Source: Betaproteobacteria bacterium GR16-43
Lineage (GTDB): Bacteria; Pseudomonadota; Gammaproteobacteria; Burkholderiales; Usitatibacteraceae
Assembly (NCBI GenBank): GCA_001953215.1
Contig: CP019169.1
Coordinates: forward strand, 4,650,001-4,714,000
Direction of reading: 5' to 3'
Length of the DNA stretch: 64,000 nt
The notes under the pieces are model-generated. The model ran no database searches. It was not told the origin of the DNA and saw only the letters and a list, made by a program, of their open reading frames with translations. The translations under genes and the position numbers were made by a program. This document shows positions 1 through 64,000 of the stretch, piece by piece (position 1 is the stretch's first letter; the number at the start of each line of letters is the position of its first letter).

Positions 1-893
1 ACCTCGCCGAGACGCTGCCCGCGCCGCGCGCGGTGAAGATCGAGCTCACCTCGCAATGCAACTACCGCTGCGGTTTCTGCGCGCACCGCCTGCGCATGAA
101 GAGCCGCGGCGAGATGGATCGCGCGTTCTACGAGCGCGTCGTGGGCGAGATGGTCGATGCCGGCGTCGAGGAGCTCGGCATGTTCTACATCGGCGAGTCC
201 TTCATGTGCGACTGGCTTCCGGAGGCGATCGAGTACGCCAAGAAGCGCGGCATCTCGTACGTGTTCCTCACCACGAACGGCTCGCTCGCCACGCCCGCGC
301 GCGTGAAGGCGTGCATGGCCGCGGGGCTCGACTCGCTCAAGTTCTCGATGAACAACGCCGACGAGGAGCAGTTCGTGCAGATCGCCGCGGTGAAGGCGAA
401 GCTCTTCCGCGACGCGATCGCGAACCTGAAGGCCGCGCACGGCGTGCGCGAAGCGGGCGGCTACAAGTGCGGGCTCTTCGCCTCGAGCATCCAGTACGAC
501 GGCGAGCAGCAGGTGAAGATGCTCGAGCTGGTCGACGAGCTCCGGCCCTTCGTCGACGAGCACTACTGGCTGCCGCTCTACTCCATGGGCAGCCAGACCA
601 CCCAGCGCGAAGAGGAACTGGGCTACCGGCCGATCGCGGGCAACCAGGGACGCATCGGCGCGCTGCGCGATCCGCTGCCCTGCTGGTCGGCGTTCACCGA
701 GGGCCACATCACCTACGACGGCAAGCTCTCGGCCTGCTGCTTCGACGCCGGCGACAAGTGGGTGATGGGCGATCTCACGAAGGTGCCCTTCATGGAAGGC
801 TGGAACAGCGAGCTTTTCCGTAACCTGCGCGCCGCCCACCTCAAGAAGGACGTGACGGGAACGATCTGCGAATCCTGCGTCGCGTACAACTAG
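1..893 (+). CDS. radical SAM/SPASM domain protein (5' end outside the window)
   Basis: The open frame runs in from the left edge (first complete codon at base 3), so the start is missing; the GTG at 33 sits only a few residues before the cluster motif and is probably internal. The CX3CX2C motif CNYRCGFC should bind the radical-SAM [4Fe-4S] cluster. The C-terminal part has the SPASM signature: a tryptophan-flanked cysteine (PCWSAF), CC followed by FDAGD, and a terminal CESC, which in this family binds one or two auxiliary clusters. SPASM enzymes modify peptides, proteins or sugars, but no substrate can be inferred because the upstream genes are not visible. The gene ends one base before hairpin repeat copy A. 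Confidence 0.85.
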   Translation, partial: LAETLPAPRAVKIELTSQCNYRCGFCAHRLRMKSRGEMDRAFYERVVGEMVDAGVEELGMFYIGESFMCDWLPEAIEYAKKRGISYVFLTTNGSLATPARVKACMAAGLDSLKFSMNNADEEQFVQIAAVKAKLFRDAIANLKAAHGVREAGGYKCGLFASSIQYDGEQQVKMLELVDELRPFVDEHYWLPLYSMGSQTTQREEELGYRPIAGNQGRIGALRDPLPCWSAFTEGHITYDGKLSACCFDAGDKWVMGDLTKVPFMEGWNSELFRNLRAAHLKKDVTGTICESCVAYN

Positions 894-983
894 AATAATT
901 GGGGTCAGACTCCCATTAAGTTAATTCTCAATACGGCACGCGGCAATGAGAATTAACTTAATGGGAGTCTGACCCCAATTATT
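894..983. repeat. REP-like hairpin repeat, copy A
   Basis: Perfect inverted repeat: 37-base arms at 894-930 and 947-983 around a 16-base loop. The outer part of each arm carries the core GGGGTCAGACTCCCATT, shared with copies at 13748-13814 and 44005-44097, while the inner part differs from copy B. The right arm supplies the TAA stop and last lysine codon of the hemerythrin gene. Such elements resemble REP sequences mobilised by RAYT-type transposases elsewhere; no such transposase is in the window. It could also act as a two-way transcription terminator between the convergent genes. Confidence 0.85.
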
Positions 984-1512
984 TGACGCCGCGGCGGCGG
1001 GCCATCGACGCGCCAACGCGCTCGAGGGTTTCGACGGGGAGCATGCGGCGCGCCAGGGGAAGGAGCACGCCCTCCTCTTCCGTGATGTGGTCGTCGTAGG
1101 CCCGGCTCAATGCCGCGGCGAGCACGGGTGGAAATTTCGCGGAACGCCCCGCGGCCACCGTTTCGAGGAGCGCGCGTACCTCCGACCACAATTTCTCCAG
1201 GCGCACGTGGTCGTCGCGCAGGCGCGAGACGAGCGATTCGACGCCGGGGCGATCGCTCGCCGATGCGGCCGCGAGCAGCGCGGGAAAGAGGTCTTCCTCT
1301 TCGTCGCGGTGATGGTCGCGGCCCGCCACGTCGAAGTAGCGCAGCGCGGACGCCGACGCGACGATCACTTCCTCGTCCACGCCTTCGTCCTCCAGGTGTT
1401 CGGCGATGCGCTCGATGAGGCGGCAATTGCGCCGCACGCGAACGTGGCAGGCCACCAGCATCTCGAGCGGATGGTCGAAGCCGGCGGTGGGCAGGGAGAA
1501 GAGTTCGTTCAT
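979..1512 (-). CDS. hemerythrin-like (HHE) domain protein
   Basis: A 177-residue all-helical protein with the spaced His/Glu ligands of the hemerythrin HHE family: H14 and H23, HHRDEEEDLFP at 67-77, H102, and DHITEEEGVLLP at 141-152. The family binds a di-iron centre and is linked to oxygen, NO or iron handling. No membrane segment or signal is seen, so it should be cytoplasmic. It is divergent from the DUF2214 gene, and the single FNR-type box at 1546-1559 is exactly 40.5 bases from both ATGs, so the two are probably switched on together at low oxygen, apparently from leaderless transcripts (-10-like CAGAAT ends 7 bases before the ATG). The stop codon lies inside hairpin repeat A, suggesting the original 3' end was replaced or extended. 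Confidence 0.85.
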   Translation of the reverse strand: MNELFSLPTAGFDHPLEMLVACHVRVRRNCRLIERIAEHLEDEGVDEEVIVASASALRYFDVAGRDHHRDEEEDLFPALLAAASASDRPGVESLVSRLRDDHVRLEKLWSEVRALLETVAAGRSAKFPPVLAAALSRAYDDHITEEEGVLLPLARRMLPVETLERVGASMARRRGVK

Positions 1513-1545
1513 CGCGCCATTCTGCTCCCGCGCCGCGGACCGGGG

Positions 1546-1559
1546 TTGACCCGCATCAA
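1546..1559. promoter_or_regulatory. FNR-type box 1 (hemerythrin / DUF2214)
   Basis: TTGACccgcATCAA, one mismatch from the FNR consensus TTGAT-N4-ATCAA. The centre at 1552.5 is 40.5 bases from the ATG on each side. -10-like hexamers CAGAAT (minus) and CACACT (plus) end 7 bases before each ATG. Confidence 0.8.
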
Positions 1560-1592
1560 CCCGGCGCCATGAACCGGGAGCACACTGGCGCG

Positions 1593-2039
1593 ATGTGGCT
1601 CGACGCGATCCTCGCCTACCTGCACTTCACCGCCGTGTTCGTGTTCTTCGCATTCCTGTCGATCGAGGCGTGGCTCCTGCGTTCCCCGGTCTTCGCGGCG
1701 CGCGCGGGCGAGTTGCTGCGGGCGGACGCGTGGTATTGGGGTGCGACCGCCGCGGTGCTCGTCACCGGCCTCGCGCGGCTCTTCCTCGGCGCGAAGGGCG
1801 AGGCCTTCTATCTCCACGCGCCGCTGTACGTGAAGCTGGCGCTGTTCGCCGCCGCCGCCGGATTGTCGCTTGCGCCGAGCGCCACGTTCCGGCGATGGGT
1901 CCGCGAGGCGGCCCAGGCGCAGCACTGGACCGCCCCCGAATCGGAGCGGGTTCATGCACGGCGCCGGATGATGCTCGTGGTCCACGTCGCCGCCGCCATT
2001 CCGCTGGCCGCCGTGTTGATGGCGCGCGGACTGCCCTGA
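1593..2039 (+). CDS. DUF2214 family membrane protein
   Basis: A 148-residue protein with about four hydrophobic segments, beginning WLDAILAYLHFTAVF, typical of the DUF2214 family; the function of that family is not known. An ATG at 1569 is in frame, but 1593 is preferred: it lies at the fixed 40.5-base distance from FNR box 1, and predicted transcription starts at about 1593, downstream of the other ATG. Alignment to the usual family N-terminus also fits. Membrane proteins of this type recur near cbb3 and stress genes in betaproteobacteria, so a role in low-oxygen physiology is inferred only from the promoter. Confidence 0.75.
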   Translation: MWLDAILAYLHFTAVFVFFAFLSIEAWLLRSPVFAARAGELLRADAWYWGATAAVLVTGLARLFLGAKGEAFYLHAPLYVKLALFAAAAGLSLAPSATFRRWVREAAQAQHWTAPESERVHARRRMMLVVHVAAAIPLAAVLMARGLP

Positions 2040-2040
2040 G

Positions 2041-2685
2041 TCAGGCCCCGATGCAGTAGAGCCCGTCCACCGCGCCGTGGCCGATCCACGCCGTCACCGC
2101 GAGAAGCATGAGCAGCACGCCGGCCCAGCGGCGCGAACGTTGCCCGAGGCGCGCGAGCGCCCAGCCCGCGCCCAGCAACGCCGGGATCGTGCCGAGTCCG
2201 AAGGCCGCCATCGCGAGCGCGCCCGTGCCCGCCGATTCGCTCACGAGGGCCAACGGCAACGCGGCATAGACCAGCGCGCACGGTGCCCAGCCCCACAACA
2301 CGCCGAGCAGGAAGCGGCGCAACGGCGTCGCAGGCGGACCGATCCGTCGCACGGCCGCCGCGGCGATGCGCTCGAAGCGCGGTGACGTGCGCATGGCCGG
2401 CCGCGTCGCGACGAAGCCACCCAGGCGCACGCCGGTCACGAAGAGGACCAGGCACGCCGCCGCGAAGGCCGCGGCATGCACGCCGGGGCTCGTGAACCAG
2501 GCCGCCGGTGCGCGTCCGGCCATCCCGGCGAATGCGCCGGCGAGCGCATAGGAACCGATGCGTCCCGCGTGCAGCGCGGCGATCGAGCCCGAGCCCGCGC
2601 GCGCGAAGCCGCCGCACATCGCAGCGCAATGCGCGGAGCCCAGGAAGCCGAGCGCGAAGGCGCCGGCGACGAGCGAAGCGGTCAT
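2041..2685 (-). CDS. SafE/TauE-type (UreH-like) membrane protein
   Basis: A 214-residue polytopic protein, about six membrane segments. The first segment carries SAHCAAMCGG (His19, Cys20, Cys24), the hallmark of the SafE/UreH-like family (PF13386) often found with cbb3 oxidase and copper ATPase genes. Relatives are annotated as sulfite exporters, but the Cys/His motif and genomic company suggest metal or thiol transport for oxidase assembly; that is inference. The ATG at 2685 is 40.5 bases from FNR box 2, with GATGAT as the -10 element. It converges with the DUF2214 gene with a one-base gap. Confidence 0.8.
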   Translation of the reverse strand: MTASLVAGAFALGFLGSAHCAAMCGGFARAGSGSIAALHAGRIGSYALAGAFAGMAGRAPAAWFTSPGVHAAAFAAACLVLFVTGVRLGGFVATRPAMRTSPRFERIAAAAVRRIGPPATPLRRFLLGVLWGWAPCALVYAALPLALVSESAGTGALAMAAFGLGTIPALLGAGWALARLGQRSRRWAGVLLMLLAVTAWIGHGAVDGLYCIGA

Positions 2686-2718
2686 GCCTGGATCATCGCC
2701 GGACCGCGACGCGTGCGA

Positions 2719-2732
2719 TTGACGCCGGTCAA
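2719..2732. promoter_or_regulatory. FNR-type box 2 (SafE-type protein / uspA)
   Basis: TTGACgccgGTCAA, a perfect 5-bp dyad. The centre at 2725.5 is 40.5 bases from the minus-strand ATG (leaderless) and 63.5 from the plus-strand uspA ATG. On the plus side TACGAT (2754-2759) has the same spacing to the box, giving a leader of about 23 bases. Confidence 0.8.
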
Positions 2733-2788
2733 ACCGGGCGATCGCGCGGCGCCTACGATCGAATCATTCCCCTACGCCGGAGAATCCC

Positions 2789-3235
2789 ATGTTCAAGCGC
2801 ATCTTCGTTCCCATCGATGGCACGCCGCGTTCGAACCGGGCCGTGCGCGCCGCCGTCACGCTCGCTCGCGGCCACAAGGGCACGATCACGCTCTTCCACG
2901 CGACGAACCTGTACCACCCGCCGTACGTGGCCTCCGAGGGCTACGCGTTCGATTGGCCGCCGCAGTCGGTCTTTCGCAAGGAAGCCGCGGCCGCGGCCGC
3001 GAAGTTGCTTGCGAAGGCCCGGAAGATCGCCACCGCCAAGCGCGTGGCCACGAAAGTAATGCACACGAGTTCCGATACACCGGCTCGCGCCATCGTCGAC
3101 GCGGCGCGCAAGGCGCGCGCCGATACCATCGTGATGGCATCGCACGGCCGTACCGGGCTGGAGAAGCTCCTCCTCGGTAGCGAGACCCAGAAGGTCCTGG
3201 CGCACGCGAAGATTCCCGTCCTCATCGTGAGGTAG
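2789..3235 (+). CDS. universal stress protein, UspA family
   Basis: A 148-residue single Usp domain. The N-terminal strand is FVPIDGT and the C-terminal ATP-binding signature is GRTGLEKLLLGS (G-2x-G-9x-G-S), so it belongs to the nucleotide-binding class. The start is supported by GGAG six bases upstream of the ATG. Transcription probably begins near 2766 from the FNR-controlled promoter shared with the SafE-type gene. Usp proteins of this type help anaerobic or starvation survival in other proteobacteria. It is one of three stand-alone Usp proteins here, plus a kinase-Usp fusion. Confidence 0.9.
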   Translation: MFKRIFVPIDGTPRSNRAVRAAVTLARGHKGTITLFHATNLYHPPYVASEGYAFDWPPQSVFRKEAAAAAAKLLAKARKIATAKRVATKVMHTSSDTPARAIVDAARKARADTIVMASHGRTGLEKLLLGSETQKVLAHAKIPVLIVR

Positions 3236-3804
3236 GGCAGCCCGTCATTCCCGCGAAGGCGGGAATCCCGTTCCGCAGCGGGAGGACGAGGGGGTGGGTA
3301 GGACTTTTTTCGTCGGCGGGTCACGTTCCAGGGCTTGATAGCAGGAGGGCTGGAGCGGGATGGGTCCTCTGGGGAGTGGAAAGTGCGAATTGCACCGCAC
3401 TCCGCCGCAATGATCATGACGGCGACCGAGTGGCCCCGCCGAGAAAAGAAGCCCTACGCCACCCCCTGTCCTCCCTGCAGTGCGGTCCCGTTGGTCCCGC
3501 ACGCGGAAGTGGTGGTGTCCTGTTCCCCGCAACGAGTGGTTTGGCACGAGACGCTTCGATCGATCGCTTCTCGCAAGTGGGTCCATCCCACGCTCGGAGG
3601 ATAGGGGGTGGCGTAGGACTTCTTTTCTCGGCGGGGCCACTCGGTCATCGACCTGATCGTGGAGGCGGAGCGAAATGACTCTTGCTCGCGACTCTCTTCC
3701 CAGGACCTACACCGATCTCATTCCCAAGCCTTCAAGCCTTGGAACATGACCCGCCGACGAAAAAAGTCCTACCCACCCCCTCATCCTCCCTGCATTGGAT
3801 TGGA
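3236..3804. repeat. 569-base non-coding stretch of nested inverted repeats
   Basis: No convincing gene. Four related 50-60 base elements alternate in direction: about 3280-3333 (+), 3424-3474 (-), 3596-3646 (+), 3733-3792 (-). Elements 1 and 4 are near-identical inverted copies (outer arms), and elements 2 and 3 are near-identical inverted copies (inner arms); all four share the core GTAGGACTT-type block preceded by a G-run. A separate small hairpin, ATTCCCGC-GAAG-GCGGGAAT (3247-3266), of a type common in betaproteobacterial intergenic DNA, precedes them. The whole could fold into a large double stem. It lies between the convergent uspA and hemN genes, which suits a mobile repeat (BIME-like) or terminator role. 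Confidence 0.75.
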
Positions 3805-5226
3805 TTACACGACGCGGGAGTAACGCGATCGATCGCGGGTCTCACGCAGGTACTTGTCGAACACCGCACAAACCGCCCGCACGAGCAACCGCCCGCGAGG
3901 CGTCACGTGGATCCACCCCGGCTCGAGCTCGACCAGTCCGTCGGCTTCGAGGCGCGCGAGGTCCTTCATCTCGGCGGCGAAGTGGCGATCGAAGTCCACC
4001 AGGTAGGCGATCTCGATCGATTCCTTGGCGAGCGAGAAGTGGCAGGCGAGCGCCTGGATCACCGCGCGGCGCATGAGGTCGTCGGGCGTGAGCTGGATGC
4101 CGCGCCACGTGGGGAGCCGCCCTTCGTCGAGCGCGGCGTAGTAGTCGTCGAGCGTCTTCACGTTCTGCATGTACGTCGGACCGATCTTCCCGATCGCGGA
4201 GACGCCCAGGCCCACGAGGTCGCCATCGCCGCCGCAGGCGTAACCCTGGAAGTCGCGCGTGAGCCGCCCCTGGCGCTGCGCCACGGCGAGCTCGTCGTCG
4301 GGCTTGGCGAAATGGTCCATGCCGATATAGGTGTAGCCCGCGCGGTCGAAGCGCTCGATCGCGTTCGTGAGGAGTTCCAGCTTCACCGAACCCGACGGCA
4401 GCTCCGCGTCGAGGATCCGCCGCTGCGGCTTGAACACCGCCGGCAGGTGCGCGTACGAATAGAGCGCGATGCGGTCCGGATCGCAATCGAGCACGCGCTC
4501 GAGCGTCGCGGCGAAGCCCTGCGGCGTCTGCTTCGGCAAGCCGTAGATGAGGTCGAGGTTCACCGACCGGAAGCCATTGGCGCGCGCCGCGTCGATGATG
4601 AGCTTGGTCTGCTCGAAGCTCTGGATGCGGTGCACGGCGTGCTGCACCACCGGATCGAAATCCTGCACGCCGATGCTGATGCGATTGAAGCCGAGGCGCC
4701 CGAGCGTGGCGATGCGCTCCGCATCGACGCGCCGCGGATCGACCTCGATCGCGTATTCGCCCGCGGGATCGAGCTCGAAGGACTGGCCGATGGAATCCAC
4801 CAGCCGCGCCGACAGCTCGTCGCCGAGGAACGTGGGCGTGCCGCCGCCCCAATGCATGCGATTCACGCGCGGGCGGGCGCCGAGCACGTCCGCCACGAGC
4901 TTCATCTCGCGCTCGAGGTATTCCACGTAGCGCAGGGCGCGCGAATGGTCCTTCGTGATGATCTTGTTGCACGCGCAGTAGAAGCACAGCGTGTCGCAGA
5001 AGGGGACGTGGACGTATAATCCGAGCGGTCGCGCGAAGCCGCCGATGCAGCGATTCGCGAGCCAATGCCGCGAAGCGGTCGCGTCGAAGGCCTCGACGAA
5101 ACGATCGGCGGTCGGGTACGACGTATAACGTGGGCCGTTCCCGCCGTAAGTGCGGATCAGGTCCCGGTCGACGAGGGGATGTGCCACGTGGTCGACGCCC
5201 GCGATTCCAGCCAGTCCGAGGTTCAT
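3805..5226 (-). CDS. hemN: oxygen-independent coproporphyrinogen III oxidase
   Basis: A 473-residue radical SAM enzyme that converts coproporphyrinogen III to protoporphyrinogen IX without oxygen, in haem synthesis. The N-terminal YGGNGPRYTSYPTA block is diagnostic for true HemN rather than HemW. The cluster motif is CDTLCFYC (Cys77, Cys81, Cys84) with a further Cys86, and GGGTPTFL follows. Length matches the E. coli enzyme (457). The ATG at 5226 is 40.5 bases from FNR box 3, with CATAGT ending 7 bases before it, predicting anaerobic induction from a leaderless mRNA, as expected for an enzyme that replaces an oxygen-requiring step. Confidence 0.95.
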   Translation of the reverse strand: MNLGLAGIAGVDHVAHPLVDRDLIRTYGGNGPRYTSYPTADRFVEAFDATASRHWLANRCIGGFARPLGLYVHVPFCDTLCFYCACNKIITKDHSRALRYVEYLEREMKLVADVLGARPRVNRMHWGGGTPTFLGDELSARLVDSIGQSFELDPAGEYAIEVDPRRVDAERIATLGRLGFNRISIGVQDFDPVVQHAVHRIQSFEQTKLIIDAARANGFRSVNLDLIYGLPKQTPQGFAATLERVLDCDPDRIALYSYAHLPAVFKPQRRILDAELPSGSVKLELLTNAIERFDRAGYTYIGMDHFAKPDDELAVAQRQGRLTRDFQGYACGGDGDLVGLGVSAIGKIGPTYMQNVKTLDDYYAALDEGRLPTWRGIQLTPDDLMRRAVIQALACHFSLAKESIEIAYLVDFDRHFAAEMKDLARLEADGLVELEPGWIHVTPRGRLLVRAVCAVFDKYLRETRDRSRYSRVV

Positions 5227-5235
5227 GCGCCCACT

Positions 5236-6564
5236 ATGCCGCCGGGTTCCGTGCCGACTTTGACGCCGGTCAATCCTCCTCCAGATCCGCAGTTCCCGGC
5301 CTCGGCGCTCTTCACCATCCTGTTGCCGGTGATCGTCGTGGCCGCTGCGACGGCGGCCCTCGGCGGCATCGCCGCGCTCCTCGGCTGGTTCCGCAACGAG
5401 ATGGTGGCCGTCGCCTCGATCGCCGCCATCGCCGCGGCGCTGCCCACGGTGTTCCTCGCTTACCGGCAGCGCGCCGAGCGTTTGGTGGCGGAGCGTGCCC
5501 TCCAGGACATCGCCGCGCGAACCGGCAACCTGGTCGAATCGGCGATGGACGCGATCATCACGATCGACGAGAACCACCGCGTCGTGCTCTTCAACGCCGC
5601 GGCCGAGGCGATGTTCGGCTGCCCGCGCGGGGAGGCCCTGGGCGCGCCGCTCGACGGCTTCATCCCGGAACGTTTCCGCGCCGGGCATGCGACGCACGTG
5701 CGCCGCTTCGGCGAAACGCGCACGGTCTCGCGCCGGATGGGCTCGGAGCGCATCGTGAAGGGCCTGCGGCGCAACGGCGAGGAATTCCCCATCGACGCCT
5801 CGATCTCGCAGATCGAAGTCAACGGCCAGCGCCTCTACACCGTCATCCTGCGCGACGTGACCGAGCGCTGGGCCGCGGAGAAGGCACTGCGCGCCTCGCG
5901 CGACGAGATCCGCGAACTGGCACTCGCCGCGAGCAGCGCGCGCGAGGAGGAGAAGGCCCGCGTGGCGCGCGAGCTGCACGACGAGCTGGGCCAATCCCTC
6001 ACCGCGCTGCAGATCGACATCACCTTCCTGCGCGAGAGCCTGCCCGGCGCCGAGCCCCGCGTGCAGGAGAAGCTGGCCGCGATGCAGGCCCTGGTCGACG
6101 GCACCGTGACCGCCGCGCGGCGCATCTCCTCGGATCTGCGCCCGCTCATGCTCGACGACCTGGGCCTCGTCGCCGCCTGCGACTGGCTGGTGCAGAACCT
6201 GCGCCAGCGCACCGGGATCGAATGCGAGCTCGTGATCGGCGCGGGCGACCTCGACCTGCCCGATCCCTACGCCACGGCCGTCTTCCGCGTGCTGCAGGAA
6301 TCGCTCACCAACGTGGCCAAGCACGCGGGCGCCACGCACGTCGAGATCACGCTCGAACGCGGGCCCGAAGGTGTCGCCCTCACCGTGCGCGACGACGGCC
6401 GCGGCTTCCCGACGGACGGGCCGCGCAAGGCGGGCACCCACGGGCTCACGGGCCTGCGCGAGCGCGCCTCCCTGCTCGAAGGCACGGTGACGATCGAGAG
6501 CGGGCCGGGACGCGGTACCCTTGTCGAAATGCAGATTCCCTACAGGCCCGCCCCCGCGCCATGA
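5236..6564 (+). CDS. membrane sensor histidine kinase with PAS domain (NarX/DegS type)
   Basis: About 442 residues: two membrane segments (about 24-51 and 56-76), a PAS domain (about 100-215), a HisKA_3 dimerisation domain with ARELHDELGQ (phospho-acceptor His248), and a HATPase domain with the N-box near ESLTNVAKHA and DDGRGFP. It overlaps the response regulator gene by ATGA, so they form a pair. The start is uncertain: ATG 5236 is the only ATG near, but it lies upstream of FNR box 3, and GTG 5329 is possible. No -10 element is at the regulon spacing on this side, so FNR control is not supported. The PAS sensor shows no obvious haem or iron-sulphur motif, so the signal is unknown. Confidence 0.85.
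   Translation: MPPGSVPTLTPVNPPPDPQFPASALFTILLPVIVVAAATAALGGIAALLGWFRNEMVAVASIAAIAAALPTVFLAYRQRAERLVAERALQDIAARTGNLVESAMDAIITIDENHRVVLFNAAAEAMFGCPRGEALGAPLDGFIPERFRAGHATHVRRFGETRTVSRRMGSERIVKGLRRNGEEFPIDASISQIEVNGQRLYTVILRDVTERWAAEKALRASRDEIRELALAASSAREEEKARVARELHDELGQSLTALQIDITFLRESLPGAEPRVQEKLAAMQALVDGTVTAARRISSDLRPLMLDDLGLVAACDWLVQNLRQRTGIECELVIGAGDLDLPDPYATAVFRVLQESLTNVAKHAGATHVEITLERGPEGVALTVRDDGRGFPTDGPRKAGTHGLTGLRERASLLEGTVTIESGPGRGTLVEMQIPYRPAPAP
5260..5273. promoter_or_regulatory. FNR-type box 3 (hemN)
   Basis: TTGACgccgGTCAA, identical to box 2. The centre at 5266.5 is 40.5 bases upstream of the hemN ATG on the minus strand. The -10-like element CATAGT spans 5238 down to 5233. Confidence 0.8.
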
Positions 6565-7199
6565 TCCGCATCGTCCTGGCCGACGACCACACCATCGTGC
6601 GCGAGGGCCTCAAGCAATTGCTGGTCGCCGACGGCGGCCTCGAAGTCGTCGGCGAAGCCGACAACGGCCACGACGCGCTCGCCCGCGTGCGCGAGCTGGA
6701 CTTCGACGTGCTGCTGCTCGACATGTCGATGCCCGGCAAGAGCGGGATCGAGCTCATCAAGCAGATCCACGACGAGCGCCCGAAGCTGCGCATCCTCATC
6801 CTCAGCATGCACGAGGAGCACCAGTACGCGGTGCGCGCCATCCGTGCCGGCGCCTGCGGGTACCTCACCAAGGAAAGCGCGTCGCGCCAGCTGGTGGCCG
6901 CGATCAAGAAGGTGGCCGCGGGCGGCGCGTTCATCAGCAGCGAGGTCGCCGAGCAGCTGGCCCTGGGCGCGATGCCCGGCGCCGAATCGGCCCCGCACGA
7001 GAAGCTCACCGACCGCGAGTTCCAGGTCTTCCGCATGATCGCCGAGGGCATGGGCGTCTCGGACATCGCGGAGCGGCTGCACCTCTCGGTGAAGACCGTG
7101 AGCACCCACAAGGCGAACATCCTGCACAAGCTGGAGGTCGCCGGCACCGGCGAGCTGATCCGCTACGCCCTCGCCCACCGCCTCGTCGAGGGCGGCTGA
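6561..7199 (+). CDS. LuxR/NarL-family response regulator
   Basis: A 212-residue two-domain regulator. The receiver has acidic DD at 8-9, phospho-acceptor Asp54 in LLLDMSMPG, and lysine in YLTKES near 104. The C-terminal LuxR-type helix-turn-helix is in LTDREFQVFRMIAEG and VSDIAERLHLSVKTVSTHK. It overlaps the kinase stop by four bases, so it is the cognate output. NarL-class regulators bind 7-2-7 dyads; such a dyad (CTAGGAA-TT-TTCCTAG) lies 1 kb downstream before the receiver-fnr operon and is a candidate target. That link is inference. Confidence 0.92.
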   Translation: MIRIVLADDHTIVREGLKQLLVADGGLEVVGEADNGHDALARVRELDFDVLLLDMSMPGKSGIELIKQIHDERPKLRILILSMHEEHQYAVRAIRAGACGYLTKESASRQLVAAIKKVAAGGAFISSEVAEQLALGAMPGAESAPHEKLTDREFQVFRMIAEGMGVSDIAERLHLSVKTVSTHKANILHKLEVAGTGELIRYALAHRLVEGG

Positions 7200-7215
7200 T
7201 CCGGGCGGCCGCGAA

Positions 7216-7234
7216 GTTATAATATTGTTATAAT
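7216..7234 (+). promoter_or_regulatory. tandem AT-rich promoter/operator of the AbrB-DUF6036 pair
   Basis: Two direct copies of GTTATAAT (7216-7223 and 7227-7234), one helical turn apart, each containing a perfect TATAAT -10 hexamer; the pair also forms the dyad TTATAA-N5-TTATAA. The second TATAAT ends 7 bases before ATG 7241, so the transcript would be leaderless. AT-rich sequence here stands out against GC-rich surroundings. The dyad is a plausible autoregulatory operator. Confidence 0.7.
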
Positions 7235-7240
7235 GGCGTC

Positions 7241-7666
7241 ATGGACGTCGTCATCCGCAAGATCGGGAGCTCGCTCGGAATCATCATTCCGAAGAGCCTG
7301 CTCGACTCCTGGAACCTCGGCGAGGGCGACCACCTGTCGGTCACCGGGAAGGGGATCTCGCCCCGCAAGGCGGTCGATGCGGACGAGGACAAATGGCGGC
7401 ACGCCCTGGCGGTCGTCGACCGGTTCACCCCGCGGCAGATCCGCGCCAAGAGTCTCGCCAACCTCCACCGCTGGAAGCAGTCCGGAGCCTGGGTCTCCGC
7501 ATACGACGAATGGTCCGGGATCATGAAGGGCAAGGACGACGGAGTGCTCCTGGCCGCCATGCTCGGACGCGATGAGCGCTCCATCCGCCTGCGGCAGTCG
7601 ATGCCCTACGTCGGACTGCTGTCCCGCGAGCAGGTGAAGGCGCTCAATGACCAAGCAGCAGGTTGA
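7241..7666 (+). CDS. AbrB/MazE-like DNA-binding protein, putative antitoxin
   Basis: 141 residues. The first 35 form a SpoVT/AbrB swapped-hairpin domain (IRKIGSSLGIIIPKSLL, then LGEGDHL), typical of MazE-like antitoxins and transition-state regulators. The remaining 100 residues are not recognised, with a helical, charged, tryptophan-containing make-up that could wrap a partner. There is no Shine-Dalgarno sequence; TATAAT 7 bases before the ATG suggests leaderless translation. It overlaps the following nucleotidyltransferase-like gene by 20 bases, so the two are translated together. Autoregulation at the tandem TTATAA operator is likely by analogy with MazE. Confidence 0.75.
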   Translation: MDVVIRKIGSSLGIIIPKSLLDSWNLGEGDHLSVTGKGISPRKAVDADEDKWRHALAVVDRFTPRQIRAKSLANLHRWKQSGAWVSAYDEWSGIMKGKDDGVLLAAMLGRDERSIRLRQSMPYVGLLSREQVKALNDQAAG

Positions 7667-8225
7667 CCATATCCTGCGGGCCGCGAGCCGGATCCTCGAG
7701 GCGGCCGGCAAGGGCGGAACACGGAAGTTCGTGATCATCGGAAGCCAATCCCTGCATGGCAAATACCCGGACTTCCCCGATGCGATCGTGCGTTCCATCG
7801 AGCTGGACCTCTTCGAGATCGACGATGACGAGGCCGCGCAACTGCTCGAGGTCATCGGCCGCGACTCGCAGTTCCACGAAACCTACGGCTACTATGCGGA
7901 CCCGGTCGGCAAGAAGACCGCGGTGCTGCCCAAGGGCTGGAAGAGTCGACTGGTCAACCTGGCACCCGGCGATACCGGAGGGGCCAAGGGCCTTTGCCTC
8001 GAGCCACACGACCTGGCCATGGCCAAGTACGCGGCGAATCGCGACAAGGATCGCGAGTTCCTGGCGGGAATGGTGGCGCACCAGATGCTCGACCAGGAGC
8101 GCCTTCTCGAACTCCTCGCCACGATGCCGTTGGACGAGCAGAGGCGCGAAGCCATTCGCTCGGCGATCCATCGCGACTTCGCCCAGCCGGCACCCTTGAA
8201 TCCGACCCGGCGGCCGCGCCGGTAG
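7647..8225 (+). CDS. DUF6036-type nucleotidyltransferase-like protein, putative toxin
   Basis: 192 residues. It matches the pattern of DUF6036 nucleotidyltransferase-fold proteins: VIIGSQSLHG (Gly32-Ser33), then RSIELDLFE with Glu52-x-Asp54 as likely metal ligands, HETYGYYADPVG, LPKGWKSRLV, CLEPHDLAMAKYAANRDKDREF. The G-S plus acid-x-acid layout is that of minimal nucleotidyltransferases, a fold used by MNT/AbiEii-type toxins and antitoxins. It starts inside the AbrB-like gene. A toxin-antitoxin role is inferred from the pairing and the overlap; catalytic activity is unproven, and the roles of the two partners could be reversed. Confidence 0.7.
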   Translation: MTKQQVDHILRAASRILEAAGKGGTRKFVIIGSQSLHGKYPDFPDAIVRSIELDLFEIDDDEAAQLLEVIGRDSQFHETYGYYADPVGKKTAVLPKGWKSRLVNLAPGDTGGAKGLCLEPHDLAMAKYAANRDKDREFLAGMVAHQMLDQERLLELLATMPLDEQRREAIRSAIHRDFAQPAPLNPTRRPRR

Positions 8226-8232
8226 CGCCGGT

Positions 8233-8248
8233 CTAGGAATTTTCCTAG
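8233..8248. promoter_or_regulatory. 7-2-7 inverted repeat before the receiver-fnr operon
   Basis: CTAGGAA-TT-TTCCTAG, two perfect 7-base half-sites separated by 2 bases, in the 125-base gap before the receiver gene. The 7-2-7 layout is that of NarL/LuxR-type response regulators. Only one copy was noticed in the window. Confidence 0.55.
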
Positions 8249-8350
8249 CCCTCCTCGGAGCAGCTCCCTGGGCGCAATCGGAGCGCACCCCGGCCCAACC
8301 TAGTCCGCCGCCGATGGGCGGCGCGCCGGCCCGCGCCCAAAGTGGGTGCC

Positions 8351-8737
8351 ATGACGCCCCTTCGCCCCACCCATGTTTTCATCGTCGACGATTCGGCCGC
8401 GATCCGGGCCCGCCTGGTCGAGATGCTGGGCCGCGTGTCCGACGTCCTGGTCGTGGGCGAAGCCTCCAGCGCGCGCGACGCGATCGCCGGGATCCTGCGC
8501 CTGCATCCCGATTCGGTCCTGCTCGACCTGAACCTCTTCGGACGCACCGGCCTGGACGTGCTGAAGGCCGTGCGCGCCGAGGCCCCGGACATCGCGTTCG
8601 TGGTCCTCACCAATCACGCCGAACCCCAATACCGCCGCGCCTGCACCGAGGCCGGTGCGCGGTATTTCCTCGACAAGTCGCGCGAGTTCGCTCGCGTCGC
8701 CGAAGTCATCGCCGAAATCGCCTCGGCTCGTCACTGA
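8351..8737 (+). CDS. single-domain response regulator (receiver only)
   Basis: 128 residues comprising one CheY-like receiver and nothing else: DD at 13-14, phospho-acceptor Asp59 in VLLDLNLFG, Thr87 in VVLTNHA, Lys109 in FLDKS. GTG at 8342 would add three residues; ATG 8351 is chosen. It lacks an output domain, so it may act as a phosphate sink or through protein contacts. It is the first gene of a tight plus-strand run with fnr (10-base gap), uspA, the ligase/acetyltransferase and another uspA, which suggests a role tied to oxygen control. Its kinase may be the one at 5236-6564. Confidence 0.85.
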   Translation: MTPLRPTHVFIVDDSAAIRARLVEMLGRVSDVLVVGEASSARDAIAGILRLHPDSVLLDLNLFGRTGLDVLKAVRAEAPDIAFVVLTNHAEPQYRRACTEAGARYFLDKSREFARVAEVIAEIASARH

Positions 8738-8747
8738 GAAAGACGCC

Positions 8748-9476
8748 ATGAACGCCGCCGCCCAGGTCCCCAAAGCCAAGCTCGCGATCGTCCCGTCACG
8801 CTGCGCCGGATGCAAGATGCGCGAAGTGTGCCTGCCCGGCGGCCTGGACGGCACGGACCCCGCGTTGCTCGACGACCTCGACTACACCCGGCGCAAGGTG
8901 AAGCGGGGCGACGCCCTGTTTCGCGCCGGCGCCGAATTCGACTCCATCTATGCCGTGCGTTCCGGGTTCCTGAAGAGCAGCGTCGTCCTCGAGGACGGCC
9001 GCGACCAGGTGACCGGCTTCCACATGGCCGGCGAGATCGTCGGGCTGGACGGCATCGGCGGGGGCAACCACACGGCCGACGTGACCGCGCTCGAGGACAG
9101 CGAGGTCTGCATCATCCCCTACGCGCGCCTCGAGCAGCCGCACCTGCAGCGCCAGCTCCAGAAGGTGATGAGCCGCGAGCTGGTCCGCGACCAAGGTGTC
9201 ATGATGCTGCTGGGCACCATGCGCGCCGAGGAGCGCGTCGCGGCTTTCCTGCTCAACCTCTCGCAACGCTTCCTCGCCCGCGGCTTCTCGTCGAGCGAGT
9301 TCCACCTGCGCATGACGCGCGAGGAAATCGGCAGCTACCTCGGGTTGTCGCTCGAGACCGTGAGCCGCATCTTCTCGCGCTTCCAGGACGAAGGCCTGGT
9401 CACCGTGAACCTGAAGCACATCCGCATCCTCGACGTGGCCGGCCTCAAGGCCGCGCTCTCCCAACCCAACCTCTGA
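8748..9476 (+). CDS. fnr: Fnr-type oxygen-sensing transcription regulator
   Basis: 242 residues of the Crp/Fnr family. The N-terminal RCAGCKMREVC gives Cys19, Cys22 and Cys28, and Cys121 (SEVCIIPY) completes the set, in register with the four [4Fe-4S] ligands of E. coli FNR (20, 23, 29, 122). A cyclic-nucleotide-type beta-roll fills the middle. The C-terminal helix-turn-helix has the recognition helix LSLETVSRIFSRF with the Glu, Ser and Arg that read TTGAT half-sites. It is thus an oxygen-labile activator/repressor and the obvious reader of the eleven boxes found here. ATG 8748 is chosen because the cysteine motif then sits at the usual distance from the N-terminus. Confidence 0.95.
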   Translation: MNAAAQVPKAKLAIVPSRCAGCKMREVCLPGGLDGTDPALLDDLDYTRRKVKRGDALFRAGAEFDSIYAVRSGFLKSSVVLEDGRDQVTGFHMAGEIVGLDGIGGGNHTADVTALEDSEVCIIPYARLEQPHLQRQLQKVMSRELVRDQGVMMLLGTMRAEERVAAFLLNLSQRFLARGFSSSEFHLRMTREEIGSYLGLSLETVSRIFSRFQDEGLVTVNLKHIRILDVAGLKAALSQPNL

Positions 9477-9487
9477 AGGATCCCGCC

Positions 9488-9937
9488 ATGTACAAGCACC
9501 TCCTCGTTCCCACCGACGGCTCCCCGCTCTCGCTGAAAGCCGCGAAGACGGCCGCCGGACTCGCGAAGAAGCTCGGCGCGAAGATCACCGCGGTCTACGT
9601 GACCGCTCCCTGGATGCCGCCGATGGGTTCGGAAGGCGCGGCCTACTCGCGCATGGGCGAGATGGAAGCCGACTACCGGCGCGCGACGAAGGCCGCGGCC
9701 GAGAAAGCGCTCGGGCGCGTCGCGGATGCGGCGGCCGCCGCGAAGGTGAAGTGCGACGGCATCCACGTCTCCAACGACCAGCCGTGGGACGCGATCATCC
9801 GCTCCGCGGTCAAGCAGAAGTGCGATCTCATCGTGATGGCCTCGCACGGGCGCCGCGGCCTCGCGGGCCTGCTGATCGGCAGCGAGACGCACAAGGTCCT
9901 CACGCATTCGAAGACCCCGGTGCTGGTCTGCCGCTAG
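9488..9937 (+). CDS. universal stress protein, UspA family
   Basis: 149 residues, a single Usp domain with LVPTDGS at the N-terminus and the ATP-binding signature GRRGLAGLLIGSET near the C-terminus. An internal methionine/glycine-rich segment (WMPPMGS) is typical of betaproteobacterial Usp proteins. AAGGA lies at good distance before the ATG. It follows fnr by 11 bases and precedes the ligase/acetyltransferase by 4 bases, so all three are probably cotranscribed. Confidence 0.9.
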   Translation: MYKHLLVPTDGSPLSLKAAKTAAGLAKKLGAKITAVYVTAPWMPPMGSEGAAYSRMGEMEADYRRATKAAAEKALGRVADAAAAAKVKCDGIHVSNDQPWDAIIRSAVKQKCDLIVMASHGRRGLAGLLIGSETHKVLTHSKTPVLVCR

Positions 9938-9941
9938 GCGC

Positions 9942-12644
9942 ATGCACGGCCATCCCCTCGATCCGCTGCTCTCGCCCGCCTCGGTCGCCTTGATCGGCGC
10001 GAGCGAGCGCGCCGGGTCCGTGGGCTCGGCCGTTCTGGCGAACCTGCGCGCCGGCGGATTTCGCGGCACGCTGTTTCTCGTCAATCCGAAGTACGACCGC
10101 ATCGGTGACGCGCGCTGCTACGCGTCCCTCGAGCAACTGCCCGGCCCCGTGGACCTCGCCGTGGTCGTCGCTCCGGCGGCGCAGGTGCCCGGCATCGTCG
10201 CGCAGGCCGTGCGATCGAAGACGCGCTCGCTCGCGGTGATCTCGGCGGGATTCGGCGAGACCGGCGAGGCCGGGCGCGCGCTCGAACGGGAAGTCGCCGC
10301 GGCCGCACGCGCCGCGAACCTTCCGTTGCTCGGGCCCAATGGCATCGGCCTGCTGCGACCCTCGATCGGGCTGAACGCCTCTTTCGCGCGCACTTCCGCT
10401 TCGCCCGGGGGCATTGCGCTCGTCTCGCAGTCGGGCGCGATCTGCGCCTCGCTCGTCGATTGGGCCGCGGCCGTGGGCCTGGGGCTGTCCAGCGTCGTCT
10501 CGCTGGGCGCCGCCGCGTGCCTCGACTTCGGCGACGTCCTCGACTACCTGCGCGTCGATCCGCAGACGCACAGCGTGCTGCTCTACGTGGAGGGCGTGAA
10601 GCAGGGCCGGACCTTCGTCTCCGCCTTGCGGGCGCTCGCGCGTGCGAAGCCCGTGGTCGTGCTGAAGGTCGGCCGCCATGCGACCGGGGCGCGGGCCGCG
10701 CGTTCGCACACCGGCGCGCTCTCGGGCAACGACGCGGTCTTCGATGCCGTGCTGCGCCGCTGCGGCGCGGTGCGCGTGAATGCCTACCACCAGCTCTTCG
10801 CCGCGGCCAAGGCGCTCGCGGCCCTGCCCGACCCGATCGGCAACCGCCTCGCGGTGGTCACCAACGGCGGCGGCGCCGGGGCGCTCGCGGCCGATGCCGC
10901 ACCCGATGCCGGCCTCGTGCTCGCGACACTCTCGCCGGAAAGTCTCACCGGCTTGGATGCCGTGCTGCCCGCGCACTGGTCGCACGGCAACCCCGTCGAC
11001 ATGATCGGCGACGCAACCGGAGAGCGCTTCGCTCGTGCCGTGCGCATCGCCTTCGAGGACCCGGGCGTGGATGCGGTCCTCGCCGCCTATTCGCCCGCCG
11101 CGGTCTCCGACGCGAACGAGGTCGCGGAGAAGCTCATTCCGGTGGCGCGCGCGGCCGCGAAGCCGGTGTTCACCGCGTGGCTCGGGGAAGCGGGCGTGCG
11201 CGAAGCACGCGCGGCCTGCGAACGCGCCGGCGTCGCGGCTTTCCCCGTGGCCGAGATCGCGGTCGAGGCGCTGGGCGTGGCCGCGCGCTGGAGCGAAAAC
11301 CAGCGCTTGCTGCTCGAAGCCCCGCCGCCCGCCTCCACGTTCCATCGCCCCGAGCACGCGCCGTCGGCCGCGATCTTCAAGCACGCCGTGGCCGAGGGAC
11401 GCACCACGCTGACCGAAGTCGAATCGAAAGCGCTGCTCGCGGCCTGGGGCATTCCCGTCCCCGCGCTCGCCGTGGCCGCCACACGCGAGCAGGCCGTGGA
11501 GCACGCCGGGCGCATCGGCTACCCCGTGGCGCTCAAGATCCTCTCGCCCGACATCTCGCATAAATCCGACGTCGACGGCGTGCGGCTTTCGCTCCCCGAC
11601 GCGCAGTCGGTGGGCGCGGCGTTCGACGCCATCGTCGCGAACGCGAAGCGCCTGAAGCCGCAGGCGCGCATCGAAGGCGCGGTGGTGCAGCAGATGGTGA
11701 CGCGCAGGAACACGCGCGAAGTCCTGCTCGGGCTTTCGACCGATCCGGTGTTCGGCCCGGTGATCACGTTCGGCGCCGGCGGCGTCGCGGTGGAGCTGGT
11801 GCGCGACACGGCGGTGGCGTTGCCGCCGCTCAACGCCCGCCTCGCCCGCGAACTCGTCGCCCGCACGCGCGTGGCGAAACTGCTCGGCGCCTATCGCAAC
11901 GTTCCGGCCGCGAACGAGGCCGCGTTGATCAATGCGCTGCTCTGCGTCTCCGACATCGCGTGCGAGTTGCCCTGGGTGGCCGAACTCGACATGAACCCGC
12001 TGCTCCTCGATGACGGCGGCGTGATCGCGCTCGACGCGCGCGTCGTGATCGATCCCGCGCGCCCGGCCCGCGACGCGCGCTGGTCGCACCTGGCGATCCA
12101 TCCCTATCCCACGCAGCTCGAAGCGGTTGCCGCGACGCGCGACGGCCATCCCGTGCACCTGCGGCCGATCCGGCCCGAGGATGCGGTGCTCGAAGCCGAT
12201 TTCCTGAATGGCCTGTCGAGCCAGACCCGCTACCGGAGGTTCCTGAGCGCCTCGCACCAGGATTCCCCGCAGGCGATCGCGCGCTTCACGCAGGTGGACT
12301 ACGACCGCGACCTGGCGCTCGTCGCCGTCGATCGCGCCCCGGATGGCGCCGAAACGATCGTCGGCGTGGCGCGCTACGTGCGCGAGCCGGATCCGCGCGC
12401 CGCCGAGTTCGCGCTCGTCGTGGCCGACCGCTGGCAGGGCCGCGGCGTGGGGACGCTGCTGATGGCCGCGCTCGAGGCTGCCGCGCTGCAATCGGGCATC
12501 GCGAACCTCGCGGGCATCGTGCTCGCGAACAACGAACCGATGCTCACCCTGATGCGCTCGCGCGGCTATCGACTCTGCGAGAATAGGGAAGAGCCCGCAA
12601 CGATCGAAGCCTCCCTCTCCCTTCCCCGAAAGGAAATCCCATGA
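9942..12644 (+). CDS. NDP-forming acyl-CoA ligase-like / GNAT acetyltransferase fusion (PatZ type)
   Basis: 900 residues with the domain order of Pat/PatZ (YfiQ) protein acetyltransferases: CoA-binding Rossmann domain (about 8-140, SVALIGASERAGSVG), a succinyl-CoA-ligase-like middle (about 150-450, with VSQSGAICASLVDW and ARSHTGALSGND), an ATP-grasp domain (about 480-700, VALKILSPDISHKSDVDGV), and a GNAT domain (about 725-890, RWQGRGVGTLLM). In relatives the ligase part binds acetyl-CoA without making it, and the GNAT part acetylates lysines of metabolic enzymes. Whether ligase activity remains cannot be told. It is flanked by two uspA genes and overlaps the second by ATGA, linking acyl-CoA status to the stress operon. 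Confidence 0.88.
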   Translation: MHGHPLDPLLSPASVALIGASERAGSVGSAVLANLRAGGFRGTLFLVNPKYDRIGDARCYASLEQLPGPVDLAVVVAPAAQVPGIVAQAVRSKTRSLAVISAGFGETGEAGRALEREVAAAARAANLPLLGPNGIGLLRPSIGLNASFARTSASPGGIALVSQSGAICASLVDWAAAVGLGLSSVVSLGAAACLDFGDVLDYLRVDPQTHSVLLYVEGVKQGRTFVSALRALARAKPVVVLKVGRHATGARAARSHTGALSGNDAVFDAVLRRCGAVRVNAYHQLFAAAKALAALPDPIGNRLAVVTNGGGAGALAADAAPDAGLVLATLSPESLTGLDAVLPAHWSHGNPVDMIGDATGERFARAVRIAFEDPGVDAVLAAYSPAAVSDANEVAEKLIPVARAAAKPVFTAWLGEAGVREARAACERAGVAAFPVAEIAVEALGVAARWSENQRLLLEAPPPASTFHRPEHAPSAAIFKHAVAEGRTTLTEVESKALLAAWGIPVPALAVAATREQAVEHAGRIGYPVALKILSPDISHKSDVDGVRLSLPDAQSVGAAFDAIVANAKRLKPQARIEGAVVQQMVTRRNTREVLLGLSTDPVFGPVITFGAGGVAVELVRDTAVALPPLNARLARELVARTRVAKLLGAYRNVPAANEAALINALLCVSDIACELPWVAELDMNPLLLDDGGVIALDARVVIDPARPARDARWSHLAIHPYPTQLEAVAATRDGHPVHLRPIRPEDAVLEADFLNGLSSQTRYRRFLSASHQDSPQAIARFTQVDYDRDLALVAVDRAPDGAETIVGVARYVREPDPRAAEFALVVADRWQGRGVGTLLMAALEAAALQSGIANLAGIVLANNEPMLTLMRSRGYRLCENREEPATIEASLSLPRKEIP

Positions 12645-13066
12645 AGATCCTCTTCGCCGCCGACGGCTCCGACCACACGAAGCTCGCGGCACGCTACCTC
12701 GTCGGCCTGGTGCACGCGCTCGCCAAGCCACCGGTGATCCACGTGCTCCACGTCCACCCGCCGATCCCGTACGCCGGCGCGGCCGCCGCCGCCGGGTCCG
12801 ACGCGGTGAAGCGCTACCACAAGGAGGAAAGCGAAGCGGCCCTGGCCGTGGCCGAAGGCGTGCTGCGCGATGCCCGCGTCGAGTTCACCTCGTCGTGGGT
12901 CGCGGGCGAAGTGGCGGCCGAGATCGTGGGCTACGCGAACCGAGAGGGCATCGAGCTGATCGTCATGGGATCGCGCGGCATGGGGAGGCTGGCGACGCTT
13001 GCGCTGGGCTCGGTGGCCGACGGCGTGCTGCGGACCACGACGGTGCCGGTGACGGTCGTCAAGTAG
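12641..13066 (+). CDS. universal stress protein, UspA family
   Basis: 141 residues, a Usp domain beginning ILFAADGSDHTK with the nucleotide-binding signature GSRGMGRLATLALGS near the end. GAAAGGAAA is the ribosome-binding site, and the ATG overlaps the ligase/acetyltransferase stop by four bases. It is the last gene of the fnr-linked run; its 3' end overlaps the 3' end of the convergent small membrane protein gene by 8 bases. Confidence 0.9.
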   Translation: MKILFAADGSDHTKLAARYLVGLVHALAKPPVIHVLHVHPPIPYAGAAAAAGSDAVKRYHKEESEAALAVAEGVLRDARVEFTSSWVAGEVAAEIVGYANREGIELIVMGSRGMGRLATLALGSVADGVLRTTTVPVTVVK

Positions 13067-13289
13067 CTTCGCGCGCGAGCCACGACGTGAGCGCCGCCGA
13101 TGCGGCGCCCAGCGCCCAGAACCCGAAGAAGCCGATCGTGTAGACCGCCTGCCGGCTCGCCTCGATCGGCTGGCCGAAGTACGTGAGCTCGTGCGGGTCG
13201 AAGATCGAGAAGAACAGGAACTCCGCGCCGCCGGCCACCACGAAGGACGGCCACAGCACGTAGAGCGCGTTGCGGGCCCACGGCTTCAT
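13059..13289 (-). CDS. small two-helix membrane protein of the cco operon
   Basis: 76 residues starting MKPWARNALYVLWPSF, with two membrane segments (about 8-28 and 50-70) joined by a loop containing DPHELTYFGQP. Its ATG overlaps the fixH stop by four bases, so it is the last gene of the ccoNOQPG-fixH operon. Family not recognised with certainty; small proteins of this kind often end cbb3 operons and may aid assembly. It has no cysteine or heme motif. Confidence 0.7.
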   Translation of the reverse strand: MKPWARNALYVLWPSFVVAGGAEFLFFSIFDPHELTYFGQPIEASRQAVYTIGFFGFWALGAASAALTSWLAREAT

Positions 13290-13735
13290 GCGCCCGCCAC
13301 CACCGCGCCGCTCCAGCGCCACTCGCGGGTCTCGAGGATGACGCGCCATCGCCCTTTCGCAATGTCGGCGAGCGGCGCTTCGTAGCCTCCGTCCGCCGTG
13401 CGCGCCAGGAACACGACCCGGTCTTCGCCCGCGCGCGTCGGATGCGCGAGCGTGAGCTGGATGCGTTCGGGCAGCCGCTCCTTCGCCTCGAGACGCGCCA
13501 CGACGCGGCCGGCCTCCAGGCGCACGTCGACGACCAGCCCCAGCGACGTCGCCCGCGCTTCCCTCGCGAGCGTGCGATTGATCGCGAGGCCGCGCTTGTA
13601 GTAGTCGTCGGCTACCACGCCATCGGCGCCCGTGAAGGCGATCACGGCCGTGGCCGTTCCCGCCACGACCACCAGCAGCGGTCCCGACATCAAGATCCAC
13701 GGCCACCGTTCCCGATACCAGGGTTTGTTCGTCAT
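13286..13735 (-). CDS. fixH: FixH family protein (cbb3 oxidase assembly)
   Basis: 149 residues with one N-terminal membrane anchor (about 12-35, ILMSGPLLVVVAGTATAV) and a periplasmic beta-rich domain containing DDYYKRGLAIN, the family hallmark. FixH/CcoH proteins help build or stabilise cbb3 oxidase. The start is chosen at 13735, where GGGGAGG precedes the ATG; an upstream in-frame extension would only translate hairpin repeat B. The repeat sits between ccoG and fixH, so it may modulate fixH output within the operon. Confidence 0.88.
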   Translation of the reverse strand: MTNKPWYRERWPWILMSGPLLVVVAGTATAVIAFTGADGVVADDYYKRGLAINRTLAREARATSLGLVVDVRLEAGRVVARLEAKERLPERIQLTLAHPTRAGEDRVVFLARTADGGYEAPLADIAKGRWRVILETREWRWSGAVVAGA

Positions 13736-13747
13736 GGAAGCCTCCCC

Positions 13748-13814
13748 AAAATAATTGGGGTCAGACTCCCATTTTCCGCAGTGCGGAAAATGGGAGTCTG
13801 ACCCCAATAATTTT
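13748..13814. repeat. REP-like hairpin repeat, copy B
   Basis: Inverted repeat centred on 13781, 33-base arms with a single mismatch and a one-base loop. The outer core GGGGTCAGACTCCCATT matches copies A and C, but the inner arm (TTCCGCA) differs. It lies inside the cco operon, directly after the ccoG stop codon and before the fixH ribosome-binding site. Confidence 0.85.
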
Positions 13815-15221
13815 TCATCGGACGATGAAGACCGATTTCTCGGTCACGTTCACGGCTGTGGTGTCGAACGAATCGACCGAGATCCGGATGGGATGCGAAC
13901 CGTTGGCGAGCGCTCCGCGAGGCGCGCGCAGCCGCACCGGGAAACCCCGCGTGGCGGCCGCCTCGACCACGAACTCCGCATCGGACGCCACGCGCAGGCC
14001 GGGCACGCCCTCCACCTTCAATCGGTAGCGGTGAGCCTCCTCGGTCGCGTTCATGACCTGCAGGCGGTAGACGTTCTCCAGCTCGCCGTCCTCCACCTCG
14101 CGCACCAGCGCACCCCGGTCGCGGATCACGTCGACCTTGAGCGGCACGCGCAGGAAGAGCGCCGTCCCCGCCAGCACGCACACACCCCCGAGGATCGCGG
14201 CGTAGATGAACGTGCGCGGCCGTGCCACGTGGGCGAGGAAGCCCTCCAGCCCGGCACGCCGCGCGATCGCGTTCTCGGTCGCGTAGCGGATGAGCCCCTT
14301 CGGATAGCCGACCTTGTCCATCACCTGGTCGCAGGCATCGATGCAGGCGGCGCAACCGATGCACTCGTATTGCAGCCCCTTGCGGATGTCGATCCCCGTC
14401 GGGCACACCTGCACGCACAAGGTGCAGTCGATGCAGTCGCCGAGGCCGAGTGCCTTCGGATCCGATTGCCGCGAGCGGGCGCCCCGCGGCTCGCCGCGCA
14501 ACGGGTCGTAGGCGATCACCAGCGTGTCGCGGTCGAACATCGCGCCCTGGAAGCGGGCGTACGGGCACATGTACTTGCACACCTGCTCGCGCATGAACCC
14601 GGCGTTGGCGTACGTCGCGGCGGCGTAGAAGAGGATCCAGAACGCCTCCCAGGGTCCGAGCGCCGTGGTGACGAACTCCATCGCCAGTTGCCGGATCGGC
14701 GTGAAGTAGCCCACGAAGGTGAAGCCGGTCCAGAACGCGAGCGTGCCCCACGACAGGTGCTTGGCGGCTTTCAGCACGAACTTGCGCACCGACATCGGCT
14801 CGCGGTCGAGTTTCTCCCGCGCCGAGCGCTCGCCCTCGGTCTTGCGCTCGATCCACAGGAAGATCTCGGTGTACACGGTCTGCGGGCACGCGTAGCCGCA
14901 CCAGAGCCGCCCGGCCACCGCCGTGAACAGGAAGAGCGACAGCGCGGAAATCACCAGCAGCAGCGTGAGGTAGATGAAGTCCTGCGGCCAGAACACGAAG
15001 CCCAGCACGTAGAACTTGCGCGCGCCCAGGTCGAAGAGCAGCGCGGGGCGGCCGTTCCACGACAGCCACGGCATCCCGTAGAAGAAGAGTTGCGTCGCCC
15101 ACACGAGCGACCAGCGCCAGCGCGCGAACACGCCGTGCACCGCGCGCGGGTAGATCTTGCGCCGGACTTCGAAGAGCCCCGCGTCCTCCGGCCCCGAAGG
15201 CGCGGGCCGGATGGGAATCAC
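13815..15221 (-). CDS. ccoG: cbb3 oxidase assembly ferredoxin-like protein CcoG
   Basis: 468 residues: several membrane segments in the first half, WCGYACPQTVY (109-117) and CKYMCPYARF (215-224), and two cytoplasmic [4Fe-4S] motifs, CIDCTLCVQVC (263-273) and CIGCAACIDAC (287-297), followed by a periplasmic C-terminal Ig-like domain. CcoG (RdxA/FixG) is known as a Cu(II) reductase that supplies Cu(I) for the CuB site. The start is GTG 15221, overlapping the ccoP stop as GTGA, which gives the family length; upstream in-frame sequence is just ccoP antisense frame. The 3' end abuts hairpin repeat B. Confidence 0.93.
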   Translation of the reverse strand: MIPIRPAPSGPEDAGLFEVRRKIYPRAVHGVFARWRWSLVWATQLFFYGMPWLSWNGRPALLFDLGARKFYVLGFVFWPQDFIYLTLLLVISALSLFLFTAVAGRLWCGYACPQTVYTEIFLWIERKTEGERSAREKLDREPMSVRKFVLKAAKHLSWGTLAFWTGFTFVGYFTPIRQLAMEFVTTALGPWEAFWILFYAAATYANAGFMREQVCKYMCPYARFQGAMFDRDTLVIAYDPLRGEPRGARSRQSDPKALGLGDCIDCTLCVQVCPTGIDIRKGLQYECIGCAACIDACDQVMDKVGYPKGLIRYATENAIARRAGLEGFLAHVARPRTFIYAAILGGVCVLAGTALFLRVPLKVDVIRDRGALVREVEDGELENVYRLQVMNATEEAHRYRLKVEGVPGLRVASDAEFVVEAAATRGFPVRLRAPRGALANGSHPIRISVDSFDTTAVNVTEKSVFIVR

Positions 15222-16117
15222 GGACGCGAGATTCCGTAGACATATCCGGCGAGGATCTTCACCTTCTCTTCGCCCAGCAGGTCGCGATGCGCGGGCATGC
15301 GGCTGTTGCGGCCCTTCGCGATGGTCTCGGCGATCGTCTCGAGGCTCCCGCCGTGCAGCCAGACCTTGTCGGTGAGGTCGGGGGCGCCCAGCTGCGGATT
15401 GCCCTTGCCTTCGGCGCCGTGGCACGCCGCGCAGAGGGCGAACTTCGGCTTCGCGGCCTCGGCGCGCTTCGCGTCATGCTTGGCACCCGAGAGCGAGAGC
15501 ACGTAGTTCGCCATGTCGAGCGTGCCTTCGGCGCCCCCGATCGCCTCGCCCAGCGCGGGCATCGCGCCCTGGCGGCCGTCGAGGATGGTCGCCTGCAGCG
15601 CGGCCGGATCGCCGCCATAGAGCCAGGTGTTCGCGGTGAGATTCGGATAGCCCTTCGCGCCGCGCGCATCCGAGCCGTGGCACTGCGAGCAATACGTGAG
15701 GAAGAGGCGCTCGCCCATCGCGCGGCCCTCGGGATCGCGCGCGATCGCGGCCACGTCGAGCGAAGCCACGCGCTGGAAGCGGGGGCCGAACGTCTTGTCG
15801 GCCGCGGCGACTTCCTCGCGGTACTCGCCGGTGGAGCTCCACTTGAGCGTTCCCTCGAACGTTCCCAGGCCCGGGTACAGGACGAGGTACACGAGGCCGA
15901 ACGCGATCGTGATCCAGAAGAGCCCCATCCACCAGCGCGGCAGCGGGTTGTTCAGCTCGGCGAGGTCTTCGTCCCACTGGTGGCCGGTGGTCTCGACCTT
16001 CGCGCCGGGCACGCGCTTCTTCGTCTGCATCGTGAGCAGCAGCGCGCAGCCCACGATCGAGAGCAGCGTGAGGCCCGCGACCCAGAGGCTCCAGAAGGCG
16101 CTGTCGAAATCACTCAT
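15218..16117 (-). CDS. ccoP: cbb3-type cytochrome c oxidase subunit III, di-haem
   Basis: 299 residues: two N-terminal membrane segments (about 10-30 and 62-82) around the conserved GHQWDEDLAELNNPLPRWW, then two cytochrome c domains with CSQCH (143-147) and CAACH (229-233). It passes electrons from soluble cytochromes to the CcoN core. Its ATG lies inside the last codons of ccoQ (8-base overlap). Confidence 0.96.
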   Translation of the reverse strand: MSDFDSAFWSLWVAGLTLLSIVGCALLLTMQTKKRVPGAKVETTGHQWDEDLAELNNPLPRWWMGLFWITIAFGLVYLVLYPGLGTFEGTLKWSSTGEYREEVAAADKTFGPRFQRVASLDVAAIARDPEGRAMGERLFLTYCSQCHGSDARGAKGYPNLTANTWLYGGDPAALQATILDGRQGAMPALGEAIGGAEGTLDMANYVLSLSGAKHDAKRAEAAKPKFALCAACHGAEGKGNPQLGAPDLTDKVWLHGGSLETIAETIAKGRNSRMPAHRDLLGEEKVKILAGYVYGISRP

Positions 16118-16247
16118 GGTCGAAGGGGATCGAGGCGGCGCGCTCGAAATCGCCCCGGCGGCGCCGGGAATAGGCCCACGCGACGATCGCGAGGAACGTG
16201 ACGAAGGCGATCACTTCGACCACCGTGCGAAAGGTGTTGAGGTCCAT
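16110..16247 (-). CDS. ccoQ: cbb3-type cytochrome oxidase small subunit CcoQ
   Basis: 45 residues with one membrane helix (about 8-28, VVEVIAFVTFLAIVAWAYS) followed by a basic stretch and a short acidic tail, the CcoQ/FixQ pattern. CcoQ stabilises the oxidase. It starts two bases after the ccoO stop and overlaps ccoP by 8 bases. Confidence 0.9.
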   Translation of the reverse strand: MDLNTFRTVVEVIAFVTFLAIVAWAYSRRRRGDFERAASIPFDHE

Positions 16248-16249
16248 GG

Positions 16250-16864
16250 CTATCTCCGGGCCTTGATGACGGTGCCGAGCTCCTGGAGGTAGGCGACGAG
16301 CGCGTCCTCCTCGGTCTTGCCGGCCACCGCCTGCTTCGCGCCGGCGATGTCGGCGTCGGTGTAGGGGACGCCCACCATCCGGAGCGCGCGCAACTTGGCG
16401 GGTGTATGGGCGCCGGTGAGCTCCGTCTTCGCGAGCCACGGGTAGCCGGGCATGTTCGACTCGGGCACCACGTCGCGCGGATTGCGCAGGTGCGTGCGGT
16501 GCCACTCGTCGGAGTAGCGCGCGCCCACGCGGGCCAGGTCGGGGCCGGTGCGCTTGCTGCCCCACTGGAACGGATGGTCGTAGACGAACTCGCCCGCCAC
16601 CGAGTAGTGGCCATAGCGTTCCACCTCCGCGCGGAACGGGCGGATCATCTGCGAGTGGCAGTTGTAGCAGCCTTCGCGCACGTAGATGTCGCGGCCTTCC
16701 AGGCGCAGCGCATCGTAGGGCTTGAGGCCCGCCACCGGCTCCGTGGTCGAGCGCTGGTTGAAGAGCGGCAGGATCTCCACCAGGCCGCCGACGCTGACGA
16801 CGAGGACCACGAGCAGCGCCATGAGGCCGGCTTTGCGTTCGATGAGGTCGTGGGTGATTTTCAT
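16250..16864 (-). CDS. ccoO: cbb3-type cytochrome c oxidase subunit II, mono-haem
   Basis: 204 residues: one N-terminal membrane anchor (about 12-34) and a periplasmic mono-haem domain with CYNCH (66-70) in the conserved [15 protein letters not shown], and a methionine-containing SNMPGYPWL as the axial ligand region. Located between ccoN (15-base gap) and ccoQ. Confidence 0.96.
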
Positions 16865-16879
16865 GGGTGGGTCTCCGGT

Positions 16880-18313
16880 TCACGCATGGGCAACCCCCGC
16901 GACCGGAGGAATTCCCGCGTTCACCGGACGGCCCTGCGCGATGGTCCTCGCCACGTTGTAGGCCATCACGAACATGCCCGCGAGGACCAGCACGCCGCCG
17001 AGGAAGCGCACGACGTAGTACGGATAGGTCGCCTTCACGCTCTCCACGAAGCTGTAGGTGAGCGTGCCGTCGTCGTTGACCGCCCTCCACATGAGGCCCT
17101 GCATCACGCCCGCGATCCACATGGCGGCGATGTAGAGCACGATGCCGATCGTCATGATCCAGAAGTGGACGTTGATCAACCGGATCGAGTGCATCTCCTT
17201 GCGCCCGAAGAGCTTCGGGATCAGGAAGTAGATGCAGCCGATGGAGATCATCGCCACCCAGCCGAGCGCCCCGGAGTGCACGTGGCCCACGGTCCAGTCG
17301 GTGTAGTGCGAGAGCGCGTTCACCGTCTTGATCGACATCATCGGGCCCTCGAAGGTGCTCATGCCGTAGAAGGAGAGCGAGACGATGAGGAACTTGAGGA
17401 TCGGGTCGGTGCGCAGGCGGTCCCAGGCGCCGGAGAGCGTCATGACGCCGTTGATCATCCCGCCCCAGGACGGAGCGAGCAGGATCAGCGAGAACACCAT
17501 CCCCAGCGACTGCGCCCAGTCCGGCAGCGCGGTGTAGTGCAAGTGGTGCGGCCCCGCCCACATGTACGTGAAGATGAGCGCCCAGAAGTGCACGATCGAC
17601 AGCCGGTACGAGTAGATCGGCTTGCCGACCTGCTTCGGCACGAAGTAGTACATGATCCCGAGGAAGCCCGCGGTGAGGAAGAAGCCCACGGCGTTGTGGC
17701 CATACCACCACTGCACCATCGCGTCCTGCACGCCCGCGTACACCGAGTAGCTCTTGAACATCGTGACCGGGACTTCCGCGCTGTTCACGATGTGCAGCAG
17801 CGCCACCGTGAGGATGAAGGCGCCGAAGAACCAGTTGGCCACGTAGATGTGCTTCACCTTGCGTTGCCAGAGCGTGCCGAAGAACACCAGGGCGTACGAA
17901 ACCCAGACGATGGCGATCGCGATGTCGATCGGCCACTCGAGCTCGGCGTATTCCTTTGAAGTGGTGATGCCCAGCGGCAGCGTGATCGCCGCGGCCACGA
18001 TGATCGCCTGCCAGCCCCAGAAGGTGAACGCCGCGAGCGAGGCCGAAACCAGCGGTACGTGGCAGGTGCGCTGGACCACGTAGTAGGAGCTCGCGAAGAG
18101 CGCCGAGCCGCCGAACGCGAAGATCACCGCGTTGGTGTGCAACGGCCGCAGCCGCCCGTAGGTGAGCCACGGGATGTCGAAGTTGAGCGCGGGCCAGGCC
18201 AGTTGCGCGGCGATGATGACGCCGACCAGCATGCCCACGATGCCCCAGACCACGGTCATCACCGCGAACTGGCGCACCACCTTGTCGTTGTAGGTGATCG
18301 CTTGGGTATCCAT
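16880..18313 (-). CDS. ccoN: cbb3-type cytochrome c oxidase catalytic subunit I
   Basis: 477 residues with about twelve membrane helices; the haem and CuB histidines are visible in contexts such as [23 protein letters not shown] and HVHSGALGW. It is the proton-pumping, high-affinity O2-reducing core. The ATG at 18313 ([11 protein letters not shown]) gives family length and is 40.5 bases from FNR box 4, with GAAAAT ending 7 bases before it, so the whole ccoNOQPG-fixH operon is predicted to be induced at low oxygen from a leaderless first gene. Confidence 0.96.
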
Positions 18314-18346
18314 GCCGCCATTTTCGGCACTCGTCCCGGGCGCCCT

Positions 18347-18360
18347 TTGATCCGCGTCAA
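18347..18360. promoter_or_regulatory. FNR-type box 4 (ccoN)
   Basis: TTGATccgcGTCAA, centre 18353.5, 40.5 bases upstream of the ccoN ATG on the minus strand. -10-like GAAAAT spans 18325 down to 18320. Confidence 0.82.
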
Positions 18361-18403
18361 GTGCGGCGCCCGGGAATACTCCGATTCGACGGCAATGGCC
18401 GGA

Positions 18404-18417
18404 TTGACGAGGGTCAA
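18404..18417. promoter_or_regulatory. FNR-type box 5 (diguanylate cyclase)
   Basis: TTGACgaggGTCAA, centre 18410.5, 40.5 bases before ATG 18451. -10-like TACCTT spans 18439-18444. It is separate from box 4 by 57 bases centre to centre, so each divergent gene has its own box. Confidence 0.8.
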
Positions 18418-18450
18418 ACGACGGATCCGTGCGAGGGCTACCTTCGGACG

Positions 18451-19602
18451 ATGAGGTCGGATCATCTCCGCGCACTGCTCGCGTCGCGCACGCACCCGCC
18501 GATGCTGCGCCGCCGCCGTGCGCTCACCATCGTGGCGCTCACGCGCGGCCTCGCGCTGCTGTTCGGCGCGCTCACGCTCGCGTGGATCGCGGTGGACCTG
18601 GCCGTCTTCGACAAGCGGCTGGCGCTGTCCCTCGCGGGCGTGCGGGTCGCCTCCGCGAGCGCGTTCCTGCTGTTGTGGGTGTGCCCGCCGCGCGCGGACC
18701 CGGGCCTGATGGAGGCCCGCGTGCGGCTGGCACTGCTCTTCGCCATTCCGGCGATGTTCCATGTGGCCACGGAGGAGATCCTCCGCGGCACCAGCACCGA
18801 AGGCATGGCGCGCGGGATCGCCGCGGCCTACTCGCTCGTCCCCTACGTGATGGCCGCCGGCATCGCCGCGTTTCCGCTCGTCGCGCTCGAATCGGCCGCG
18901 CTGGCCCTGCTCGCCTTCGCGCTGCTGGGCTGGGTGTTCCTGCGCGACGCGCGACTCGTCGGGGGCGATTTGGCCATGGACGCGTTCTGGCTGCTGTTCC
19001 TCATCGCGTGCGTGTGCACATTCGCCGCGATGAGCCAGGTGCGCCTGCTCGCGGCCCTGATTCGCCAGGCCACGCGCGATCCGCTCACCGGATGCCTGCG
19101 GCGCGAGAGCGGGCGCGAGCTGCTCGATTCCCATTTCAGGCTGGCGCAGCGCCAGGGTGGCCCGCTCGCCGTCGTTTTCGCCGACCTCGATCGCTTCAAG
19201 GCGGTGAACGATCGATGGGGCCACGAGGTCGGCGACAAGGTCCTCGCCGCCGCCGCGGCGACGCTGCGCGAAGGGGCGCGCGAATCCGACGCCGTGCTGC
19301 GCTGGGGCGGCGAGGAATTCGTGGTCGTGCTGGCCGGCGCCACGGCGGAGGAAGCCCTGGCGCTCGTGCAACGCCTCGGCGGGCGGGGTGCGTGCACGCT
19401 GCCCGACGGACGCACGATGACGCTGAGCGTGGGCATCGCCGAGCGCCTCGCCGACGAGATTTCCGACGCGACCGCGCTCGTCGACCTGGCCGACCGGCGC
19501 ATGTATCTGGCCAAGCAAGCCGGACGAAACCGCTGCGTGTACGCCGCCTCGGGGCAGGCCAGCATCGTGTGCGCGCTCGACCTCGGGGAGACAAGACCAT
19601 GA
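18451..19602 (+). CDS. membrane diguanylate cyclase (GGDEF domain)
   Basis: 383 residues: six or so membrane segments in the first 200 residues, then a GGDEF domain with the active site GGEEF (286-290) and an RxxD product-inhibition site (RESD, 277-280). It should make c-di-GMP and be feedback-inhibited. ATG 18451 fits the 40.5-base rule from FNR box 5. It is divergent from ccoN, so oxygen limitation would raise both cbb3 oxidase and c-di-GMP. It overlaps the next lipoprotein gene by ATGA. Confidence 0.9.
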
Positions 19603-20201
19603 GCGCGGCGCTCCGGCCGCAAGGCCGCAGGCGCTCCAGGCGGATCGGTGCCCTTGCCGCCGCGCTGATGCTCTCCGGTTGCGCGCAACTGCTGCCGAAG
19701 TCCGCGAGCGAGATCGCCAGTCCCTGGAAGAGTTTCGAGGAAGCGAAGGCCGCGATCGAGCGCATCGAGCCGGGCCATACGACCCTGGCCGAGCTGCGCC
19801 TGCAGGGCATCGACGCCACGAACCCGAACGTGCAGTTGCTCAACTACTCCGACATCGTGCTGCGTTTCCCGATGAACTGGGTCGGCGCGCGCGACGCCAT
19901 GGATGCGGGCCTGCGCCAGTGCCTCGAGGCGGGCAAGGCGTGCAGCGGCTTCGCGATCACGGTCCGCGAGGAGCGGCGCGAGCGCGTCGGCAACTTCTGG
20001 CTGGATGCGTTGCGCTTCAAGCGCGAGACCGACATCACCGGCTGGAGCTTCAACGCGCTGCTGCTCACGATCGACGATCGCGTGGTCTACACGCTCTACG
20101 GCGGCCAGCCGATGCTCCGCGCGCACGAGATCGCGAGGAACCCGCTGGGGCCGCTGCAGAACTGGGGCGACAGCGTGAAGCCCCCCGACATCATTCCCTG
20201 A
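19599..20201 (+). CDS. predicted outer-membrane lipoprotein, function unknown
   Basis: 200 residues with a basic N-terminus, a hydrophobic segment and the lipobox LMLSGC (Cys near 27), so it is probably lipidated. The mature part has NPNVQLLNYSDIVLRF and a highly charged beta/alpha domain; no family was recognised. Translation is coupled to the diguanylate cyclase (ATGA overlap), suggesting a shared low-oxygen promoter and possibly a signalling or surface role. It converges with the minus-strand operon below, 4 bases apart. Confidence 0.7.
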   Translation: MSAALRPQGRRRSRRIGALAAALMLSGCAQLLPKSASEIASPWKSFEEAKAAIERIEPGHTTLAELRLQGIDATNPNVQLLNYSDIVLRFPMNWVGARDAMDAGLRQCLEAGKACSGFAITVREERRERVGNFWLDALRFKRETDITGWSFNALLLTIDDRVVYTLYGGQPMLRAHEIARNPLGPLQNWGDSVKPPDIIP

Positions 20202-20205
20202 AGAC

Positions 20206-20787
20206 TCAGCGCATTTCGCGCAACGCCGCGGCGGCGGCCTTCGCGTTGGCGCGCACCGTGCCCGCGATCGCGCTGCGCAGCGAGGCCGGGTTCTCCGATT
20301 CGGAGAGGCTCTCCCACACCAGCTTGTCCTCGGCCACGCCGTAGACGCGCGTGGCGATGTGGACGGTCGTTTCCGTGCGCAGGTAGCCAGGCTCGTACAC
20401 GACCAGCCAGCCGTCGAGCCACGAGCCCCACAGCGTGGGAGATTGCGAGGGCGCGCCCCGCGCGGCGGAGAGCTGGCGGTTCACGCCCGCCAGGCGCATG
20501 AGCACCACACTGTCGAACCCCGCTTCGCGCACGCGTCGCTTGACCGCCTCGAGCTCGCCGCTTTCGGGCCGGTCGGGCACGATGCGATAGCTTTGCGTGG
20601 CGTTGGGGATGTCACGCGCCATTTCGTCCTCGAGCTCGCGGCGCACGCCGGGGTCGGCGTTCTGGAACACGACGAGGACGCGCTGGAAGGCGACCTTCGA
20701 CAGGCCGGGGTCCCGGTAGACGTCGGTCAGCTCCGGCGTCGCGCACGCGGCCAGGCCGCCCGCGAGCGCGAGCGCGATCCACTTCAT
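20206..20787 (-). CDS. predicted lipoprotein, function unknown
   Basis: 193 residues beginning MKWIALALAGGLAACATP; LAAC is a lipobox with Cys15. The mature domain (VLVVFQNADPGVRRELEDEM, TVHIATRVYGVAEDKLVWES) resembles small periplasmic lipoproteins with a DUF4136-like alpha/beta fold, but the assignment is loose. Its start overlaps the YeeE/YedE gene stop by ATGA, making it the third gene of that operon. Confidence 0.7.
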   Translation of the reverse strand: MKWIALALAGGLAACATPELTDVYRDPGLSKVAFQRVLVVFQNADPGVRRELEDEMARDIPNATQSYRIVPDRPESGELEAVKRRVREAGFDSVVLMRLAGVNRQLSAARGAPSQSPTLWGSWLDGWLVVYEPGYLRTETTVHIATRVYGVAEDKLVWESLSESENPASLRSAIAGTVRANAKAAAAALREMR

Positions 20788-21335
20788 GCGCGCCTTTCGC
20801 GCGTCTCGATTTCGTAGACGACACCCACGGCCACCACGACGAGGCCGAAGAGCAGCGCGATCGTGGGCAACCCGCTCACGTCGGAGAGCGTGGCCTTGCC
20901 GAGCCGGCCCACCGGGAGGATCGTGTCGCGCACCACCTCGAAGGTGAACGCGTACAGGATCGCTCCTGCGATCATGCCCACGGCGCCGACCAGCGCATGC
21001 ACGCTGCCCGTACCGATCGCGGCCAGGCCCGTGCCCGGGCAATACCCGTAGAGCACCATGCCCACGCCGAAGATCGCGGCGCCGAGGATCGTGGCGAGCA
21101 TGTTCGCGTCGCGCACGTGGTACTTCGCGAAACCCAGCTGCACGAGCGCGAAGACCCCGATGCCGCCCACGACGATGGCGGTCAGCATCACTTTCACCAC
21201 GGTATAGTCGCGCAGGCGGAACTGGCCCAGGATCGTGTCGTAGTCGGTGACGCGGCCGCGGTGCAGCAGCGCACCGAACGCGGCGCCGAACAGGATCGCG
21301 AGGAAGAGCGCGGGCGTACCGGTGACGGGGTTCAT
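20784..21335 (-). CDS. YeeE/YedE family membrane protein, second component
   Basis: 183 residues, about five membrane helices, with the conserved cysteine motif GYCPGTGLAAIG typical of the YeeE/YedE (PF04143) half-transporters. Members such as TsuA take up thiosulfate through cysteine relays; pairs of half-size proteins are common in proteobacteria. It overlaps the upstream half gene by ATGA. Substrate (thiosulfate, other sulphur species or selenium) cannot be settled from sequence. Confidence 0.85.
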   Translation of the reverse strand: MNPVTGTPALFLAILFGAAFGALLHRGRVTDYDTILGQFRLRDYTVVKVMLTAIVVGGIGVFALVQLGFAKYHVRDANMLATILGAAIFGVGMVLYGYCPGTGLAAIGTGSVHALVGAVGMIAGAILYAFTFEVVRDTILPVGRLGKATLSDVSGLPTIALLFGLVVVAVGVVYEIETRERRA

Positions 21336-21886
21336 GCGGGCCTCCGGAAGAGGAGCAGCGCGGTCGCGATGCCGACCGGGAACATCACGGCGAGGAACGT
21401 CCAGCCGACGACGGCCAGTTGCAAGCCCTGCGAGATGCCGTTGCCGCTCGTGCACCCGCCCGCCATCCGCGCGCCGTACATGACGAGCACGCCGCCGGCG
21501 AACGCGGCCGCCATGCGCTTCGGCACCGAGTCGCCGAAGCGCTCGCGCCAGCCGCCGGGGATGGTTTCTACGCGGAACGTGCCCGCGGCGAGCGCCGAGG
21601 CGAGCGCCCCGAGGAACGTGCCCACGAGGAAGAGCATGCCGTAGTCCAGCTTGAAGGGATGGATCTTCCAGTAGGCGTTGCCCGCGACCACGTCGTTGCC
21701 CGCGACGACCGCGGTCGCGCCGCCGGCCGCCTGGGACATCGCGGTCGTGATGCCGATGGGATTGGCCACCACGGCGAAGACGACCCAGCTCAGCACGCCG
21801 ATGCCGGCGCCGGCGAGATAGGGTTTCCAGTCGATCCGGCGCGGCACCGCGAGCAGCGCGGCGCCTTCGATGTCGATGTCGGTCAT
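21332..21886 (-). CDS. YeeE/YedE family membrane protein, first component
   Basis: 184 residues with about five membrane helices and the cysteine motif AGGCTSGNGISQG. It is the partner of the next gene; together they make the two pseudo-symmetric halves of a full-length YeeE. GGGAG lies five bases before ATG 21886. Transcription is predicted from FNR box 6: GAGAAT has the same spacing to the box as elsewhere, leaving a leader of about 20 bases. Low-oxygen import of a sulphur compound is a reasonable inference. Confidence 0.85.
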   Translation of the reverse strand: MTDIDIEGAALLAVPRRIDWKPYLAGAGIGVLSWVVFAVVANPIGITTAMSQAAGGATAVVAGNDVVAGNAYWKIHPFKLDYGMLFLVGTFLGALASALAAGTFRVETIPGGWRERFGDSVPKRMAAAFAGGVLVMYGARMAGGCTSGNGISQGLQLAVVGWTFLAVMFPVGIATALLLFRRPA

Positions 21887-21941
21887 GCTCGCTCCCGATC
21901 GGGATTCATGGATCATTCTCCCGTCCCGACCCGCGCCGGGC

Positions 21942-21955
21942 TTGACCCGCATCAA
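21942..21955. promoter_or_regulatory. FNR-type box 6 (rquA / yeeE pair)
   Basis: TTGACccgcATCAA, identical to box 1. The centre at 21948.5 is 40.5 bases from the rquA ATG (plus) and 62.5 from the yeeE ATG (minus). -10-like CACAGT (21977-21982) and GAGAAT (21920 down to 21915) are at equal distance from the box. Confidence 0.82.
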
Positions 21956-21988
21956 ACGAAGCCCGGTTGCGGACGCCACAGTGGAGCC

Positions 21989-22678
21989 ATGCACACCCCC
22001 GCTCCCGCCGCCTCGATACCCGCCTACTTGCGCGAGACCTACTGGTGGGCCTACATGCATCCGAACGCGGTGCGCCTGTTCGAGCGGCAGTGGCTGGTGA
22101 ACCTGATCCTCTGGGGCAATTTCGCGAAGCTGCGCGACGCGGCGCTGGACGCGATGGGCGAAAGCCTGCCGGGACGCACGCTGCAGGTCGCTTGCGTCTA
22201 CGGGGATTTCACGCAACGCCTGGTGGCCCGCGTGCCCGAAGGCGGCACGGTCGACGTGGTGGACGTATTGCCCATCCAGCTCGCCAACCTTCGGCGCAAG
22301 TTGCCCGACGCGGCGCCGGTCACGCTCGTGGAGCGCGACGCGAGCGACCCCGTCCCGATCGCGGGATGCTACGACCGGGTCGTGCTCTTCTTCCTGCTGC
22401 ACGAAATGCCCGCCGACGTGCGGACGCGCACCCTGCGGGAAGCCTTTCGCGCGGTGAAGCCCGGCGGCAAGATCGTGATCGTCGACTACCATCGCCCGGA
22501 TGCCTCGCACCCGCTGCGCGCGGTGATGCGCTGGATCCTGCGCACCTTCGAGCCCTACGCGCTCGACTTGTGGCGCCACGACCTCGCGCATTGGCTGCCG
22601 CGCTCGATCCTCGACCGCGAGGTCGTCAAGCAGACGTACTGGGGCGGCCTCTACCAGCGGGTGGTGATCGACGCCTGA
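21989..22678 (+). CDS. rquA: rhodoquinone biosynthesis methyltransferase-like protein RquA
   Basis: 229 residues. The N-terminus (YLRETYWWAYMHPNAVRLFE, then WLVNLILWGN) and the SAM-binding region (LQVACVYGDFTQRLV, VDVVDVLPIQLANLRRKLP) match the RquA family, as do LLFFLLHEMP and IVIVDYHRP. RquA replaces a methoxy group of ubiquinone by an amino group to give rhodoquinone, the low-potential quinone used for fumarate reduction without oxygen. The ATG is 40.5 bases from FNR box 6, which fits anaerobic use. The 3' end overlaps the convergent P-type ATPase gene by 53 bases. Confidence 0.88.
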   Translation: MHTPAPAASIPAYLRETYWWAYMHPNAVRLFERQWLVNLILWGNFAKLRDAALDAMGESLPGRTLQVACVYGDFTQRLVARVPEGGTVDVVDVLPIQLANLRRKLPDAAPVTLVERDASDPVPIAGCYDRVVLFFLLHEMPADVRTRTLREAFRAVKPGGKIVIVDYHRPDASHPLRAVMRWILRTFEPYALDLWRHDLAHWLPRSILDREVVKQTYWGGLYQRVVIDA

Positions 22679-25145
22679 GGATCGCGCCCGCGGCGTGCAG
22701 CCAGAGCACGGAAGCGAACCCGGCCGCCAGGGCCGCGGCCAGCGCTCCAGGAGACGGCGGTGCGAAGCGGAACACTTCGGCCACCGGGGGCACGTGGATC
22801 GAAAGCAACAGCGCCGCACCGGTGAGCCCCACCATCCACCACAGCGCCGGATTGCGCCGCGTGAAGCGTTCGACGAAGCCGAGATGGTCGGAGCGGTTCG
22901 CGAACACGAGCGCGATGTCCCCGGCCACGAGCGCGGCGAAGGCCAGCGCGCGCGACTCCCCTTCCGGCACGCCGCCCGCGAGCGCGACCCCGTAGACCGC
23001 GGCGATCGCGGCGAACACGCTCGCCCCGAGGGCCAGGCCGAGCGCGACGGTGCGCAGGCCGAACAGGCGCTGGTCCGGCCGGCGAGGCGGGCGGTCCATG
23101 ATCCCGGCATCGCCGCGCTCGGCCTCGAACACGATCGAGCAGGTCGGGTCGATCACGAACTCGAGGAACACCACGTGCACCGGGAACACGAACAGCGGCC
23201 AGCCGGCGAGCAGCGGGAGCAGCGACATTCCGGCGAGCGGCACGTGCACCGCGACCAGGAAGCGCATCGCGTAGCCGATGTTGTCGTAGATGCGCCGGCC
23301 CAGCCGCACGGTCCCCACGATCGCGGTGAAGTCGTCCTCCAGCAGCACGAGCGCCGCGGCCTCGCGCGCCACGTCGGTGCCGCGTCCGCCCATCGCGATG
23401 CCGATGTCGGCCGCCTTCAGCGCGGGCGCATCGTTCACGCCGTCGCCGGTCATCGCGACGACGTCGCCGTTGCCCCGCAGCGCCTGCACCAGGCGCAGCT
23501 TCTGCTCGGGCCGCACGCGCGCGAAGACCTGCACCTCGCGCATCACGGTCGCGAGCGCGGCGTCGTCGAGGTCCGCGATTTCGGGCCCGGTCACGATGCG
23601 GCTCGCTTCGAGGCCCGCCTGCTTCGCGATGGCGCCCGCGGTGGCCGGATGATCTCCGGTGATCATCACGACGCGGATGCCGGCATGGCGGCAGAGGCCG
23701 ATCGCCGCGGGAACCGCGGGGCGCACCGGATCGGCGAGCGCCACGAACCCGAGGAATCGGAATGCGAAGCCCCGCGGCGACCCGGGCCACGGCGCCGCGC
23801 TCCAGTCGGCGCTTGCCACGCCGAGCAGGCGCAGGCCGCGGGCGGCGGCCTGTTCCGCGGCCGCGAGCGCAGCCGCGCGCTCCGAAGTCTCCAGGTCGCA
23901 CAGGCCCAGGACGGTCTCGGGCGCGCCCTTGATCGCCGCCCGCGCGCGGCCCGATTCCGTCCGCCAGCCGTGGCACACGGCGAGGAACCCTTCGGCCAGC
24001 GGATAGCGCCGCTCGATGGCGCCCGCGCCTTCGGCCGCTCCCGGCGCCGCGGCGTGGATCGCACGCTCCATCGGATCGAAGGGACTGGGCTCGCACGCGA
24101 GAGCCGCGGCGGAAAGCAGCGTGGCATCCGCTTGCTCCCACTGCGCCTGCGTTCGCCACGCGCCAGCGCGCCACGCTTCCACGACCCTCATGCGGTTCTC
24201 GGTCAGCGTCCCCGTCTTGTCGCAGCACAGGACGGTCGCGGCGCCGAGCATCTCGATGGCCGGCATGCGGCGGGTCAGCACGCCGTGCTTCGAGATTCGC
24301 CACGCGCCGAGCGCGAGGAACACCGTGAGCACGACGGGAAACTCTTCCGGGACGAGCGCCATCGCGAGCGTGAGGCCGGCGAGCACGCCCGCGAGGCCGT
24401 CGCCGCGCAGCGTGGTGTAGAGCAGGGCCACCGCGGCGCAGAGCACGACGGCGCCCGCGGCCACCACGCGAACCACGCGGCCGGTTTCGCGCTCGAGCGA
24501 GGTTCGCGAAGCGGGTGTTGCGTGCAGCAATCCCCCGATGCGCCCGAGTTCCGAGCGTTGCCCGGTGGCGACCACCTCGCCCACGCCGGTGCCGCGAACC
24601 ACGAGCGTGCCGGAGAACACCTGCACTTCGAGCCCTTCCCCGGGATGCGCATGCTTGCCCACGGGAACGGACTCGCCGGTGAGCAGCGATTCGTCGACCG
24701 TCAGGTCGTTGGCCTCGAGCAGCTTCGCGTCGGCGGCCACGCGATCGCCCTCGCGCAGCACGAGCCAGTCGCCCCGCACGACCTCCACGCCGGCAATGCG
24801 CTGCTCGATCCCGTCGCGGATCACGAGCGCACGCGGGCTCGACAGGTCGCGCAGCGCCTCCAGGGCGCGCTCGGTCCTGCGCTCCTGCACCACCGTGATC
24901 GCGATGACCACGACGATGGAGGCGGCCAGTACGAGCGCCTCGCGCACGTCGCCCAACACCAGGTAGATCGCCGCCGCGGCGATGAGCAGCAGGAACATCG
25001 GCTCGCGCAGCACTTGCAGGGTGAACCGGATCACCCCCTGTCGCTCGCGGGCCGGCAGCGCGTTGGGGCCATCGGCCGCGAGCCGCCGGGCCGCCTCCTG
25101 CGAGGCGAGGCTTTGATCCCGGTCAAGGCTGCGCGAGGGTGTCAT
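22626..25145 (-). CDS. cation-transporting P-type ATPase (P2-type)
   Basis: 839 residues with the full P-type set: an N-terminal cation-ATPase domain (LAADGPNALP), TGES actuator motif, EEFPVVLTV in M4, the phosphorylation site DKTGTLTENRM, and MITGDHPATAGAIAKQAGL plus MTGDGVNDAPALK hinge motifs. There is no CPC or HMA domain, so it is not a copper/zinc P1B pump; the M4 PEE/PEG-like pattern suits Ca2+ or other cation transport of the PacL/MgtA type. Start ATG 25145 is upstream of FNR box 7, which lies inside the first codons, so this promoter is not FNR-type on this side; its own promoter is not evident. Confidence 0.88.
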   Translation of the reverse strand: MTPSRSLDRDQSLASQEAARRLAADGPNALPARERQGVIRFTLQVLREPMFLLLIAAAAIYLVLGDVREALVLAASIVVVIAITVVQERRTERALEALRDLSSPRALVIRDGIEQRIAGVEVVRGDWLVLREGDRVAADAKLLEANDLTVDESLLTGESVPVGKHAHPGEGLEVQVFSGTLVVRGTGVGEVVATGQRSELGRIGGLLHATPASRTSLERETGRVVRVVAAGAVVLCAAVALLYTTLRGDGLAGVLAGLTLAMALVPEEFPVVLTVFLALGAWRISKHGVLTRRMPAIEMLGAATVLCCDKTGTLTENRMRVVEAWRAGAWRTQAQWEQADATLLSAAALACEPSPFDPMERAIHAAAPGAAEGAGAIERRYPLAEGFLAVCHGWRTESGRARAAIKGAPETVLGLCDLETSERAAALAAAEQAAARGLRLLGVASADWSAAPWPGSPRGFAFRFLGFVALADPVRPAVPAAIGLCRHAGIRVVMITGDHPATAGAIAKQAGLEASRIVTGPEIADLDDAALATVMREVQVFARVRPEQKLRLVQALRGNGDVVAMTGDGVNDAPALKAADIGIAMGGRGTDVAREAAALVLLEDDFTAIVGTVRLGRRIYDNIGYAMRFLVAVHVPLAGMSLLPLLAGWPLFVFPVHVVFLEFVIDPTCSIVFEAERGDAGIMDRPPRRPDQRLFGLRTVALGLALGASVFAAIAAVYGVALAGGVPEGESRALAFAALVAGDIALVFANRSDHLGFVERFTRRNPALWWMVGLTGAALLLSIHVPPVAEVFRFAPPSPGALAAALAAGFASVLWLHAAGAILRRRSPPAGRGRPSTSA
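25113..25126. promoter_or_regulatory. FNR-type box 7 (cytochrome c 25160)
   Basis: TTGATcccgGTCAA, centre 25119.5, 40.5 bases before ATG 25160. -10-like GAGAAT (25148-25153) ends 7 bases before that ATG. No -10 element at the matching place on the minus side. Confidence 0.82.
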
Positions 25146-25159
25146 CGGAGAATGCCCAA

Positions 25160-25531
25160 ATGAAGAACGTGCATGGCGTGACCCTGGTCCTGGCCGCGGC
25201 CTTCCTGTCGTGCGCCCCCTTCGCCGCGGCCGCCGCCGAAATCGAGCGCGGCCAGGCGCTGTACAAGGCCCATTGCGGAGGTTGCCACGGCGAGAGCGTG
25301 CACGGGCGGCTCAAGCGGCAGGCGCTGGATTTCGAAGCGGTGCGGGGCTGGGTCACGCGCTGGAATACGAACCTCAAGCTGCAGTGGGACCGCGACCAGG
25401 TGGACGACGTCGCGGCCTACCTGAACCTCACCTACTACAAGTACGCCTGCCCGCCTTCGATCTGCAAGGTCGTGTCCTCCTATCCGGGCAGCGGCGGCGG
25501 CGCCATCGAGACGAGCATCGCCTCCAGGTAG
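25160..25531 (+). CDS. small periplasmic c-type cytochrome
   Basis: 123 residues with a signal peptide (cleavage probably after FAAAAA) and one haem site CGGCH near residues 39-43 in LYKAHCGGCHGES. The ORF could be read from GTG 25139, but ATG 25160 begins a proper signal peptide (KNVHGVTLVLAAAFL) and obeys the 40.5-base rule. The C-terminal part has an extra Cys pair (YACPPSICK) that may form a disulphide. Probable electron carrier for low-oxygen respiration; partner unknown. Its 3' end overlaps the convergent ferritin-like gene by 52 bases. Confidence 0.85.
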   Translation: MKNVHGVTLVLAAAFLSCAPFAAAAAEIERGQALYKAHCGGCHGESVHGRLKRQALDFEAVRGWVTRWNTNLKLQWDRDQVDDVAAYLNLTYYKYACPPSICKVVSSYPGSGGGAIETSIASR

Positions 25532-25983
25532 CCCGCGTGCTCGTGCTCCTCGGCCGCGAACTCGGTCGCGAGGCGGCGAACTTCCGCGCTCGCGCCGGGT
25601 AATGCCGCGACCGCTTCGAAGAAATCCTTCGCCCGCAACTCGTTCACCAGCGCGATGCGCACCGCGTGCCAGGGCGTGAGCGAGTAGTGCACGGGCTCGA
25701 GCGGCGCGGCCTCGGGACTGTGCGGGTCGATCCAGCGGTATTCCCAGGGATTGAGCGCCGGCAACGCGAGCTCGCGCGTGCGTTCCTGCAGCTTGCCGTG
25801 GTGCGCCGTCTCGTATTGCGCGAGGCGCTCGAAGAGCTCCGCGGTCTCGCGATTGCCCTCGGAGAGCATCTGGTCGGCGAACTGCATGTAGCGGATGGCC
25901 GCCTCGCGCTCGATGGCAAGCGCGTGCGCGAAGAACTCTCCCGGGGACCGGATCCGCGGTGCGTGATCGCAGGCGGCCACCAT
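25480..25983 (-). CDS. ferritin-like / rubrerythrin-like di-iron protein
   Basis: 167 residues, predicted four-helix bundle. Iron ligands are plausible in IEREAAIRYMQFAD (Glu25/27), YETAHH (Glu58, His61) and AEEHEHAGYLE (145-154), the ExxH-type pairs of the ferritin-like superfamily. There is no rubredoxin domain, so it is not a full rubrerythrin. The start codon shares one base with the stop of the upstream cytochrome (TGATG), so translation is coupled. Peroxide or iron protection is the likely role. Confidence 0.8.
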   Translation of the reverse strand: MVAACDHAPRIRSPGEFFAHALAIEREAAIRYMQFADQMLSEGNRETAELFERLAQYETAHHGKLQERTRELALPALNPWEYRWIDPHSPEAAPLEPVHYSLTPWHAVRIALVNELRAKDFFEAVAALPGASAEVRRLATEFAAEEHEHAGYLEAMLVSMAPPPLPG

Positions 25984-26729
25984 CAGTCCGGCGTCCGGGC
26001 GAAGCGCACCTCGGTGGCGCCGCTCGATCCGGCCGGGCGGATCCGCACGGTGAAATTCGAAGGCGTACCCGGCACCAGGCGCACGTACTCGCCGTAGCTC
26101 GCGGCGTTCCGGCTGCGCAAGCTCTCCAGGGTCTTGTGCTGCGTGTCGGCCCCGGCCTGCACCACATCCACCTCGACCGCCGCATCGCGGATCTGCGCGT
26201 GGCTGGTGGCATCGAAGAGCGTCACGTTCACGTGGTAGTACCCGCTGCCCGAAGGCACGCCCCCGTGCATCCGCGCCTCGGGCGATTCGCGCGGATAGGC
26301 GCGCAGGCGTTCGGCCGAGATCAGGCCGAAATGGATCTCGATGCCGTTCACCGTCGCTTCGTTCGGACCGCGCACGGGTGCGGGCGCGGGAGCGGGACGC
26401 GCCGCTGCGCGCGCTTCGGCTTCGGGATCGAACATGTAGGCGATCGCGTTGCGCACCTCCGTGTCGGTGAGCTCCGCGTGGCCGCCGCGGGCGGGCATGC
26501 CGCCGTGGCCGCGGATGGCGCTCAGCGTGAGGTCGTGCAGGCCCCGCTTCATTCGCGGGATCCAGGCCTCCCGGTCGCCGATCTTCGGCGCACCCTTCAC
26601 GCCGTCCCGGTGGCAATTCGAGCACACCGCCTCGACCACTTCGCGGCCCGAGCGATTCCCCGTGTCCGCGGCCGCCGCATCCTTCGGCAGCGCGAGGAGG
26701 ATAGCCACGAGAAGGAGGAGGATCGGCAT
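25983..26729 (-). CDS. cytochrome c5-like protein with a C-terminal beta domain
   Basis: 248 residues: a signal peptide (MPILLLLVAILLALPKDAAA), a cytochrome c5-type domain (about 25-105) with CSNCH and the pattern KGAPKIGDREAW, an alanine/proline linker (about 108-120), and a C-terminal beta-rich domain (about 125-248, with EIHFGLI and YHVNVTLFD) that was not recognised. ATG 26729 is preferred over a frame extension at 26777 because it starts the signal peptide; it is 41.5 bases from FNR box 8, with TACGGT ending 7 bases before. Cotranscribed with the ferritin-like gene. Confidence 0.82.
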   Translation of the reverse strand: MPILLLLVAILLALPKDAAAADTGNRSGREVVEAVCSNCHRDGVKGAPKIGDREAWIPRMKRGLHDLTLSAIRGHGGMPARGGHAELTDTEVRNAIAYMFDPEAEARAAARPAPAPAPVRGPNEATVNGIEIHFGLISAERLRAYPRESPEARMHGGVPSGSGYYHVNVTLFDATSHAQIRDAAVEVDVVQAGADTQHKTLESLRSRNAASYGEYVRLVPGTPSNFTVRIRPAGSSGATEVRFARTPD

Positions 26730-26763
26730 GGGACCACCGTATCCCCCCCTCCACGCGCGCGGC

Positions 26764-26777
26764 TTGATCTGGCACAA
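26764..26777. promoter_or_regulatory. FNR-type box 8, one degenerate half (cytochrome c 26729)
   Basis: TTGATctggCACAA: one good half-site, the other off by two. The centre at 26770.5 is 41.5 bases from the minus-strand ATG, one more than the other leaderless promoters. -10-like TACGGT spans 26741 down to 26736. Confidence 0.6.
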
Positions 26778-26799
26778 CGGGAAGCGAAATTCTCCCGGA

Positions 26800-27099
26800 C
26801 TATTTCGAGGTCTTCGCGAAGTGCTTGCTCGCCTGCGCGATCGCGGCCTGCATCCGGTCCCAGGCTTCGTCGGCGCCCTTGGTGAATTCCTCCCACGCCG
26901 TGGCCGAGGCGCCCTGCAGGAGCTTCATCTGGTACTGCGCTTCCTCGCGGCGCGCGCGGACCACGTCGAGTTCCTTCTTGTAGCGCTCGCGCAGGTCTTC
27001 GCGCGCAGAGGCGGCCTGCGCCTCCCACTTCGCCACGTCGGCATTCCACTGGTCGAGGCGGACCTTCAGCGCGTCGACGTATTCCTGTCTCTTCTTCAT
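26800..27099 (-). CDS. small coiled-coil protein
   Basis: 99 residues, almost wholly helical and charged, with a coiled-coil between about 15 and 60 (WNADVAKWEAQ, EDLRERYKKELDVVRARRE) and WEEFTKGADEAWDRM near the end. It resembles the phasin/apolipoprotein-like proteins that follow kinase or membrane genes, but no family can be fixed. GGAGATCCCC precedes the ATG, which overlaps the ABC1 kinase stop by four bases; it is the last gene of the 29862-26800 operon. Confidence 0.7.
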   Translation of the reverse strand: MKKRQEYVDALKVRLDQWNADVAKWEAQAASAREDLRERYKKELDVVRARREEAQYQMKLLQGASATAWEEFTKGADEAWDRMQAAIAQASKHFAKTSK

Positions 27100-28778
27100 G
27101 GGGATCTCCGGTTCTTGCGCATTGAAAGAAGCATCCAGGCACTGTTGCCGAATGCGATGACGATGCCCACGAGGCCGAGGAGCCACGCGAGCGTGCTCAC
27201 TTCGCTCTTCACGACCGACACGAGGATCGAGGAACCCACGATCAGCGCGGCGGTCACGATCCCGATGGCGAGGCGGTCGAGGCTCGCCTGCATCCGCTGC
27301 CCGAAGGCCTCGATCTCGCGCACTTCGAAGCGCAGCGCCACGCCGTCGTCGGTGAAGCGCCGCGCCAGCGCCTCCAGCAGTCGCGGAGCGGCGCGCGCGG
27401 CGCGCCCCCACTCGCGCGTGGCGCCCGAGAAGCGGCCGGCCAGGTGCTTCGGATCCCAGCGTTCGGCGGCGAGGCGCTTCACGAACGGGGTCACGTGGTC
27501 GATCAGCATGAAGCGCGGCACCAGGCGCGTGCCCAGCCCCTCCAGCGTGATCAGCGCCTTGAACAGGAGCGCGAGGTCCGGGGGCAGCAGCAGGTGGTTC
27601 TCGCGCATGATGGCCGCGATGTCGGCGAGCAACGTGCCCAGCCGCATCTCGCGCAGCGACGCGTGCTCGTAGAGGTGCAGCAGGCGCCCCAGGTCCTCGG
27701 CGAAGCGCTCGGCATTCACGCGCCGCCCGTCGGCCCACGAGAGCAGCACGTCGCGCATCGCCTCGGCATCGCGCGTGGCCACGCCGACCAGCAGGTCCAC
27801 GAGTTCCTCGCGGCGCTTGCGCGAGAGCCAGCCCACCATGCCGAAGTCGATCAGCGCGATGCGGTTGCCGGGGAGGAAGAAGACGTTGCCCGGGTGCGGG
27901 TCGGCATGGAACATCCCGTCGACCAGCACCATCTGCAGCACCATGTCGGCGCCGCGCGCCGCGAGCTGCGGACGGTCGAGCCCCGCGGCATCGGCCGCGG
28001 CCAGGTCGGTGGCGGGAATGCCGTCGACCCAGTCCATCACCAACAGCGAGGCGCGCGTGAACTCCGCGTGCACGAGCGGCACCACGACGTCGTCACGGTC
28101 GCGAAAGCTCTCGGCGAAGCGCATCTGGCTGCGCGCCTCGATGGCGAAGTCCACTTCGCGGGCGAGCGACTTGCGCAACTGTCGGACCAGCTCGACGGGG
28201 CGGTAGCGGCGCGCCAGCGGGTTTTCCGCCTCCCACCAGTCCGCGAGCGCTTCGAGCAGCGTGAGGTCGGCTTCCACCTTGGCGTCCACGCCGGGGCGGC
28301 GGATCTTCACCGCCACGCGCTCGCCCCCGGGCAGCGTGGCGCGGTGCACCTGCGCGATGGAGCCCGCGGCGGCAGGCTCGAATTCGAACGTGGCGAAGCA
28401 TTCGGCGAGCGGACGGCCGAGGTCGGCGAGGAGCTGTGCTTCGACCTCCGCGAAGGGCAGCGTGCCGGCGCGATCGTGCAACTGGTCGAGGCTCGCGATC
28501 CATTCGGGCCCGAGGAGATCCACGCGCGCGGCGAGGACCTGCCCCAGCTTCACGAAGGCGGGGCCGAGGGCTTCGAGCGCGAGGCGCGCGCGCTCGGGCA
28601 GGGGCTTCGCGGCGAGGACGGGATCCGGATCCCAGCCGAGCGCGTGGCCCGCTTCGGCGAGCACGCGGTGGATGCCGACGGAGTGCACCAGGTCGTGCAG
28701 CCCGAAGTGGATCATCACGCGGACGATCTCGACCAGCCGCGGAGCGGCCTTCAGGCGCTCGATCGAGGCGATGAGCAT
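27096..28778 (-). CDS. ABC1/UbiB family atypical kinase
   Basis: 560 residues with the UbiB-like fold: KLGQ motif (FVKLGQVLAAR), the alanine-rich loop AAAGSIAQVH in place of a glycine loop, VAVKIRRPGV with the nucleotide lysine, HADPHPGNVF as the catalytic loop, IDFGMVG for metal binding, and two C-terminal membrane segments (about 500-550). UbiB-family proteins are needed for quinone synthesis or membrane-lipid handling. This one is divergent in place and expression from a standard ubi operon: it lies in an FNR-driven operon with a quinone-reductase-like protein, 5 kb from rquA, so a role in the low-oxygen quinone pool is an attractive inference. Confidence 0.88.
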   Translation of the reverse strand: MLIASIERLKAAPRLVEIVRVMIHFGLHDLVHSVGIHRVLAEAGHALGWDPDPVLAAKPLPERARLALEALGPAFVKLGQVLAARVDLLGPEWIASLDQLHDRAGTLPFAEVEAQLLADLGRPLAECFATFEFEPAAAGSIAQVHRATLPGGERVAVKIRRPGVDAKVEADLTLLEALADWWEAENPLARRYRPVELVRQLRKSLAREVDFAIEARSQMRFAESFRDRDDVVVPLVHAEFTRASLLVMDWVDGIPATDLAAADAAGLDRPQLAARGADMVLQMVLVDGMFHADPHPGNVFFLPGNRIALIDFGMVGWLSRKRREELVDLLVGVATRDAEAMRDVLLSWADGRRVNAERFAEDLGRLLHLYEHASLREMRLGTLLADIAAIMRENHLLLPPDLALLFKALITLEGLGTRLVPRFMLIDHVTPFVKRLAAERWDPKHLAGRFSGATREWGRAARAAPRLLEALARRFTDDGVALRFEVREIEAFGQRMQASLDRLAIGIVTAALIVGSSILVSVVKSEVSTLAWLLGLVGIVIAFGNSAWMLLSMRKNRRSP

Positions 28779-28780
28779 GG

Positions 28781-29380
28781 CTAGTCCGCGCGCCGTCCCA
28801 GGCCGCGCATGCGTTCGAGCCAGCGTTCGCGATGCTCCGGATGGGGCGACTCGACCATGCCCACCACACTGGAGCGCACCGGATGGATGCCGCAGAATCC
28901 GAGGACGTTGCGCGCGAAGCTCTTCAGGCTGTGCGCGCGATAGAACCAGGTGTAGACGAGGCCCGGCATGCCCATGGTCACCACCACGCGGGCGCTGCGG
29001 CCCTTGAGCAGCATCGTCGAACCGCCGCCCTCGAGATAGGCGAAGGCGAACCCGGGGCGGAAGGCCTGTTCGAGGAATGCCTTCAGGAGCGCCGGCATCG
29101 CACCCAGCCACAGCGGATGGACGATGACGATGTGGTCCGCCCAGGCGAGCAGGAGTTGCGCGCTGCGGATGTCGGGCGTCGGGGCCTCGGTCGCCCAATC
29201 GTCGCGGCGGCGCAGGACCGGGAATTCGAGCGCCGCCACGTCCAGCTCACGGACTTCGTGGCCTCCCGCGCGCGCGCCTTCGGCGTAGGCCTTGGCCAGC
29301 GCACGGCAGAATCGCTCGGGCCGCGGATCCGGATGGCCCTGGACCACCAGCACGCGCCGCGCCTTGCCGCGCGCGCTCAT
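28781..29380 (-). CDS. NAD(P)H:quinone oxidoreductase-like flavoprotein
   Basis: 199 residues with a flavodoxin-like fold of the NQO/KefF/MdaB type: VLVVQGHPDPRPERFC at the FMN/FAD phosphate site, DHIVIVHPLWLGAMPALLKA, and TMGMPGLVYTWFY. Members reduce quinones by two electrons. Start ATG 29380 overlaps the ccoS stop by four bases; the ABC1 kinase follows two bases after the stop. Cofactor and true substrate are not determined. Confidence 0.85.
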   Translation of the reverse strand: MSARGKARRVLVVQGHPDPRPERFCRALAKAYAEGARAGGHEVRELDVAALEFPVLRRRDDWATEAPTPDIRSAQLLLAWADHIVIVHPLWLGAMPALLKAFLEQAFRPGFAFAYLEGGGSTMLLKGRSARVVVTMGMPGLVYTWFYRAHSLKSFARNVLGFCGIHPVRSSVVGMVESPHPEHRERWLERMRGLGRRAD

Positions 29381-29523
29381 CGCGCATCGTCGTCGGCGAG
29401 GGCCGAGCGCCCGTGCGCCTCGAGGTCGTCGAACTGGCCGCCTTGCGCCGCGGCCCAGAACGCGATGCCGCTGGCGAGGGCCACCAGCACGCCGAGCGGG
29501 ATGAGCACGTAGAGGACCTCCAA
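29377..29523 (-). CDS. ccoS: cbb3 oxidase maturation protein CcoS
   Basis: 48 residues, read from a TTG start directly after the stop of the upstream Met/His-rich gene: VLYVLIPLGVLVALASGIAF as single membrane helix, then WAAAQGGQFDDLEAHG, the conserved CcoS signature (GQFDDLE). Short length and the TTG start make it easy to miss. CcoS is needed to insert haem and copper into the cbb3 catalytic subunit. Its stop overlaps the quinone-reductase start (ATGA). It is placed apart from ccoNOQPG but under a similar FNR promoter. Confidence 0.85.
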   Translation of the reverse strand: MEVLYVLIPLGVLVALASGIAFWAAAQGGQFDDLEAHGRSALADDDAR

Positions 29524-29862
29524 CTAGCCGCCCGATTCCTGCATCGCCGCACGGTGTTGCTTCATGTGGTCCATCATGTGGTCCATCATCTCGCCGTGGC
29601 AGCCCATGCTGTGCTTGCCACCCATCCTGCCCATGCCAGCCTGCATCTCCTTCATGTGCTCATCCATCGCCTTCTGGCGCTCGGCCGGGGTCTTCGCGTC
29701 CTTCATGCGGCGCATGCAGTGGTCCATCTTCTCGTTCTGGGACTGGATCGCCTTGGCATCCGGCTCCCTGGCGCAGCCCGGCATCCCGTCGCCCGCGACC
29801 GCGGCGAACGGCAGGGCCAACGCGCAAACCACCGCCAGCATCAGTTTCTTCGGGGTGTTCAT
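29524..29862 (-). CDS. Met/His-rich periplasmic protein, putative metal binder
   Basis: 112 residues with a clear signal peptide (MNTPKKLMLAVVCALALP, cleavage near AVAGD). The mature chain is rich in methionine and histidine, with MDHCMRRMKDA and a tail of MMDHMMDHMKQH type, and three cysteines. Such composition suits Cu(I)/Cu(II) binding or a CpxP-like helical periplasmic protein. It precedes ccoS with no gap, so a copper-chaperone role for cbb3 is plausible but not shown. AGGAG lies seven bases before the ATG; transcription likely starts about 20 bases upstream from FNR box 9. Confidence 0.78.
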   Translation of the reverse strand: MNTPKKLMLAVVCALALPFAAVAGDGMPGCAREPDAKAIQSQNEKMDHCMRRMKDAKTPAERQKAMDEHMKEMQAGMGRMGGKHSMGCHGEMMDHMMDHMKQHRAAMQESGG

Positions 29863-29917
29863 GGTGATCTCCTGTGGAGTGACGTCTATCATTCTTCACG
29901 CCTGCCGCCGCGGGCCT

Positions 29918-29931
29918 TTGATCGACGTCAA
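29918..29931. promoter_or_regulatory. FNR-type box 9 (beta-CASP protein / Met-His-rich operon)
   Basis: TTGATcgacGTCAA, centre 29924.5: 40.5 bases from ATG 29965 (plus) and 62.5 from ATG 29862 (minus). -10-like CACGCT (29953-29958) and AAGAAT (29896 down to 29891) are at equal distance from the box. Confidence 0.82.
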
Positions 29932-29964
29932 TCGCGCGTCGAATCCCGTCGGCACGCTGCCCCC

Positions 29965-31347
29965 ATGAAACTCGCGTTCTGCGGCGCCACGGGTACCGTC
30001 ACCGGATCGCGCTACCTCGTCTCCGCGCGCGGCGGCGAGTTTTTGGTCGACGCCGGCCTGTTCCAGGGCTTCAAGCAACTGCGCCTGCGCAACTGGGAAC
30101 CCCCGCCGTTCGCGCCCGCGAAGCTCGCGGCCGTGTTGCTCACCCACGCGCACCTCGACCACAGCGGATACATCCCGCGCCTGGCGAAGGACGGCTTCGA
30201 GGGGCCGGTGTACGCCACGGCGGCCACGCGCGACCTGTGTTCCCTGCTGCTGCCCGATTCGGGCCATTTGATGGAAGAGGAGGCCGAGTACGCGCGGCGC
30301 AAGGGATTCTCGAAGCACGATCCCCCGCTGCCCCTCTACACCTTCGAGGAAGCGCGCGCCGCGATGCGGCTCTTCAAGACCGCGCGATGGGACCGCACGG
30401 TGAAGGTCGCCGGGGTCCAGGCGCGCTACCTGCGCGCGGGCCACTTGCTGGGCGCCGCGTCGATCCGCCTCACCGAAGGCCCGGTGTCGGTCGTCTTCTC
30501 CGGCGACATCGGCCGCGACGACGATGCGATCTGCTTCCCGCCCGCGCCGTTCGAAGGCGCGGACTACCTCGTGGTCGAATCGACGTACGGCAACCGGCTG
30601 CATGAGCACGTCGATCCGGTGGCGAAGCTGGCCGAGATCGTGACGCGCACCGCGCAACGCGGCGGCGTGGTCGTGATCCCCGCCTTCGCCGTGGGGCGCG
30701 CCCAGCAGGTGCTGCACCATCTCGCGACGCTCAAGGCCGCGAAGCGCATTCCCGACGTGCCGATGTTCCTGAACAGCCCCATGGCGAGCCAGGCCACGCG
30801 GCTGCTCGACAAGCATCCCGCGGAGCATCGCCTCACGGGCGCGCAGCGCGAGGCGCTGGCGGCGGTGGCCCGGTTCGTCGACACCCCCGAGGAATCGAAG
30901 GCGCTCAACCTGCGTGCAGGCCCGATGGTGATCGTCGCGGCGAGCGGCATGATCACCGGCGGGCGCGTGCTGCACCACGTGAAGGCCTTCGGCCCCGATC
31001 CGCGCAACACGATCCTCTTCTGCGGCTTCCAGGCCGGCGGCACGCGAGGCGCTTCGATCCGCGACGGATCGCCCACCGTGCGCATCCACGGAGAGGACGT
31101 GCCGATCCGCGCCGAGGTCGAAGCGATCGACGCCCTCTCGGCGCATGCGGACAGCGACGGCCTGCTGGCATGGATGCGGGGCGCGAAGAGTCCGCCGCAA
31201 TGCGTGTTCGTGACGCACGGCGAGCCGATCGCCGCCGACGCGCTGCGCCAACGTATCGAGCGCGAACTGGGCTGGACCTGTCGCGTCCCCGACTTCCGCG
31301 ACCGCTACGAGCTCACGCCGGACGGCGCGCGAGTCGCAAGGCGTTGA
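29965..31347 (+). CDS. beta-CASP metallo-beta-lactamase RNase-like protein
   Basis: 460 residues: metallo-beta-lactamase domain with LLTHAHLDHSG (His61, His63, Asp65, His66), AGHLLGAASI, FSGDIGRDD, a beta-CASP insert (about 210-330) and C-terminal RMMBL-like part with LSAHAD and VTHGEP. This is the architecture of CPSF/Ysh1-type RNA nucleases found in many bacteria next to stress genes. The ATG is 40.5 bases from FNR box 9, so an RNA-processing enzyme appears to be induced at low oxygen. The 3' end overlaps the convergent ccoI gene by 35 bases. Confidence 0.88.
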   Translation: MKLAFCGATGTVTGSRYLVSARGGEFLVDAGLFQGFKQLRLRNWEPPPFAPAKLAAVLLTHAHLDHSGYIPRLAKDGFEGPVYATAATRDLCSLLLPDSGHLMEEEAEYARRKGFSKHDPPLPLYTFEEARAAMRLFKTARWDRTVKVAGVQARYLRAGHLLGAASIRLTEGPVSVVFSGDIGRDDDAICFPPAPFEGADYLVVESTYGNRLHEHVDPVAKLAEIVTRTAQRGGVVVIPAFAVGRAQQVLHHLATLKAAKRIPDVPMFLNSPMASQATRLLDKHPAEHRLTGAQREALAAVARFVDTPEESKALNLRAGPMVIVAASGMITGGRVLHHVKAFGPDPRNTILFCGFQAGGTRGASIRDGSPTVRIHGEDVPIRAEVEAIDALSAHADSDGLLAWMRGAKSPPQCVFVTHGEPIAADALRQRIERELGWTCRVPDFRDRYELTPDGARVARR

Positions 31348-33517
31348 GCACGACCAGGAGCGAGGACAGCGACATGCCGAGGCTCGCCATCCAGGGAACG
31401 AGCAAGCCGGAGACGGCGAGCGGCACCGTGAGCGCGTTGTAGGCCACCGCCCACGCGAGGTTCTGCGCCACGATGCGCCGCGTGCGCCGCGCGAGTTCGA
31501 TCGCCGCGGGAATCGCGGTGAGCGAAGGATTCAGCAGGACCAGGTCGGCCTGCGATTGCGCGAGCGCGGCGCCCTGCCCGATCGCGATGGCCACGTGGGC
31601 CGCGGCCAGCGGGGGCGCGTCGTTCACGCCGTCGCCCACCATCGCCACCGTGTCGCCCGCGGCCACGAAACCGGTCACTATGCGCAGCTTGTCGTGCGGA
31701 CTCGCCTCGGCGTACGCGTCGCCGATTCCGAGTGAGCGGGCAACGCGTGCGACGACCACGCCTCGGTCGCCGGAGAGCAGCGTCGCGCGGCATCCGAGTG
31801 CATCGAGGCCACGCAACGCCTCTGCCGCCTCGGGCCGCGGCGTGTCGTCGAAGCGGAAACGGGCGAGCCAGGCGCCTTCACGCGCGAGCAGCACCATGGG
31901 CGAACCGTCGTCCGCGTCGAACGTGGGTACGGAGCTTCCCGCGATGGCGCCGCACCAGGGCGCGGTTCCGATGCGATGGCGCACACCTTCGACGAAGGCC
32001 TCGACGCCCGCGCCGGGCGACGCCGAAAGCTGCGTCACTCCCACGGGTACCGCCGCACCCACCAGCGCGTGCGCCACGGGATGCGGCATCGCTTGCTCGA
32101 GCGCCGCGGCGATGGCGGAACAGCGTTCGCGCGACTCGTCACCAAATCGTTCGAAGCCCGCGATGCGAAAGCGCCCCGTGGTAAGCGTGCCGGTCTTGTC
32201 GAACACGACGCGGTCGACGGCCGCGAGGGTCTCGAGCGCCGTGCCGCGCGTGACCAACACGCCGCGCGCGGCGAGCGCGCTGGCCCCCGCCGTGAGCGCC
32301 GCCGGGGCGGCGAGCGAGAGCGCGCAGGGACAGGAGACGACCAGCACCGCCATCGCCACGGGCAGCGCGCGCGCGGGATCGATCGCGAGCCAGGCGAGCC
32401 CGGCCGCGGCGGCCACCAGCAGCACGGCGGCCACGAATCCCGGCGCGATGCGATCGGCCAGCAGTGCCCAGCGCGGCTTGTGCGCCGCCGCGCGATCGAC
32501 CAGCTTGCGCACGAGCGCGAGCGTCTGGTCCTCGCCGCTGCGCAACACGCGAGCCCGCACCGGAGCGCCGAGGTTCACGCTGCCCGCGAGCAGGACGTCG
32601 CCGAAGCGCTTCGCCACCGGTGCGCTCTCACCGGTGATCCACGCCTCATTGAACTCCGTGCGCCCCTCGTCGAGCGCGCAGTCCGCGGGCGCGGCTTCAC
32701 CCGTGCCGATGCCGACCCGGTCCCCCGGCTGCAGGGCCGCGCAGTCGACTTCCTCGCGCACGTTCCCGGCGTAGCGCACGGCCCGGCGCGGCAGCAGGCG
32801 CGCGAGCGCTTCGGTGGCGTCGATCGTGGCCGCGAGGGCGCGCGCCTCGAGCAGGCGCGCGAACGACAGGAAGAACACGAACATCGTGATGGCGTCGTAG
32901 TACACGGCGCCCCCCTGGAAGGTGTTCGCGAGGCTGGCGGCGAAGGCAGCGACGAGGCCGAGGGCCACCGGCACGTCCATGCCCGGATGGCCCGAGCGAA
33001 GGCCGCGCCACGCGGCCGCCCAGATCGGCGCGGCCGAAAACGCGAGGACCGGCATCGTGAGGACGAGGCTCGCGAGCGCGAGCAGCCGCTCCAGGTCCCA
33101 CGCGAGCGTCCCTTCGTCGGCGACGTAAGCGGGGAAGGCCAGCATCATCACCTGCATCATCGCGAAGCCGGCCAGGCCCGTGCGCCACAGCGCCACGCGC
33201 TGCGGCTCCCGGGGGTCGATGGCGTCGCGCGGATCCGCGGCCCGATAGCCCGCGGCGGCCACGGCGGCTTCGAGCCCCTCGCGGGGCAAGCCCGATGCGT
33301 GCCGCACGCGAGCGCGCCGGCTCGCGAGGTTCATCGTGGCGCCGGCGACTCCGGGCACTGCGAGCAGGGCGGCCTCGATGCGCGACACGCATGCGCCGCA
33401 GGTCGCACCCTCGATCTCGAGCACGGATTCGTCCTGCGCGGGCGCGGGACCGGGCGCATCGTGCGCGGCGGCGAGCGCGCGGACGACGGGCGAGCCGTGG
33501 CAGCAGGAATCGTCCAT
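31313..33517 (-). CDS. ccoI: copper-transporting P1B-type ATPase CcoI (cbb3 biogenesis)
   Basis: 734 residues: a Cys-containing start (MDDSCCHG), an HMA domain with GATCGACVSR (Cys40, Cys43), eight membrane segments, the transport motif SCPCALSL in helix 6, TGES, DKTGTLTTGRF and GDGVNDAPPLAAAHVA. This is the FixI/CcoI class, which exports Cu to the periplasm side for CuB insertion. The start is set at 33517: it is 40.5 bases from FNR box 10, with CAGACT ending 7 bases before, whereas an in-frame upstream ATG would translate the box. It stands alone, divergent from a cytochrome gene. Confidence 0.92.
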   Translation of the reverse strand: MDDSCCHGSPVVRALAAAHDAPGPAPAQDESVLEIEGATCGACVSRIEAALLAVPGVAGATMNLASRRARVRHASGLPREGLEAAVAAAGYRAADPRDAIDPREPQRVALWRTGLAGFAMMQVMMLAFPAYVADEGTLAWDLERLLALASLVLTMPVLAFSAAPIWAAAWRGLRSGHPGMDVPVALGLVAAFAASLANTFQGGAVYYDAITMFVFFLSFARLLEARALAATIDATEALARLLPRRAVRYAGNVREEVDCAALQPGDRVGIGTGEAAPADCALDEGRTEFNEAWITGESAPVAKRFGDVLLAGSVNLGAPVRARVLRSGEDQTLALVRKLVDRAAAHKPRWALLADRIAPGFVAAVLLVAAAAGLAWLAIDPARALPVAMAVLVVSCPCALSLAAPAALTAGASALAARGVLVTRGTALETLAAVDRVVFDKTGTLTTGRFRIAGFERFGDESRERCSAIAAALEQAMPHPVAHALVGAAVPVGVTQLSASPGAGVEAFVEGVRHRIGTAPWCGAIAGSSVPTFDADDGSPMVLLAREGAWLARFRFDDTPRPEAAEALRGLDALGCRATLLSGDRGVVVARVARSLGIGDAYAEASPHDKLRIVTGFVAAGDTVAMVGDGVNDAPPLAAAHVAIAIGQGAALAQSQADLVLLNPSLTAIPAAIELARRTRRIVAQNLAWAVAYNALTVPLAVSGLLVPWMASLGMSLSSLLVVLNALRLARRPA

Positions 33518-33550
33518 CGCGCAAGTCTGGGGGCCCGGCGCGGCGAAGGG

Positions 33551-33564
33551 TTGATCGCCGTCAA
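33551..33564. promoter_or_regulatory. FNR-type box 10 (ccoI / cytochrome c 33616)
   Basis: TTGATcgccGTCAA, centre 33557.5: 40.5 bases from the ccoI ATG (minus) and 58.5 from ATG 33616 (plus). -10-like CAGACT (33529 down to 33524) and CAAGCT (33586-33591) sit at equal distance from the box. Confidence 0.8.
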
Positions 33565-33615
33565 GCCGGCGCACCGGATCAGGCGCAAGCTGGCATCTTT
33601 TCCCGGAGCCCGCCG

Positions 33616-34056
33616 ATGAAGACGACCCTGCACGCGCTCGCCTGCCTTGCCGTCGCCGGCTTCGGCGTCGCGATGGCGCCGGCCGCCTCGGGCAACGATT
33701 GCCCGCAGCCCCGCTTCACCGGCAAGGCCCCCGAAGCCGACTACGCGATGCGCAATCCACTCGGCGCCGATACCGGCATCGACGAAGCGCGCCGCCTCTA
33801 CCTGGGCGACGGGAACAAGATCTCGTGCGCGACCTGCCATGGCGCGAAAGGCGACGGGCACGGCGAGATGGCCGACCAGTTCGATCCCCGCCCGCGCAAC
33901 TTCCGCTGCGCGCAGACCGTGAACGGGATCCCCGACGGGCAGCTCTTCTGGATCATCCGCAACGGCTCTCCCGGCACCTCGATGCCGCCGCATCCGAAGC
34001 TGTCCGACCGGCAGATCTGGACGATCGTGAACTACCTGCGCCAGCTCGCGCGCTGA
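33616..34056 (+). CDS. periplasmic c-type cytochrome
   Basis: 146 residues with a signal peptide (MKTTLHALACLAVAGFGVAM, cleavage near PAASG) and one haem site in ISCATCHGAKGDG. The pattern MADQFDPRPRNF and NGSPGTSMPPHP (Met ligand) is that of a class I mono-haem cytochrome seen near cbb3, nitrite or sulphur genes. GGAG lies eight bases before the ATG; transcription likely starts about 33598, from FNR box 10. The electron partner is unknown. Confidence 0.86.
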   Translation: MKTTLHALACLAVAGFGVAMAPAASGNDCPQPRFTGKAPEADYAMRNPLGADTGIDEARRLYLGDGNKISCATCHGAKGDGHGEMADQFDPRPRNFRCAQTVNGIPDGQLFWIIRNGSPGTSMPPHPKLSDRQIWTIVNYLRQLAR

Positions 34057-36621
34057 TCAACCCCGCTGGATCCGTTTGGCCAGTTCCTCGCCGCGCCGCA
34101 GCGTGTCGTTGACGGCCTTTACCTCGTCCTCGTAGACGTTGCCGGTCTCCGCGCGGTATTCGTCGGAGAAGGTGAGGGCCGCCTTCAGGAGCGGACGGGC
34201 TTCGCGCAGCATCGCGAGCCGCGCTTCGCGATCGAGCTTCGCGGATTCGGCGGCATGGACCAGAGCGGTGCCGAGGCCGGAGCTGGCCCCGGCGATGGCA
34301 TTGCGCGCCACGGTGGTCTTGCGCGCCTCCTCCGGCAAGCGCGCCACCACCGACATCGATTCGCGGCCGAACCGGATGGCGCGCGGCCCGTCTCCGACGG
34401 CGTCGGCGGCGTAGCACGCCTGGGTGAGGAGGTTGATCCATGCGATGACGGTGGACACGTCCTTCGCATCCCGCTCGTAGGCGTCCTTCCCGAGCGGCAG
34501 CGCCTCGGCGATGGTGCGATCGGCCTCGCGATGCTCACCGAGGTACGACTGCATCTCGGAGATCGCGCCGAGAGTGGAGACTTCGAACGGCCGCATCCTC
34601 ACGGCGCTCGGCTTCTCCCGGAGGATCTCGCGCACCAGCGCCAGCGCCTTGCGGTGGTACTCGATCGCCTTGCGTGCGCTCTCGGGCGTGCGCCGGGCGC
34701 CGAAGAAGACGAGCCCGCCGCGCTGGTAGTTCGAGACCAGGTTCTCGCGCAAGCCCACGTCGGTGGGGTTCTCGCGGACCAGCGCCTCGAGGAGCCCGAT
34801 CGCCTTCACCACCTGCGCCTCCGTCTCGGGGGTCTGGCCCACCATCATGTTGGTGAGGCTGGCCTGTTCCGCGTACGACATCGCCAGGCGCGAGCGATCG
34901 GCCAGCACGGGATCGGGCAGCGCCACGAGGCGTTCGGCCAGCTTCACGGTCGTCTCGATCTCCGGCTTCCACGCCGGATTCGTCGAAAGCGCGTAGGAAC
35001 GGGCGAGCAGGTAGCTCAGGGTCCAGTAGCCGCGCAGCATCTTCGCGTCGGTGGGGCGCACGGCGTCCACGGCCGCGAAGAGCCGCTTGCTCTTCTCGTA
35101 GTTGGCCTGCGCGAGCGCGGTCTTCCCGATGTTGGATCCCCCGGTCATCCCCTGGATGTTGCCGATGTCGCGATAGGCCCCGGCCAGCTCCGCCATCAAC
35201 ACCGGATCGTCGCCGGCTTCCGCGGAGAGCGTGTCCAGGTATTCGAGCGAGGTCTTCACCAGCATCTCGCGCGCCTTGAGCGAACCCGGGATGCCTTCGA
35301 TCTCCGCGTTCACGTCGAAGATGAACGTGTTGGCGAGTTTTCGCACGCTCGCGAAATGCCGTTCGGCGCGCGCCTTCTCCGCCACGGCGATGCGGCGCTC
35401 GCGATCGGCCAGGAAGAGCCCCGCGCCCAGCGCGACCACGACCGCGGCCCCGGTGGCCAACGGCAACTTGTGGCGGACCGCGAAGCGTCCGGCGAGGTAG
35501 CGCCAGGTGCCGGCGCGTGCCTTCACGGGACGCCGCTCGAGGTACGCGAGGATGTCCTGGTCGAACAGCTCGACCGAGGCGTAGCGGGCCACGGGATCGC
35601 GGCGCATCGCCTTCAGCAGGATGGCGTCGAGGTCGCCGGACAAGGCGCGGGCCAGCGGCTTCGGGATCGCGAGCGTCGAAGGAACGGCGATCTCCTCCCG
35701 CAGCAGCATCGCCTCGGTGAGCGACCGGCCCTCGCGCACGGCCCGGTACGGGGCGAGGCCGGTGAGCAGCTCCTGCAGGACCACGCCGAGCGAGTAGATA
35801 TCCGTGGCCGTGGTGATCGCACCCGAGTCCACCTGCTCGGGCGCCGCGTAGCGCAGCGTCATCACGCGGCCGCCGAGGCGCGTGAGGTCTCCCGATCCTT
35901 CGCCGCCCTCGCCCGCGTCCACCAGCTTCGCGATGCCGAAATCGAGGAGCTTCACCTGGCCCGACGTGTCGATGAGGATGTTGGGCGGCTTCAGGTCGCG
36001 GTGCACGACCAGGTGGCGATGCGCGTGCGACACCGCGGCCAGCACCTGCCGGAACAACGCGAGGCGCTGGGGAAGGGTCAGCGAGCGCGACGTCACGTAC
36101 GCGGAAAGCGTGTGCCCTTCGACGAACTCCATCGCGAGCCACGGCTGCCCGGACTCGGTCACGCCCGCGTCGTAGAGCCGCGCGATGTTCGGATGCACGA
36201 GGCGCGCGAGGATGTCGCGCTCGCGCCGGAAGCGCTCGCGCCAGGTCTCGCCCGATTGGTGCAGCGCCGGGAGCTTCAGCGCGACCTCGCGCTCGACGCG
36301 GCCGTCGGCCTGCCGCGCGAGCCACACTTCGCCCATCCCGCCGTGGCCCAGCGGACGCAGCAGCTCGAAGGGTCCGATCCGCGTGCCCGGGGCGTACGCG
36401 CTCGACCACTCCGGCGCGGGCGCCAGGCGCGGCACGGTCTCGAGCTCGCGGGCCCGTTCGGCGCGCTCGTGGGTCTCGAGCATCCGGCGCAGCAAGGGCG
36501 CGGCTTCGGGGTGCGTGGTGTCCACGCGCTCGAGCCAGGCCACGCGCTCGGAGGCGTCCATGTCGAGCGCCGTGTTGAGCAAGGGCTCGACCTGCAGCCA
36601 GAGATCGCGGGAAAGCTTCAT
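34057..36621 (-). CDS. transmembrane Ser/Thr protein kinase with TPR-like repeats (PknB type)
   Basis: 854 residues: an N-terminal 80-residue helical part, a full kinase domain (about 82-350: LGHGGMGEVWLARQ loop, VALKLP lysine, VHRDLKPPNIL, LLDFGIAK, RYAAPEQ, DIYSLGVVLQELLTG), a juxtamembrane stretch, one membrane helix (about 388-406), and a long helical region (about 430-854) of TPR-like repeats facing outside. The arrangement is that of kinases encoded with ECF sigma genes: the sigma gene lies 52 bases upstream. Its paralogue is at 37256-39517. No FNR box is near. Confidence 0.9.
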   Translation of the reverse strand: MKLSRDLWLQVEPLLNTALDMDASERVAWLERVDTTHPEAAPLLRRMLETHERAERARELETVPRLAPAPEWSSAYAPGTRIGPFELLRPLGHGGMGEVWLARQADGRVEREVALKLPALHQSGETWRERFRRERDILARLVHPNIARLYDAGVTESGQPWLAMEFVEGHTLSAYVTSRSLTLPQRLALFRQVLAAVSHAHRHLVVHRDLKPPNILIDTSGQVKLLDFGIAKLVDAGEGGEGSGDLTRLGGRVMTLRYAAPEQVDSGAITTATDIYSLGVVLQELLTGLAPYRAVREGRSLTEAMLLREEIAVPSTLAIPKPLARALSGDLDAILLKAMRRDPVARYASVELFDQDILAYLERRPVKARAGTWRYLAGRFAVRHKLPLATGAAVVVALGAGLFLADRERRIAVAEKARAERHFASVRKLANTFIFDVNAEIEGIPGSLKAREMLVKTSLEYLDTLSAEAGDDPVLMAELAGAYRDIGNIQGMTGGSNIGKTALAQANYEKSKRLFAAVDAVRPTDAKMLRGYWTLSYLLARSYALSTNPAWKPEIETTVKLAERLVALPDPVLADRSRLAMSYAEQASLTNMMVGQTPETEAQVVKAIGLLEALVRENPTDVGLRENLVSNYQRGGLVFFGARRTPESARKAIEYHRKALALVREILREKPSAVRMRPFEVSTLGAISEMQSYLGEHREADRTIAEALPLGKDAYERDAKDVSTVIAWINLLTQACYAADAVGDGPRAIRFGRESMSVVARLPEEARKTTVARNAIAGASSGLGTALVHAAESAKLDREARLAMLREARPLLKAALTFSDEYRAETGNVYEDEVKAVNDTLRRGEELAKRIQRG

Positions 36622-36673
36622 GGTCTAAAGGGAAAACGCAATCCGCACCGGAATCACGCCAGCCGGTGCCGCG

Positions 36674-37243
36674 TTAGTCGCCAACGAGGGTGAGCAGCAA
36701 GGCGCGCGCCTTCTGCCACTCGCGCGAGACCGTGCGAACCGAAATCCCGAGCGCCTCGGCGATCTCGTCCTCGGTCATGCCGCCGAAGAAGCGCATCTCG
36801 ACCAGCTTGGCGAGCGCGGGGTCCAGCTTCGCGAGGTCTTCGAGCGCCGTGTTGACCGTCTCGATGTCCGCGGACGGGGGCAGGCCTTCGCCCGCGGCCG
36901 TGTCGAGCGTGACGATGTCGGCGTCGCCCCCGCGGCGCTGTGCGCGCTGCTCGCGCACGAGGTCCACCACGATGCTGCGCAGCACGCGCGACGAGTAGGC
37001 GAAGAACTGCAGGCGGTCTCCGAAGGCCACGCCCTTGCCGCCGGCCAGCTTCACGTAGCTGTCGTGGACCAGCGCCGTGGTCTGCACGGAACCCTGGAGG
37101 CCGCTGCCGCGCAGGCGCGCGTGGGCGATCTTCTTCAGCTCGGGATAGAACGCCGCGAAGGCCCGGTCGAGCTCCGAGGCGTCGCGGCCCTCGGCGGCCT
37201 GCAGGGCGACGGCGACTTCGCTCTTCTCCGGGGTGGGCGCCAT
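36674..37243 (-). CDS. ECF-type RNA polymerase sigma factor
   Basis: 189 residues with sigma region 2 (AFYPELKKIAHARLRG, QTTALVHDSYVKLA, FAYSSRVLRSIVVDLVREQ) and region 4 (LAKLVEMRFFGGMTEDEIAEALG, SVRTVSREWQKARALL). The spelling is that of the ECF subfamily linked to Ser/Thr kinases (TIGR02999 type). It lies between two paralogous kinase genes in the same direction; phosphorylation or partner-controlled release of the sigma factor by these kinases is likely by analogy. No anti-sigma gene is present. Confidence 0.9.
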   Translation of the reverse strand: MAPTPEKSEVAVALQAAEGRDASELDRAFAAFYPELKKIAHARLRGSGLQGSVQTTALVHDSYVKLAGGKGVAFGDRLQFFAYSSRVLRSIVVDLVREQRAQRRGGDADIVTLDTAAGEGLPPSADIETVNTALEDLAKLDPALAKLVEMRFFGGMTEDEIAEALGISVRTVSREWQKARALLLTLVGD

Positions 37244-37255
37244 TCTCGCGCGACC

Positions 37256-39517
37256 TTAGCCCACGGGGCCGGGCTTGTCGAGCCGCGCACGCACGGCGTC
37301 GCAGCGCCGCAGCTCGGCGTCGATCTCCCCGATGGCGATCGCCGCATCGCTCGCGTCGATCCCGCGCTGGACGAGTTCCTGCTTGAAGGCGCGGCTTTCG
37401 GAGAGCAGCGTCCGCGCCTCCTGCACGAGTGCCACGCGGCGCGCGCGAGGCAGCGAGGCTTGCTCCGAGAGCGCGCATGCCGACGCCGCGAGCGATTGCT
37501 TGGCACCCGTCACGTTCTCGCGCACGATCAGCCCCGTCCGCACCTCGGCGGGCAGGCGCGCATCGGCGGCGATGGCTTCCCGCGCGAGTGCGATCGCCCG
37601 TTCATGGCGCCCCTCGCGCAACTCGACGTCGCTCGACGTCGCGAGCGCGCTCACCCGCATCGTGGCATTGGCGACATTGCCCGGGTCGGACGCGGCGAGG
37701 CGCTCCACGAGCGCGCGGCCGCGAGCCGCGTGGTCCCGCGCGCCGGCGATGTCCCCCGCCTTCAGCCGCACGCGCGCGGCATTGTTGTAGCGCCGCACCA
37801 GCGTCTGCGGCACCGAGACGCCCAGCGGATCGTCGCGCACGATCGCCTCGGTGGCCGCGATGGACCGGTCGAGCAGCGCGATCGCGCGCGGCAGGTCTTC
37901 GGGCCGGCCCGAGATTTCGACGGCCATGGCCCTTCGTTCGCACGCGTAGGCGAGGCTCGCTTGCGTGGCCACGTCGGCGGGGAACTCGCGGACCAGCGCC
38001 TCGAGCAAGGCGATCGCGCGATCGAGTTGCACGGCCGCGGCGGCCGCGTCGCCCTTCACGACCGCGAGGATTCCGCCGTATTCGGCCAGGGTGGCCGCGA
38101 GGTTGCGGCGATCCTCGAGCCCCGCGCTTGGCAGGCGCACGATCCTTTCCGCGATGGCCGCCGCGCGGGCCGTGTGGTTCACGCCGGACGCGTCGCCCGC
38201 CTCGAGCGTGAGGCGTCCCAGCAGCAACGCCACCACGCGATGCTCGCGCAGCACGGCGAGGTTGTCGGGGTCGGTCGCCTCCACGGATTCCAGCAACGCG
38301 ACCGCGCGTTCGGCGTTGCGCCGCGCGTCGGCGGGATCTCCGAGGTGGGCGCCGCGCGAATCGCCGCGAATCTCGGCGAGCTTGCGATAGGCCCCGGCCA
38401 CTTCGACGGCCAGCACCGGATCGCCGCCGCTCTCCGCGGCAAGGCGGTCGAGGTATTCGAGAGCGGTACCCACCAGCTTCTGGCGCGCCTTCAACGCGCC
38501 CGCGAGGTTCTCGATCTCGCCGTGCACGTCGAAGATGAACGCGTTCGCGAGCTTGCGCACGCCCGCGAAATGCTTCTCCGCGCGCGCCTTCTCCGCCACG
38601 GCCACGCGCCGCTCGCGTTCGGCGAGCACGAGCCCGAGGCAGAGCGCCGCCAGCACCACGGTGGCCATCGCGAGCGGCACCTTGTGGCGCAACGCGAACC
38701 GCCCGCCTCGGTAGCGCCACGTACCCGCGCGCGCCTGCACGGGCCGGCCCTCCAGGTGCGCGAGGATGTCCTCGTCGAACAGCTCGGCCGATGCATAGCG
38801 CCCGGCCGGCTCCGCTCGCATCCCCTTCGCCGCGATGGCTTCGAGATCCGCGGGAACGGCGTGCGGCGAAGCGCCCGCCGCAAGGAGCTCGCCGAGGATC
38901 ACGGCCAGCGCATGGACGTCGGTCGCGGTCGTGACGGCTTCTCCGGCGGCCTGTTCGGGCGCGGCATAGCGCGGCGTCCTGGGACGTTCGTCGCCGCGCG
39001 TGACATCGCCCGCGGTGCCATCCGCCTCATGAAGCAGCGTGGCGATGCCGAAGTCGAGCAACTTCACCTGCCCACCGGCGTCGATGAGGATGTTGGCGGG
39101 CTTCAGGTCGCGGTGCACGACGAGATGGCGATGCGCGTGGGCGACCGCGCCGAGCACCTGCCGGAACAGGGCGAGGCGCTCGGGAAGCGAAAGCGCGCGG
39201 GTCGCCGCGTGCTCCGTGATCGACGTGCCCTCGACGAACTCCATCGCGAGCCACGGCTGCCCGGACTCGGTCACGCCCGCGTCGTAGAGCCGCGCGATGT
39301 TGGGATGCTCGAGGCGCGCAAGGATGTCGCGCTCGCGCCGGAAGCGTTCGCGCCCCGCAACGCCCTGCTGGTGGAACATCGGGAGCTTGAGGGCGACGTT
39401 GCGCTCGACGCGGCCATCGGCCTGGCGCGCGAGCCAGACCTCGCCCATCCCGCCGCGCCCGAGCGGGCGAAGCAACTCGAAGGGGCCGATGCGCTCGCCC
39501 GCGATGTGGGGAACCAT
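37256..39517 (-). CDS. transmembrane Ser/Thr protein kinase, paralogue with shortened lobe
   Basis: 753 residues, similar to the 34057-36621 kinase over its length: LGRGGMGEVWLARQ, VALKLP, VHRDLKPANIL, LLDFGIAT, RYAAPEQ, then membrane helix and TPR-like repeats. It lacks the N-terminal 80 residues, and after DVHALAVILGELL about 30 residues of the C-lobe are missing compared with the paralogue (no long activation-to-helix-G loop). Whether the shortened lobe is active is unclear, since all catalytic motifs remain. ATG 39517 gives the kinase start near the domain. It lies just before the sigma gene, 12 bases. Confidence 0.88.
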   Translation of the reverse strand: MVPHIAGERIGPFELLRPLGRGGMGEVWLARQADGRVERNVALKLPMFHQQGVAGRERFRRERDILARLEHPNIARLYDAGVTESGQPWLAMEFVEGTSITEHAATRALSLPERLALFRQVLGAVAHAHRHLVVHRDLKPANILIDAGGQVKLLDFGIATLLHEADGTAGDVTRGDERPRTPRYAAPEQAAGEAVTTATDVHALAVILGELLAAGASPHAVPADLEAIAAKGMRAEPAGRYASAELFDEDILAHLEGRPVQARAGTWRYRGGRFALRHKVPLAMATVVLAALCLGLVLAERERRVAVAEKARAEKHFAGVRKLANAFIFDVHGEIENLAGALKARQKLVGTALEYLDRLAAESGGDPVLAVEVAGAYRKLAEIRGDSRGAHLGDPADARRNAERAVALLESVEATDPDNLAVLREHRVVALLLGRLTLEAGDASGVNHTARAAAIAERIVRLPSAGLEDRRNLAATLAEYGGILAVVKGDAAAAAVQLDRAIALLEALVREFPADVATQASLAYACERRAMAVEISGRPEDLPRAIALLDRSIAATEAIVRDDPLGVSVPQTLVRRYNNAARVRLKAGDIAGARDHAARGRALVERLAASDPGNVANATMRVSALATSSDVELREGRHERAIALAREAIAADARLPAEVRTGLIVRENVTGAKQSLAASACALSEQASLPRARRVALVQEARTLLSESRAFKQELVQRGIDASDAAIAIGEIDAELRRCDAVRARLDKPGPVG

Positions 39518-39525
39518 CGGCGATC

Positions 39526-40206
39526 CTACTTCGCGGGGTCGACCACCAGGCTCCCGAGCAGCTTCAGCCACGGCACGATCTCGTCCTTGTACTCCTGGGC
39601 CGTGATCGGCGTGCCCTTCGGCGCGGGAACCTGCACGGCGATGTGCCAGTAGAGCGAGTCGGACTGGGCCTCGAGGTTGCAGACGCCGTTGCCGAGCACC
39701 GTGGACGCGCGGTCGCAGAGCGTGCCCTTGGCGAAGTTGAAGGGCGGCGACAGCAGCCGCGTGCCGCCGGGCAGCAGGAACCGCCAGTCGGTTTCGGCTT
39801 CCTCGAACGTCGAGGTGCGCGGCGGACCCTTGCGGAAATTCACGAGCAGCGTCGAGGCGATCTCCACGCCCTTCGGCGCGGGACCGCCGTAGATGTCGCC
39901 GGCCGTGCTGCGGGTGAAGTACATCGAGCCTTCGTCCTCGCAGATCATCGGGCGGCTGTCGAGGTCGCACCGGAGCAGGTGCGGCGAGCTCGCCAGCGCC
40001 TTGCTGATGCAGACGAAGGTGATCCTCGCGTTGACGAAGGTGGCGCTCGCGTTCGCGGGTTTGTCCGCGGGGCACTTGATCGCCTGGAGCTCGGGCGCGA
40101 GGGGTGGCGTCTTCGGCGCGCGCTTGCAGGAAGGCAGGCCCGCGAGCAACACCAGGGCCGCGACACAGGCGACGCGAACAATGCCATGCTTGCGAAATGA
40201 CCTCAC
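39526..40206 (-). CDS. predicted secreted or lipid-anchored protein, function unknown
   Basis: 226 residues read from GTG. The N-terminus is basic then hydrophobic, ending LAGLPSC, a likely lipobox with Cys near 27. The mature part has several cysteines (IKCP, FVCIS, RCDLDSRPMICED, LCDRA, GVCNL) that could make disulphides, and a C-terminal WLKLLGSLVV. No family was recognised. It sits 8 bases upstream of the shortened kinase, same strand, so it may be a ligand or partner of that signalling cluster. Confidence 0.7.
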   Translation of the reverse strand: MRSFRKHGIVRVACVAALVLLAGLPSCKRAPKTPPLAPELQAIKCPADKPANASATFVNARITFVCISKALASSPHLLRCDLDSRPMICEDEGSMYFTRSTAGDIYGGPAPKGVEIASTLLVNFRKGPPRTSTFEEAETDWRFLLPGGTRLLSPPFNFAKGTLCDRASTVLGNGVCNLEAQSDSLYWHIAVQVPAPKGTPITAQEYKDEIVPWLKLLGSLVVDPAK

Positions 40207-40223
40207 GACTTCGCACCCGGCAC

Positions 40224-40904
40224 ATGGAGCGGCATCGCACGGATCGCATCGGCTGGCTGCGCGCGGCGGTGCTGGGCGCCAACGACGGCATCGTGTCGAC
40301 GGCGAGCCTGGTGATCGGGGTGGCGGCCGCCAACGCGACGCACGCGAACGTGATGGTCGCGGGCATCGCGGGCCTGGTGGCCGGCGCCATGTCGATGGCC
40401 GCCGGCGAGTACGTCTCGGTGCGCTCGCAAGCCGACTCCGAGGAAGCCGCGATCGACCTGGAACGCACGGAACTCGCCGAGAACGACGCAGGCGAGCGCC
40501 GGGAGCTGGCGGCGATCTACGTGAGCCGGGGCCTCGAACCGGAGCTGGCGAACCAGGTCGCCGATCAACTCATGGCTCATGACGCGCTGGGCGCCCACGC
40601 CCGCGATGAACTCGGCATCTCCGAGGCGCTCAGCGCGCGCCCGCTCCAGGCGGCACTCGCCTCGGCGGCCAGCTTCGCCGTCGGCGCGGGGTTGCCGCTC
40701 GCGGCCGTGGCACTGGCGCCGGCTTCGCGCCTCATCGTCGTCGTGTCGCTCACTTCGCTCGTCTTTCTCGCCGGCCTCGGTGCACTGGCCGCGCGGGTGG
40801 GTGGGGCGCGCCTCGCGCCGGGCGCATTGCGCGTCACGTTCTGGGGTGCGCTCGCGATGGCGCTCACGGCCGGCGTCGGAGCCCTGTTCGGCGTCAGCGC
40901 GTGA
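40224..40904 (+). CDS. VIT1/CCC1 family Fe2+/Mn2+ transporter
   Basis: 226 residues: the family start RIGWLRAAVLGANDGIVSTA in helix 1, GAMSMAAGEYVSVRSQ in helix 2, a cytoplasmic acidic helical domain (about 80-150) and three further helices. VIT proteins move ferrous iron or manganese out of the cytoplasm. ATG 40224 gives the usual family N-terminus; ATG 40197 would add nine residues and overlap the divergent gene's start. No Shine-Dalgarno is obvious at either. Confidence 0.85.
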   Translation: MERHRTDRIGWLRAAVLGANDGIVSTASLVIGVAAANATHANVMVAGIAGLVAGAMSMAAGEYVSVRSQADSEEAAIDLERTELAENDAGERRELAAIYVSRGLEPELANQVADQLMAHDALGAHARDELGISEALSARPLQAALASAASFAVGAGLPLAAVALAPASRLIVVVSLTSLVFLAGLGALAARVGGARLAPGALRVTFWGALAMALTAGVGALFGVSA

Positions 40905-41799
40905 GGTTGAGGATGCGGATTTCACTTTTCACCAGGTCGGGCGCGTAGACCGTGAGTCCCTTGCCGGAGGGCAGCACGCAGAAATCGGCCGGCCCCTTGA
41001 AGCCCGTCGCGATGTCCTCGCGCGTGCCCTCGCCTTTCCAGGTGAAGAGCGCGCCCTTGTTCCAGTCGGTCACGAGCAGGGTGCCGTCGGCCGCGCGGTA
41101 GAGCCCGTCGAGGCGGCCGATCGGCGTGGAGATCGGCTTGGGCTCGCCGTCCTTGCCGACCTGGAAGATCGCGCGCGGGCTGTCGGGCGAGACGAAGCCC
41201 ACGACGAGCCACGTGTCGCCGGCCCCGGGGTAGATGCCGTTCGGATTCACCGACCGGCCCGAGAACACGACCGAGACCTTCGGCTGCACCTTCGCATCGA
41301 GGAAGTCGGCGGGCTCGACCTTCACCAGCTGGTCGGAGCGGTTGTCGGTCACGTAGAGCACGTTGCCGCGCACGGCCGGGTCGTTGGCGAACACGACGCC
41401 GGGCAGGTCCAGCTTGCGGCTCTTGCGCGTCTTCAGGTCGAAGATCCACACGCCGTCGATGTCGGTCACCCAGAGGCGGTTGCCCGCGATCCAGATACCC
41501 TTGGGCTTGTTCATCACTTCGCCGTTCGCGGGGAGGAACTTCGCATCGAGGATCTTTCCGTCGAGCGAGAGCTTCGCGATGCTGCCCTTGCCGTCCTTCT
41601 CGGCGGGCTTGAGTTCCGTGCCGCCGAACGAGCCCACGTAGAGCGCCTTGCCGGCGGCATCGCACCCGACCGACTCGGGGAAGACGAGGCCGGTGATGGT
41701 CTTCTCGGACGCGACCTTCCAGCCTTCGGCCGCGGCCGGCGTGGCGAACGCGGCGGCCAGTCCGGCCAGCGCGAGGATCGATGCGGTCATTCTCTTCAT
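40894..41799 (-). CDS. secreted SMP-30/gluconolactonase-like beta-propeller protein
   Basis: 301 residues with a signal peptide (MKRMTASILALAGLAAAFA, cleavage near PAAAE) and repeated blades (ALYVGSFGG, RLWVTDIDGVWIFD, VLYVTDNRSDQLVKV, LLVTDWNKGALFTW). ATG 41799 is preferred to 41805 because GGGAGGG lies six bases before it. Function unknown; such propellers bind a ligand or divalent metal. The stop overlaps the VIT gene by 11 bases. Confidence 0.82.
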   Translation of the reverse strand: MKRMTASILALAGLAAAFATPAAAEGWKVASEKTITGLVFPESVGCDAAGKALYVGSFGGTELKPAEKDGKGSIAKLSLDGKILDAKFLPANGEVMNKPKGIWIAGNRLWVTDIDGVWIFDLKTRKSRKLDLPGVVFANDPAVRGNVLYVTDNRSDQLVKVEPADFLDAKVQPKVSVVFSGRSVNPNGIYPGAGDTWLVVGFVSPDSPRAIFQVGKDGEPKPISTPIGRLDGLYRAADGTLLVTDWNKGALFTWKGEGTREDIATGFKGPADFCVLPSGKGLTVYAPDLVKSEIRILNLTR

Positions 41800-41833
41800 G
41801 GCCATCCCTCCCAGGACGATTCAGGCTCGGATA

Positions 41834-43219
41834 CTAAACCCAATCGTGGCCCGCCGCGGGCCGGCGCACCACGTGGACGCTACACGGCGCCTGCGACGTG
41901 ACGGTCGAGGCCACCGAGCGCCACCACGCGAGCCGCAACTGGGACGGGCCGGGCGCGCCGAGCACGATCAGGTCCACCAGGTTGGCGCGGGCGAAGGCGA
42001 GCAGCGCCGCCGCCGCGTCCGCGGCTTCGAGCACGTGCAACGAGTGGCGATGCGGGGGAAGCGCGAAGGGGCTCACCCACGAGCGCAGCCGCATGCGGTG
42101 TTCGAGCTGCGCGCTCTCGCCGGCGTCCAGCACGGCCGGAACGACGGAGACGAACACGAGGCGGATCTCCGGAGCGGAAGCGAGGATGCGGCGCACCGCG
42201 CGCTGCAGGGCGGGATGGCGATCGTCGCCTTCGTTCTCCGTGTCGACCGCGACCAGAACGACCGGCGCCGGCTCGGGATCGCGCGCCGTCGCGTGTTCCA
42301 GGCGCAGGCCGTGGCCCCGCCACCAGCGCGCCGCCTGCCCCCAGAAGCCGGTCGATCCGCTGCGCGCGGCGCGTGCCGTGAGTTCCACCTGCCCGGGATT
42401 GCGCAGGTCGAACGCAAGATGGCCCGCCGACTGGTAGCGCAACGCCGCATCGGTTTCGAGGCATCGCAGGATCACTTCCTGCAGCCAGGGCGGGATCGGG
42501 GCCAGCGTCGCCGGCGGCACCGGATCGCGCCAGAGGCGATCGCGCAATCCGGCGAGCGCGCGCGGCGCGCCGAACGGGAGGTGCCCGGTGGCGAGCTGGT
42601 AGAGCACGACGCCCAGCGAGAAGAGGTCGCTGCGCGCATCGTTGCGCGTGCCGAGCACGGGCTCGGGCGCGATGTAGGGCGCGCTCCCCGAGAAGAAGCG
42701 CCGCTCCTCGGCCAGCAGGTCGGGGAAGCGCGCGTGGCGGGCGAGGCCGTAGTCGATCAGCGCGGCCCCGCCTTCGCGGCGCAGGATCACGTTGTCGGGC
42801 TTCACGTCGTGGTGCACGACCTCCTGGCGGTGCAGCGCGTGGAGCGCTTCGGCGATCGCGGCGCCCACGTGCGCCACGGCCTCCGGTGCGATCGGGGCGT
42901 GCGCGGCGCGTTCGGCGAGGCTCGTGCCCTCGATCCACTCCATCACGAGGTACGGCAGCTTCGAGATCGCGCCCGAGGCGACGAAGCGCGGCGATTGCGG
43001 CCCCTCCAGCACGGGCAGGATGGTGACCTCCGCCTCGAAGCCGAGCAGGCCCGAGGCGTCCTCGCCCTCCCCGAGGCGCGGGACCTTCATCACCATCGGA
43101 AAACCGGTGTCGGGGCCGGTCACGCGATAGAGCGTGCCCATCGCGCCGGCGTGCACGCGCTCGCCGATCTCGAAGCCGTCGATGCGAGCCCCGGGCTCGA
43201 TGCCGTGGACGTCCCTCAT
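41834..43219 (-). CDS. Ser/Thr kinase fused to a UspA domain
   Basis: 461 residues: an N-terminal kinase domain (about 14-280) with VHAGAMGTLYRV loop, FPMVMKVP lysine, VHHDVKPDNVIL (HHD instead of HRD), ALIDYGLA (DYG instead of DFG) and SDLFSLGVVLYQLATG; then a linker and a C-terminal Usp domain (about 308-461) with PVVLVAVDTEN and LIVLGAPGPSQLRLAWWRSVAS. The kinase is thus of the non-RD type. Its ATG overlaps the phosphoesterase stop by ATGA, so the pair is one operon driven by FNR box 11. Target proteins are unknown. Confidence 0.85.
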   Translation of the reverse strand: MRDVHGIEPGARIDGFEIGERVHAGAMGTLYRVTGPDTGFPMVMKVPRLGEGEDASGLLGFEAEVTILPVLEGPQSPRFVASGAISKLPYLVMEWIEGTSLAERAAHAPIAPEAVAHVGAAIAEALHALHRQEVVHHDVKPDNVILRREGGAALIDYGLARHARFPDLLAEERRFFSGSAPYIAPEPVLGTRNDARSDLFSLGVVLYQLATGHLPFGAPRALAGLRDRLWRDPVPPATLAPIPPWLQEVILRCLETDAALRYQSAGHLAFDLRNPGQVELTARAARSGSTGFWGQAARWWRGHGLRLEHATARDPEPAPVVLVAVDTENEGDDRHPALQRAVRRILASAPEIRLVFVSVVPAVLDAGESAQLEHRMRLRSWVSPFALPPHRHSLHVLEAADAAAALLAFARANLVDLIVLGAPGPSQLRLAWWRSVASTVTSQAPCSVHVVRRPAAGHDWV

Positions 43220-43959
43220 GCCCGGCCCTCGAGCAACTGCGCGAGGCTGCGCGGCAATCCCGCGGCACGGACCTTCCCGGCGGCGCCGGCATGGTCGTAG
43301 GCGACGCGGTGGAAGGTGATCGTCTCCGCGGGCTCGTCGAAGAGCGCGTAGGCCGCGCGCGCATCGCCGTCGCGCGGCTGGCCCACGGCGCCCACGACCG
43401 CGAGCCACCGGCGATGCCGCCCGACCGGGATCGCGGTTCCCGGAACCGGCACGAAGGCATTCGCGCGTCCTTCGTGGAGGTGCGCGTAGAGCCGATGCCC
43501 ATGCGTGTGCCCGGCGAACAGGTAGTTGGCTCCGGGCTCGGCATCGAAGCAACGCTGCGCGGCCCCGGTGCCGTCGAGGTAGGTCCAGCGCTCGGGGTCG
43601 CGCGCCGACGCGTGGACGAAGATGAGATCGCCCTCGCGCACGACGAGGGGCAGGCTCGCGAGGAAGGCGCGCGCCGCGGCGTCCAGGCGGGAGCGCGTCC
43701 ACTGGAGGGCTTCGCGCGCCGCTTCGTTGAAATAGCCCGCGGGCCCGTCGATGGCCGCGTCGTGGTTGCCCTTCAGCACGATCGCGCCCTCGGCGCGCAG
43801 CGCCATCACGCGGGTGAGCACCGCCTCGGGGTCGGCGCCGTAACCCACCAGGTCGCCCAGCAGCACGATGCGCGCGGCGCCGCGGGCGCGCGCGTGCGCG
43901 AGGCAGGCCTCGAACGCCTCGAGGTTGGCGTGGACGTCGGCGAGCAATGCGAAGCGCAT
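43216..43959 (-). CDS. metallophosphoesterase (YfcE/DR1281 calcineurin-like type)
   Basis: 247 residues with the calcineurin-like metal motifs: LADVHANLEAF, GDLVGYGADP, KGNHDAA, FVHASAR and GHTHGHRLY. Members cleave phosphodiester or phosphoprotein substrates. It is the first gene of an operon with the kinase-Usp fusion and could act as the opposing phosphatase. The ATG is 40.5 bases from FNR box 11. Confidence 0.88.
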   Translation of the reverse strand: MRFALLADVHANLEAFEACLAHARARGAARIVLLGDLVGYGADPEAVLTRVMALRAEGAIVLKGNHDAAIDGPAGYFNEAAREALQWTRSRLDAAARAFLASLPLVVREGDLIFVHASARDPERWTYLDGTGAAQRCFDAEPGANYLFAGHTHGHRLYAHLHEGRANAFVPVPGTAIPVGRHRRWLAVVGAVGQPRDGDARAAYALFDEPAETITFHRVAYDHAGAAGKVRAAGLPRSLAQLLEGRA

Positions 43960-43992
43960 TCCGACAGTTACGCCCGTACCGCTCCCCCCGGG

Positions 43993-44006
43993 TTGATGCG
44001 GATCAA
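43993..44006. promoter_or_regulatory. FNR-type box 11 (phosphoesterase / kinase-Usp operon)
   Basis: TTGATgcggATCAA, a perfect 5-bp dyad, centre 43999.5, 40.5 bases from ATG 43959 (minus). The -10-like element is GTAACT (43971 down to 43966). The distal end overlaps hairpin repeat copy C by two bases. Confidence 0.82.
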
Positions 44007-44097
44007 ATAATTGGGGTCAGACTCCCATTAAGTTAATTCTTGCGATGCGGTGTGCCGCATCCGAATTAACTTAATGGGAGTCTGACCCCAATTATTT
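44005..44097. repeat. REP-like hairpin repeat, copy C
   Basis: 35-base arms at 44005-44039 and 44063-44097 are perfect inverted copies; the inner arm matches copy A. The loop has its own short palindrome (GATGCGG and CCGCATC). The right arm supplies the TAA stop and last lysine codon of the acetoacetyl-CoA synthetase gene, just as copy A does for the hemerythrin gene. Confidence 0.85.
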
Positions 44098-46044
44098 GAG
44101 TTCGGGGCGGTTCCGGTATTGCTCCAGCGCCTCGGGGTTGGCGAGTGCCTCGGCATTCTTGATCGGCAGCCCGTGGACCACCGCCCGCACGGCGAGCTCG
44201 ACGATCTTGTTGGACTTGGTGCGCGGGATGTCGGTCACCTGCAGGATCACCGCGGGGACATGGCGCGTGGTCGTGTTCACTCGAATGATGTCCTTGATGC
44301 GCTTCACGAGCGGCTCGTCCAGCTTGAGCTCTTCGCGCAGGCGCACGAACAACACCACGCGGACATCGTTCTGCCAGTCCTGCCCGATGACGATCGACTC
44401 CATCACCTCGTCCAGCTTCTCCACCTGGCGGTAGATCTCCGCCGTGCCGATGCGCACGCCGCCGGGATTGAGCACCGCGTCGGAGCGGCCGTAGATCACC
44501 ATGCCGTCGTGCTTCGTGATCTCCGACCAGTCGCCGTGGCGCCAAACGTTCGGGTACTTCTCGTAGTACGCCGCGTGGTACTTCGCCCCGTCGGGATCGT
44601 TCCAGAAACCGAGCGGCATCGTGGGAAAGGGCTTCGTGCAGACGAGCTCGCCCTTCTGCCCGACGCCCACGGAGCGTCCGTCGTCGTCGAAGATGTCCAT
44701 CGCCATGCCGAGGAGGCGTCCCTGCAGCTCGCCGCGCCACACGGGGCGCGTGGGCACGCCGCCGGCGAAGCACGCGACGATGTCCGTTCCGCCGCTGATC
44801 GACGCGAGCTGCACGTCCTTCTTCACCTTGGCGTAGACATAGTCGAAGCTCTCGGGCGCGAGAGGAGAACCGGTCGAGAGGATGCCGCGCAGCTCGGGCA
44901 GCCGATGGTTCTTCATCGGCTCCACTTTCACTTTCGCGATGGCATCGATGAACTTGGCCGAGGTCCCGAAGTGCGTCATGTCCTCGGCGGCGGCGAAATC
45001 GAACAGCACGTTGCCGCGCCCGAGGAAGGGAGATCCGTCGAACAGGAGCAGCGTCGCGTTCGCGGCGAGCGCCGAGACGAGCCAGTTCCACATCATCCAG
45101 CCGCAGGTCGTGAAGTAGAACACGCGGTCGTTCGGCTTCACGTCGCAGTGCAGCAGGAGTTCCTTCAGGTGCATCAGCAGCACGCCGCCGGCCCCGTGCA
45201 CGATGCATTTCGGCACGCCCGTCGTTCCGCTCGAATACAGGATGTAGAGCGGGTGGTTGAACGGCATGCGCTTGAACGTGGGGTCCTTCGCCGCGTGCGG
45301 CGCGAGGAAATCCGCGAGGTTCATCGCGCGCGGGACGATCGCCGCGTCGGGCGCTTCGTTCACGTACGGCACGACGACCACGCGGCCCACCGTCGGCAGC
45401 CCCGCCATGATCTCGGCGATGCGCGGCAGCGTGTCGACCACCTTGCCGTTGTAGTAGTAGCCGTCGCAGCACACCAGGACCTTCGGCTCGACCTGGCCGA
45501 AGCGATCGCACACGCCCTGCACGCCGAAATCCGGCGAGCACGAAGTGAACGTGGCGCCGAGGCTCGCGGTGGCCAGCATCGCGATCACGGTCTCGGGGAG
45601 GTTCGGCATGAAGGCGGCCACGCGGTCGCCCTCGCCCACGCCCGCGGCGGCGAACGCCTGCTGCCAGCGCGAGACCTCATCGGCCAGCTCTCGGTTCGTG
45701 AGGTGGCGGCGGACCTTGTCCTCGCCCCAGAAGACGATGGCGTCCGTCTCGTCGCGGCGGCGCAGGAGGTTCTCGGCGAAGTTCAGCTTCGCGTCCGGGA
45801 AGAAGCGCGCGCCCGGCATCTTGTTCGCGTCGGCGAGCGCCACGGTGCCGCGCGTCTCGGCGATGACGCCACCGAAGTCCCACACCGCGGTCCAGAAATC
45901 CTCGAGGTGGTCGACCGACCAGCGATAGAGCTCCGCGTAGTCCTTGAGTACCAGGCGGTGGCGGGCGTTCACGAGCCCGGTGAAGGCGGTGAGGTTCGAG
46001 CCGGCGATGCGGTCCGGCGACGGGGTCCAGAGCGGTTGGTCCAT
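44092..46044 (-). CDS. aacS: acetoacetyl-CoA synthetase (acetoacetate-CoA ligase)
   Basis: 650 residues, an AMP-forming ligase: phosphate loop [21 protein letters not shown], the aromatic GFW and [21 protein letters not shown], and the C-terminal lysine in RTKSNKIVE. Length and the acetoacetyl-CoA-synthetase-type N-terminus ([21 protein letters not shown]) separate it from acetyl-CoA synthetase. With bdhA nearby it would activate acetoacetate from hydroxybutyrate or PHB breakdown. The last two codons come from repeat copy C. Confidence 0.92.
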
Positions 46045-46057
46045 GTTCGCGTGCGTT

Positions 46058-46891
46058 CTAGTGGGTCTTGCCTTCGGAGGTGCGCACATCGGCAGTGTGC
46101 TCCAGCGCGGCGGCGATCGCAGCTTCGATGCCGCGCGCCATCGTGGCGACGGCCATGGAGGCCTGGCCCGGCTTGTCCGCCACCTGCGCATCGGCGAACG
46201 GGACGTGCACGAAGCCCGCGCGCGTGCCCATGCCCGAGAGCGCGATGAAGTGCAGAACGCCGTACAGCAAGTGATTGCAGACGAACGTGCCCGCGGTGTT
46301 GGAGACTTCGGCCGGAACGCCCGCGGCGCGCGCGGCTTGCGCCATCGCCTTCACCGGGAGGGTGGCGAAGTAGGCGGGCGGCCCGTTCACCGCGATGGGC
46401 TGGTCGATGGGGCGCTCGCCGGCGTTGTCCGGGATGCGCGCGTCGTCGACGTTGATGCCGACGCGTTCGAACGACAGCCGGTCGCGGCCTCCGGCCTGGC
46501 CCACGCAGACGAGCAGCTCCGGGTTCAGCATCTGGAGGGCCGTAGCCACGACCTCGATCGCCGTGCGGAAACGGCACGGGACCATCAGCGTTTCGACGCG
46601 CACGCCGCCGATCGAAGGCGGCAGGAGATCGCACAGGTCCCACGACGGGTTCGTCGTCTCGCCGCCGAACGGCTCGAAGCCCGTGACGAGGATGACGCGA
46701 TCGGATTTCGGCTTGGCCGTTCGCGGCGCCTTCGCCGGCGCTGCGGGCTTGGTGATGAGTTCCGGCGGCACGGTGGCGCCCGGACGCGCCCGGCGGCGCG
46801 ACTTCGTTTCGGACGGCTGCACGGCCTCGGACTTGTGAATCCCGGGCTTGCGAGTGTCCGGCTTCGGACGGCGTGAACGCCTGCGGAGCAT
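46058..46891 (-). CDS. pcp: pyroglutamyl-peptidase I with N-terminal extension
   Basis: About 277 residues. The enzyme domain (from about 62) has [22 protein letters not shown] with the glutamate, [10 protein letters not shown] with the catalytic cysteine, and VHVPF with the histidine; it removes N-terminal pyroglutamate. Ahead of it lies a 60-residue basic, proline/alanine/lysine-rich tail ([17 protein letters not shown]) absent from typical Pcp proteins, of about 215 residues. GTG 46897 would add two residues. A shorter start within the tail cannot be excluded. Confidence 0.85.
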
Positions 46892-46903
46892 GGTCACGAT
46901 GGA

Positions 46904-47695
46904 CTACCGCGCCGTCCATCCACCATCGATGGAGAACGAGGCGCCGTTCACCTGCGCGGCCGCTTCGCTCGAGAGGTAGACGGCCATGTCGGCGATCTCC
47001 TCGATCTTCACGAATTCCTTCGTGGGCTGGGGCGCGAGGATCATCTCCTTCGCGGCGGCGGCGGAAACGCCGTGCTGGCGCGAGAGGTCGTCGATCTGCT
47101 TCTGCACCAGCGGCGTCAGCACGAACCCGGGGCAGATCGCATTGCTGCGTACGCCGCTCTCGGCCACTTCGAGCGCGACCGTCTTGGTGAAACCGATGAG
47201 GCCGTGCTTGGCCGCGACGTACGCGCTCTTGTTGGGCGAAGCCACCAGCCCGTGCGCGGACGCGATGTTGATCACGCGCCCCCAGCGCCGCGCCTTCATG
47301 CCCTTCAGCACGTGGCGCGTCGCGTGGAACGCCGAGGTGAGGTTGATCGCGATGACCGCATCCCATTTCTCCGGCGGGAAGTCCTCCACCGGCGAGACGT
47401 GCTGGATGCCCGCGTTGTTCACGAGGATGTCCACCGGGCCGAGTTCCTTCTCGGCCGCCCGCACCATCGCCTCGATCTCCGCGGGCTTCGACATGTCCGC
47501 GCCGTGGTAGGCCGCCTTGGCACCGCTCTCCTTCGCGAGCGAAGCGCGCAGGCCTTCGATCTCCTTCGCGTCGCCGAAGCCGTTCAGCAGGACATGGGCC
47601 CCCTCGCGCGCGAACGCCTGCGCGATGGCGCGGCCGATGCCGCTGGTCGATCCCGTGACGATGGCCGTGCGGCCCGCGAGCCGGCGCGCGCTCAC
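46904..47695 (-). CDS. bdhA: 3-hydroxybutyrate dehydrogenase
   Basis: 263 residues of the short-chain dehydrogenase family: TGSTSGIG NAD-binding motif, NNAGIQHV, and SAYVAAKHG for the catalytic Tyr/Lys, with the BDH-type IQHVSPVEDF and APQPTKEFV. It oxidises 3-hydroxybutyrate to acetoacetate, feeding the acetoacetyl-CoA synthetase one gene away. The GTG start at 47695 overlaps the upstream acetyltransferase stop as GTGA. Confidence 0.9.
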   Translation of the reverse strand: MSARRLAGRTAIVTGSTSGIGRAIAQAFAREGAHVLLNGFGDAKEIEGLRASLAKESGAKAAYHGADMSKPAEIEAMVRAAEKELGPVDILVNNAGIQHVSPVEDFPPEKWDAVIAINLTSAFHATRHVLKGMKARRWGRVINIASAHGLVASPNKSAYVAAKHGLIGFTKTVALEVAESGVRSNAICPGFVLTPLVQKQIDDLSRQHGVSAAAAKEMILAPQPTKEFVKIEEIADMAVYLSSEAAAQVNGASFSIDGGWTAR

Positions 47696-48138
47696 GGGCG
47701 CACCATCTCGATGTGCGGGATGCCGTCTTCCATGTACATGTCCGAAGCCTTTTCGAAACCGAAATCGTTGTAGAACTTCTCCAGCCGCGCCTGCGCGCCG
47801 ATGCGGATCGCGAGGTCGGGCCACAGCGCCTTCGTTCGCTTCACCGCTTCGGCCATCAGCACGCGGCCCAGGCCGGTGCGTCGCGCCGCGTCGGTCGTCA
47901 GTACGCGGCCGATCGAAGGCTCGGTGAACTTGAGACCGGGCGGAACGATGCGGCAGTACGCCACGAGCGCTCCCGCATCGCTGCGCGTGAAGAGGTGCCA
48001 GCACTGCGGGTCCGCCCCATCGACATCCTGGAACGGGCACTCCTGCTCGAGGACGAAAACCTCCACTCGAGCCTGGTAGATGTCGTGGACCTCGCGGGGC
48101 GTGAGATCGTCGAAGGGACAGATTCGCCAAGAGGTCAT
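47692..48138 (-). CDS. ElaA-type GNAT acetyltransferase
   Basis: 148 residues: VFVLEQECPFQDVDGADP and WHLFTR, the ElaA signature, then VLTTDAARRTGLGRVLM for acetyl-CoA binding, and IGAQARLEKFYNDFGF. Substrate unknown. ATG 48138 is chosen for the W-R-I-C-P-F start of the family; its stop overlaps the bdhA start. Confidence 0.85.
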   Translation of the reverse strand: MTSWRICPFDDLTPREVHDIYQARVEVFVLEQECPFQDVDGADPQCWHLFTRSDAGALVAYCRIVPPGLKFTEPSIGRVLTTDAARRTGLGRVLMAEAVKRTKALWPDLAIRIGAQARLEKFYNDFGFEKASDMYMEDGIPHIEMVRP

Positions 48139-48142
48139 GGGA

Positions 48143-48613
48143 TCAGCCACGGTCGGAAATGTAGGGCGAAGTACCACGTGCAATATTGGACAGCATGTCG
48201 ATCGCGATTCCCTGCGCTTCGTACCCGGGCGGAAGCGCGCGGCAGCCGGACTCCCGCATCCAGGTGCAATAGCCACCGGCACGCAAGAACCGGTCGCGCT
48301 GCGAGATGGCCATGTTGAAGAGCTCGCGACGCGGCGCTGCCTCGCGAAGAACTACTCGCATTTCCGCCGCCTTCTCCGGAGCCCGGTAGTAGGCCTGGAG
48401 CAGTGCCGGATACTCCTCGCTCGCGATACCCATGTTGTTGTACCAGGCGTACGAGAAGGCCACGAACGTTCCCAGCACCCAGGCGCAGAAGAGCCCCGCG
48501 AGCCGCAACGACGTCCTCCAACGCGGATCCATCAGGAAGGCGAAGGCCACCATCGCGAGGACCGCGCTCAATCCCCCGCCAATGACAACGATCGCGATGT
48601 GATCCCAGGTCAT
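48143..48613 (-). CDS. hypothetical membrane protein
   Basis: 156 residues with two membrane segments (about 5-28 and 35-58, AIVVIGGGLSAVLAMVAFAF and LRLAGLFCAWVLGTFVAF) and a periplasmic part of helical character (YYRAPEKAAEMRVVLREA). No family recognised. A TTG at 48631 would add six residues. It lies between ppsA and the acetyltransferase gene, 4 bases from the latter. Confidence 0.65.
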   Translation of the reverse strand: MTWDHIAIVVIGGGLSAVLAMVAFAFLMDPRWRTSLRLAGLFCAWVLGTFVAFSYAWYNNMGIASEEYPALLQAYYRAPEKAAEMRVVLREAAPRRELFNMAISQRDRFLRAGGYCTWMRESGCRALPPGYEAQGIAIDMLSNIARGTSPYISDRG

Positions 48614-48649
48614 GCCGCCGCGTTCCGCCAAAAGGAACCGAGTATGACG

Positions 48650-51600
48650 CTACCCCGCGACCTTTTCACTCGCTTTCGCGAGGTGCAGCCACGTTTCCAC
48701 CACGGTGTCCGGATTGAGAGACATCGATTCGATGCCTTCGGACATCAGCCACTCGGCGAGGTCCGGATAGTCGCTGGGGCCCTGGCCACAGATGCCGACA
48801 TATTTCTTCGCTTTCCGGCACGCCTGGATCGCCAGGTGCAGCATCGCCTTCACCGCCGCGTCGCGCTCGTCGAAGCCTTCCATCACCAGCCCCGAGTCGC
48901 GGTCGAGGGCGAGTGTCAGCTGCGTCATGTCGTTGGAGCCGATGGAGAATCCGTCGTAGTGCTTGAGGAATTCGTCGGCGAGGATGGCGTTCGAGGGGAT
49001 CTCGCACATCATCACGACGCGAAGGCCGTTCCTGCCGCGCTCGAGGCCGAAGTCGCGCAGGATCGCGTGCACCTGCTCCGATTCCTTCAGCGTGCGCACG
49101 AACGGGATCATGATCTCCACGTTGGTGAGGCCCATCTCGTCGCGCACCCGCTTCATCGCCTCGCATTCGAGCTTGAAGCACTCCCGGAAGCTGGGCGCGA
49201 TGTAGCGCGAGGCGCCGCGGAACCCGAGCATCGGGTTCTCCTCGTTCGGCTCGTACTTCGCGCCGCCGATGAGGTTCCGGTACTCGTTCGACTTGAAGTC
49301 CGACATCCGGACGATGACCTTCTTCGGCCAGAACGCCGCGGCGATCGTGGCCACGCCCTCGACGATCTTGTCGACGTAGAAGCGCGTCGGGCTCGCGTAA
49401 CCGCGCGACTGCTTCGCCACCTGCGCCTTCAGCTCGGGCTGCAGCCGGTCGTATTCCAGGCAGGCCTTCGGGTGGATGCCGATCGTGTTCGAGATGATGA
49501 ATTCCAGCCGCGCGAGGCCCACGCCTTCGTTCGGGAGCTGCGAGAAGTCGAAGGCGAGCTGCGGGTTGCCGACGTTCATCGCGATCTTCACCGGGATCTT
49601 CGGCATCTTGTCCAGTTGCACCTCGATCACCTCGAAGGGCACCTTGCCGGCGTAGATGAAGCCCGTGTCGCCCTCGGCGCAGGAGACGGTGACCTCCGTG
49701 CCTTCCTTCAGGTGCTCGGTCGCGTCCTCGCAACCGACCACGGCGGGAACGCCCAGCTCGCGCGCGATGATCGCGGCATGGCAGTTGTTCGCGAGGACAG
49801 GGGTGTACCGCTCGGTAAAGACGATGTAGTTGTGGTTGTCGGCGACGGTGATGTTGTAGACGTCCGCTTCCTCGAGCGTCTCCTCCAGCGCGACCCGGGC
49901 TTGCCGCACATCCGACGCCAGGAGATGCTCGATGCGACCCTTCAGCCGGTCGTCGGTGACCGCGGGCAAGTGGCCGCGCAATCCGGCCGCATCGATCAAC
50001 AGGTTCTTGCGGACGCGATTGTTCACGTCCGAGTTGACCGTGTCCGGCAGGAGCTCGCGGGTATTGAAGAACCTGCTGCCGATCCCGCGCTCGTCTCGAC
50101 AATGAATCCGGGATGTGTACCGCCCCAGCAGATCCAGCTTCTCGACGATCTGCACGTTATAGATCGACCTGTTGACGCAAACCACGGGCACGATGCCGAT
50201 CCGGAAGCAGGCGACCATCACCGCTTCGAGCATGTCCCCGCCCGAAACGTACACGTGGACGCGACCTTCGCGGTAGCTGCCGTCGCCATCGATGACGCCC
50301 GCAAGAAAGTGACACGCCACCTCCACGTCGCTCTTCAGCAACGTGGTCACGATCGAGTCCTGCTCGTCGCGCACGGCGGTCGCGATCGCCTTGGAATAGC
50401 AGCGGTATGCGTTCGCGGACCCGACCACCTGCTTGCCGCGGATGAAGCCGCTGGAAACCTTCTTCGCCGATGCCTTGAATGCCTTGCCGTAGTTGGCCTG
50501 GAGCGCCTCGTTCATCCTCGCGATGAAGTTGAGCTTCGCGACCTCGGGCTTCTGGATGAACGTGACCTCGCCATGAGTCGCCGACAGGTACACATGGCCG
50601 TCGGTCATCAATCCGCCCAGCAGGTAGGCCAGGGAGTGTTCCTTCGGGGTGGATGCCGAGAGTTGGGGCAACTGCTGGGCAAGAAGGACGCACTCCTGCC
50701 TTGCAAGGATGTCCTGCATCTCGCGATCGACCAGCTCTCCGCCGGCCAAGGCCAGCATCTTGTGGTCCGGGGTGAGCTTTAGGTCGTTGCCCTTCGTGCG
50801 GCCGGTCTGGGAAATACCGACGCGGATCATTCCCGCGACCCGCTTCATCACCGCAAGGACCGGCTTCCACTCGATCTTGAGCGTGGTGCGGTTGAGCGAC
50901 GGAACGCTCAGGCCCTCATGGCCGCGCTCAGCGAGCTCGCTGAAGGTCATGAAGCCGACGTTCGTCAGCAAGCGGGTGTCACCTGAGAAGCAAGTGCGCC
51001 CACCCCGGTTGGTGACGATCGCCGAGGCTCTCTTCATCACCGGCTCCCAGTTGGGATCCGTCATGTCGGTCACGAGGATGTCGCCATCCTGCACGCGGGC
51101 GATCTCGGAGACGTCCACGATCACGCGCACCTTGCCCTGCCCGATCTTCGAGCCGATGGCGCGGCCTTCGGCCAGCACGTCGCCCTTCTTGCCCAGGCGG
51201 TAGCGCGTGAGCGTGCGCTTCGCGGTCTCCTGGCTCTTCACCGTCTCGGGGCGCGCCTGCAGGATGTAGAGCTTGCCGTCGCTGCCGTCGCGACCCCATT
51301 CGATGTCCATCGGCCGCGCGTAGTGGCGCTCGATGGCCATCGCGTAGCGCGCGAGCTCCTCGACTTCCGAATCCGAGAGCGAGAAGCGGTCGCGATCGCC
51401 GGGGGCCACCTGCTTTTCCTCGACCGAGGCGCCCGGCTTCGGATCCGCCGTGAACACGAGCTTGATGGCCTTGCTGCCGAGCGTCCTGCGCAGCACGGCG
51501 GGCTTGCCGTCGGCGAGGCATTTCTTCGAGACGTAGAACTCGTCGGGGTTCACCGAACCTTGCACGACGGTTTCGCCCAGGCCGTAGCTCGCGGTGATGA

Positions 51601-52243
51601 ACACCACTTCGCGGAAGCCCGATTCGGTATCCATCGTGAACATGACGCCGGCCGCACCCAGGTCGCTCCTCACCATGCGTTGCACGCCCGCGGAGATGGC
51701 GACGTCCTCGTGCTTGAAGTTCTTGTGCACCCGGTAGGCGATGGCGCGGTCGTTGTAGAGCGAGGCGAAGACGCGCTTCACGGCCTCGAGCACGTTCTCG
51801 ATGCCGCGGATGTTGAGGTAGGTCTCCTGCTGGCCGGCGAAGGAGGCATCGGGCAGGTCTTCGGCCGTGGCCGAGGAACGCACGGCGAACGACGCATCGG
51901 GCGTGCCGTGCGAGACGCGCGCGTACTCGTCGTGGATCGCCTTCACGAGCGCCGGGGGCAGCACGGCCGCCTCGACCATCGCGCGGACCTTGGCACCCGT
52001 CTTCGCGAGCGCCTGCACGTCCTCGACATCCAGGCCGTCGAGCGCGGCATCGATCAGCGCCTTCAGCTGGTTGTGGTCGAGGAACTCCTCGAACGCCCGG
52101 GCCGTGGTGGCGAAGCCGCCCGGAACGCGCACGCCCGTAGCCGCGAGCTGGCTGATGAGTTCGCCCAGGGACGCATTCTTGCCGCCGACGCTGGCCACGT
52201 CGGTCATGCGGAGTTTTTCGAGCGGGAGGACGTGGGCGGACAT
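48650..52243 (-). CDS. ppsA: phosphoenolpyruvate synthase, interrupted by an in-frame intein
   Basis: A 1197-residue precursor. Without the intein it is 794 residues, like E. coli PpsA (792): ATP-grasp/nucleotide domain (GGKNASLGELI, VRSSATAEDLPDASFAGQQ), a phosphohistidine swivel domain, and a TIM-barrel C-terminal domain (LGFRGASRY, GSNDMTQLTLALDRDSG, CGQGPSDYP). It converts pyruvate and ATP to PEP, AMP and phosphate. The intein (residues 418-820) is inserted between RGGRT and CHAAII, one residue before the catalytic histidine, so the enzyme is inactive until splicing. ATG 52243 gives MSAHVLPLEKLRMTDV; an upstream frame extension lacks support. A TATAAT hexamer lies 27-33 bases upstream. 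Confidence 0.95.
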   Translation of the reverse strand: MSAHVLPLEKLRMTDVASVGGKNASLGELISQLAATGVRVPGGFATTARAFEEFLDHNQLKALIDAALDGLDVEDVQALAKTGAKVRAMVEAAVLPPALVKAIHDEYARVSHGTPDASFAVRSSATAEDLPDASFAGQQETYLNIRGIENVLEAVKRVFASLYNDRAIAYRVHKNFKHEDVAISAGVQRMVRSDLGAAGVMFTMDTESGFREVVFITASYGLGETVVQGSVNPDEFYVSKKCLADGKPAVLRRTLGSKAIKLVFTADPKPGASVEEKQVAPGDRDRFSLSDSEVEELARYAMAIERHYARPMDIEWGRDGSDGKLYILQARPETVKSQETAKRTLTRYRLGKKGDVLAEGRAIGSKIGQGKVRVIVDVSEIARVQDGDILVTDMTDPNWEPVMKRASAIVTNRGGRTCFSGDTRLLTNVGFMTFSELAERGHEGLSVPSLNRTTLKIEWKPVLAVMKRVAGMIRVGISQTGRTKGNDLKLTPDHKMLALAGGELVDREMQDILARQECVLLAQQLPQLSASTPKEHSLAYLLGGLMTDGHVYLSATHGEVTFIQKPEVAKLNFIARMNEALQANYGKAFKASAKKVSSGFIRGKQVVGSANAYRCYSKAIATAVRDEQDSIVTTLLKSDVEVACHFLAGVIDGDGSYREGRVHVYVSGGDMLEAVMVACFRIGIVPVVCVNRSIYNVQIVEKLDLLGRYTSRIHCRDERGIGSRFFNTRELLPDTVNSDVNNRVRKNLLIDAAGLRGHLPAVTDDRLKGRIEHLLASDVRQARVALEETLEEADVYNITVADNHNYIVFTERYTPVLANNCHAAIIARELGVPAVVGCEDATEHLKEGTEVTVSCAEGDTGFIYAGKVPFEVIEVQLDKMPKIPVKIAMNVGNPQLAFDFSQLPNEGVGLARLEFIISNTIGIHPKACLEYDRLQPELKAQVAKQSRGYASPTRFYVDKIVEGVATIAAAFWPKKVIVRMSDFKSNEYRNLIGGAKYEPNEENPMLGFRGASRYIAPSFRECFKLECEAMKRVRDEMGLTNVEIMIPFVRTLKESEQVHAILRDFGLERGRNGLRVVMMCEIPSNAILADEFLKHYDGFSIGSNDMTQLTLALDRDSGLVMEGFDERDAAVKAMLHLAIQACRKAKKYVGICGQGPSDYPDLAEWLMSEGIESMSLNPDTVVETWLHLAKASEKVAG
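49784..50992 (-). other. LAGLIDADG-type intein inside PpsA
   Basis: 403 residues from the Cys of CFSGDTRLL (50992) to the Asn before CHAAI (49784). The N-terminal block A is CFSGDTRLLT, block B has LKLTPDHKM (TxxH), two dodecapeptide-like homing endonuclease motifs are LAYLLGGLMTDG and LAGVIDGDG, block F is VYNITVADNHNYIV, and the end is LANN followed by the +1 Cys. The penultimate residue is Asn, not the usual His. The endonuclease acids (Asp in both motifs) are intact, so it may still be mobile. Confidence 0.93.
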
Positions 52244-52270
52244 GGGGAATCGAGCCTTGCGGAGCTTGCA

Positions 52271-52276
52271 ATTATA
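52271..52276 (-). promoter_or_regulatory. -10 element of ppsA
   Basis: Perfect TATAAT on the minus strand (ATTATA on plus), 28 bases upstream of the ppsA ATG. No clear -35 hexamer 17 bases away. It lies in the 107-base gap between the divergent ppsA and ppsR. Confidence 0.5.
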
Positions 52277-52350
52277 CCGTCCGGACAGCACCATTGCTGC
52301 GCCGCAATACAGCCCCGGCGGTGGCCCCGGACTCCCTGCCTCGACCCACG

Positions 52351-53175
52351 ATGCCCCAACGCCGCCGCGTCTTCTTCATCTCCGACCGAACCGGCCTCAC
52401 CGTCGAGGCGCTCGGCTCCTCGCTGCTCACGCAATTCGCCGACGTGGAATTCGTCCGCACCACGCGCCCCTTCATCGACACGGTGGAAAAAGCGCGGGAA
52501 GTGATCGCCGAGGTGAACGAGTCGAACCACGAGCTGGGAACGCGCCCCCTCGTCTTCAGCTCGATCGTGGACGACGCGGTGCGCGAGGAGATCCGCAAGG
52601 CCGACGGCCAGGTGCTGGACGTGTTCGAGCGCTTCATCGTGCCGCTGGAGGCCGAGCTGGGCGTGAAATCCACGCACGCCGTAGGCAAGAGCCACAGCGC
52701 GGGCAACGCGAAGGACTACAACCACCGCATCGAGGCGATCAACTACACGCTCTCGCACGACGACGGCGTGACCCACCGCCAGCTGGACGAGGCCGACATC
52801 ATCCTCGTGGGCGTGTCGAGGAGCGGAAAGACGCCCACGTGCCTCTACATGGCGATGCAGTTCGGCATCAAGGCCGCGAACTACCCGCTGATTCCCGAGG
52901 ACCTCGAGGCCAACCGCCTGCCGCCCTCGCTGCTGCCGCACAAGCACAAGGTGTGGGGGCTCTCGATCGCGCCGGACCGGTTGCACCAGATCCGCAAGGA
53001 ACGCCGCCCCGACTCGAAGTACGCCGCCCTCGAGAACTGCCGCTACGAGGTGAGCGCGGCGGAGAAGCTCATGCGGCAGACGGACATTCCCTTCCTCGAC
53101 TCGACCACGAAATCGATCGAGGAGATCGCCACCCACATGCTCCACGAGGCCCACCTCGTGCGGCGGGTGTACTGA
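52351..53175 (+). CDS. ppsR: PEP synthase regulatory protein (kinase/pyrophosphorylase)
   Basis: 274 residues of the DUF299 family: FFISDRTGLTVEALG at the start, the P-loop-like GVSRSGKTPT, and AIPFLD/STTKSIEEIA at the end. It phosphorylates and dephosphorylates a threonine next to the catalytic histidine of PEP synthase. It is divergent from ppsA. Because its target loop (TCHAA) is split by the intein, PpsR can act only on spliced PpsA. ATG 52351 is the family start. Confidence 0.93.
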   Translation: MPQRRRVFFISDRTGLTVEALGSSLLTQFADVEFVRTTRPFIDTVEKAREVIAEVNESNHELGTRPLVFSSIVDDAVREEIRKADGQVLDVFERFIVPLEAELGVKSTHAVGKSHSAGNAKDYNHRIEAINYTLSHDDGVTHRQLDEADIILVGVSRSGKTPTCLYMAMQFGIKAANYPLIPEDLEANRLPPSLLPHKHKVWGLSIAPDRLHQIRKERRPDSKYAALENCRYEVSAAEKLMRQTDIPFLDSTTKSIEEIATHMLHEAHLVRRVY

Positions 53176-53266
53176 CCCTTCTTTCCCCCGATTCCGCCCT
53201 GCGAACGTAGGTGTGCCAAACGGCCGCGCCTATGCGAAGATTCGGCCCATAAAGGAGGAGTCACCA

Positions 53267-55177
53267 ATGAAAACGAATAAACGCATCATCCCCGCCCTCG
53301 TCGTCTCGCTCTTCGCCACCCTCGGCGCGGCGCAATCCCAGGCTGCCCAGTTCTCCAACGTGTACGTGTTCGGCGACAGCCTTTCGGACGCCGGCTACTT
53401 CCGCCCCTTCCTCACCTCGCTGGGCCTGCCCTCGACGCTCGTGGCGACCCTCGGGCGCTTCACGATCAACCCGGGCCCGGTGTGGTCCGAGCTCGTCTCG
53501 CAGCACTACGGCGTCGCGACGCCCGGCCCGAGCAACGCGGGCGGAACGATCTACGCCCAGGGCGGCGCCCGCGTGAGCCAGGCCTCCGCCAGCACGCCCC
53601 CCGGCGCCGCGCAGCGCCCGGTGAGCACCCAGATCACGGAATACCTCGGTTCCAGCGGCGTCGCGGACCCGAACGCGCTCTACGCCGTGTTCGCCGGCGG
53701 CAACGACATGCTGCAGAACCTCGGCCTGTTCCAGGCGGGGCAGATCACGCAGGCGCAGCTCCAGGCCAACGTGCTGCAGGCCGCGTCGGACGACGTGGCG
53801 CAGATCGCGCGCCTTCGCAACGCCGGCGCCCGCTACATCCTCGCCTTCGCGCTGCCCGACGTGGGCGGCACGCCTTCGGCCGCGGCCGGCGGCGCCGCGG
53901 TGGCCGCCTCGGTCACCGCGCTCTCGGCGGGCTACAACACGACGCTCTTCACGGGCCTCGCGTCCGCGGGCGTGCGGGCGATCCCGGTCGACGTCTTCGG
54001 CCTCTTCACCGACGTGAAGAACAACGCCGCCTCGTTCGGCATCACCAACACGACCGGCATCGCGTGCCTGCCCTTCCCGCCGATCACCACGACCGGCAGC
54101 TCGCAGTTCTGCACCTCGGCCAACATCGTGCCGAACGGCCAGACGTACCTCTTCGCCGACAGCGTGCACCCCACGCCGATCGCCCAGGCCATCCTCGCCG
54201 ACTACGTGGAAGGCCTGATCGACGGCCCGTCGCAGTACTCGCTGATGGCCGAGACGGCGCTGCACGCGCGCACCGCGCACGTGCGTTCGCTCGGCGAAGG
54301 CGTGCGCACCGCGTTCGCGGCCAAGCAGGGCAACTGGAACGTGTTCGTCTCCTACGACAACTCGGACCTGAACTTCGACGCGCGCCAGGGCCTGCAGGAA
54401 CAGCGCACCGACAACAACAACCTTTCGGTGGGCGTGTCCATGATGGCCTCCGAGAACGTGGCGATCGGCGCCGCGTGGGGCCGCGCCGAGGCCAAGGCCC
54501 GGTTCGGCAACAGCGCCGGGTCCTACCGTCTCCACGAGGACGCCTTCTCGGTGTTCTTCGGCTACCGCGGCCAGAACCTCTACGCGGGTGGCGCGCTCAG
54601 CATCTCCAATACGGACTACAACGACATCAAGCGCAACATCAAGCTCGGGCCCGTCACCCGCACCGCCGAGGCGACGGCGCAGGGCAACAACGGCTCGTTC
54701 TTCGGCAACGTCGGCTACGACTTCAAGTGGGGCAACCTGCAGATCGGCCCGCTGGTGTCGCTCGCCGCGCAGAACGTGGACATCAACAGCTTCAGCGAAT
54801 CGGCCGCGGCCGGCACGCCCACCAACACGGGCCTGCTCTCGATCGGCACGCAGAAACGCCGCTCGGAAGTCTGGAGCGTCGGCGGCAAGGCGTCCTACGA
54901 CATCGCGGGCTGGACGCCATGGATCCGCGTGACCGCCGACAAGGAGCGCCGCGACGACCCGCGCTTCGTGACGGCGACGGTGCAGAGCCTGGGCTCGATC
55001 GGCAACAGCTACGACATCGAAGGCTACCGCCCGGATTCCACGTTCATCACCACGTCGCTCGGCGTGCGCGGCAACATCACGAACTGGGTCGGCGTCGGCC
55101 TCACGTTCTACAAGGTGTCGAGCCGCGAAGGCATCAAGGACGACGGCGTGACGGCTGCGCTGGCTGTCCGGTTCTGA
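53267..55177 (+). CDS. GDSL lipase/esterase autotransporter (EstA type)
   Basis: 636 residues: a signal peptide (MKTNKRIIPALVVSLFATLG, cleavage after SQA), a GDSL hydrolase domain (about 27-340) with FGDSLSDAGYF (nucleophile Ser), AGGND and FADSVHPTPI (Asp/His), and a C-terminal autotransporter beta-barrel (about 365-636) ending in a terminal Phe (ALAVRF). A strong AAAGGAGG site lies before the ATG, 9 bases. It should display an esterase on the cell surface. Confidence 0.9.
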   Translation: MKTNKRIIPALVVSLFATLGAAQSQAAQFSNVYVFGDSLSDAGYFRPFLTSLGLPSTLVATLGRFTINPGPVWSELVSQHYGVATPGPSNAGGTIYAQGGARVSQASASTPPGAAQRPVSTQITEYLGSSGVADPNALYAVFAGGNDMLQNLGLFQAGQITQAQLQANVLQAASDDVAQIARLRNAGARYILAFALPDVGGTPSAAAGGAAVAASVTALSAGYNTTLFTGLASAGVRAIPVDVFGLFTDVKNNAASFGITNTTGIACLPFPPITTTGSSQFCTSANIVPNGQTYLFADSVHPTPIAQAILADYVEGLIDGPSQYSLMAETALHARTAHVRSLGEGVRTAFAAKQGNWNVFVSYDNSDLNFDARQGLQEQRTDNNNLSVGVSMMASENVAIGAAWGRAEAKARFGNSAGSYRLHEDAFSVFFGYRGQNLYAGGALSISNTDYNDIKRNIKLGPVTRTAEATAQGNNGSFFGNVGYDFKWGNLQIGPLVSLAAQNVDINSFSESAAAGTPTNTGLLSIGTQKRRSEVWSVGGKASYDIAGWTPWIRVTADKERRDDPRFVTATVQSLGSIGNSYDIEGYRPDSTFITTSLGVRGNITNWVGVGLTFYKVSSREGIKDDGVTAALAVRF

Positions 55178-55479
55178 AACGGGTCTACGCGGCGGCGAAC
55201 CTCCTCGAGGCACAGCTGCTGCTGGACCAGCTGGCGGGCGCGGGAATCCGCGCCCGCATCTTCAACGCGAATGCCTCGAGCATCGCGGGAGAGTTGCCGA
55301 TCGAGGCCTCGCTCCCGCAGCTCTGGGTCGACGAAGACGGGCAGCATGAGCGGGCCCGAAGCGTCATCGTGGAATTCTTACAAAAGCGTCCGAGCGGGCC
55401 CCCTCGCGCATGCCCTGCGTGTGGCGAGGAGAACCCGGCTGCATTCGAGACGTGTTGGTCCTGCGGCGCACTGTTGTAG
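55174..55479 (+). CDS. DUF2007 and zinc-ribbon protein, apparent CTG start
   Basis: 101 residues. The sequence KRVYAAANLLEAQLLLDQL, then IFNANAS and LPQLWVDEDGQHERA, is the DUF2007 pattern; a zinc ribbon follows (CPACGEEN and CWSCG). No ATG, GTG or TTG lies in frame near the family start; the only position that gives it is CTG 55174, which overlaps the autotransporter stop as CTGA. A CTG start with translational coupling is inferred. DUF2007 proteins are of unknown function. Confidence 0.7.
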   Translation: MKRVYAAANLLEAQLLLDQLAGAGIRARIFNANASSIAGELPIEASLPQLWVDEDGQHERARSVIVEFLQKRPSGPPRACPACGEENPAAFETCWSCGALL

Positions 55480-55539
55480 TTCAACGGTAGGGAGCGCCTT
55501 GGCGCTCCGCAAGCTCGAAGAGATCAACAGGAGATGACC

Positions 55540-56130
55540 ATGATGAAGCTTCGCAACGCGGCCCTTCTCGCCGCGTCCGCACTGGCCTTCGCGGCACCGG
55601 CCCTTGCGCAATCGAACGCCACCTACACGCCGGGCTGGTACGCCGGCTTGTCCGTCGGCGTGGGCAAAGTCAAGGTGAGCGCCGCCGAGGTCGGCCTGAA
55701 CAGCGGCACCCTCGACGACAACCAGACCACGGTTGGCGTGCGCGTCGGCTACGACTTCAGCCAGTACATCGGCGTCGAGGCCGCGTACTACAACCTCGGC
55801 AAGTATCGCTTCACCGGGCTCTTCGCCGGCGCACCCGCGGACGGCAACGCGAAGATCGAGAGCTACAACGCCTCGCTGGTCGGATCGCTGCCTTTCGGGC
55901 AAGCGTTCGCGGCCTACGGCAAGGTCGGCTATGCACGCACCCGCGTGAAGGCGCACGCCGATTCCACCCTCGGCTTCGAAGGCAGCAAGAAGGACTGGGA
56001 CAGCGAAGCGGTGTACGGCGTCGGCGTGAAGTGGGCGCCCGATCCGAAGTGGAACGTCTTCGCGGAGTGGAGCCGCCTCAACGACACCCAGGTCGAGAAC
56101 TGGATGGGCGGCGTGAACCTGCACTTCTAG
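55540..56130 (+). CDS. outer membrane beta-barrel protein (OmpW/Opa-like)
   Basis: 196 residues: a signal peptide (MKLRNAALLAASALAFAA, cleavage after ALA) and alternating amphipathic strands typical of an 8-strand barrel (GWYAGLSVGVGKVKV, VGVRVGYDF, GVEAAYYNLG, GVGVKWAPDPKWNVFAEW), ending in HF. The ATG choice follows the AGGAG six bases upstream; ATGs at 55534 and 55543 are alternatives. Confidence 0.85.
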   Translation: MMKLRNAALLAASALAFAAPALAQSNATYTPGWYAGLSVGVGKVKVSAAEVGLNSGTLDDNQTTVGVRVGYDFSQYIGVEAAYYNLGKYRFTGLFAGAPADGNAKIESYNASLVGSLPFGQAFAAYGKVGYARTRVKAHADSTLGFEGSKKDWDSEAVYGVGVKWAPDPKWNVFAEWSRLNDTQVENWMGGVNLHF

Positions 56131-56147
56131 GCGCCGATCGGAGCACC

Positions 56148-58346
56148 CTAGGGCGTTCCGATGAAGAGATAGAACCGTCCCGACCCTTCCTTCGCGTCGG
56201 CGTAGCCGAAGTACACCGGCCCGAGGGGAGTGTTGGCGGCGACGTAGGCGCCGTAGGAGTTGAGCCACTTGCCCTCGAGGCGCGACTCCGGCTGGGTCTT
56301 GCGCATCCGCCCGGCCTCGAGCAGCACTCCCCCGAACACGTTCAACCCCAGCAGCGGGATCGGCTTCGTGAGGCGCCATTGCGTCTCCAGGCGCCCGTAC
56401 TCGAATTTCCCGCCGAGGATCTGGTCGTTCGCGAAGGCCGAGAGGTGGCGCGGCCCGCCGAGGCTGAAGAGGTCGCCGGCGGGCAGCTCTCCCTTGAGCG
56501 TGGTGCCGCCCTCGACCTCGCCGATGAACGCGAAGTCGCCGAACGACTTCACCGCCTCGAAGGAACCGCTCAGCCGCGAGTACCTGGCGCTCTCGCTGTC
56601 CGTGCGGATCGCGTTGAAGTAGTCCAGCCGCGCCTGGATCCCCTTCGTCGGGAAGTAGGCCTGGTCTTCGTTGTCGATCGAGACCGCGACCGTCGGACCC
56701 ATCATGTTGTTCTTGAAGGTGGGCAGGACGTCGAAGCCCGTGTCGCGCGAGAGGTTCGTCCAGCGCTGCAGCCAGCCCACGCGCGCCTGGCCGTAGATGC
56801 CGAGGTTCAAGCCCGCGTCCAGGCCCAGGCGCGAATCGCGGAACGTGTAGTCGGCGACGCGCGTTCCCTCGAGGTAGAGGCCGATCGCGCGGCTGTCGAC
56901 GAGCGCGAAGGGCCGCAGGAACCAGCGCTGCGCGTGGTCGAGTGGCTGGTAGAACTCGGTGGTGAGGAAGAGCTCGCTGCCGATCTGCAGGCCCACGCGC
57001 CATTCGCCGCCATAGGAATTCATCCAGGTGCGGCGGTAGAGCGCGCGCAGGTTGTAGTCCGACTCGCTGCGGAAGTCCGTGGCGAGATTCACGCCGAAGC
57101 GCAGGTAGTCGGGGCCCCAGCTCTTCTCCACCGGCGTCATCTTGAGGATGGTCTTCTCGCCCTCGCGCACCACGCTGTAGTCGAGCGACTGGAGGTCGCC
57201 CTGGCTGTAGACCCAGACCAGGTCCTTCACGAGCTTGTCAGTGTCGAGCGGCTCGCCTTCCTTCACGCGCACGCCGGCACGGATGGATTCCGGGGAGACG
57301 TAGAGCGTCTGCGCGATGCGCACCTCGTCGATGACCGGCGGCTTGGGCGTGAGGATGCGCTGCACCGCCATGCGCCACTGGTTGTATTCGCCCGGCTTGA
57401 GCGAAAGCGCGCGCAGGACCGCCTCCATGTCGAGGGCCGCCTTGCGCCCGATGTCGACCGCCTCCATCTGGCGATCGAAATCGGTGCCGGTGATGGTGCC
57501 CAGCGACGGTCGGATGTAGAGGTCCTGCTTGCGCAGCAGGGTGAGCGACTTCGCGACGTTCTGCTCCGAGAGCAGGTTCACCATCTGCCCGACGACCGAG
57601 AGCAGCCCCGTGACTTCCTCGGGCTTGAAGAGTGGCGAGCCCACGTTCACCGCGAGGATGATGTCGGGCTTGCAGATCTCCATCACCTCGGCGACGGGCA
57701 CGTTGTCGACCAATCCGCCGTCGACGAGCTTGCGCCCGTCGCGCAGGACCGGCGCCAGGATGCCCGGCACCGACATGGAGGAGCGCATCGCCGAGCTCAG
57801 GTTGCCGGTGCGGATCGCCACGCGCTCGCCGGTGCCGATGTCGGTGGCGATGATGGCGAGCGGGATCGGCAGGTTCTCGATCGTGCGCTCGCCCAGGTCC
57901 TCGCGCACCAGGTCGTTGAAGAGCAGCTTCAGCTTTTCCCCGGCGATGGCGCCGGCCCGGTACTTGATGCCGTCCTTGCCGACGCCGAACTCGAGCCCGG
58001 CCGTGAAGCGATCGTCGAGTTCCTTCCGGCGCAGGTTCAACTGCTCGCGGCCCGCGTTGTCGTCGAAGACGTTCTGCCAGTCGGTCTTGCGGATGAACTC
58101 GCGCATCTGGTGCGGCGTGACCCCTGCGGCATACGCGCTGCCGATCACGGCCCCCATGCTCGTGCCCGCGATGCAATCGACCGGGACCTGGAACTCCTCC
58201 AGCACCTCGAGGATGCCCACGTGCGCCGCGCCGCGGGCGCCGCCGCCCCCGAGCACCAGGCCGATCTTCGGGCGGGCCTCGACCTCGGCGCCTGCTGCAA
58301 GGCCCGGAAGGAGGATGGCGAGCAGCAAGGACGCGGCAAGGCGCAT
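56148..58346 (-). CDS. patatin-like phospholipase with outer-membrane beta-barrel (PlpD type)
   Basis: 732 residues: a signal peptide (MRLAASLLLAILLPGLAAG), a patatin domain (about 27-310) with LGGGGARGAAHVG, GTSMG (Ser nucleophile) and DGGLVDN (Asp), a POTRA-like domain (about 320-400), and a C-terminal 16-strand-type barrel (about 415-732) ending FYLFIGTP. This is the type Vd secretion layout. It would display a lipase at the surface. Confidence 0.9.
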   Translation of the reverse strand: MRLAASLLLAILLPGLAAGAEVEARPKIGLVLGGGGARGAAHVGILEVLEEFQVPVDCIAGTSMGAVIGSAYAAGVTPHQMREFIRKTDWQNVFDDNAGREQLNLRRKELDDRFTAGLEFGVGKDGIKYRAGAIAGEKLKLLFNDLVREDLGERTIENLPIPLAIIATDIGTGERVAIRTGNLSSAMRSSMSVPGILAPVLRDGRKLVDGGLVDNVPVAEVMEICKPDIILAVNVGSPLFKPEEVTGLLSVVGQMVNLLSEQNVAKSLTLLRKQDLYIRPSLGTITGTDFDRQMEAVDIGRKAALDMEAVLRALSLKPGEYNQWRMAVQRILTPKPPVIDEVRIAQTLYVSPESIRAGVRVKEGEPLDTDKLVKDLVWVYSQGDLQSLDYSVVREGEKTILKMTPVEKSWGPDYLRFGVNLATDFRSESDYNLRALYRRTWMNSYGGEWRVGLQIGSELFLTTEFYQPLDHAQRWFLRPFALVDSRAIGLYLEGTRVADYTFRDSRLGLDAGLNLGIYGQARVGWLQRWTNLSRDTGFDVLPTFKNNMMGPTVAVSIDNEDQAYFPTKGIQARLDYFNAIRTDSESARYSRLSGSFEAVKSFGDFAFIGEVEGGTTLKGELPAGDLFSLGGPRHLSAFANDQILGGKFEYGRLETQWRLTKPIPLLGLNVFGGVLLEAGRMRKTQPESRLEGKWLNSYGAYVAANTPLGPVYFGYADAKEGSGRFYLFIGTP

Positions 58347-58356
58347 GGCGAGGACC

Positions 58357-59052
58357 TCAGACTTTGAGCGTGAACGGCGTGAACTTCGTGTCGCGGTCAT
58401 AGTGGTCCACGCCCTCGGCGCGCTTCAACCAGCCGACGAGCGCGTAGGTGAGCGGCGTGAACAGGATCTCGACGGCGACCTTGGTGACGAATTGCGTGAG
58501 CATCACCAGGGGAAGCTTGTCGTCGGGAATGATTCCCGTGCCGTAGAAGGCGAGCGGGTAGAAGAGCAGCGAATCGACGCCCTCGCCGAAGATCGTGGAG
58601 CCGATGGTGCGCATCCACAGCCAGCGCCCCGCGGTCGCGATCTTCATCTTCGCGAGCACGAACGAGTTCACGAACTCGCCGCAGAAGTAGGCGAACATCG
58701 AGGCCGCCGCGATGCGCCAGGCCTGGCCGAACGCGACCTCGTAGGCGGCCTGGTTCTTCCAGAACGGCGCGGGCGGCAGCGCCACGACGGCCCAGGCCAT
58801 GAAGGACGCGAAGGCGAGCGCCGCGAACCCGGCCCAGATCACCCGGCGCGAGCGCGCGTAGCCGTACACCTCGGTCAGCACGTCGCCGAACACGTAGGAA
58901 ATCGGGAAGAACAGCACCCCGGCGCCGAAGGCCACGACCCCGAAGACCGGGAAGTCCACCTGCGCGATCTTGGCCGGGCCGATCAGGTTGGAGCACACCA
59001 GGATGGTCACGAAGGCGACCATCACGAACTCGTAGTAGCGAAAACTCTTCAT
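58357..59052 (-). CDS. yhhQ: queuosine precursor transporter YhhQ
   Basis: 231 residues, about six membrane helices, with the family motifs SNLIGPAKIA, FPISYVFGDVLTEVYGY, CGEFVNSFVLAKMK and TIGSTIFGEGVDSLLFYP. YhhQ/YPUP proteins import preQ0/preQ1 for queuosine in tRNA. ATG 59052 is the family start. Confidence 0.9.
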   Translation of the reverse strand: MKSFRYYEFVMVAFVTILVCSNLIGPAKIAQVDFPVFGVVAFGAGVLFFPISYVFGDVLTEVYGYARSRRVIWAGFAALAFASFMAWAVVALPPAPFWKNQAAYEVAFGQAWRIAAASMFAYFCGEFVNSFVLAKMKIATAGRWLWMRTIGSTIFGEGVDSLLFYPLAFYGTGIIPDDKLPLVMLTQFVTKVAVEILFTPLTYALVGWLKRAEGVDHYDRDTKFTPFTLKV

Positions 59053-59074
59053 CGGGAAAAACGCATCGAGGTCT

Positions 59075-59866
59075 TCATCCTTTGCGGGGCAGGGAGCGTT
59101 GCCGCACGGCCTCGAACAAGGCCAGCGAGCCCGCCACACCCGCGTTGAGCGACTCCATCTTACCGGGCATCGGGATTCGCACCGAGTGCGTGGCGCGCTC
59201 GCGCAGCGCGCGCGAGATCCCCGCGCCCTCGTGGCCCACCACGATCGCGAGGGGGCCGCGCAAGTCGGCGGCGTAGAGCGAGGCTTTCGATTCGCCCGCG
59301 AGAGCCACCGACGTGCCGCGGAACTCCCCCAGGAAGGCGGCGAGGTCCACGCCTTCGACGATGTTCAGGGCGAAGTGCGCGCCCATCGCGGCACGCACCG
59401 TCTTCAGCGACCAGGCGAACGCCGTCGTGGGCGAAAGCAAGGCGTGGCCCACGCCCGCCGCGGCGGCGCTTCGAAGCAGCGTGCCCACGTTGCCCGGGTC
59501 CTGCACGTCCTCGATGAGGAGCACGAAATCCGCGTCGTTCGGAACGGGGTTTCCCACGGGCGTGGGCACCGCCGCGATGAGGCCCGTGGCCGAATCGACG
59601 GTCGAGAGCGAGCCGTAGAGCGTGTCCGTGAGGACCGTGACGGCGCGCGCGGGCACGCGCTCCATGAGGCGCGCGATTTCGTCCTTGCCGAGCGCGGCGG
59701 CCGACACCATGAGCGATTCCACTTCGCGGCCCGAATCGAGGTACGCGGCCACCAGGTGCGCGCCGTCCAGCACGGTGAGCCCGCGGCGCTTGCGCTCCGA
59801 CGTGCTCGAGGCGAGCTTGCCCATCGCCTTGAAGGCGGCGTTGTCGCGGGAGCTGACGGCCTTCAT
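59075..59866 (-). CDS. TrmH/SpoU-family RNA 2'-O-methyltransferase
   Basis: 263 residues: an N-terminal substrate domain and the SPOUT knot with LIEDVQDPGNVGTLLRSA, VVGHEGAGI and IPMPGKMESLNAGVAGS (motifs 1-3). It methylates ribose in rRNA or tRNA. Sequence is of RlmB/TsnR type; the exact target is not certain. The ATG shares its last base with the rnhB stop (one-base overlap). Confidence 0.88.
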   Translation of the reverse strand: MKAVSSRDNAAFKAMGKLASSTSERKRRGLTVLDGAHLVAAYLDSGREVESLMVSAAALGKDEIARLMERVPARAVTVLTDTLYGSLSTVDSATGLIAAVPTPVGNPVPNDADFVLLIEDVQDPGNVGTLLRSAAAAGVGHALLSPTTAFAWSLKTVRAAMGAHFALNIVEGVDLAAFLGEFRGTSVALAGESKASLYAADLRGPLAIVVGHEGAGISRALRERATHSVRIPMPGKMESLNAGVAGSLALFEAVRQRSLPRKG

Positions 59867-60465
59867 CAGAACGGGAGGTCCGATTGCAGCAGCACGCGCA
59901 CCGGCTCGAAGGAGCGCCTGTGGATGGCGCACGGGCCCAGAGCGCGCAACGCGGTGAGGTGCTCGGGCGTGCCGTAGCCCTTGTGGCTCGCGAAGCCGTA
60001 GCCGGGGAAGCGCTCGTCCATCGTGCGCATCTCGGCATCGCGCGCGGTCTTGGCGAGGATCGAGGCGGCCGAGACTTCCGGCACGGTCCGGTCGGCCTTC
60101 ACCACGGGCCGGCACTTGATCGAGATGGGCGGCTTGTGCAGGCCGTCGACGCACACCTCCTCCGGACGGCAGGGCAACGCGAGGATGGCCCGGCGCATCG
60201 CGTAGAGGCTCGCGCGCAGGATGTTGATGCGGTCGATCTCCTCGACGCTCGCCGAGGCGATGGCCCAGGCGATCGCGTTCTCGCGGATCTCGAGCGCGAG
60301 CGCGTCGCGGGTTTCCTCGTCGAGGAGCTTCGAGTCGTTCAGGCCCTCGATGCGATGCCCCGGATCGAGGATCACCGCGGCGGCGAACACGCTGCCGGCG
60401 AGCGGGCCGCGCCCCGCCTCGTCAACCCCGCAGAGCAGCGAGACCGTTACCTTGCGGGTTCGCAC
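59866..60465 (-). CDS. rnhB: ribonuclease HII
   Basis: 199 residues: [42 protein letters not shown] and [15 protein letters not shown], with the Asp/Glu/Asp metal ligands. It removes ribonucleotides from DNA. The start is GTG 60465, overlapping the lpxB end by 19 bases. Confidence 0.94.
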
Positions 60466-61604
60466 GGGAGGAAGGGTTCGAGCGCCTGGGCCACGCGTTC
60501 GTCGTGCCCCTGCGCGAGGCTCTCGTGCATGCGGGCGAAACGCTCGCGCAGGCGAAGGCGGGCTTCCTTGTTGTCGAGCCCGTTGCCGAGGGCCTGCGCG
60601 AGGTTCTCGGCGGTGGCGTCCTGCTGGAGGATCTCCGGCACGATGAATTCGCCGGCGAGGATGTTGGGCAGGCCCACGTAGGGCAGGATCGCCTTGCGCA
60701 TCATCAGCCAGTAGGTGAGCGCCGGCACGCGATAGGTGATGACCATCGGGCAGCGCGCGAGGGCCGCTTCCAGCGTGGCGGTGCCGCTCGCCACCAGCGC
60801 CATGTCGGCCGCGTGCAGGGCCAGGCGTGCGTGGCCGAAAAGGATGGTGAGCGGCAGCTCGTGCGCTTCGCGCGCGTAGAGGCGGGCCTCGAAGTAGTCG
60901 CGCGTCTCGCGCGTGGCGAGCGGCACGAAGAAGCGCAGCTCCGGCCGGCTCTCGTGGAGGCGCCTCGCCGTGTCGATCATGAGGTCGGCATGCGCCTCGA
61001 GTTCCTTCATGCGGCTGCCGGGCAGCAGCGCCACGGCGGGGCCGGCCTTGGCGAGGCGCAGTTGCGAACGCGCGCCATCCCGGTCCGGGTCGAGCGGCAT
61101 GGCGTCGGCGAGGGGGTGCCCGACGTAGGAGACCGGGATGCCCGCCTTCGCGTAGATCGCCTCCTCGAACGGGAACACCGCGAGCATGTGGTTCACCGCG
61201 CGCTTGATCTTGTGGATGCGCTCGGCCCGCCAGGCCCAGATGGAGGGGCTCACGTAATGCACGGTGCGGATGCCGCGCGCCTTCAGCTTCGCTTCGAGCG
61301 CCAGGTTGAAGTCGGGGGCGTCGACGCCGATGAAGACATCGGGGCGGTCGTGAAGGAAGCGTTGCGCGAGCTGGCGGCGGATGCCGAGCAGCTCCGGCAG
61401 GTGGCGGATCACCTCCACGTAGCCGCTCACGGCGAGCTTCTCCATCGGCACCAGCGTCTCGGCGCCCTCGGCGATCATCCGGGGGCCTGCGATGCCGTAG
61501 AACTTCGCGTCGGGATGGCGCTGGCGCACCGCGCGGATCAACGCGGCGCCGAGCATGTCCCCGGAGGTTTCCCCGGCGACGATCGCGATGCGCGGGGCCG
61601 TCAC
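60447..61604 (-). CDS. lpxB: lipid-A-disaccharide synthase
   Basis: 385 residues of glycosyltransferase family 19: [45 protein letters not shown] and [10 protein letters not shown]. It joins UDP-diacylglucosamine and lipid X. The GTG start 61604 overlaps the lpxA stop as GTGA. Confidence 0.95.
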
Positions 61605-62377
61605 CGGACGATGCCGCGGCTGGCGGTGGCGAGGAAATCCAGGAGCGCGCGCACCTCCGCGGCGCTGCCCGCCTGCTTCTCGAGCTCGGCCTTCGCTTCG
61701 GCCAGCAGCAGCCCGGACTTGTAGAGCGTCTTGTAGGCCGTGCGCAGGGCCGCGATCGCCTCGGGCGTGAAGCCCCGGCGCTTGAGCCCCTCGGAATTGA
61801 TGCCGTGCGGGGCGAGCGGGTTGCCGCCCACCATCACGAACGGCGGGATGTCCTGCAGCACCACGCTCGAGACGCCCGTCATCACATGCGCACCGATCTT
61901 CACGTACTGGTGCACGCCCGTGAAGCCGCCCAGCGTGGCCCAGTCGCCCACGTGCACGTGCCCGGCGAGTTGGGTGCAGTTGGCGATGGTCGTGTTGTTG
62001 CCCACGCGGCAATCGTGGGCGACGTGCGCGTACGCCATGATCCAGTTGTCGTTGCCGATGCGCGTGACGCCCTCGTCCTGCACCGTGCCGCGGTTGATCG
62101 AGACGTACTCGCGGATCGTGTTGCGGTCCCCGATGAGGAGCTTCGTCGGTTCGCCCTGGTACTTCTTGTCCTGGTTCGCCTCGCCGATCGAGGTGAAATG
62201 GAAGATGCGGTTGTCGCGGCCGATCTTCGTATGGCCGGTGAGTACGCAGTGCGCGCCGACCGTGGTGCCCTCGCCGATCTGCACGTCGGGGCCGATGATC
62301 GAGTACGGGCCGACGCTCACGCCGGCGGCGATGCTCGCGCGCGGGTCGACGATCGCGGTGGGGTGGATGTTCGACAT
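61601..62377 (-). CDS. lpxA: UDP-N-acetylglucosamine acyltransferase
   Basis: 258 residues with left-handed beta-helix hexapeptides ([16 protein letters not shown]), the catalytic histidine region VAHDCRVG and the C-terminal helical domain. It starts lipid A synthesis. ATG 62377 is chosen over an in-frame ATG at 62401 on family length. The 62378-62544 gap before fabZ contains an inverted repeat rather than the usual overlap. Confidence 0.95.
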
Positions 62378-62395
62378 GGCTACCAAAGGGCTATT

Positions 62396-62527
62396 GGACA
62401 CAGATGAACACAGATGAACACGGATAAAGGCAATTCATGAATGGGTTCTTGATTTGAACACGCTTCCACGAAGCTCGACCCCACCCGTCATGCCCTTATC
62501 TGTGTTCATCTGTGTTCATCTGTGTCC
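62396..62527. repeat. inverted repeat with tandem CACAGATGAA units
   Basis: Arms of about 34 bases (62396-62430 and 62494-62527), inverted and nearly identical (one substitution, one extra base) around a 63-base loop. Each arm has two to three 10-base CACAGATGAA units, so it is both tandem and inverted. It splits fabZ from lpxA, usually adjacent. Likely a mobile or MITE-like element; function unknown. Confidence 0.75.
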
Positions 62528-62544
62528 CTTTGCCTTTCCCTGCA

Positions 62545-62991
62545 TTACTCGAGTGGCCTCAGCGCGCAAAGGAGCTCCGCTTCGGACGCCACCACACCAT
62601 CGACGCGGGCCACGGCCGTGAACTTGGCCATCCCGCGCTTCACCGCGGTCTGCAGGACTTCGAAGACGAGCGTGTCGCCGGGCACGACCGGGCGCTTGAA
62701 GCGCGCGCCGTCGATGCCCACGAAGTAGTAGACGCTCTTGCCGTCGTTCACCTGGTTCAGCGAACGCAGCGAGAGCACGGCGGCCGACTGCGCCATCGCC
62801 TCGACGATGAGCACGCCCGGCATCACCGCGAAGTGCGGGAAGTGCCCCTGGAAGAAGGGCTCGTTGGAGGTGACGTTCTTCACCGCGACGATGCGCTTGT
62901 CCTTCTCGAACTCGAGGACCTTGTCGATCAGCAGGAACGGGTAGCGGTGAGGAAGGTATTTCTTGATCTCCTCGATGCCCATGATGCTCAC
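62545..62991 (-). CDS. fabZ: 3-hydroxyacyl-ACP dehydratase FabZ
   Basis: 148 residues from GTG 62991, or 145 from ATG 62982. [33 protein letters not shown] (hot-dog active site His and Glu) identify it. It dehydrates 3-hydroxyacyl-ACP. GTG 62991 overlaps the lpxD stop as GTGA and has GGGAGAGA upstream; the ATG is the usual family start. Confidence 0.93.
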
Positions 62992-63986
62992 GGTGTCTCT
63001 CCCTTGGCGTCCTTGCGAACGTGAACCGCCCACTTCAGCCATTCATCGTGGGGCATGAGCGGCAACGCCGAGGTGTACGTGCCCGGCTTCTTGATGGACT
63101 TCATGACCAGCGTCATCGCCGAGACGGTGACGCCGTCGCAGATCTCGATGTGGCCGGAGATTCCGGCCGCGCCGCCGATGCGGCAGCGCTTGCCGATGCG
63201 CACGCTGCCCGCGATGCCCACGCAGCCCGCGATCACGGTGTGGTCGCCGATCACGCAGTTGTGGCCGACCTGGATCTGGTTGTCGAGCTTGCAGCCGTCG
63301 CCGATCACGGTGTCGTCGAGGGCGCCGCGATCGATGGTGGTGTTGGCGCCGACCTCGACGTCGTCGCCGAGGCGCACGGCGCCCACCTGCGGGATCTTCA
63401 CCCAGCGGCCCTGGTCCGGGGCCATGCCGAAGCCGTCCGCGCCGATGACCACGCCCGAGTGGAGGATGGTGCGGTCGCCGACGGTGCAGTCGTGGTAGAT
63501 CGTGACGCGCGGGTAGAGCCTCGTGTCGTCGCCGATGCGCACGTTGCTGCCGACGACGCAGGCGGCGCCGATCGAGGTGCGCTCGCCGATGCGGGCCCCG
63601 TGGCCGATCACCGCGAAGGGACCGATCTCCGCGGTGGAGGCGACGATGGCCTCGGGGTCGATCTGGGCGGTGGGATGGCGCCCCGCCTTCACGGCCGGCG
63701 GCGGATTGAACAACGCGACCGTGCGCGCGTAGTAGGCGTACGGATTGTCGGTGACGATCCGCGGGAGGGCCGTTGCATCGCGCTCGTCCGGGCCGAGGAT
63801 CACGGCGCCGGCGTGCGTGCGGTCCAGCTGCGAGCGATAGCGCAGGTTGGCGAGGAAGGCGATCTGCGTCGGGCCGGCCGAATCGAGCGTGGCGACCCCG
63901 GTGATCGGCGCGGCGGCCTCGCCGATCACTTCACCGCCCAGGTGGGCGGCGATTTCCCGGAGGCTGAAAGTGCGGGCGTCGGCCAA
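62988..63986 (-). CDS. lpxD: UDP-3-O-acylglucosamine N-acyltransferase
   Basis: 332 residues from a TTG start: an N-terminal uridine-binding domain ([10 protein letters not shown]), a left-handed beta-helix with [16 protein letters not shown] and [12 protein letters not shown] (catalytic His), and a C-terminal helix. It adds the second acyl chain in lipid A synthesis. No ATG lies near; TTG 63986 is used. On the far right, 63987-64000 on this strand probably holds the end of the upstream gene (skp/ompH expected from the standard order), too short to call. Confidence 0.94.
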
Positions 63987-64000
63987 GGCGGCTCACTTGT

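Follow-up and report, generated by a model that had tools for sequence, protein, structure and literature searches.

The window, a stretch of 64,000 nucleotides from the genome of Betaproteobacteria bacterium GR16-43, contains a ppsA gene for PEP synthase that is interrupted at its active site by an intein, with ppsR as divergent neighbour (Table 1). The reading frame of ppsA is unbroken throughout. The exteins are PEP synthase according to NCBIfam (PRK06464, 1221.7 bits), and Pfam places PPDK_N, PEP-utilizers and PEP-utilizers_C around the insertion. The junctions read RGGRT/CFSGD on the N-terminal side and LANN/CHAAII on the C-terminal side. The His at +2 is taken to be the phosphorylated catalytic residue, by comparison with PpsA of Escherichia coli, and the Thr at -1 is presumably the residue that PpsR modifies in that species.

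The initial annotation described an intein of 403 residues that splits RGGRT from CHAAII beside the phosphorylated His, with two LAGLIDADG-like motifs and a penultimate Asn in the place of His. All of this agrees with the present analysis: the exteins sum to 794 residues, the site is flanked by Thr (-1) and Cys (+1), the motifs read LLGGLMTDG and LAGVIDGDG, and the penultimate residue is Asn402. The observation of an intein in ppsA is thus real, but its interpretation was only partly right. No strand was given for the intein in that annotation; ppsA is on the minus strand.

Table 1. Positions of ppsA, its intein and the neighbouring ppsR in the window
Feature	Position	Strand	Remark
ppsA, PEP synthase precursor ORF	48650..52243	minus	Runs from the ATG of MSAHV through the stop codon; 794 extein + 403 intein residues
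N-extein	50993..52243	minus	417 residues, last residues RGGRT
Thr at -1	50993..50995	minus	Thr in 62/62 full-length loci
Intein	49784..50992	minus	403 residues, Cys1 to Asn403
Block B TPDH	50762..50773	minus	Thr74 and His77
LAGLIDADG motif 1	50597..50626	minus	Acid Asp131
LAGLIDADG motif 2	50279..50308	minus	Acid Asp237
Block F VYNITVADNHNY	49826..49861	minus	F:4 taken as Asn380 and F:13 as His387, assigned by the authors from the YD/YN motif
Penultimate and last intein residues	49784..49789	minus	Asn402 (G:6) and Asn403 (G:7)
Cys +1 and catalytic His +2	49778..49783	minus	
C-extein	48650..49783	minus	Starts CHAAII, stop codon included
ppsR, Kinase-PPPase	52294..53175	plus	Divergent neighbour of ppsA

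Fold and class of the intein

Profile matches to the insertion are weak. Intein_splicing scores 33.5 bits in the whole protein, below the cut-off of 35.8, and 36.6 bits, above it, in the genome search; LAGLIDADG_3 from Pfam reaches 20.0 bits inside the insertion (cut-off 22.5). No Rfam family was found at threshold in the window.

The structure model of the intein (pLDDT 94.1, pTM 0.91) has a Hint splicing fold with a LAGLIDADG endonuclease, and its best structural neighbours are whole endonuclease inteins. PI-PkoII (2cw7; Z 34.0, rmsd 3.0, 355 aligned), TliVMA (7qss; Z 31.1, rmsd 3.1, 357 aligned) and PI-PfuI (1dq3; Z 24.2, rmsd 4.2, 365 aligned) share both folds over the whole length, but they reside in host genes other than ppsA and are only 14-21% identical to the intein in the window. 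Considered separately, the Hint part resembles for example the mini-intein 4kl5_A (Z 17.7, rmsd 1.6, 135 aligned), and model residues 114-297 resemble the endonuclease I-DmoI (4unc_D; Z 16.7, rmsd 2.5, 164 aligned).

The intein has the defining residues of class 1, namely Cys1, the TxxH of block B (Thr74 and His77) and Asn403 followed by Cys +1, while the typical but non-defining penultimate His is replaced by Asn402. Cys1 and both block B residues are present in 64/64 of the inteins compared at this site; the terminal Asn and the following Cys or Ser were demanded by the pattern used to find the family, so the family counts are no independent test of them. Two LAGLIDADG motifs with both acids are found, and the intein is homologous to others lying between GGxT and [CS]HAAI of PpsA. 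Class 3 inteins lack a nucleophile at position 1 and have Trp at B:12, Cys at F:4 and Thr at G:5; the corresponding residues here are Cys1, Met79, Asn380 and Ala401. Class 2 inteins of the KlbA type have Ala1 and Ser at G:6, according to PMC4031507, and are likewise distinct from an intein with Cys1 and Asn402.

Inteins at the same site in other genomes

A junction-pattern scan of genomes across species returned 96 stretches, 85 of them with an intein-like end. The other 11 were dropped as false (GGxN/[CS]HAAI without intein), and 85 is a lower bound because an exact pattern overlooks loci with certain other codon choices. The 85 comprise 62 full-length loci, 22 truncated because the stored stretch begins inside them, and one (L055) with a frame break upstream. 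All 62 full-length inteins match the intein in the window by blastp, although L039 does so over 134 residues only. L039 is from Methanocaldococcus sp. SG1, and 7 of 14 genomes of its genus match the same kind of intein; the scan itself gave three loci titled Methanocaldococcus or Methanococci, from a genome set that differs from these 14. PpsA is therefore not the unusual intein host that had been supposed. The intein in the window is another member of a known allele at this site, present in many bacteria and archaea alike, for which the active site of PEP synthase is a recurrent target.

The Methanocaldococcus intein at this site is presumably the allele of the M. jannaschii PEP synthase, which has been known since the 1990s. 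It shares with the intein in the window the insertion point (GGxT/C...N/CHAAI), a LAGLIDADG endonuclease and homology over the full length (compared once, with L046: 120/436 identities, E 1e-42), and it also lacks the penultimate His. It differs in being only 28% identical and in having Phe at G:6 instead of Asn (L110-L114, five full-length loci returned), and the exteins in the window are of bacterial PpsA. Closer relatives are found in the PpsA of Chromatiaceae (L031, L052, L071, L077, L098 and L108), with inteins at the same site that are 60-66% identical and end in NN/C. Four of these were placed in the intein tree, where they are the sister group of the intein in the window; the trees were made by a quick method with 13 of 64 rows, near-duplicate or short, left out. 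They differ in host family, with exteins that are 63-67% identical (four compared). Cyanobacterial inteins at the site, such as those of Crocosphaera watsonii (L073) and Nostoc calcicola (L027), are about 45-50% identical but have Cys at G:6 and group apart in the tree as one starred cluster.

Literature searches on inteins with PEP synthase and pyruvate water dikinase terms, with most subscription papers outside their coverage, gave no title on a PpsA intein. In passages from two papers, ppsA appears just as a sequence-typing gene (PMC3990103) and PEP synthase is not mentioned (PMC2814812).

The splicing centre

The residues at the splicing centre were compared in 64 full-length inteins, which are the 62 loci, the intein in the window and that of G004. 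Asn replaces the usual Asp at F:4 in 63/64, whereas control inteins from other genes have Asp in 23/23. The penultimate His is found in none of the 85 family members, compared with 22/23 of the controls. These controls are the 23 of 30 returned loci with a profile match reaching the end; being top-scoring, they favour canonical inteins, and because several represent the same allele sampled from more than one genome, the number of independent cases is below 23. His at F:13 is present in 61/64, the last Asn in 64/64 (for 62 of them required by the scan pattern), and Pro is invariant at the site five positions ahead of the terminal Asn. Residue 401 is Ala in the window and Val in 60/64.

With His at G:6 in 0/85, Asn402 appears as a family trait and not as a defect. 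Slow or conditional splicing, which the initial annotation read from this residue, cannot be inferred from it. About 5% of functional inteins lack the penultimate His, and restoring it impairs some of them, as stated in PMC4031507. The present family is a large natural set of inteins without this His, in which ten different residues occupy that position, and raises the question of how Asn cyclization is catalysed. One tentative and rather improbable answer is that the inteins at this site are one lineage across bacteria and archaea in which a non-canonical centre is fixed (Asn at F:4, a residue other than His at G:6 and the invariant Pro), where the terminal Asn would be cyclized by a different catalytic arrangement that is tuned to the phospho-histidine extein, the host His at +2 joining the splicing machinery.

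Functional interpretation

The locus is very probably an allele of PEP synthase with a functional, endonuclease-bearing intein; that it splices, at what rate, and that the endonuclease is still active are inferences. After translation, the class 1 route would proceed from the Cys1 thioester by transfer to Cys +1, cyclization of Asn403 and an acyl shift, and excision would leave the ligated PpsA. As in all family members seen, the third step would have to do without the His usual at the penultimate position, with Asn cyclization presumably achieved by His387 (F:13) and backbone strain. The alteration of two normally catalytic positions, Asp at F:4 and His at G:6, and the Ala at residue 401 count against this explanation.

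It is quite unlikely that the intein is instead a switch, keeping the PpsA precursor inactive until a redox, temperature or metabolite signal permits splicing and so gating catalysis and PpsR control together. In favour of a switch, the Thr at -1 and the catalytic His lie on opposite sides of the insertion, ppsR adjoins ppsA divergently, the residues at F:4 and G:6 differ from the canonical ones, Cys1 and Cys +1 could be redox sensitive, and the intein, which is conserved, has long been present in the genus. However, the non-canonical residues are found family-wide and are hence no mark of local adaptation, of six genomes in the genus four lack the intein, and the model consists of Hint and endonuclease alone with no sensor domain. 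PpsR (PF03618) was detected in just 8 of 50 intein-bearing genomes tested, several of them partial bins in which each absence is uncertain. Gating of PpsR control by splicing, the rationale first proposed, thus does not appear to be general across the bearers of the intein; with ppsR next to ppsA in the window, a local effect may still occur here.

The functional intein is further favoured by selection. Between the window and G004, dN/dS is 0.13 for the Hint domain and 0.12 for the endonuclease domain, and the exteins have a dN of 0.128 with a dS of 0.570. These values indicate purifying selection on both intein domains, which makes a splicing gene far likelier than a pseudogene. A dead, non-splicing relic in a ppsA pseudogene, which the replaced F:4 and G:6 residues might suggest, is highly implausible given this selection, the open frame, the retained invariant splicing residues and the genome, where the second intact ppsA that such a reading envisaged was not found: the single PPDK_N match in the 4.8 Mb genome, which is one contig, is the intein-bearing ppsA.

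Distribution and movement

Both LAGLIDADG acids are present in 63/64 full-length inteins and no mini-intein occurs among the 62 loci; an endonuclease so well kept bears on how long intein mobility lasts. The endonuclease would make the intein mobile by cutting ppsA alleles that lack it, at the highly conserved codons around the phospho-histidine, a target that the host could hardly mutate, and loss would be tolerated only as a precise deletion.

Horizontal movement within the family is shown by comparing inteins with their exteins. The archaeal L067 and the cyanobacterial L053 are 56% identical in the intein and 37% in the exteins, whereas L067 and another archaeal locus, L042, are 38% identical in the intein and 56% in the exteins. 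No junction match was found in viral contigs, and tblastn of 50,697 phage and 72,556 plasmid records gave no match; a phage or plasmid may still have been the vehicle.

Among 61 genomes of relatives, the window and one congener match the intein, and in a class sample of 369 genomes only the window itself does. The site is occupied in another genome of the genus by an intein that is 84% identical, which together with the blastp matches at the 62 full-length loci speaks against an accidental resemblance. Four of six genomes in the genus have an empty site; the relative G001 is empty there, and in G002 the site reads CHSAII. A recent gain or homing within the genus is unsupported because the intein is as diverged as the exteins (dS 0.74 and 0.57, window and G004). 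The flanks give a weak signal: when spans of 270 columns are ordered by how much closer the window is to G004 than to G002, the one centred on the site comes tenth of 119; the stretch from -180 to +90 was picked after looking. The GC content of the intein (62.4%) is lower than that of the exteins (67.5% and 64.2%), but not strikingly so.

The intein in ppsA

The one PEP synthase gene found in Betaproteobacteria bacterium GR16-43 is interrupted by an intein, which adds a new member to an already known intein allele. The initial annotation had read this feature well. Both sides of the insertion are recognised as PEP synthase domains and, within it, splicing and LAGLIDADG domains are recognised weakly (Pfam, NCBIfam), while removal of the intein leaves 794 residues with the motif RGGRTCHAAII unbroken. 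The insertion point lies between Thr (-1) and Cys (+1), followed by His (+2), the residue that bears the phosphate in this enzyme. A second intact ppsA was raised there as part of the grounds for refutation, but the PPDK_N profile has one match in the one-contig 4.8 Mb genome, this gene itself. PEP synthase, if made from this gene, therefore requires splicing.

Positions of ppsA, its intein and neighbouring genes in the window, and of two further inteins outside it
Feature	Position	Strand	Basis
PEP synthase ORF (ppsA) interrupted by intein	48650-52243	minus	ORF reading, Pfam/NCBIfam
Intein, 403 residues	49784-50992	minus	inside PEP synthase ORF
PpsR (PF03618), divergent neighbour of ppsA	52294-53175	opposite to ppsA	PF03618 match
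ORF downstream of ppsA, without Pfam match	48143-48631	minus	Pfam search
GNAT acetyltransferase downstream of ppsA	47692-48282	minus	domain match
Autotransporter with GDSL lipase domain, downstream of ppsR	53213-55177	plus	
L001 mini-intein, 177 residues	G000:C1:860144-860674	minus	
L115 intein	G000:C1 ~2600451	plus	

An AlphaFold2 model built from 43 aligned inteins of the PpsA site (mean pLDDT 94.1, pTM 0.91) predicts a Hint and an endonuclease fold. Among known structures it comes closest to complete inteins that include an endonuclease, PI-PkoII (2cw7; Z 34.0, rmsd 3.0, 355 aligned) and TliVMA (7qss; Z 31.1, rmsd 3.1, 357 aligned), and the central part resembles I-DmoI (4unc_D; Z 16.7, rmsd 2.5, 164 aligned).

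Distribution of the PpsA-site intein

Contigs of one genome per species (84,980 species) were scanned for the C-terminal junction with a degenerate DNA pattern. This gave 96 stretches, 85 of them with an intein-like end. The hosts, as labelled, include cyanobacteria, Chromatiaceae and other proteobacteria, CPR bacteria, DPANN archaea, Methanocaldococcus, Methanocellales and Archaeoglobaceae, besides further groups. Full-length inteins, of 365-431 residues, are present at 62 of the 85 loci, and none of them is a mini-intein. Thr occupies position -1 at every one of these loci, and each of the inteins has a blastp match to the window intein. The other 11 stretches were rejected as inteins. They are PpsA-like proteins in which Asn replaces Thr and the intein is absent, and they carry GGxN[CS]HAAI (L020, L026, L034, L040, L045, L051, L061, L063, L086, L093 and L096). 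The intein is rare among near relatives, being present in 2 of 61 related genomes, that of the window and that of a congener, and in 1 of 369 genomes of a class sample, again the window's own.

The splicing centre

Class 1 splicing is the most likely mechanism, its third step being modified here as throughout the family; the endonuclease would add homing into codons that the host can hardly change. The anatomy of the insertion, the single PPDK_N copy, the family, the predicted fold, purifying selection and movement within the family are shown by the analysis, whereas the occurrence and the speed of splicing and of endonuclease cutting are inferred. Five positions are invariant in an alignment of 64 full-length inteins (62 from the scan, the window and the congener G004): Cys1, Thr and His of block B, Pro398 and the last Asn. 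Block F keeps its His in 61, and 63 have Asn at the block F position where Asp is usual. The penultimate residue is His in none of the 85 inteins; it is Asn (33), Cys (27), Ala (6), Ser (6), Trp (3), Glu (3), Phe (3), Gly (2), Leu (1) or Lys (1). A selected sample of 23 inteins that sit in other genes, drawn from the 14 genomes of the genus to which Methanocaldococcus sp. SG1 belongs, has penultimate His in 22 and Ser in one, with block F Asp in all 23. Compared with these controls, the PpsA-site inteins have a distinctive splicing centre in common, and the point of interest is this family-wide change rather than the single Asn of the window ppsA.

Conditional splicing is a weaker explanation, and its argument from Asn402 as a defect does not hold, given the family-wide absence of His. 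Some cyanobacterial DnaE inteins with Ser or Ala at this place are among the fastest known, and work on restoring the His reportedly took in the M. jannaschii PEP synthase intein. According to one review, about 5% of the inteins that function carry a different residue at the penultimate place (G:6), the block F (F:13) and penultimate His are dispensable in some inteins, and putting the latter back benefits some and damages others (PMC4031507). Another review gives Ser or Ala for cyanobacterial DnaE inteins and says that absence of the penultimate His affects splicing (PMC5874633). Asn402 is thus no guide to speed or conditionality, either way.

Gating of PpsR control had also been proposed. 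If the site were chosen for this, PpsR would be expected to accompany the intein. PF03618 was sought in 50 of the 85 intein-bearing genomes, with 35 loci omitted (17 cyanobacterial, 14 archaeal, 2 Chromatiaceae and 2 other bacterial). It was found in 8, all among the 10 proteobacterial genomes tested, and in none of the 22 archaeal, 9 cyanobacterial and 9 other bacterial ones, which argues against gating as a family-wide rationale.

Selection, decay and movement

That the intein is a dead relic is likewise a weaker explanation. Decay does occur in the family: the intein of Candidatus Albibeggiatoa (L048, 382 residues) has lost both LAGLIDADG acids, retained in the other 63 of 64, and its endonuclease is in decay. 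The Methanocaldococcus sp. SG1 intein has 365 residues, and in this genome and one more of the genus the match is short of about 50 residues in the endonuclease region. Between the window and G004, dN/dS is 0.13 for the Hint part and 0.12 for the endonuclease part (exteins: dN 0.128, dS 0.570), and four Chromatiaceae pairs give 0.05-0.15 and 0.03-0.06, so that both parts are under purifying selection. In the sixth pair, L028/L079, silent sites are saturated in both parts and no ratio was obtained.

Inteins have moved within the family, and intein and extein trees conflict in places. The clearest case is the archaeal L067, whose exteins are 56% identical to those of the archaeal L042 and 37% to those of the cyanobacterial L053 (43% in the other direction, over a shorter alignment), while its intein is 38% identical to the former and 56% to the latter. 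Identities to the window for intein and exteins are 63% and 54% in Methylobacter (L028) and 66% and 67% in Chromatium (L031).

Within the genus, two of six genomes have the intein and four an empty site. The inteins of the window and G004 have diverged as much as the exteins (dS 0.74 and 0.57), which makes the intein an old one in this genus. The window's exteins are nearest (89% identical) to those of G002, whose site is empty. This closeness is lost over the stretch from -180 to +90 relative to the site (identity 0.789 compared with 0.868 outside it), weak evidence for local conversion. The empty site of G002 (L007) reads CHSAII instead of CHAAII, which might be a scar or confer resistance to cutting.

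Other inteins in the genome

The mini-intein L001 (VGDDDQ/C...THN/SIYRF) has the canonical Asp and His, and its host reads as a UvrD/Rep-type helicase. The L115 intein lies at the P-loop (GRPSMGK/ALSLD...VVTHN/TAFSL) of a host that reads as a DnaB helicase. It has Ala at position 1, a LAGLIDADG_3 match and W/C/T residues that are presumably a class 3 signature.
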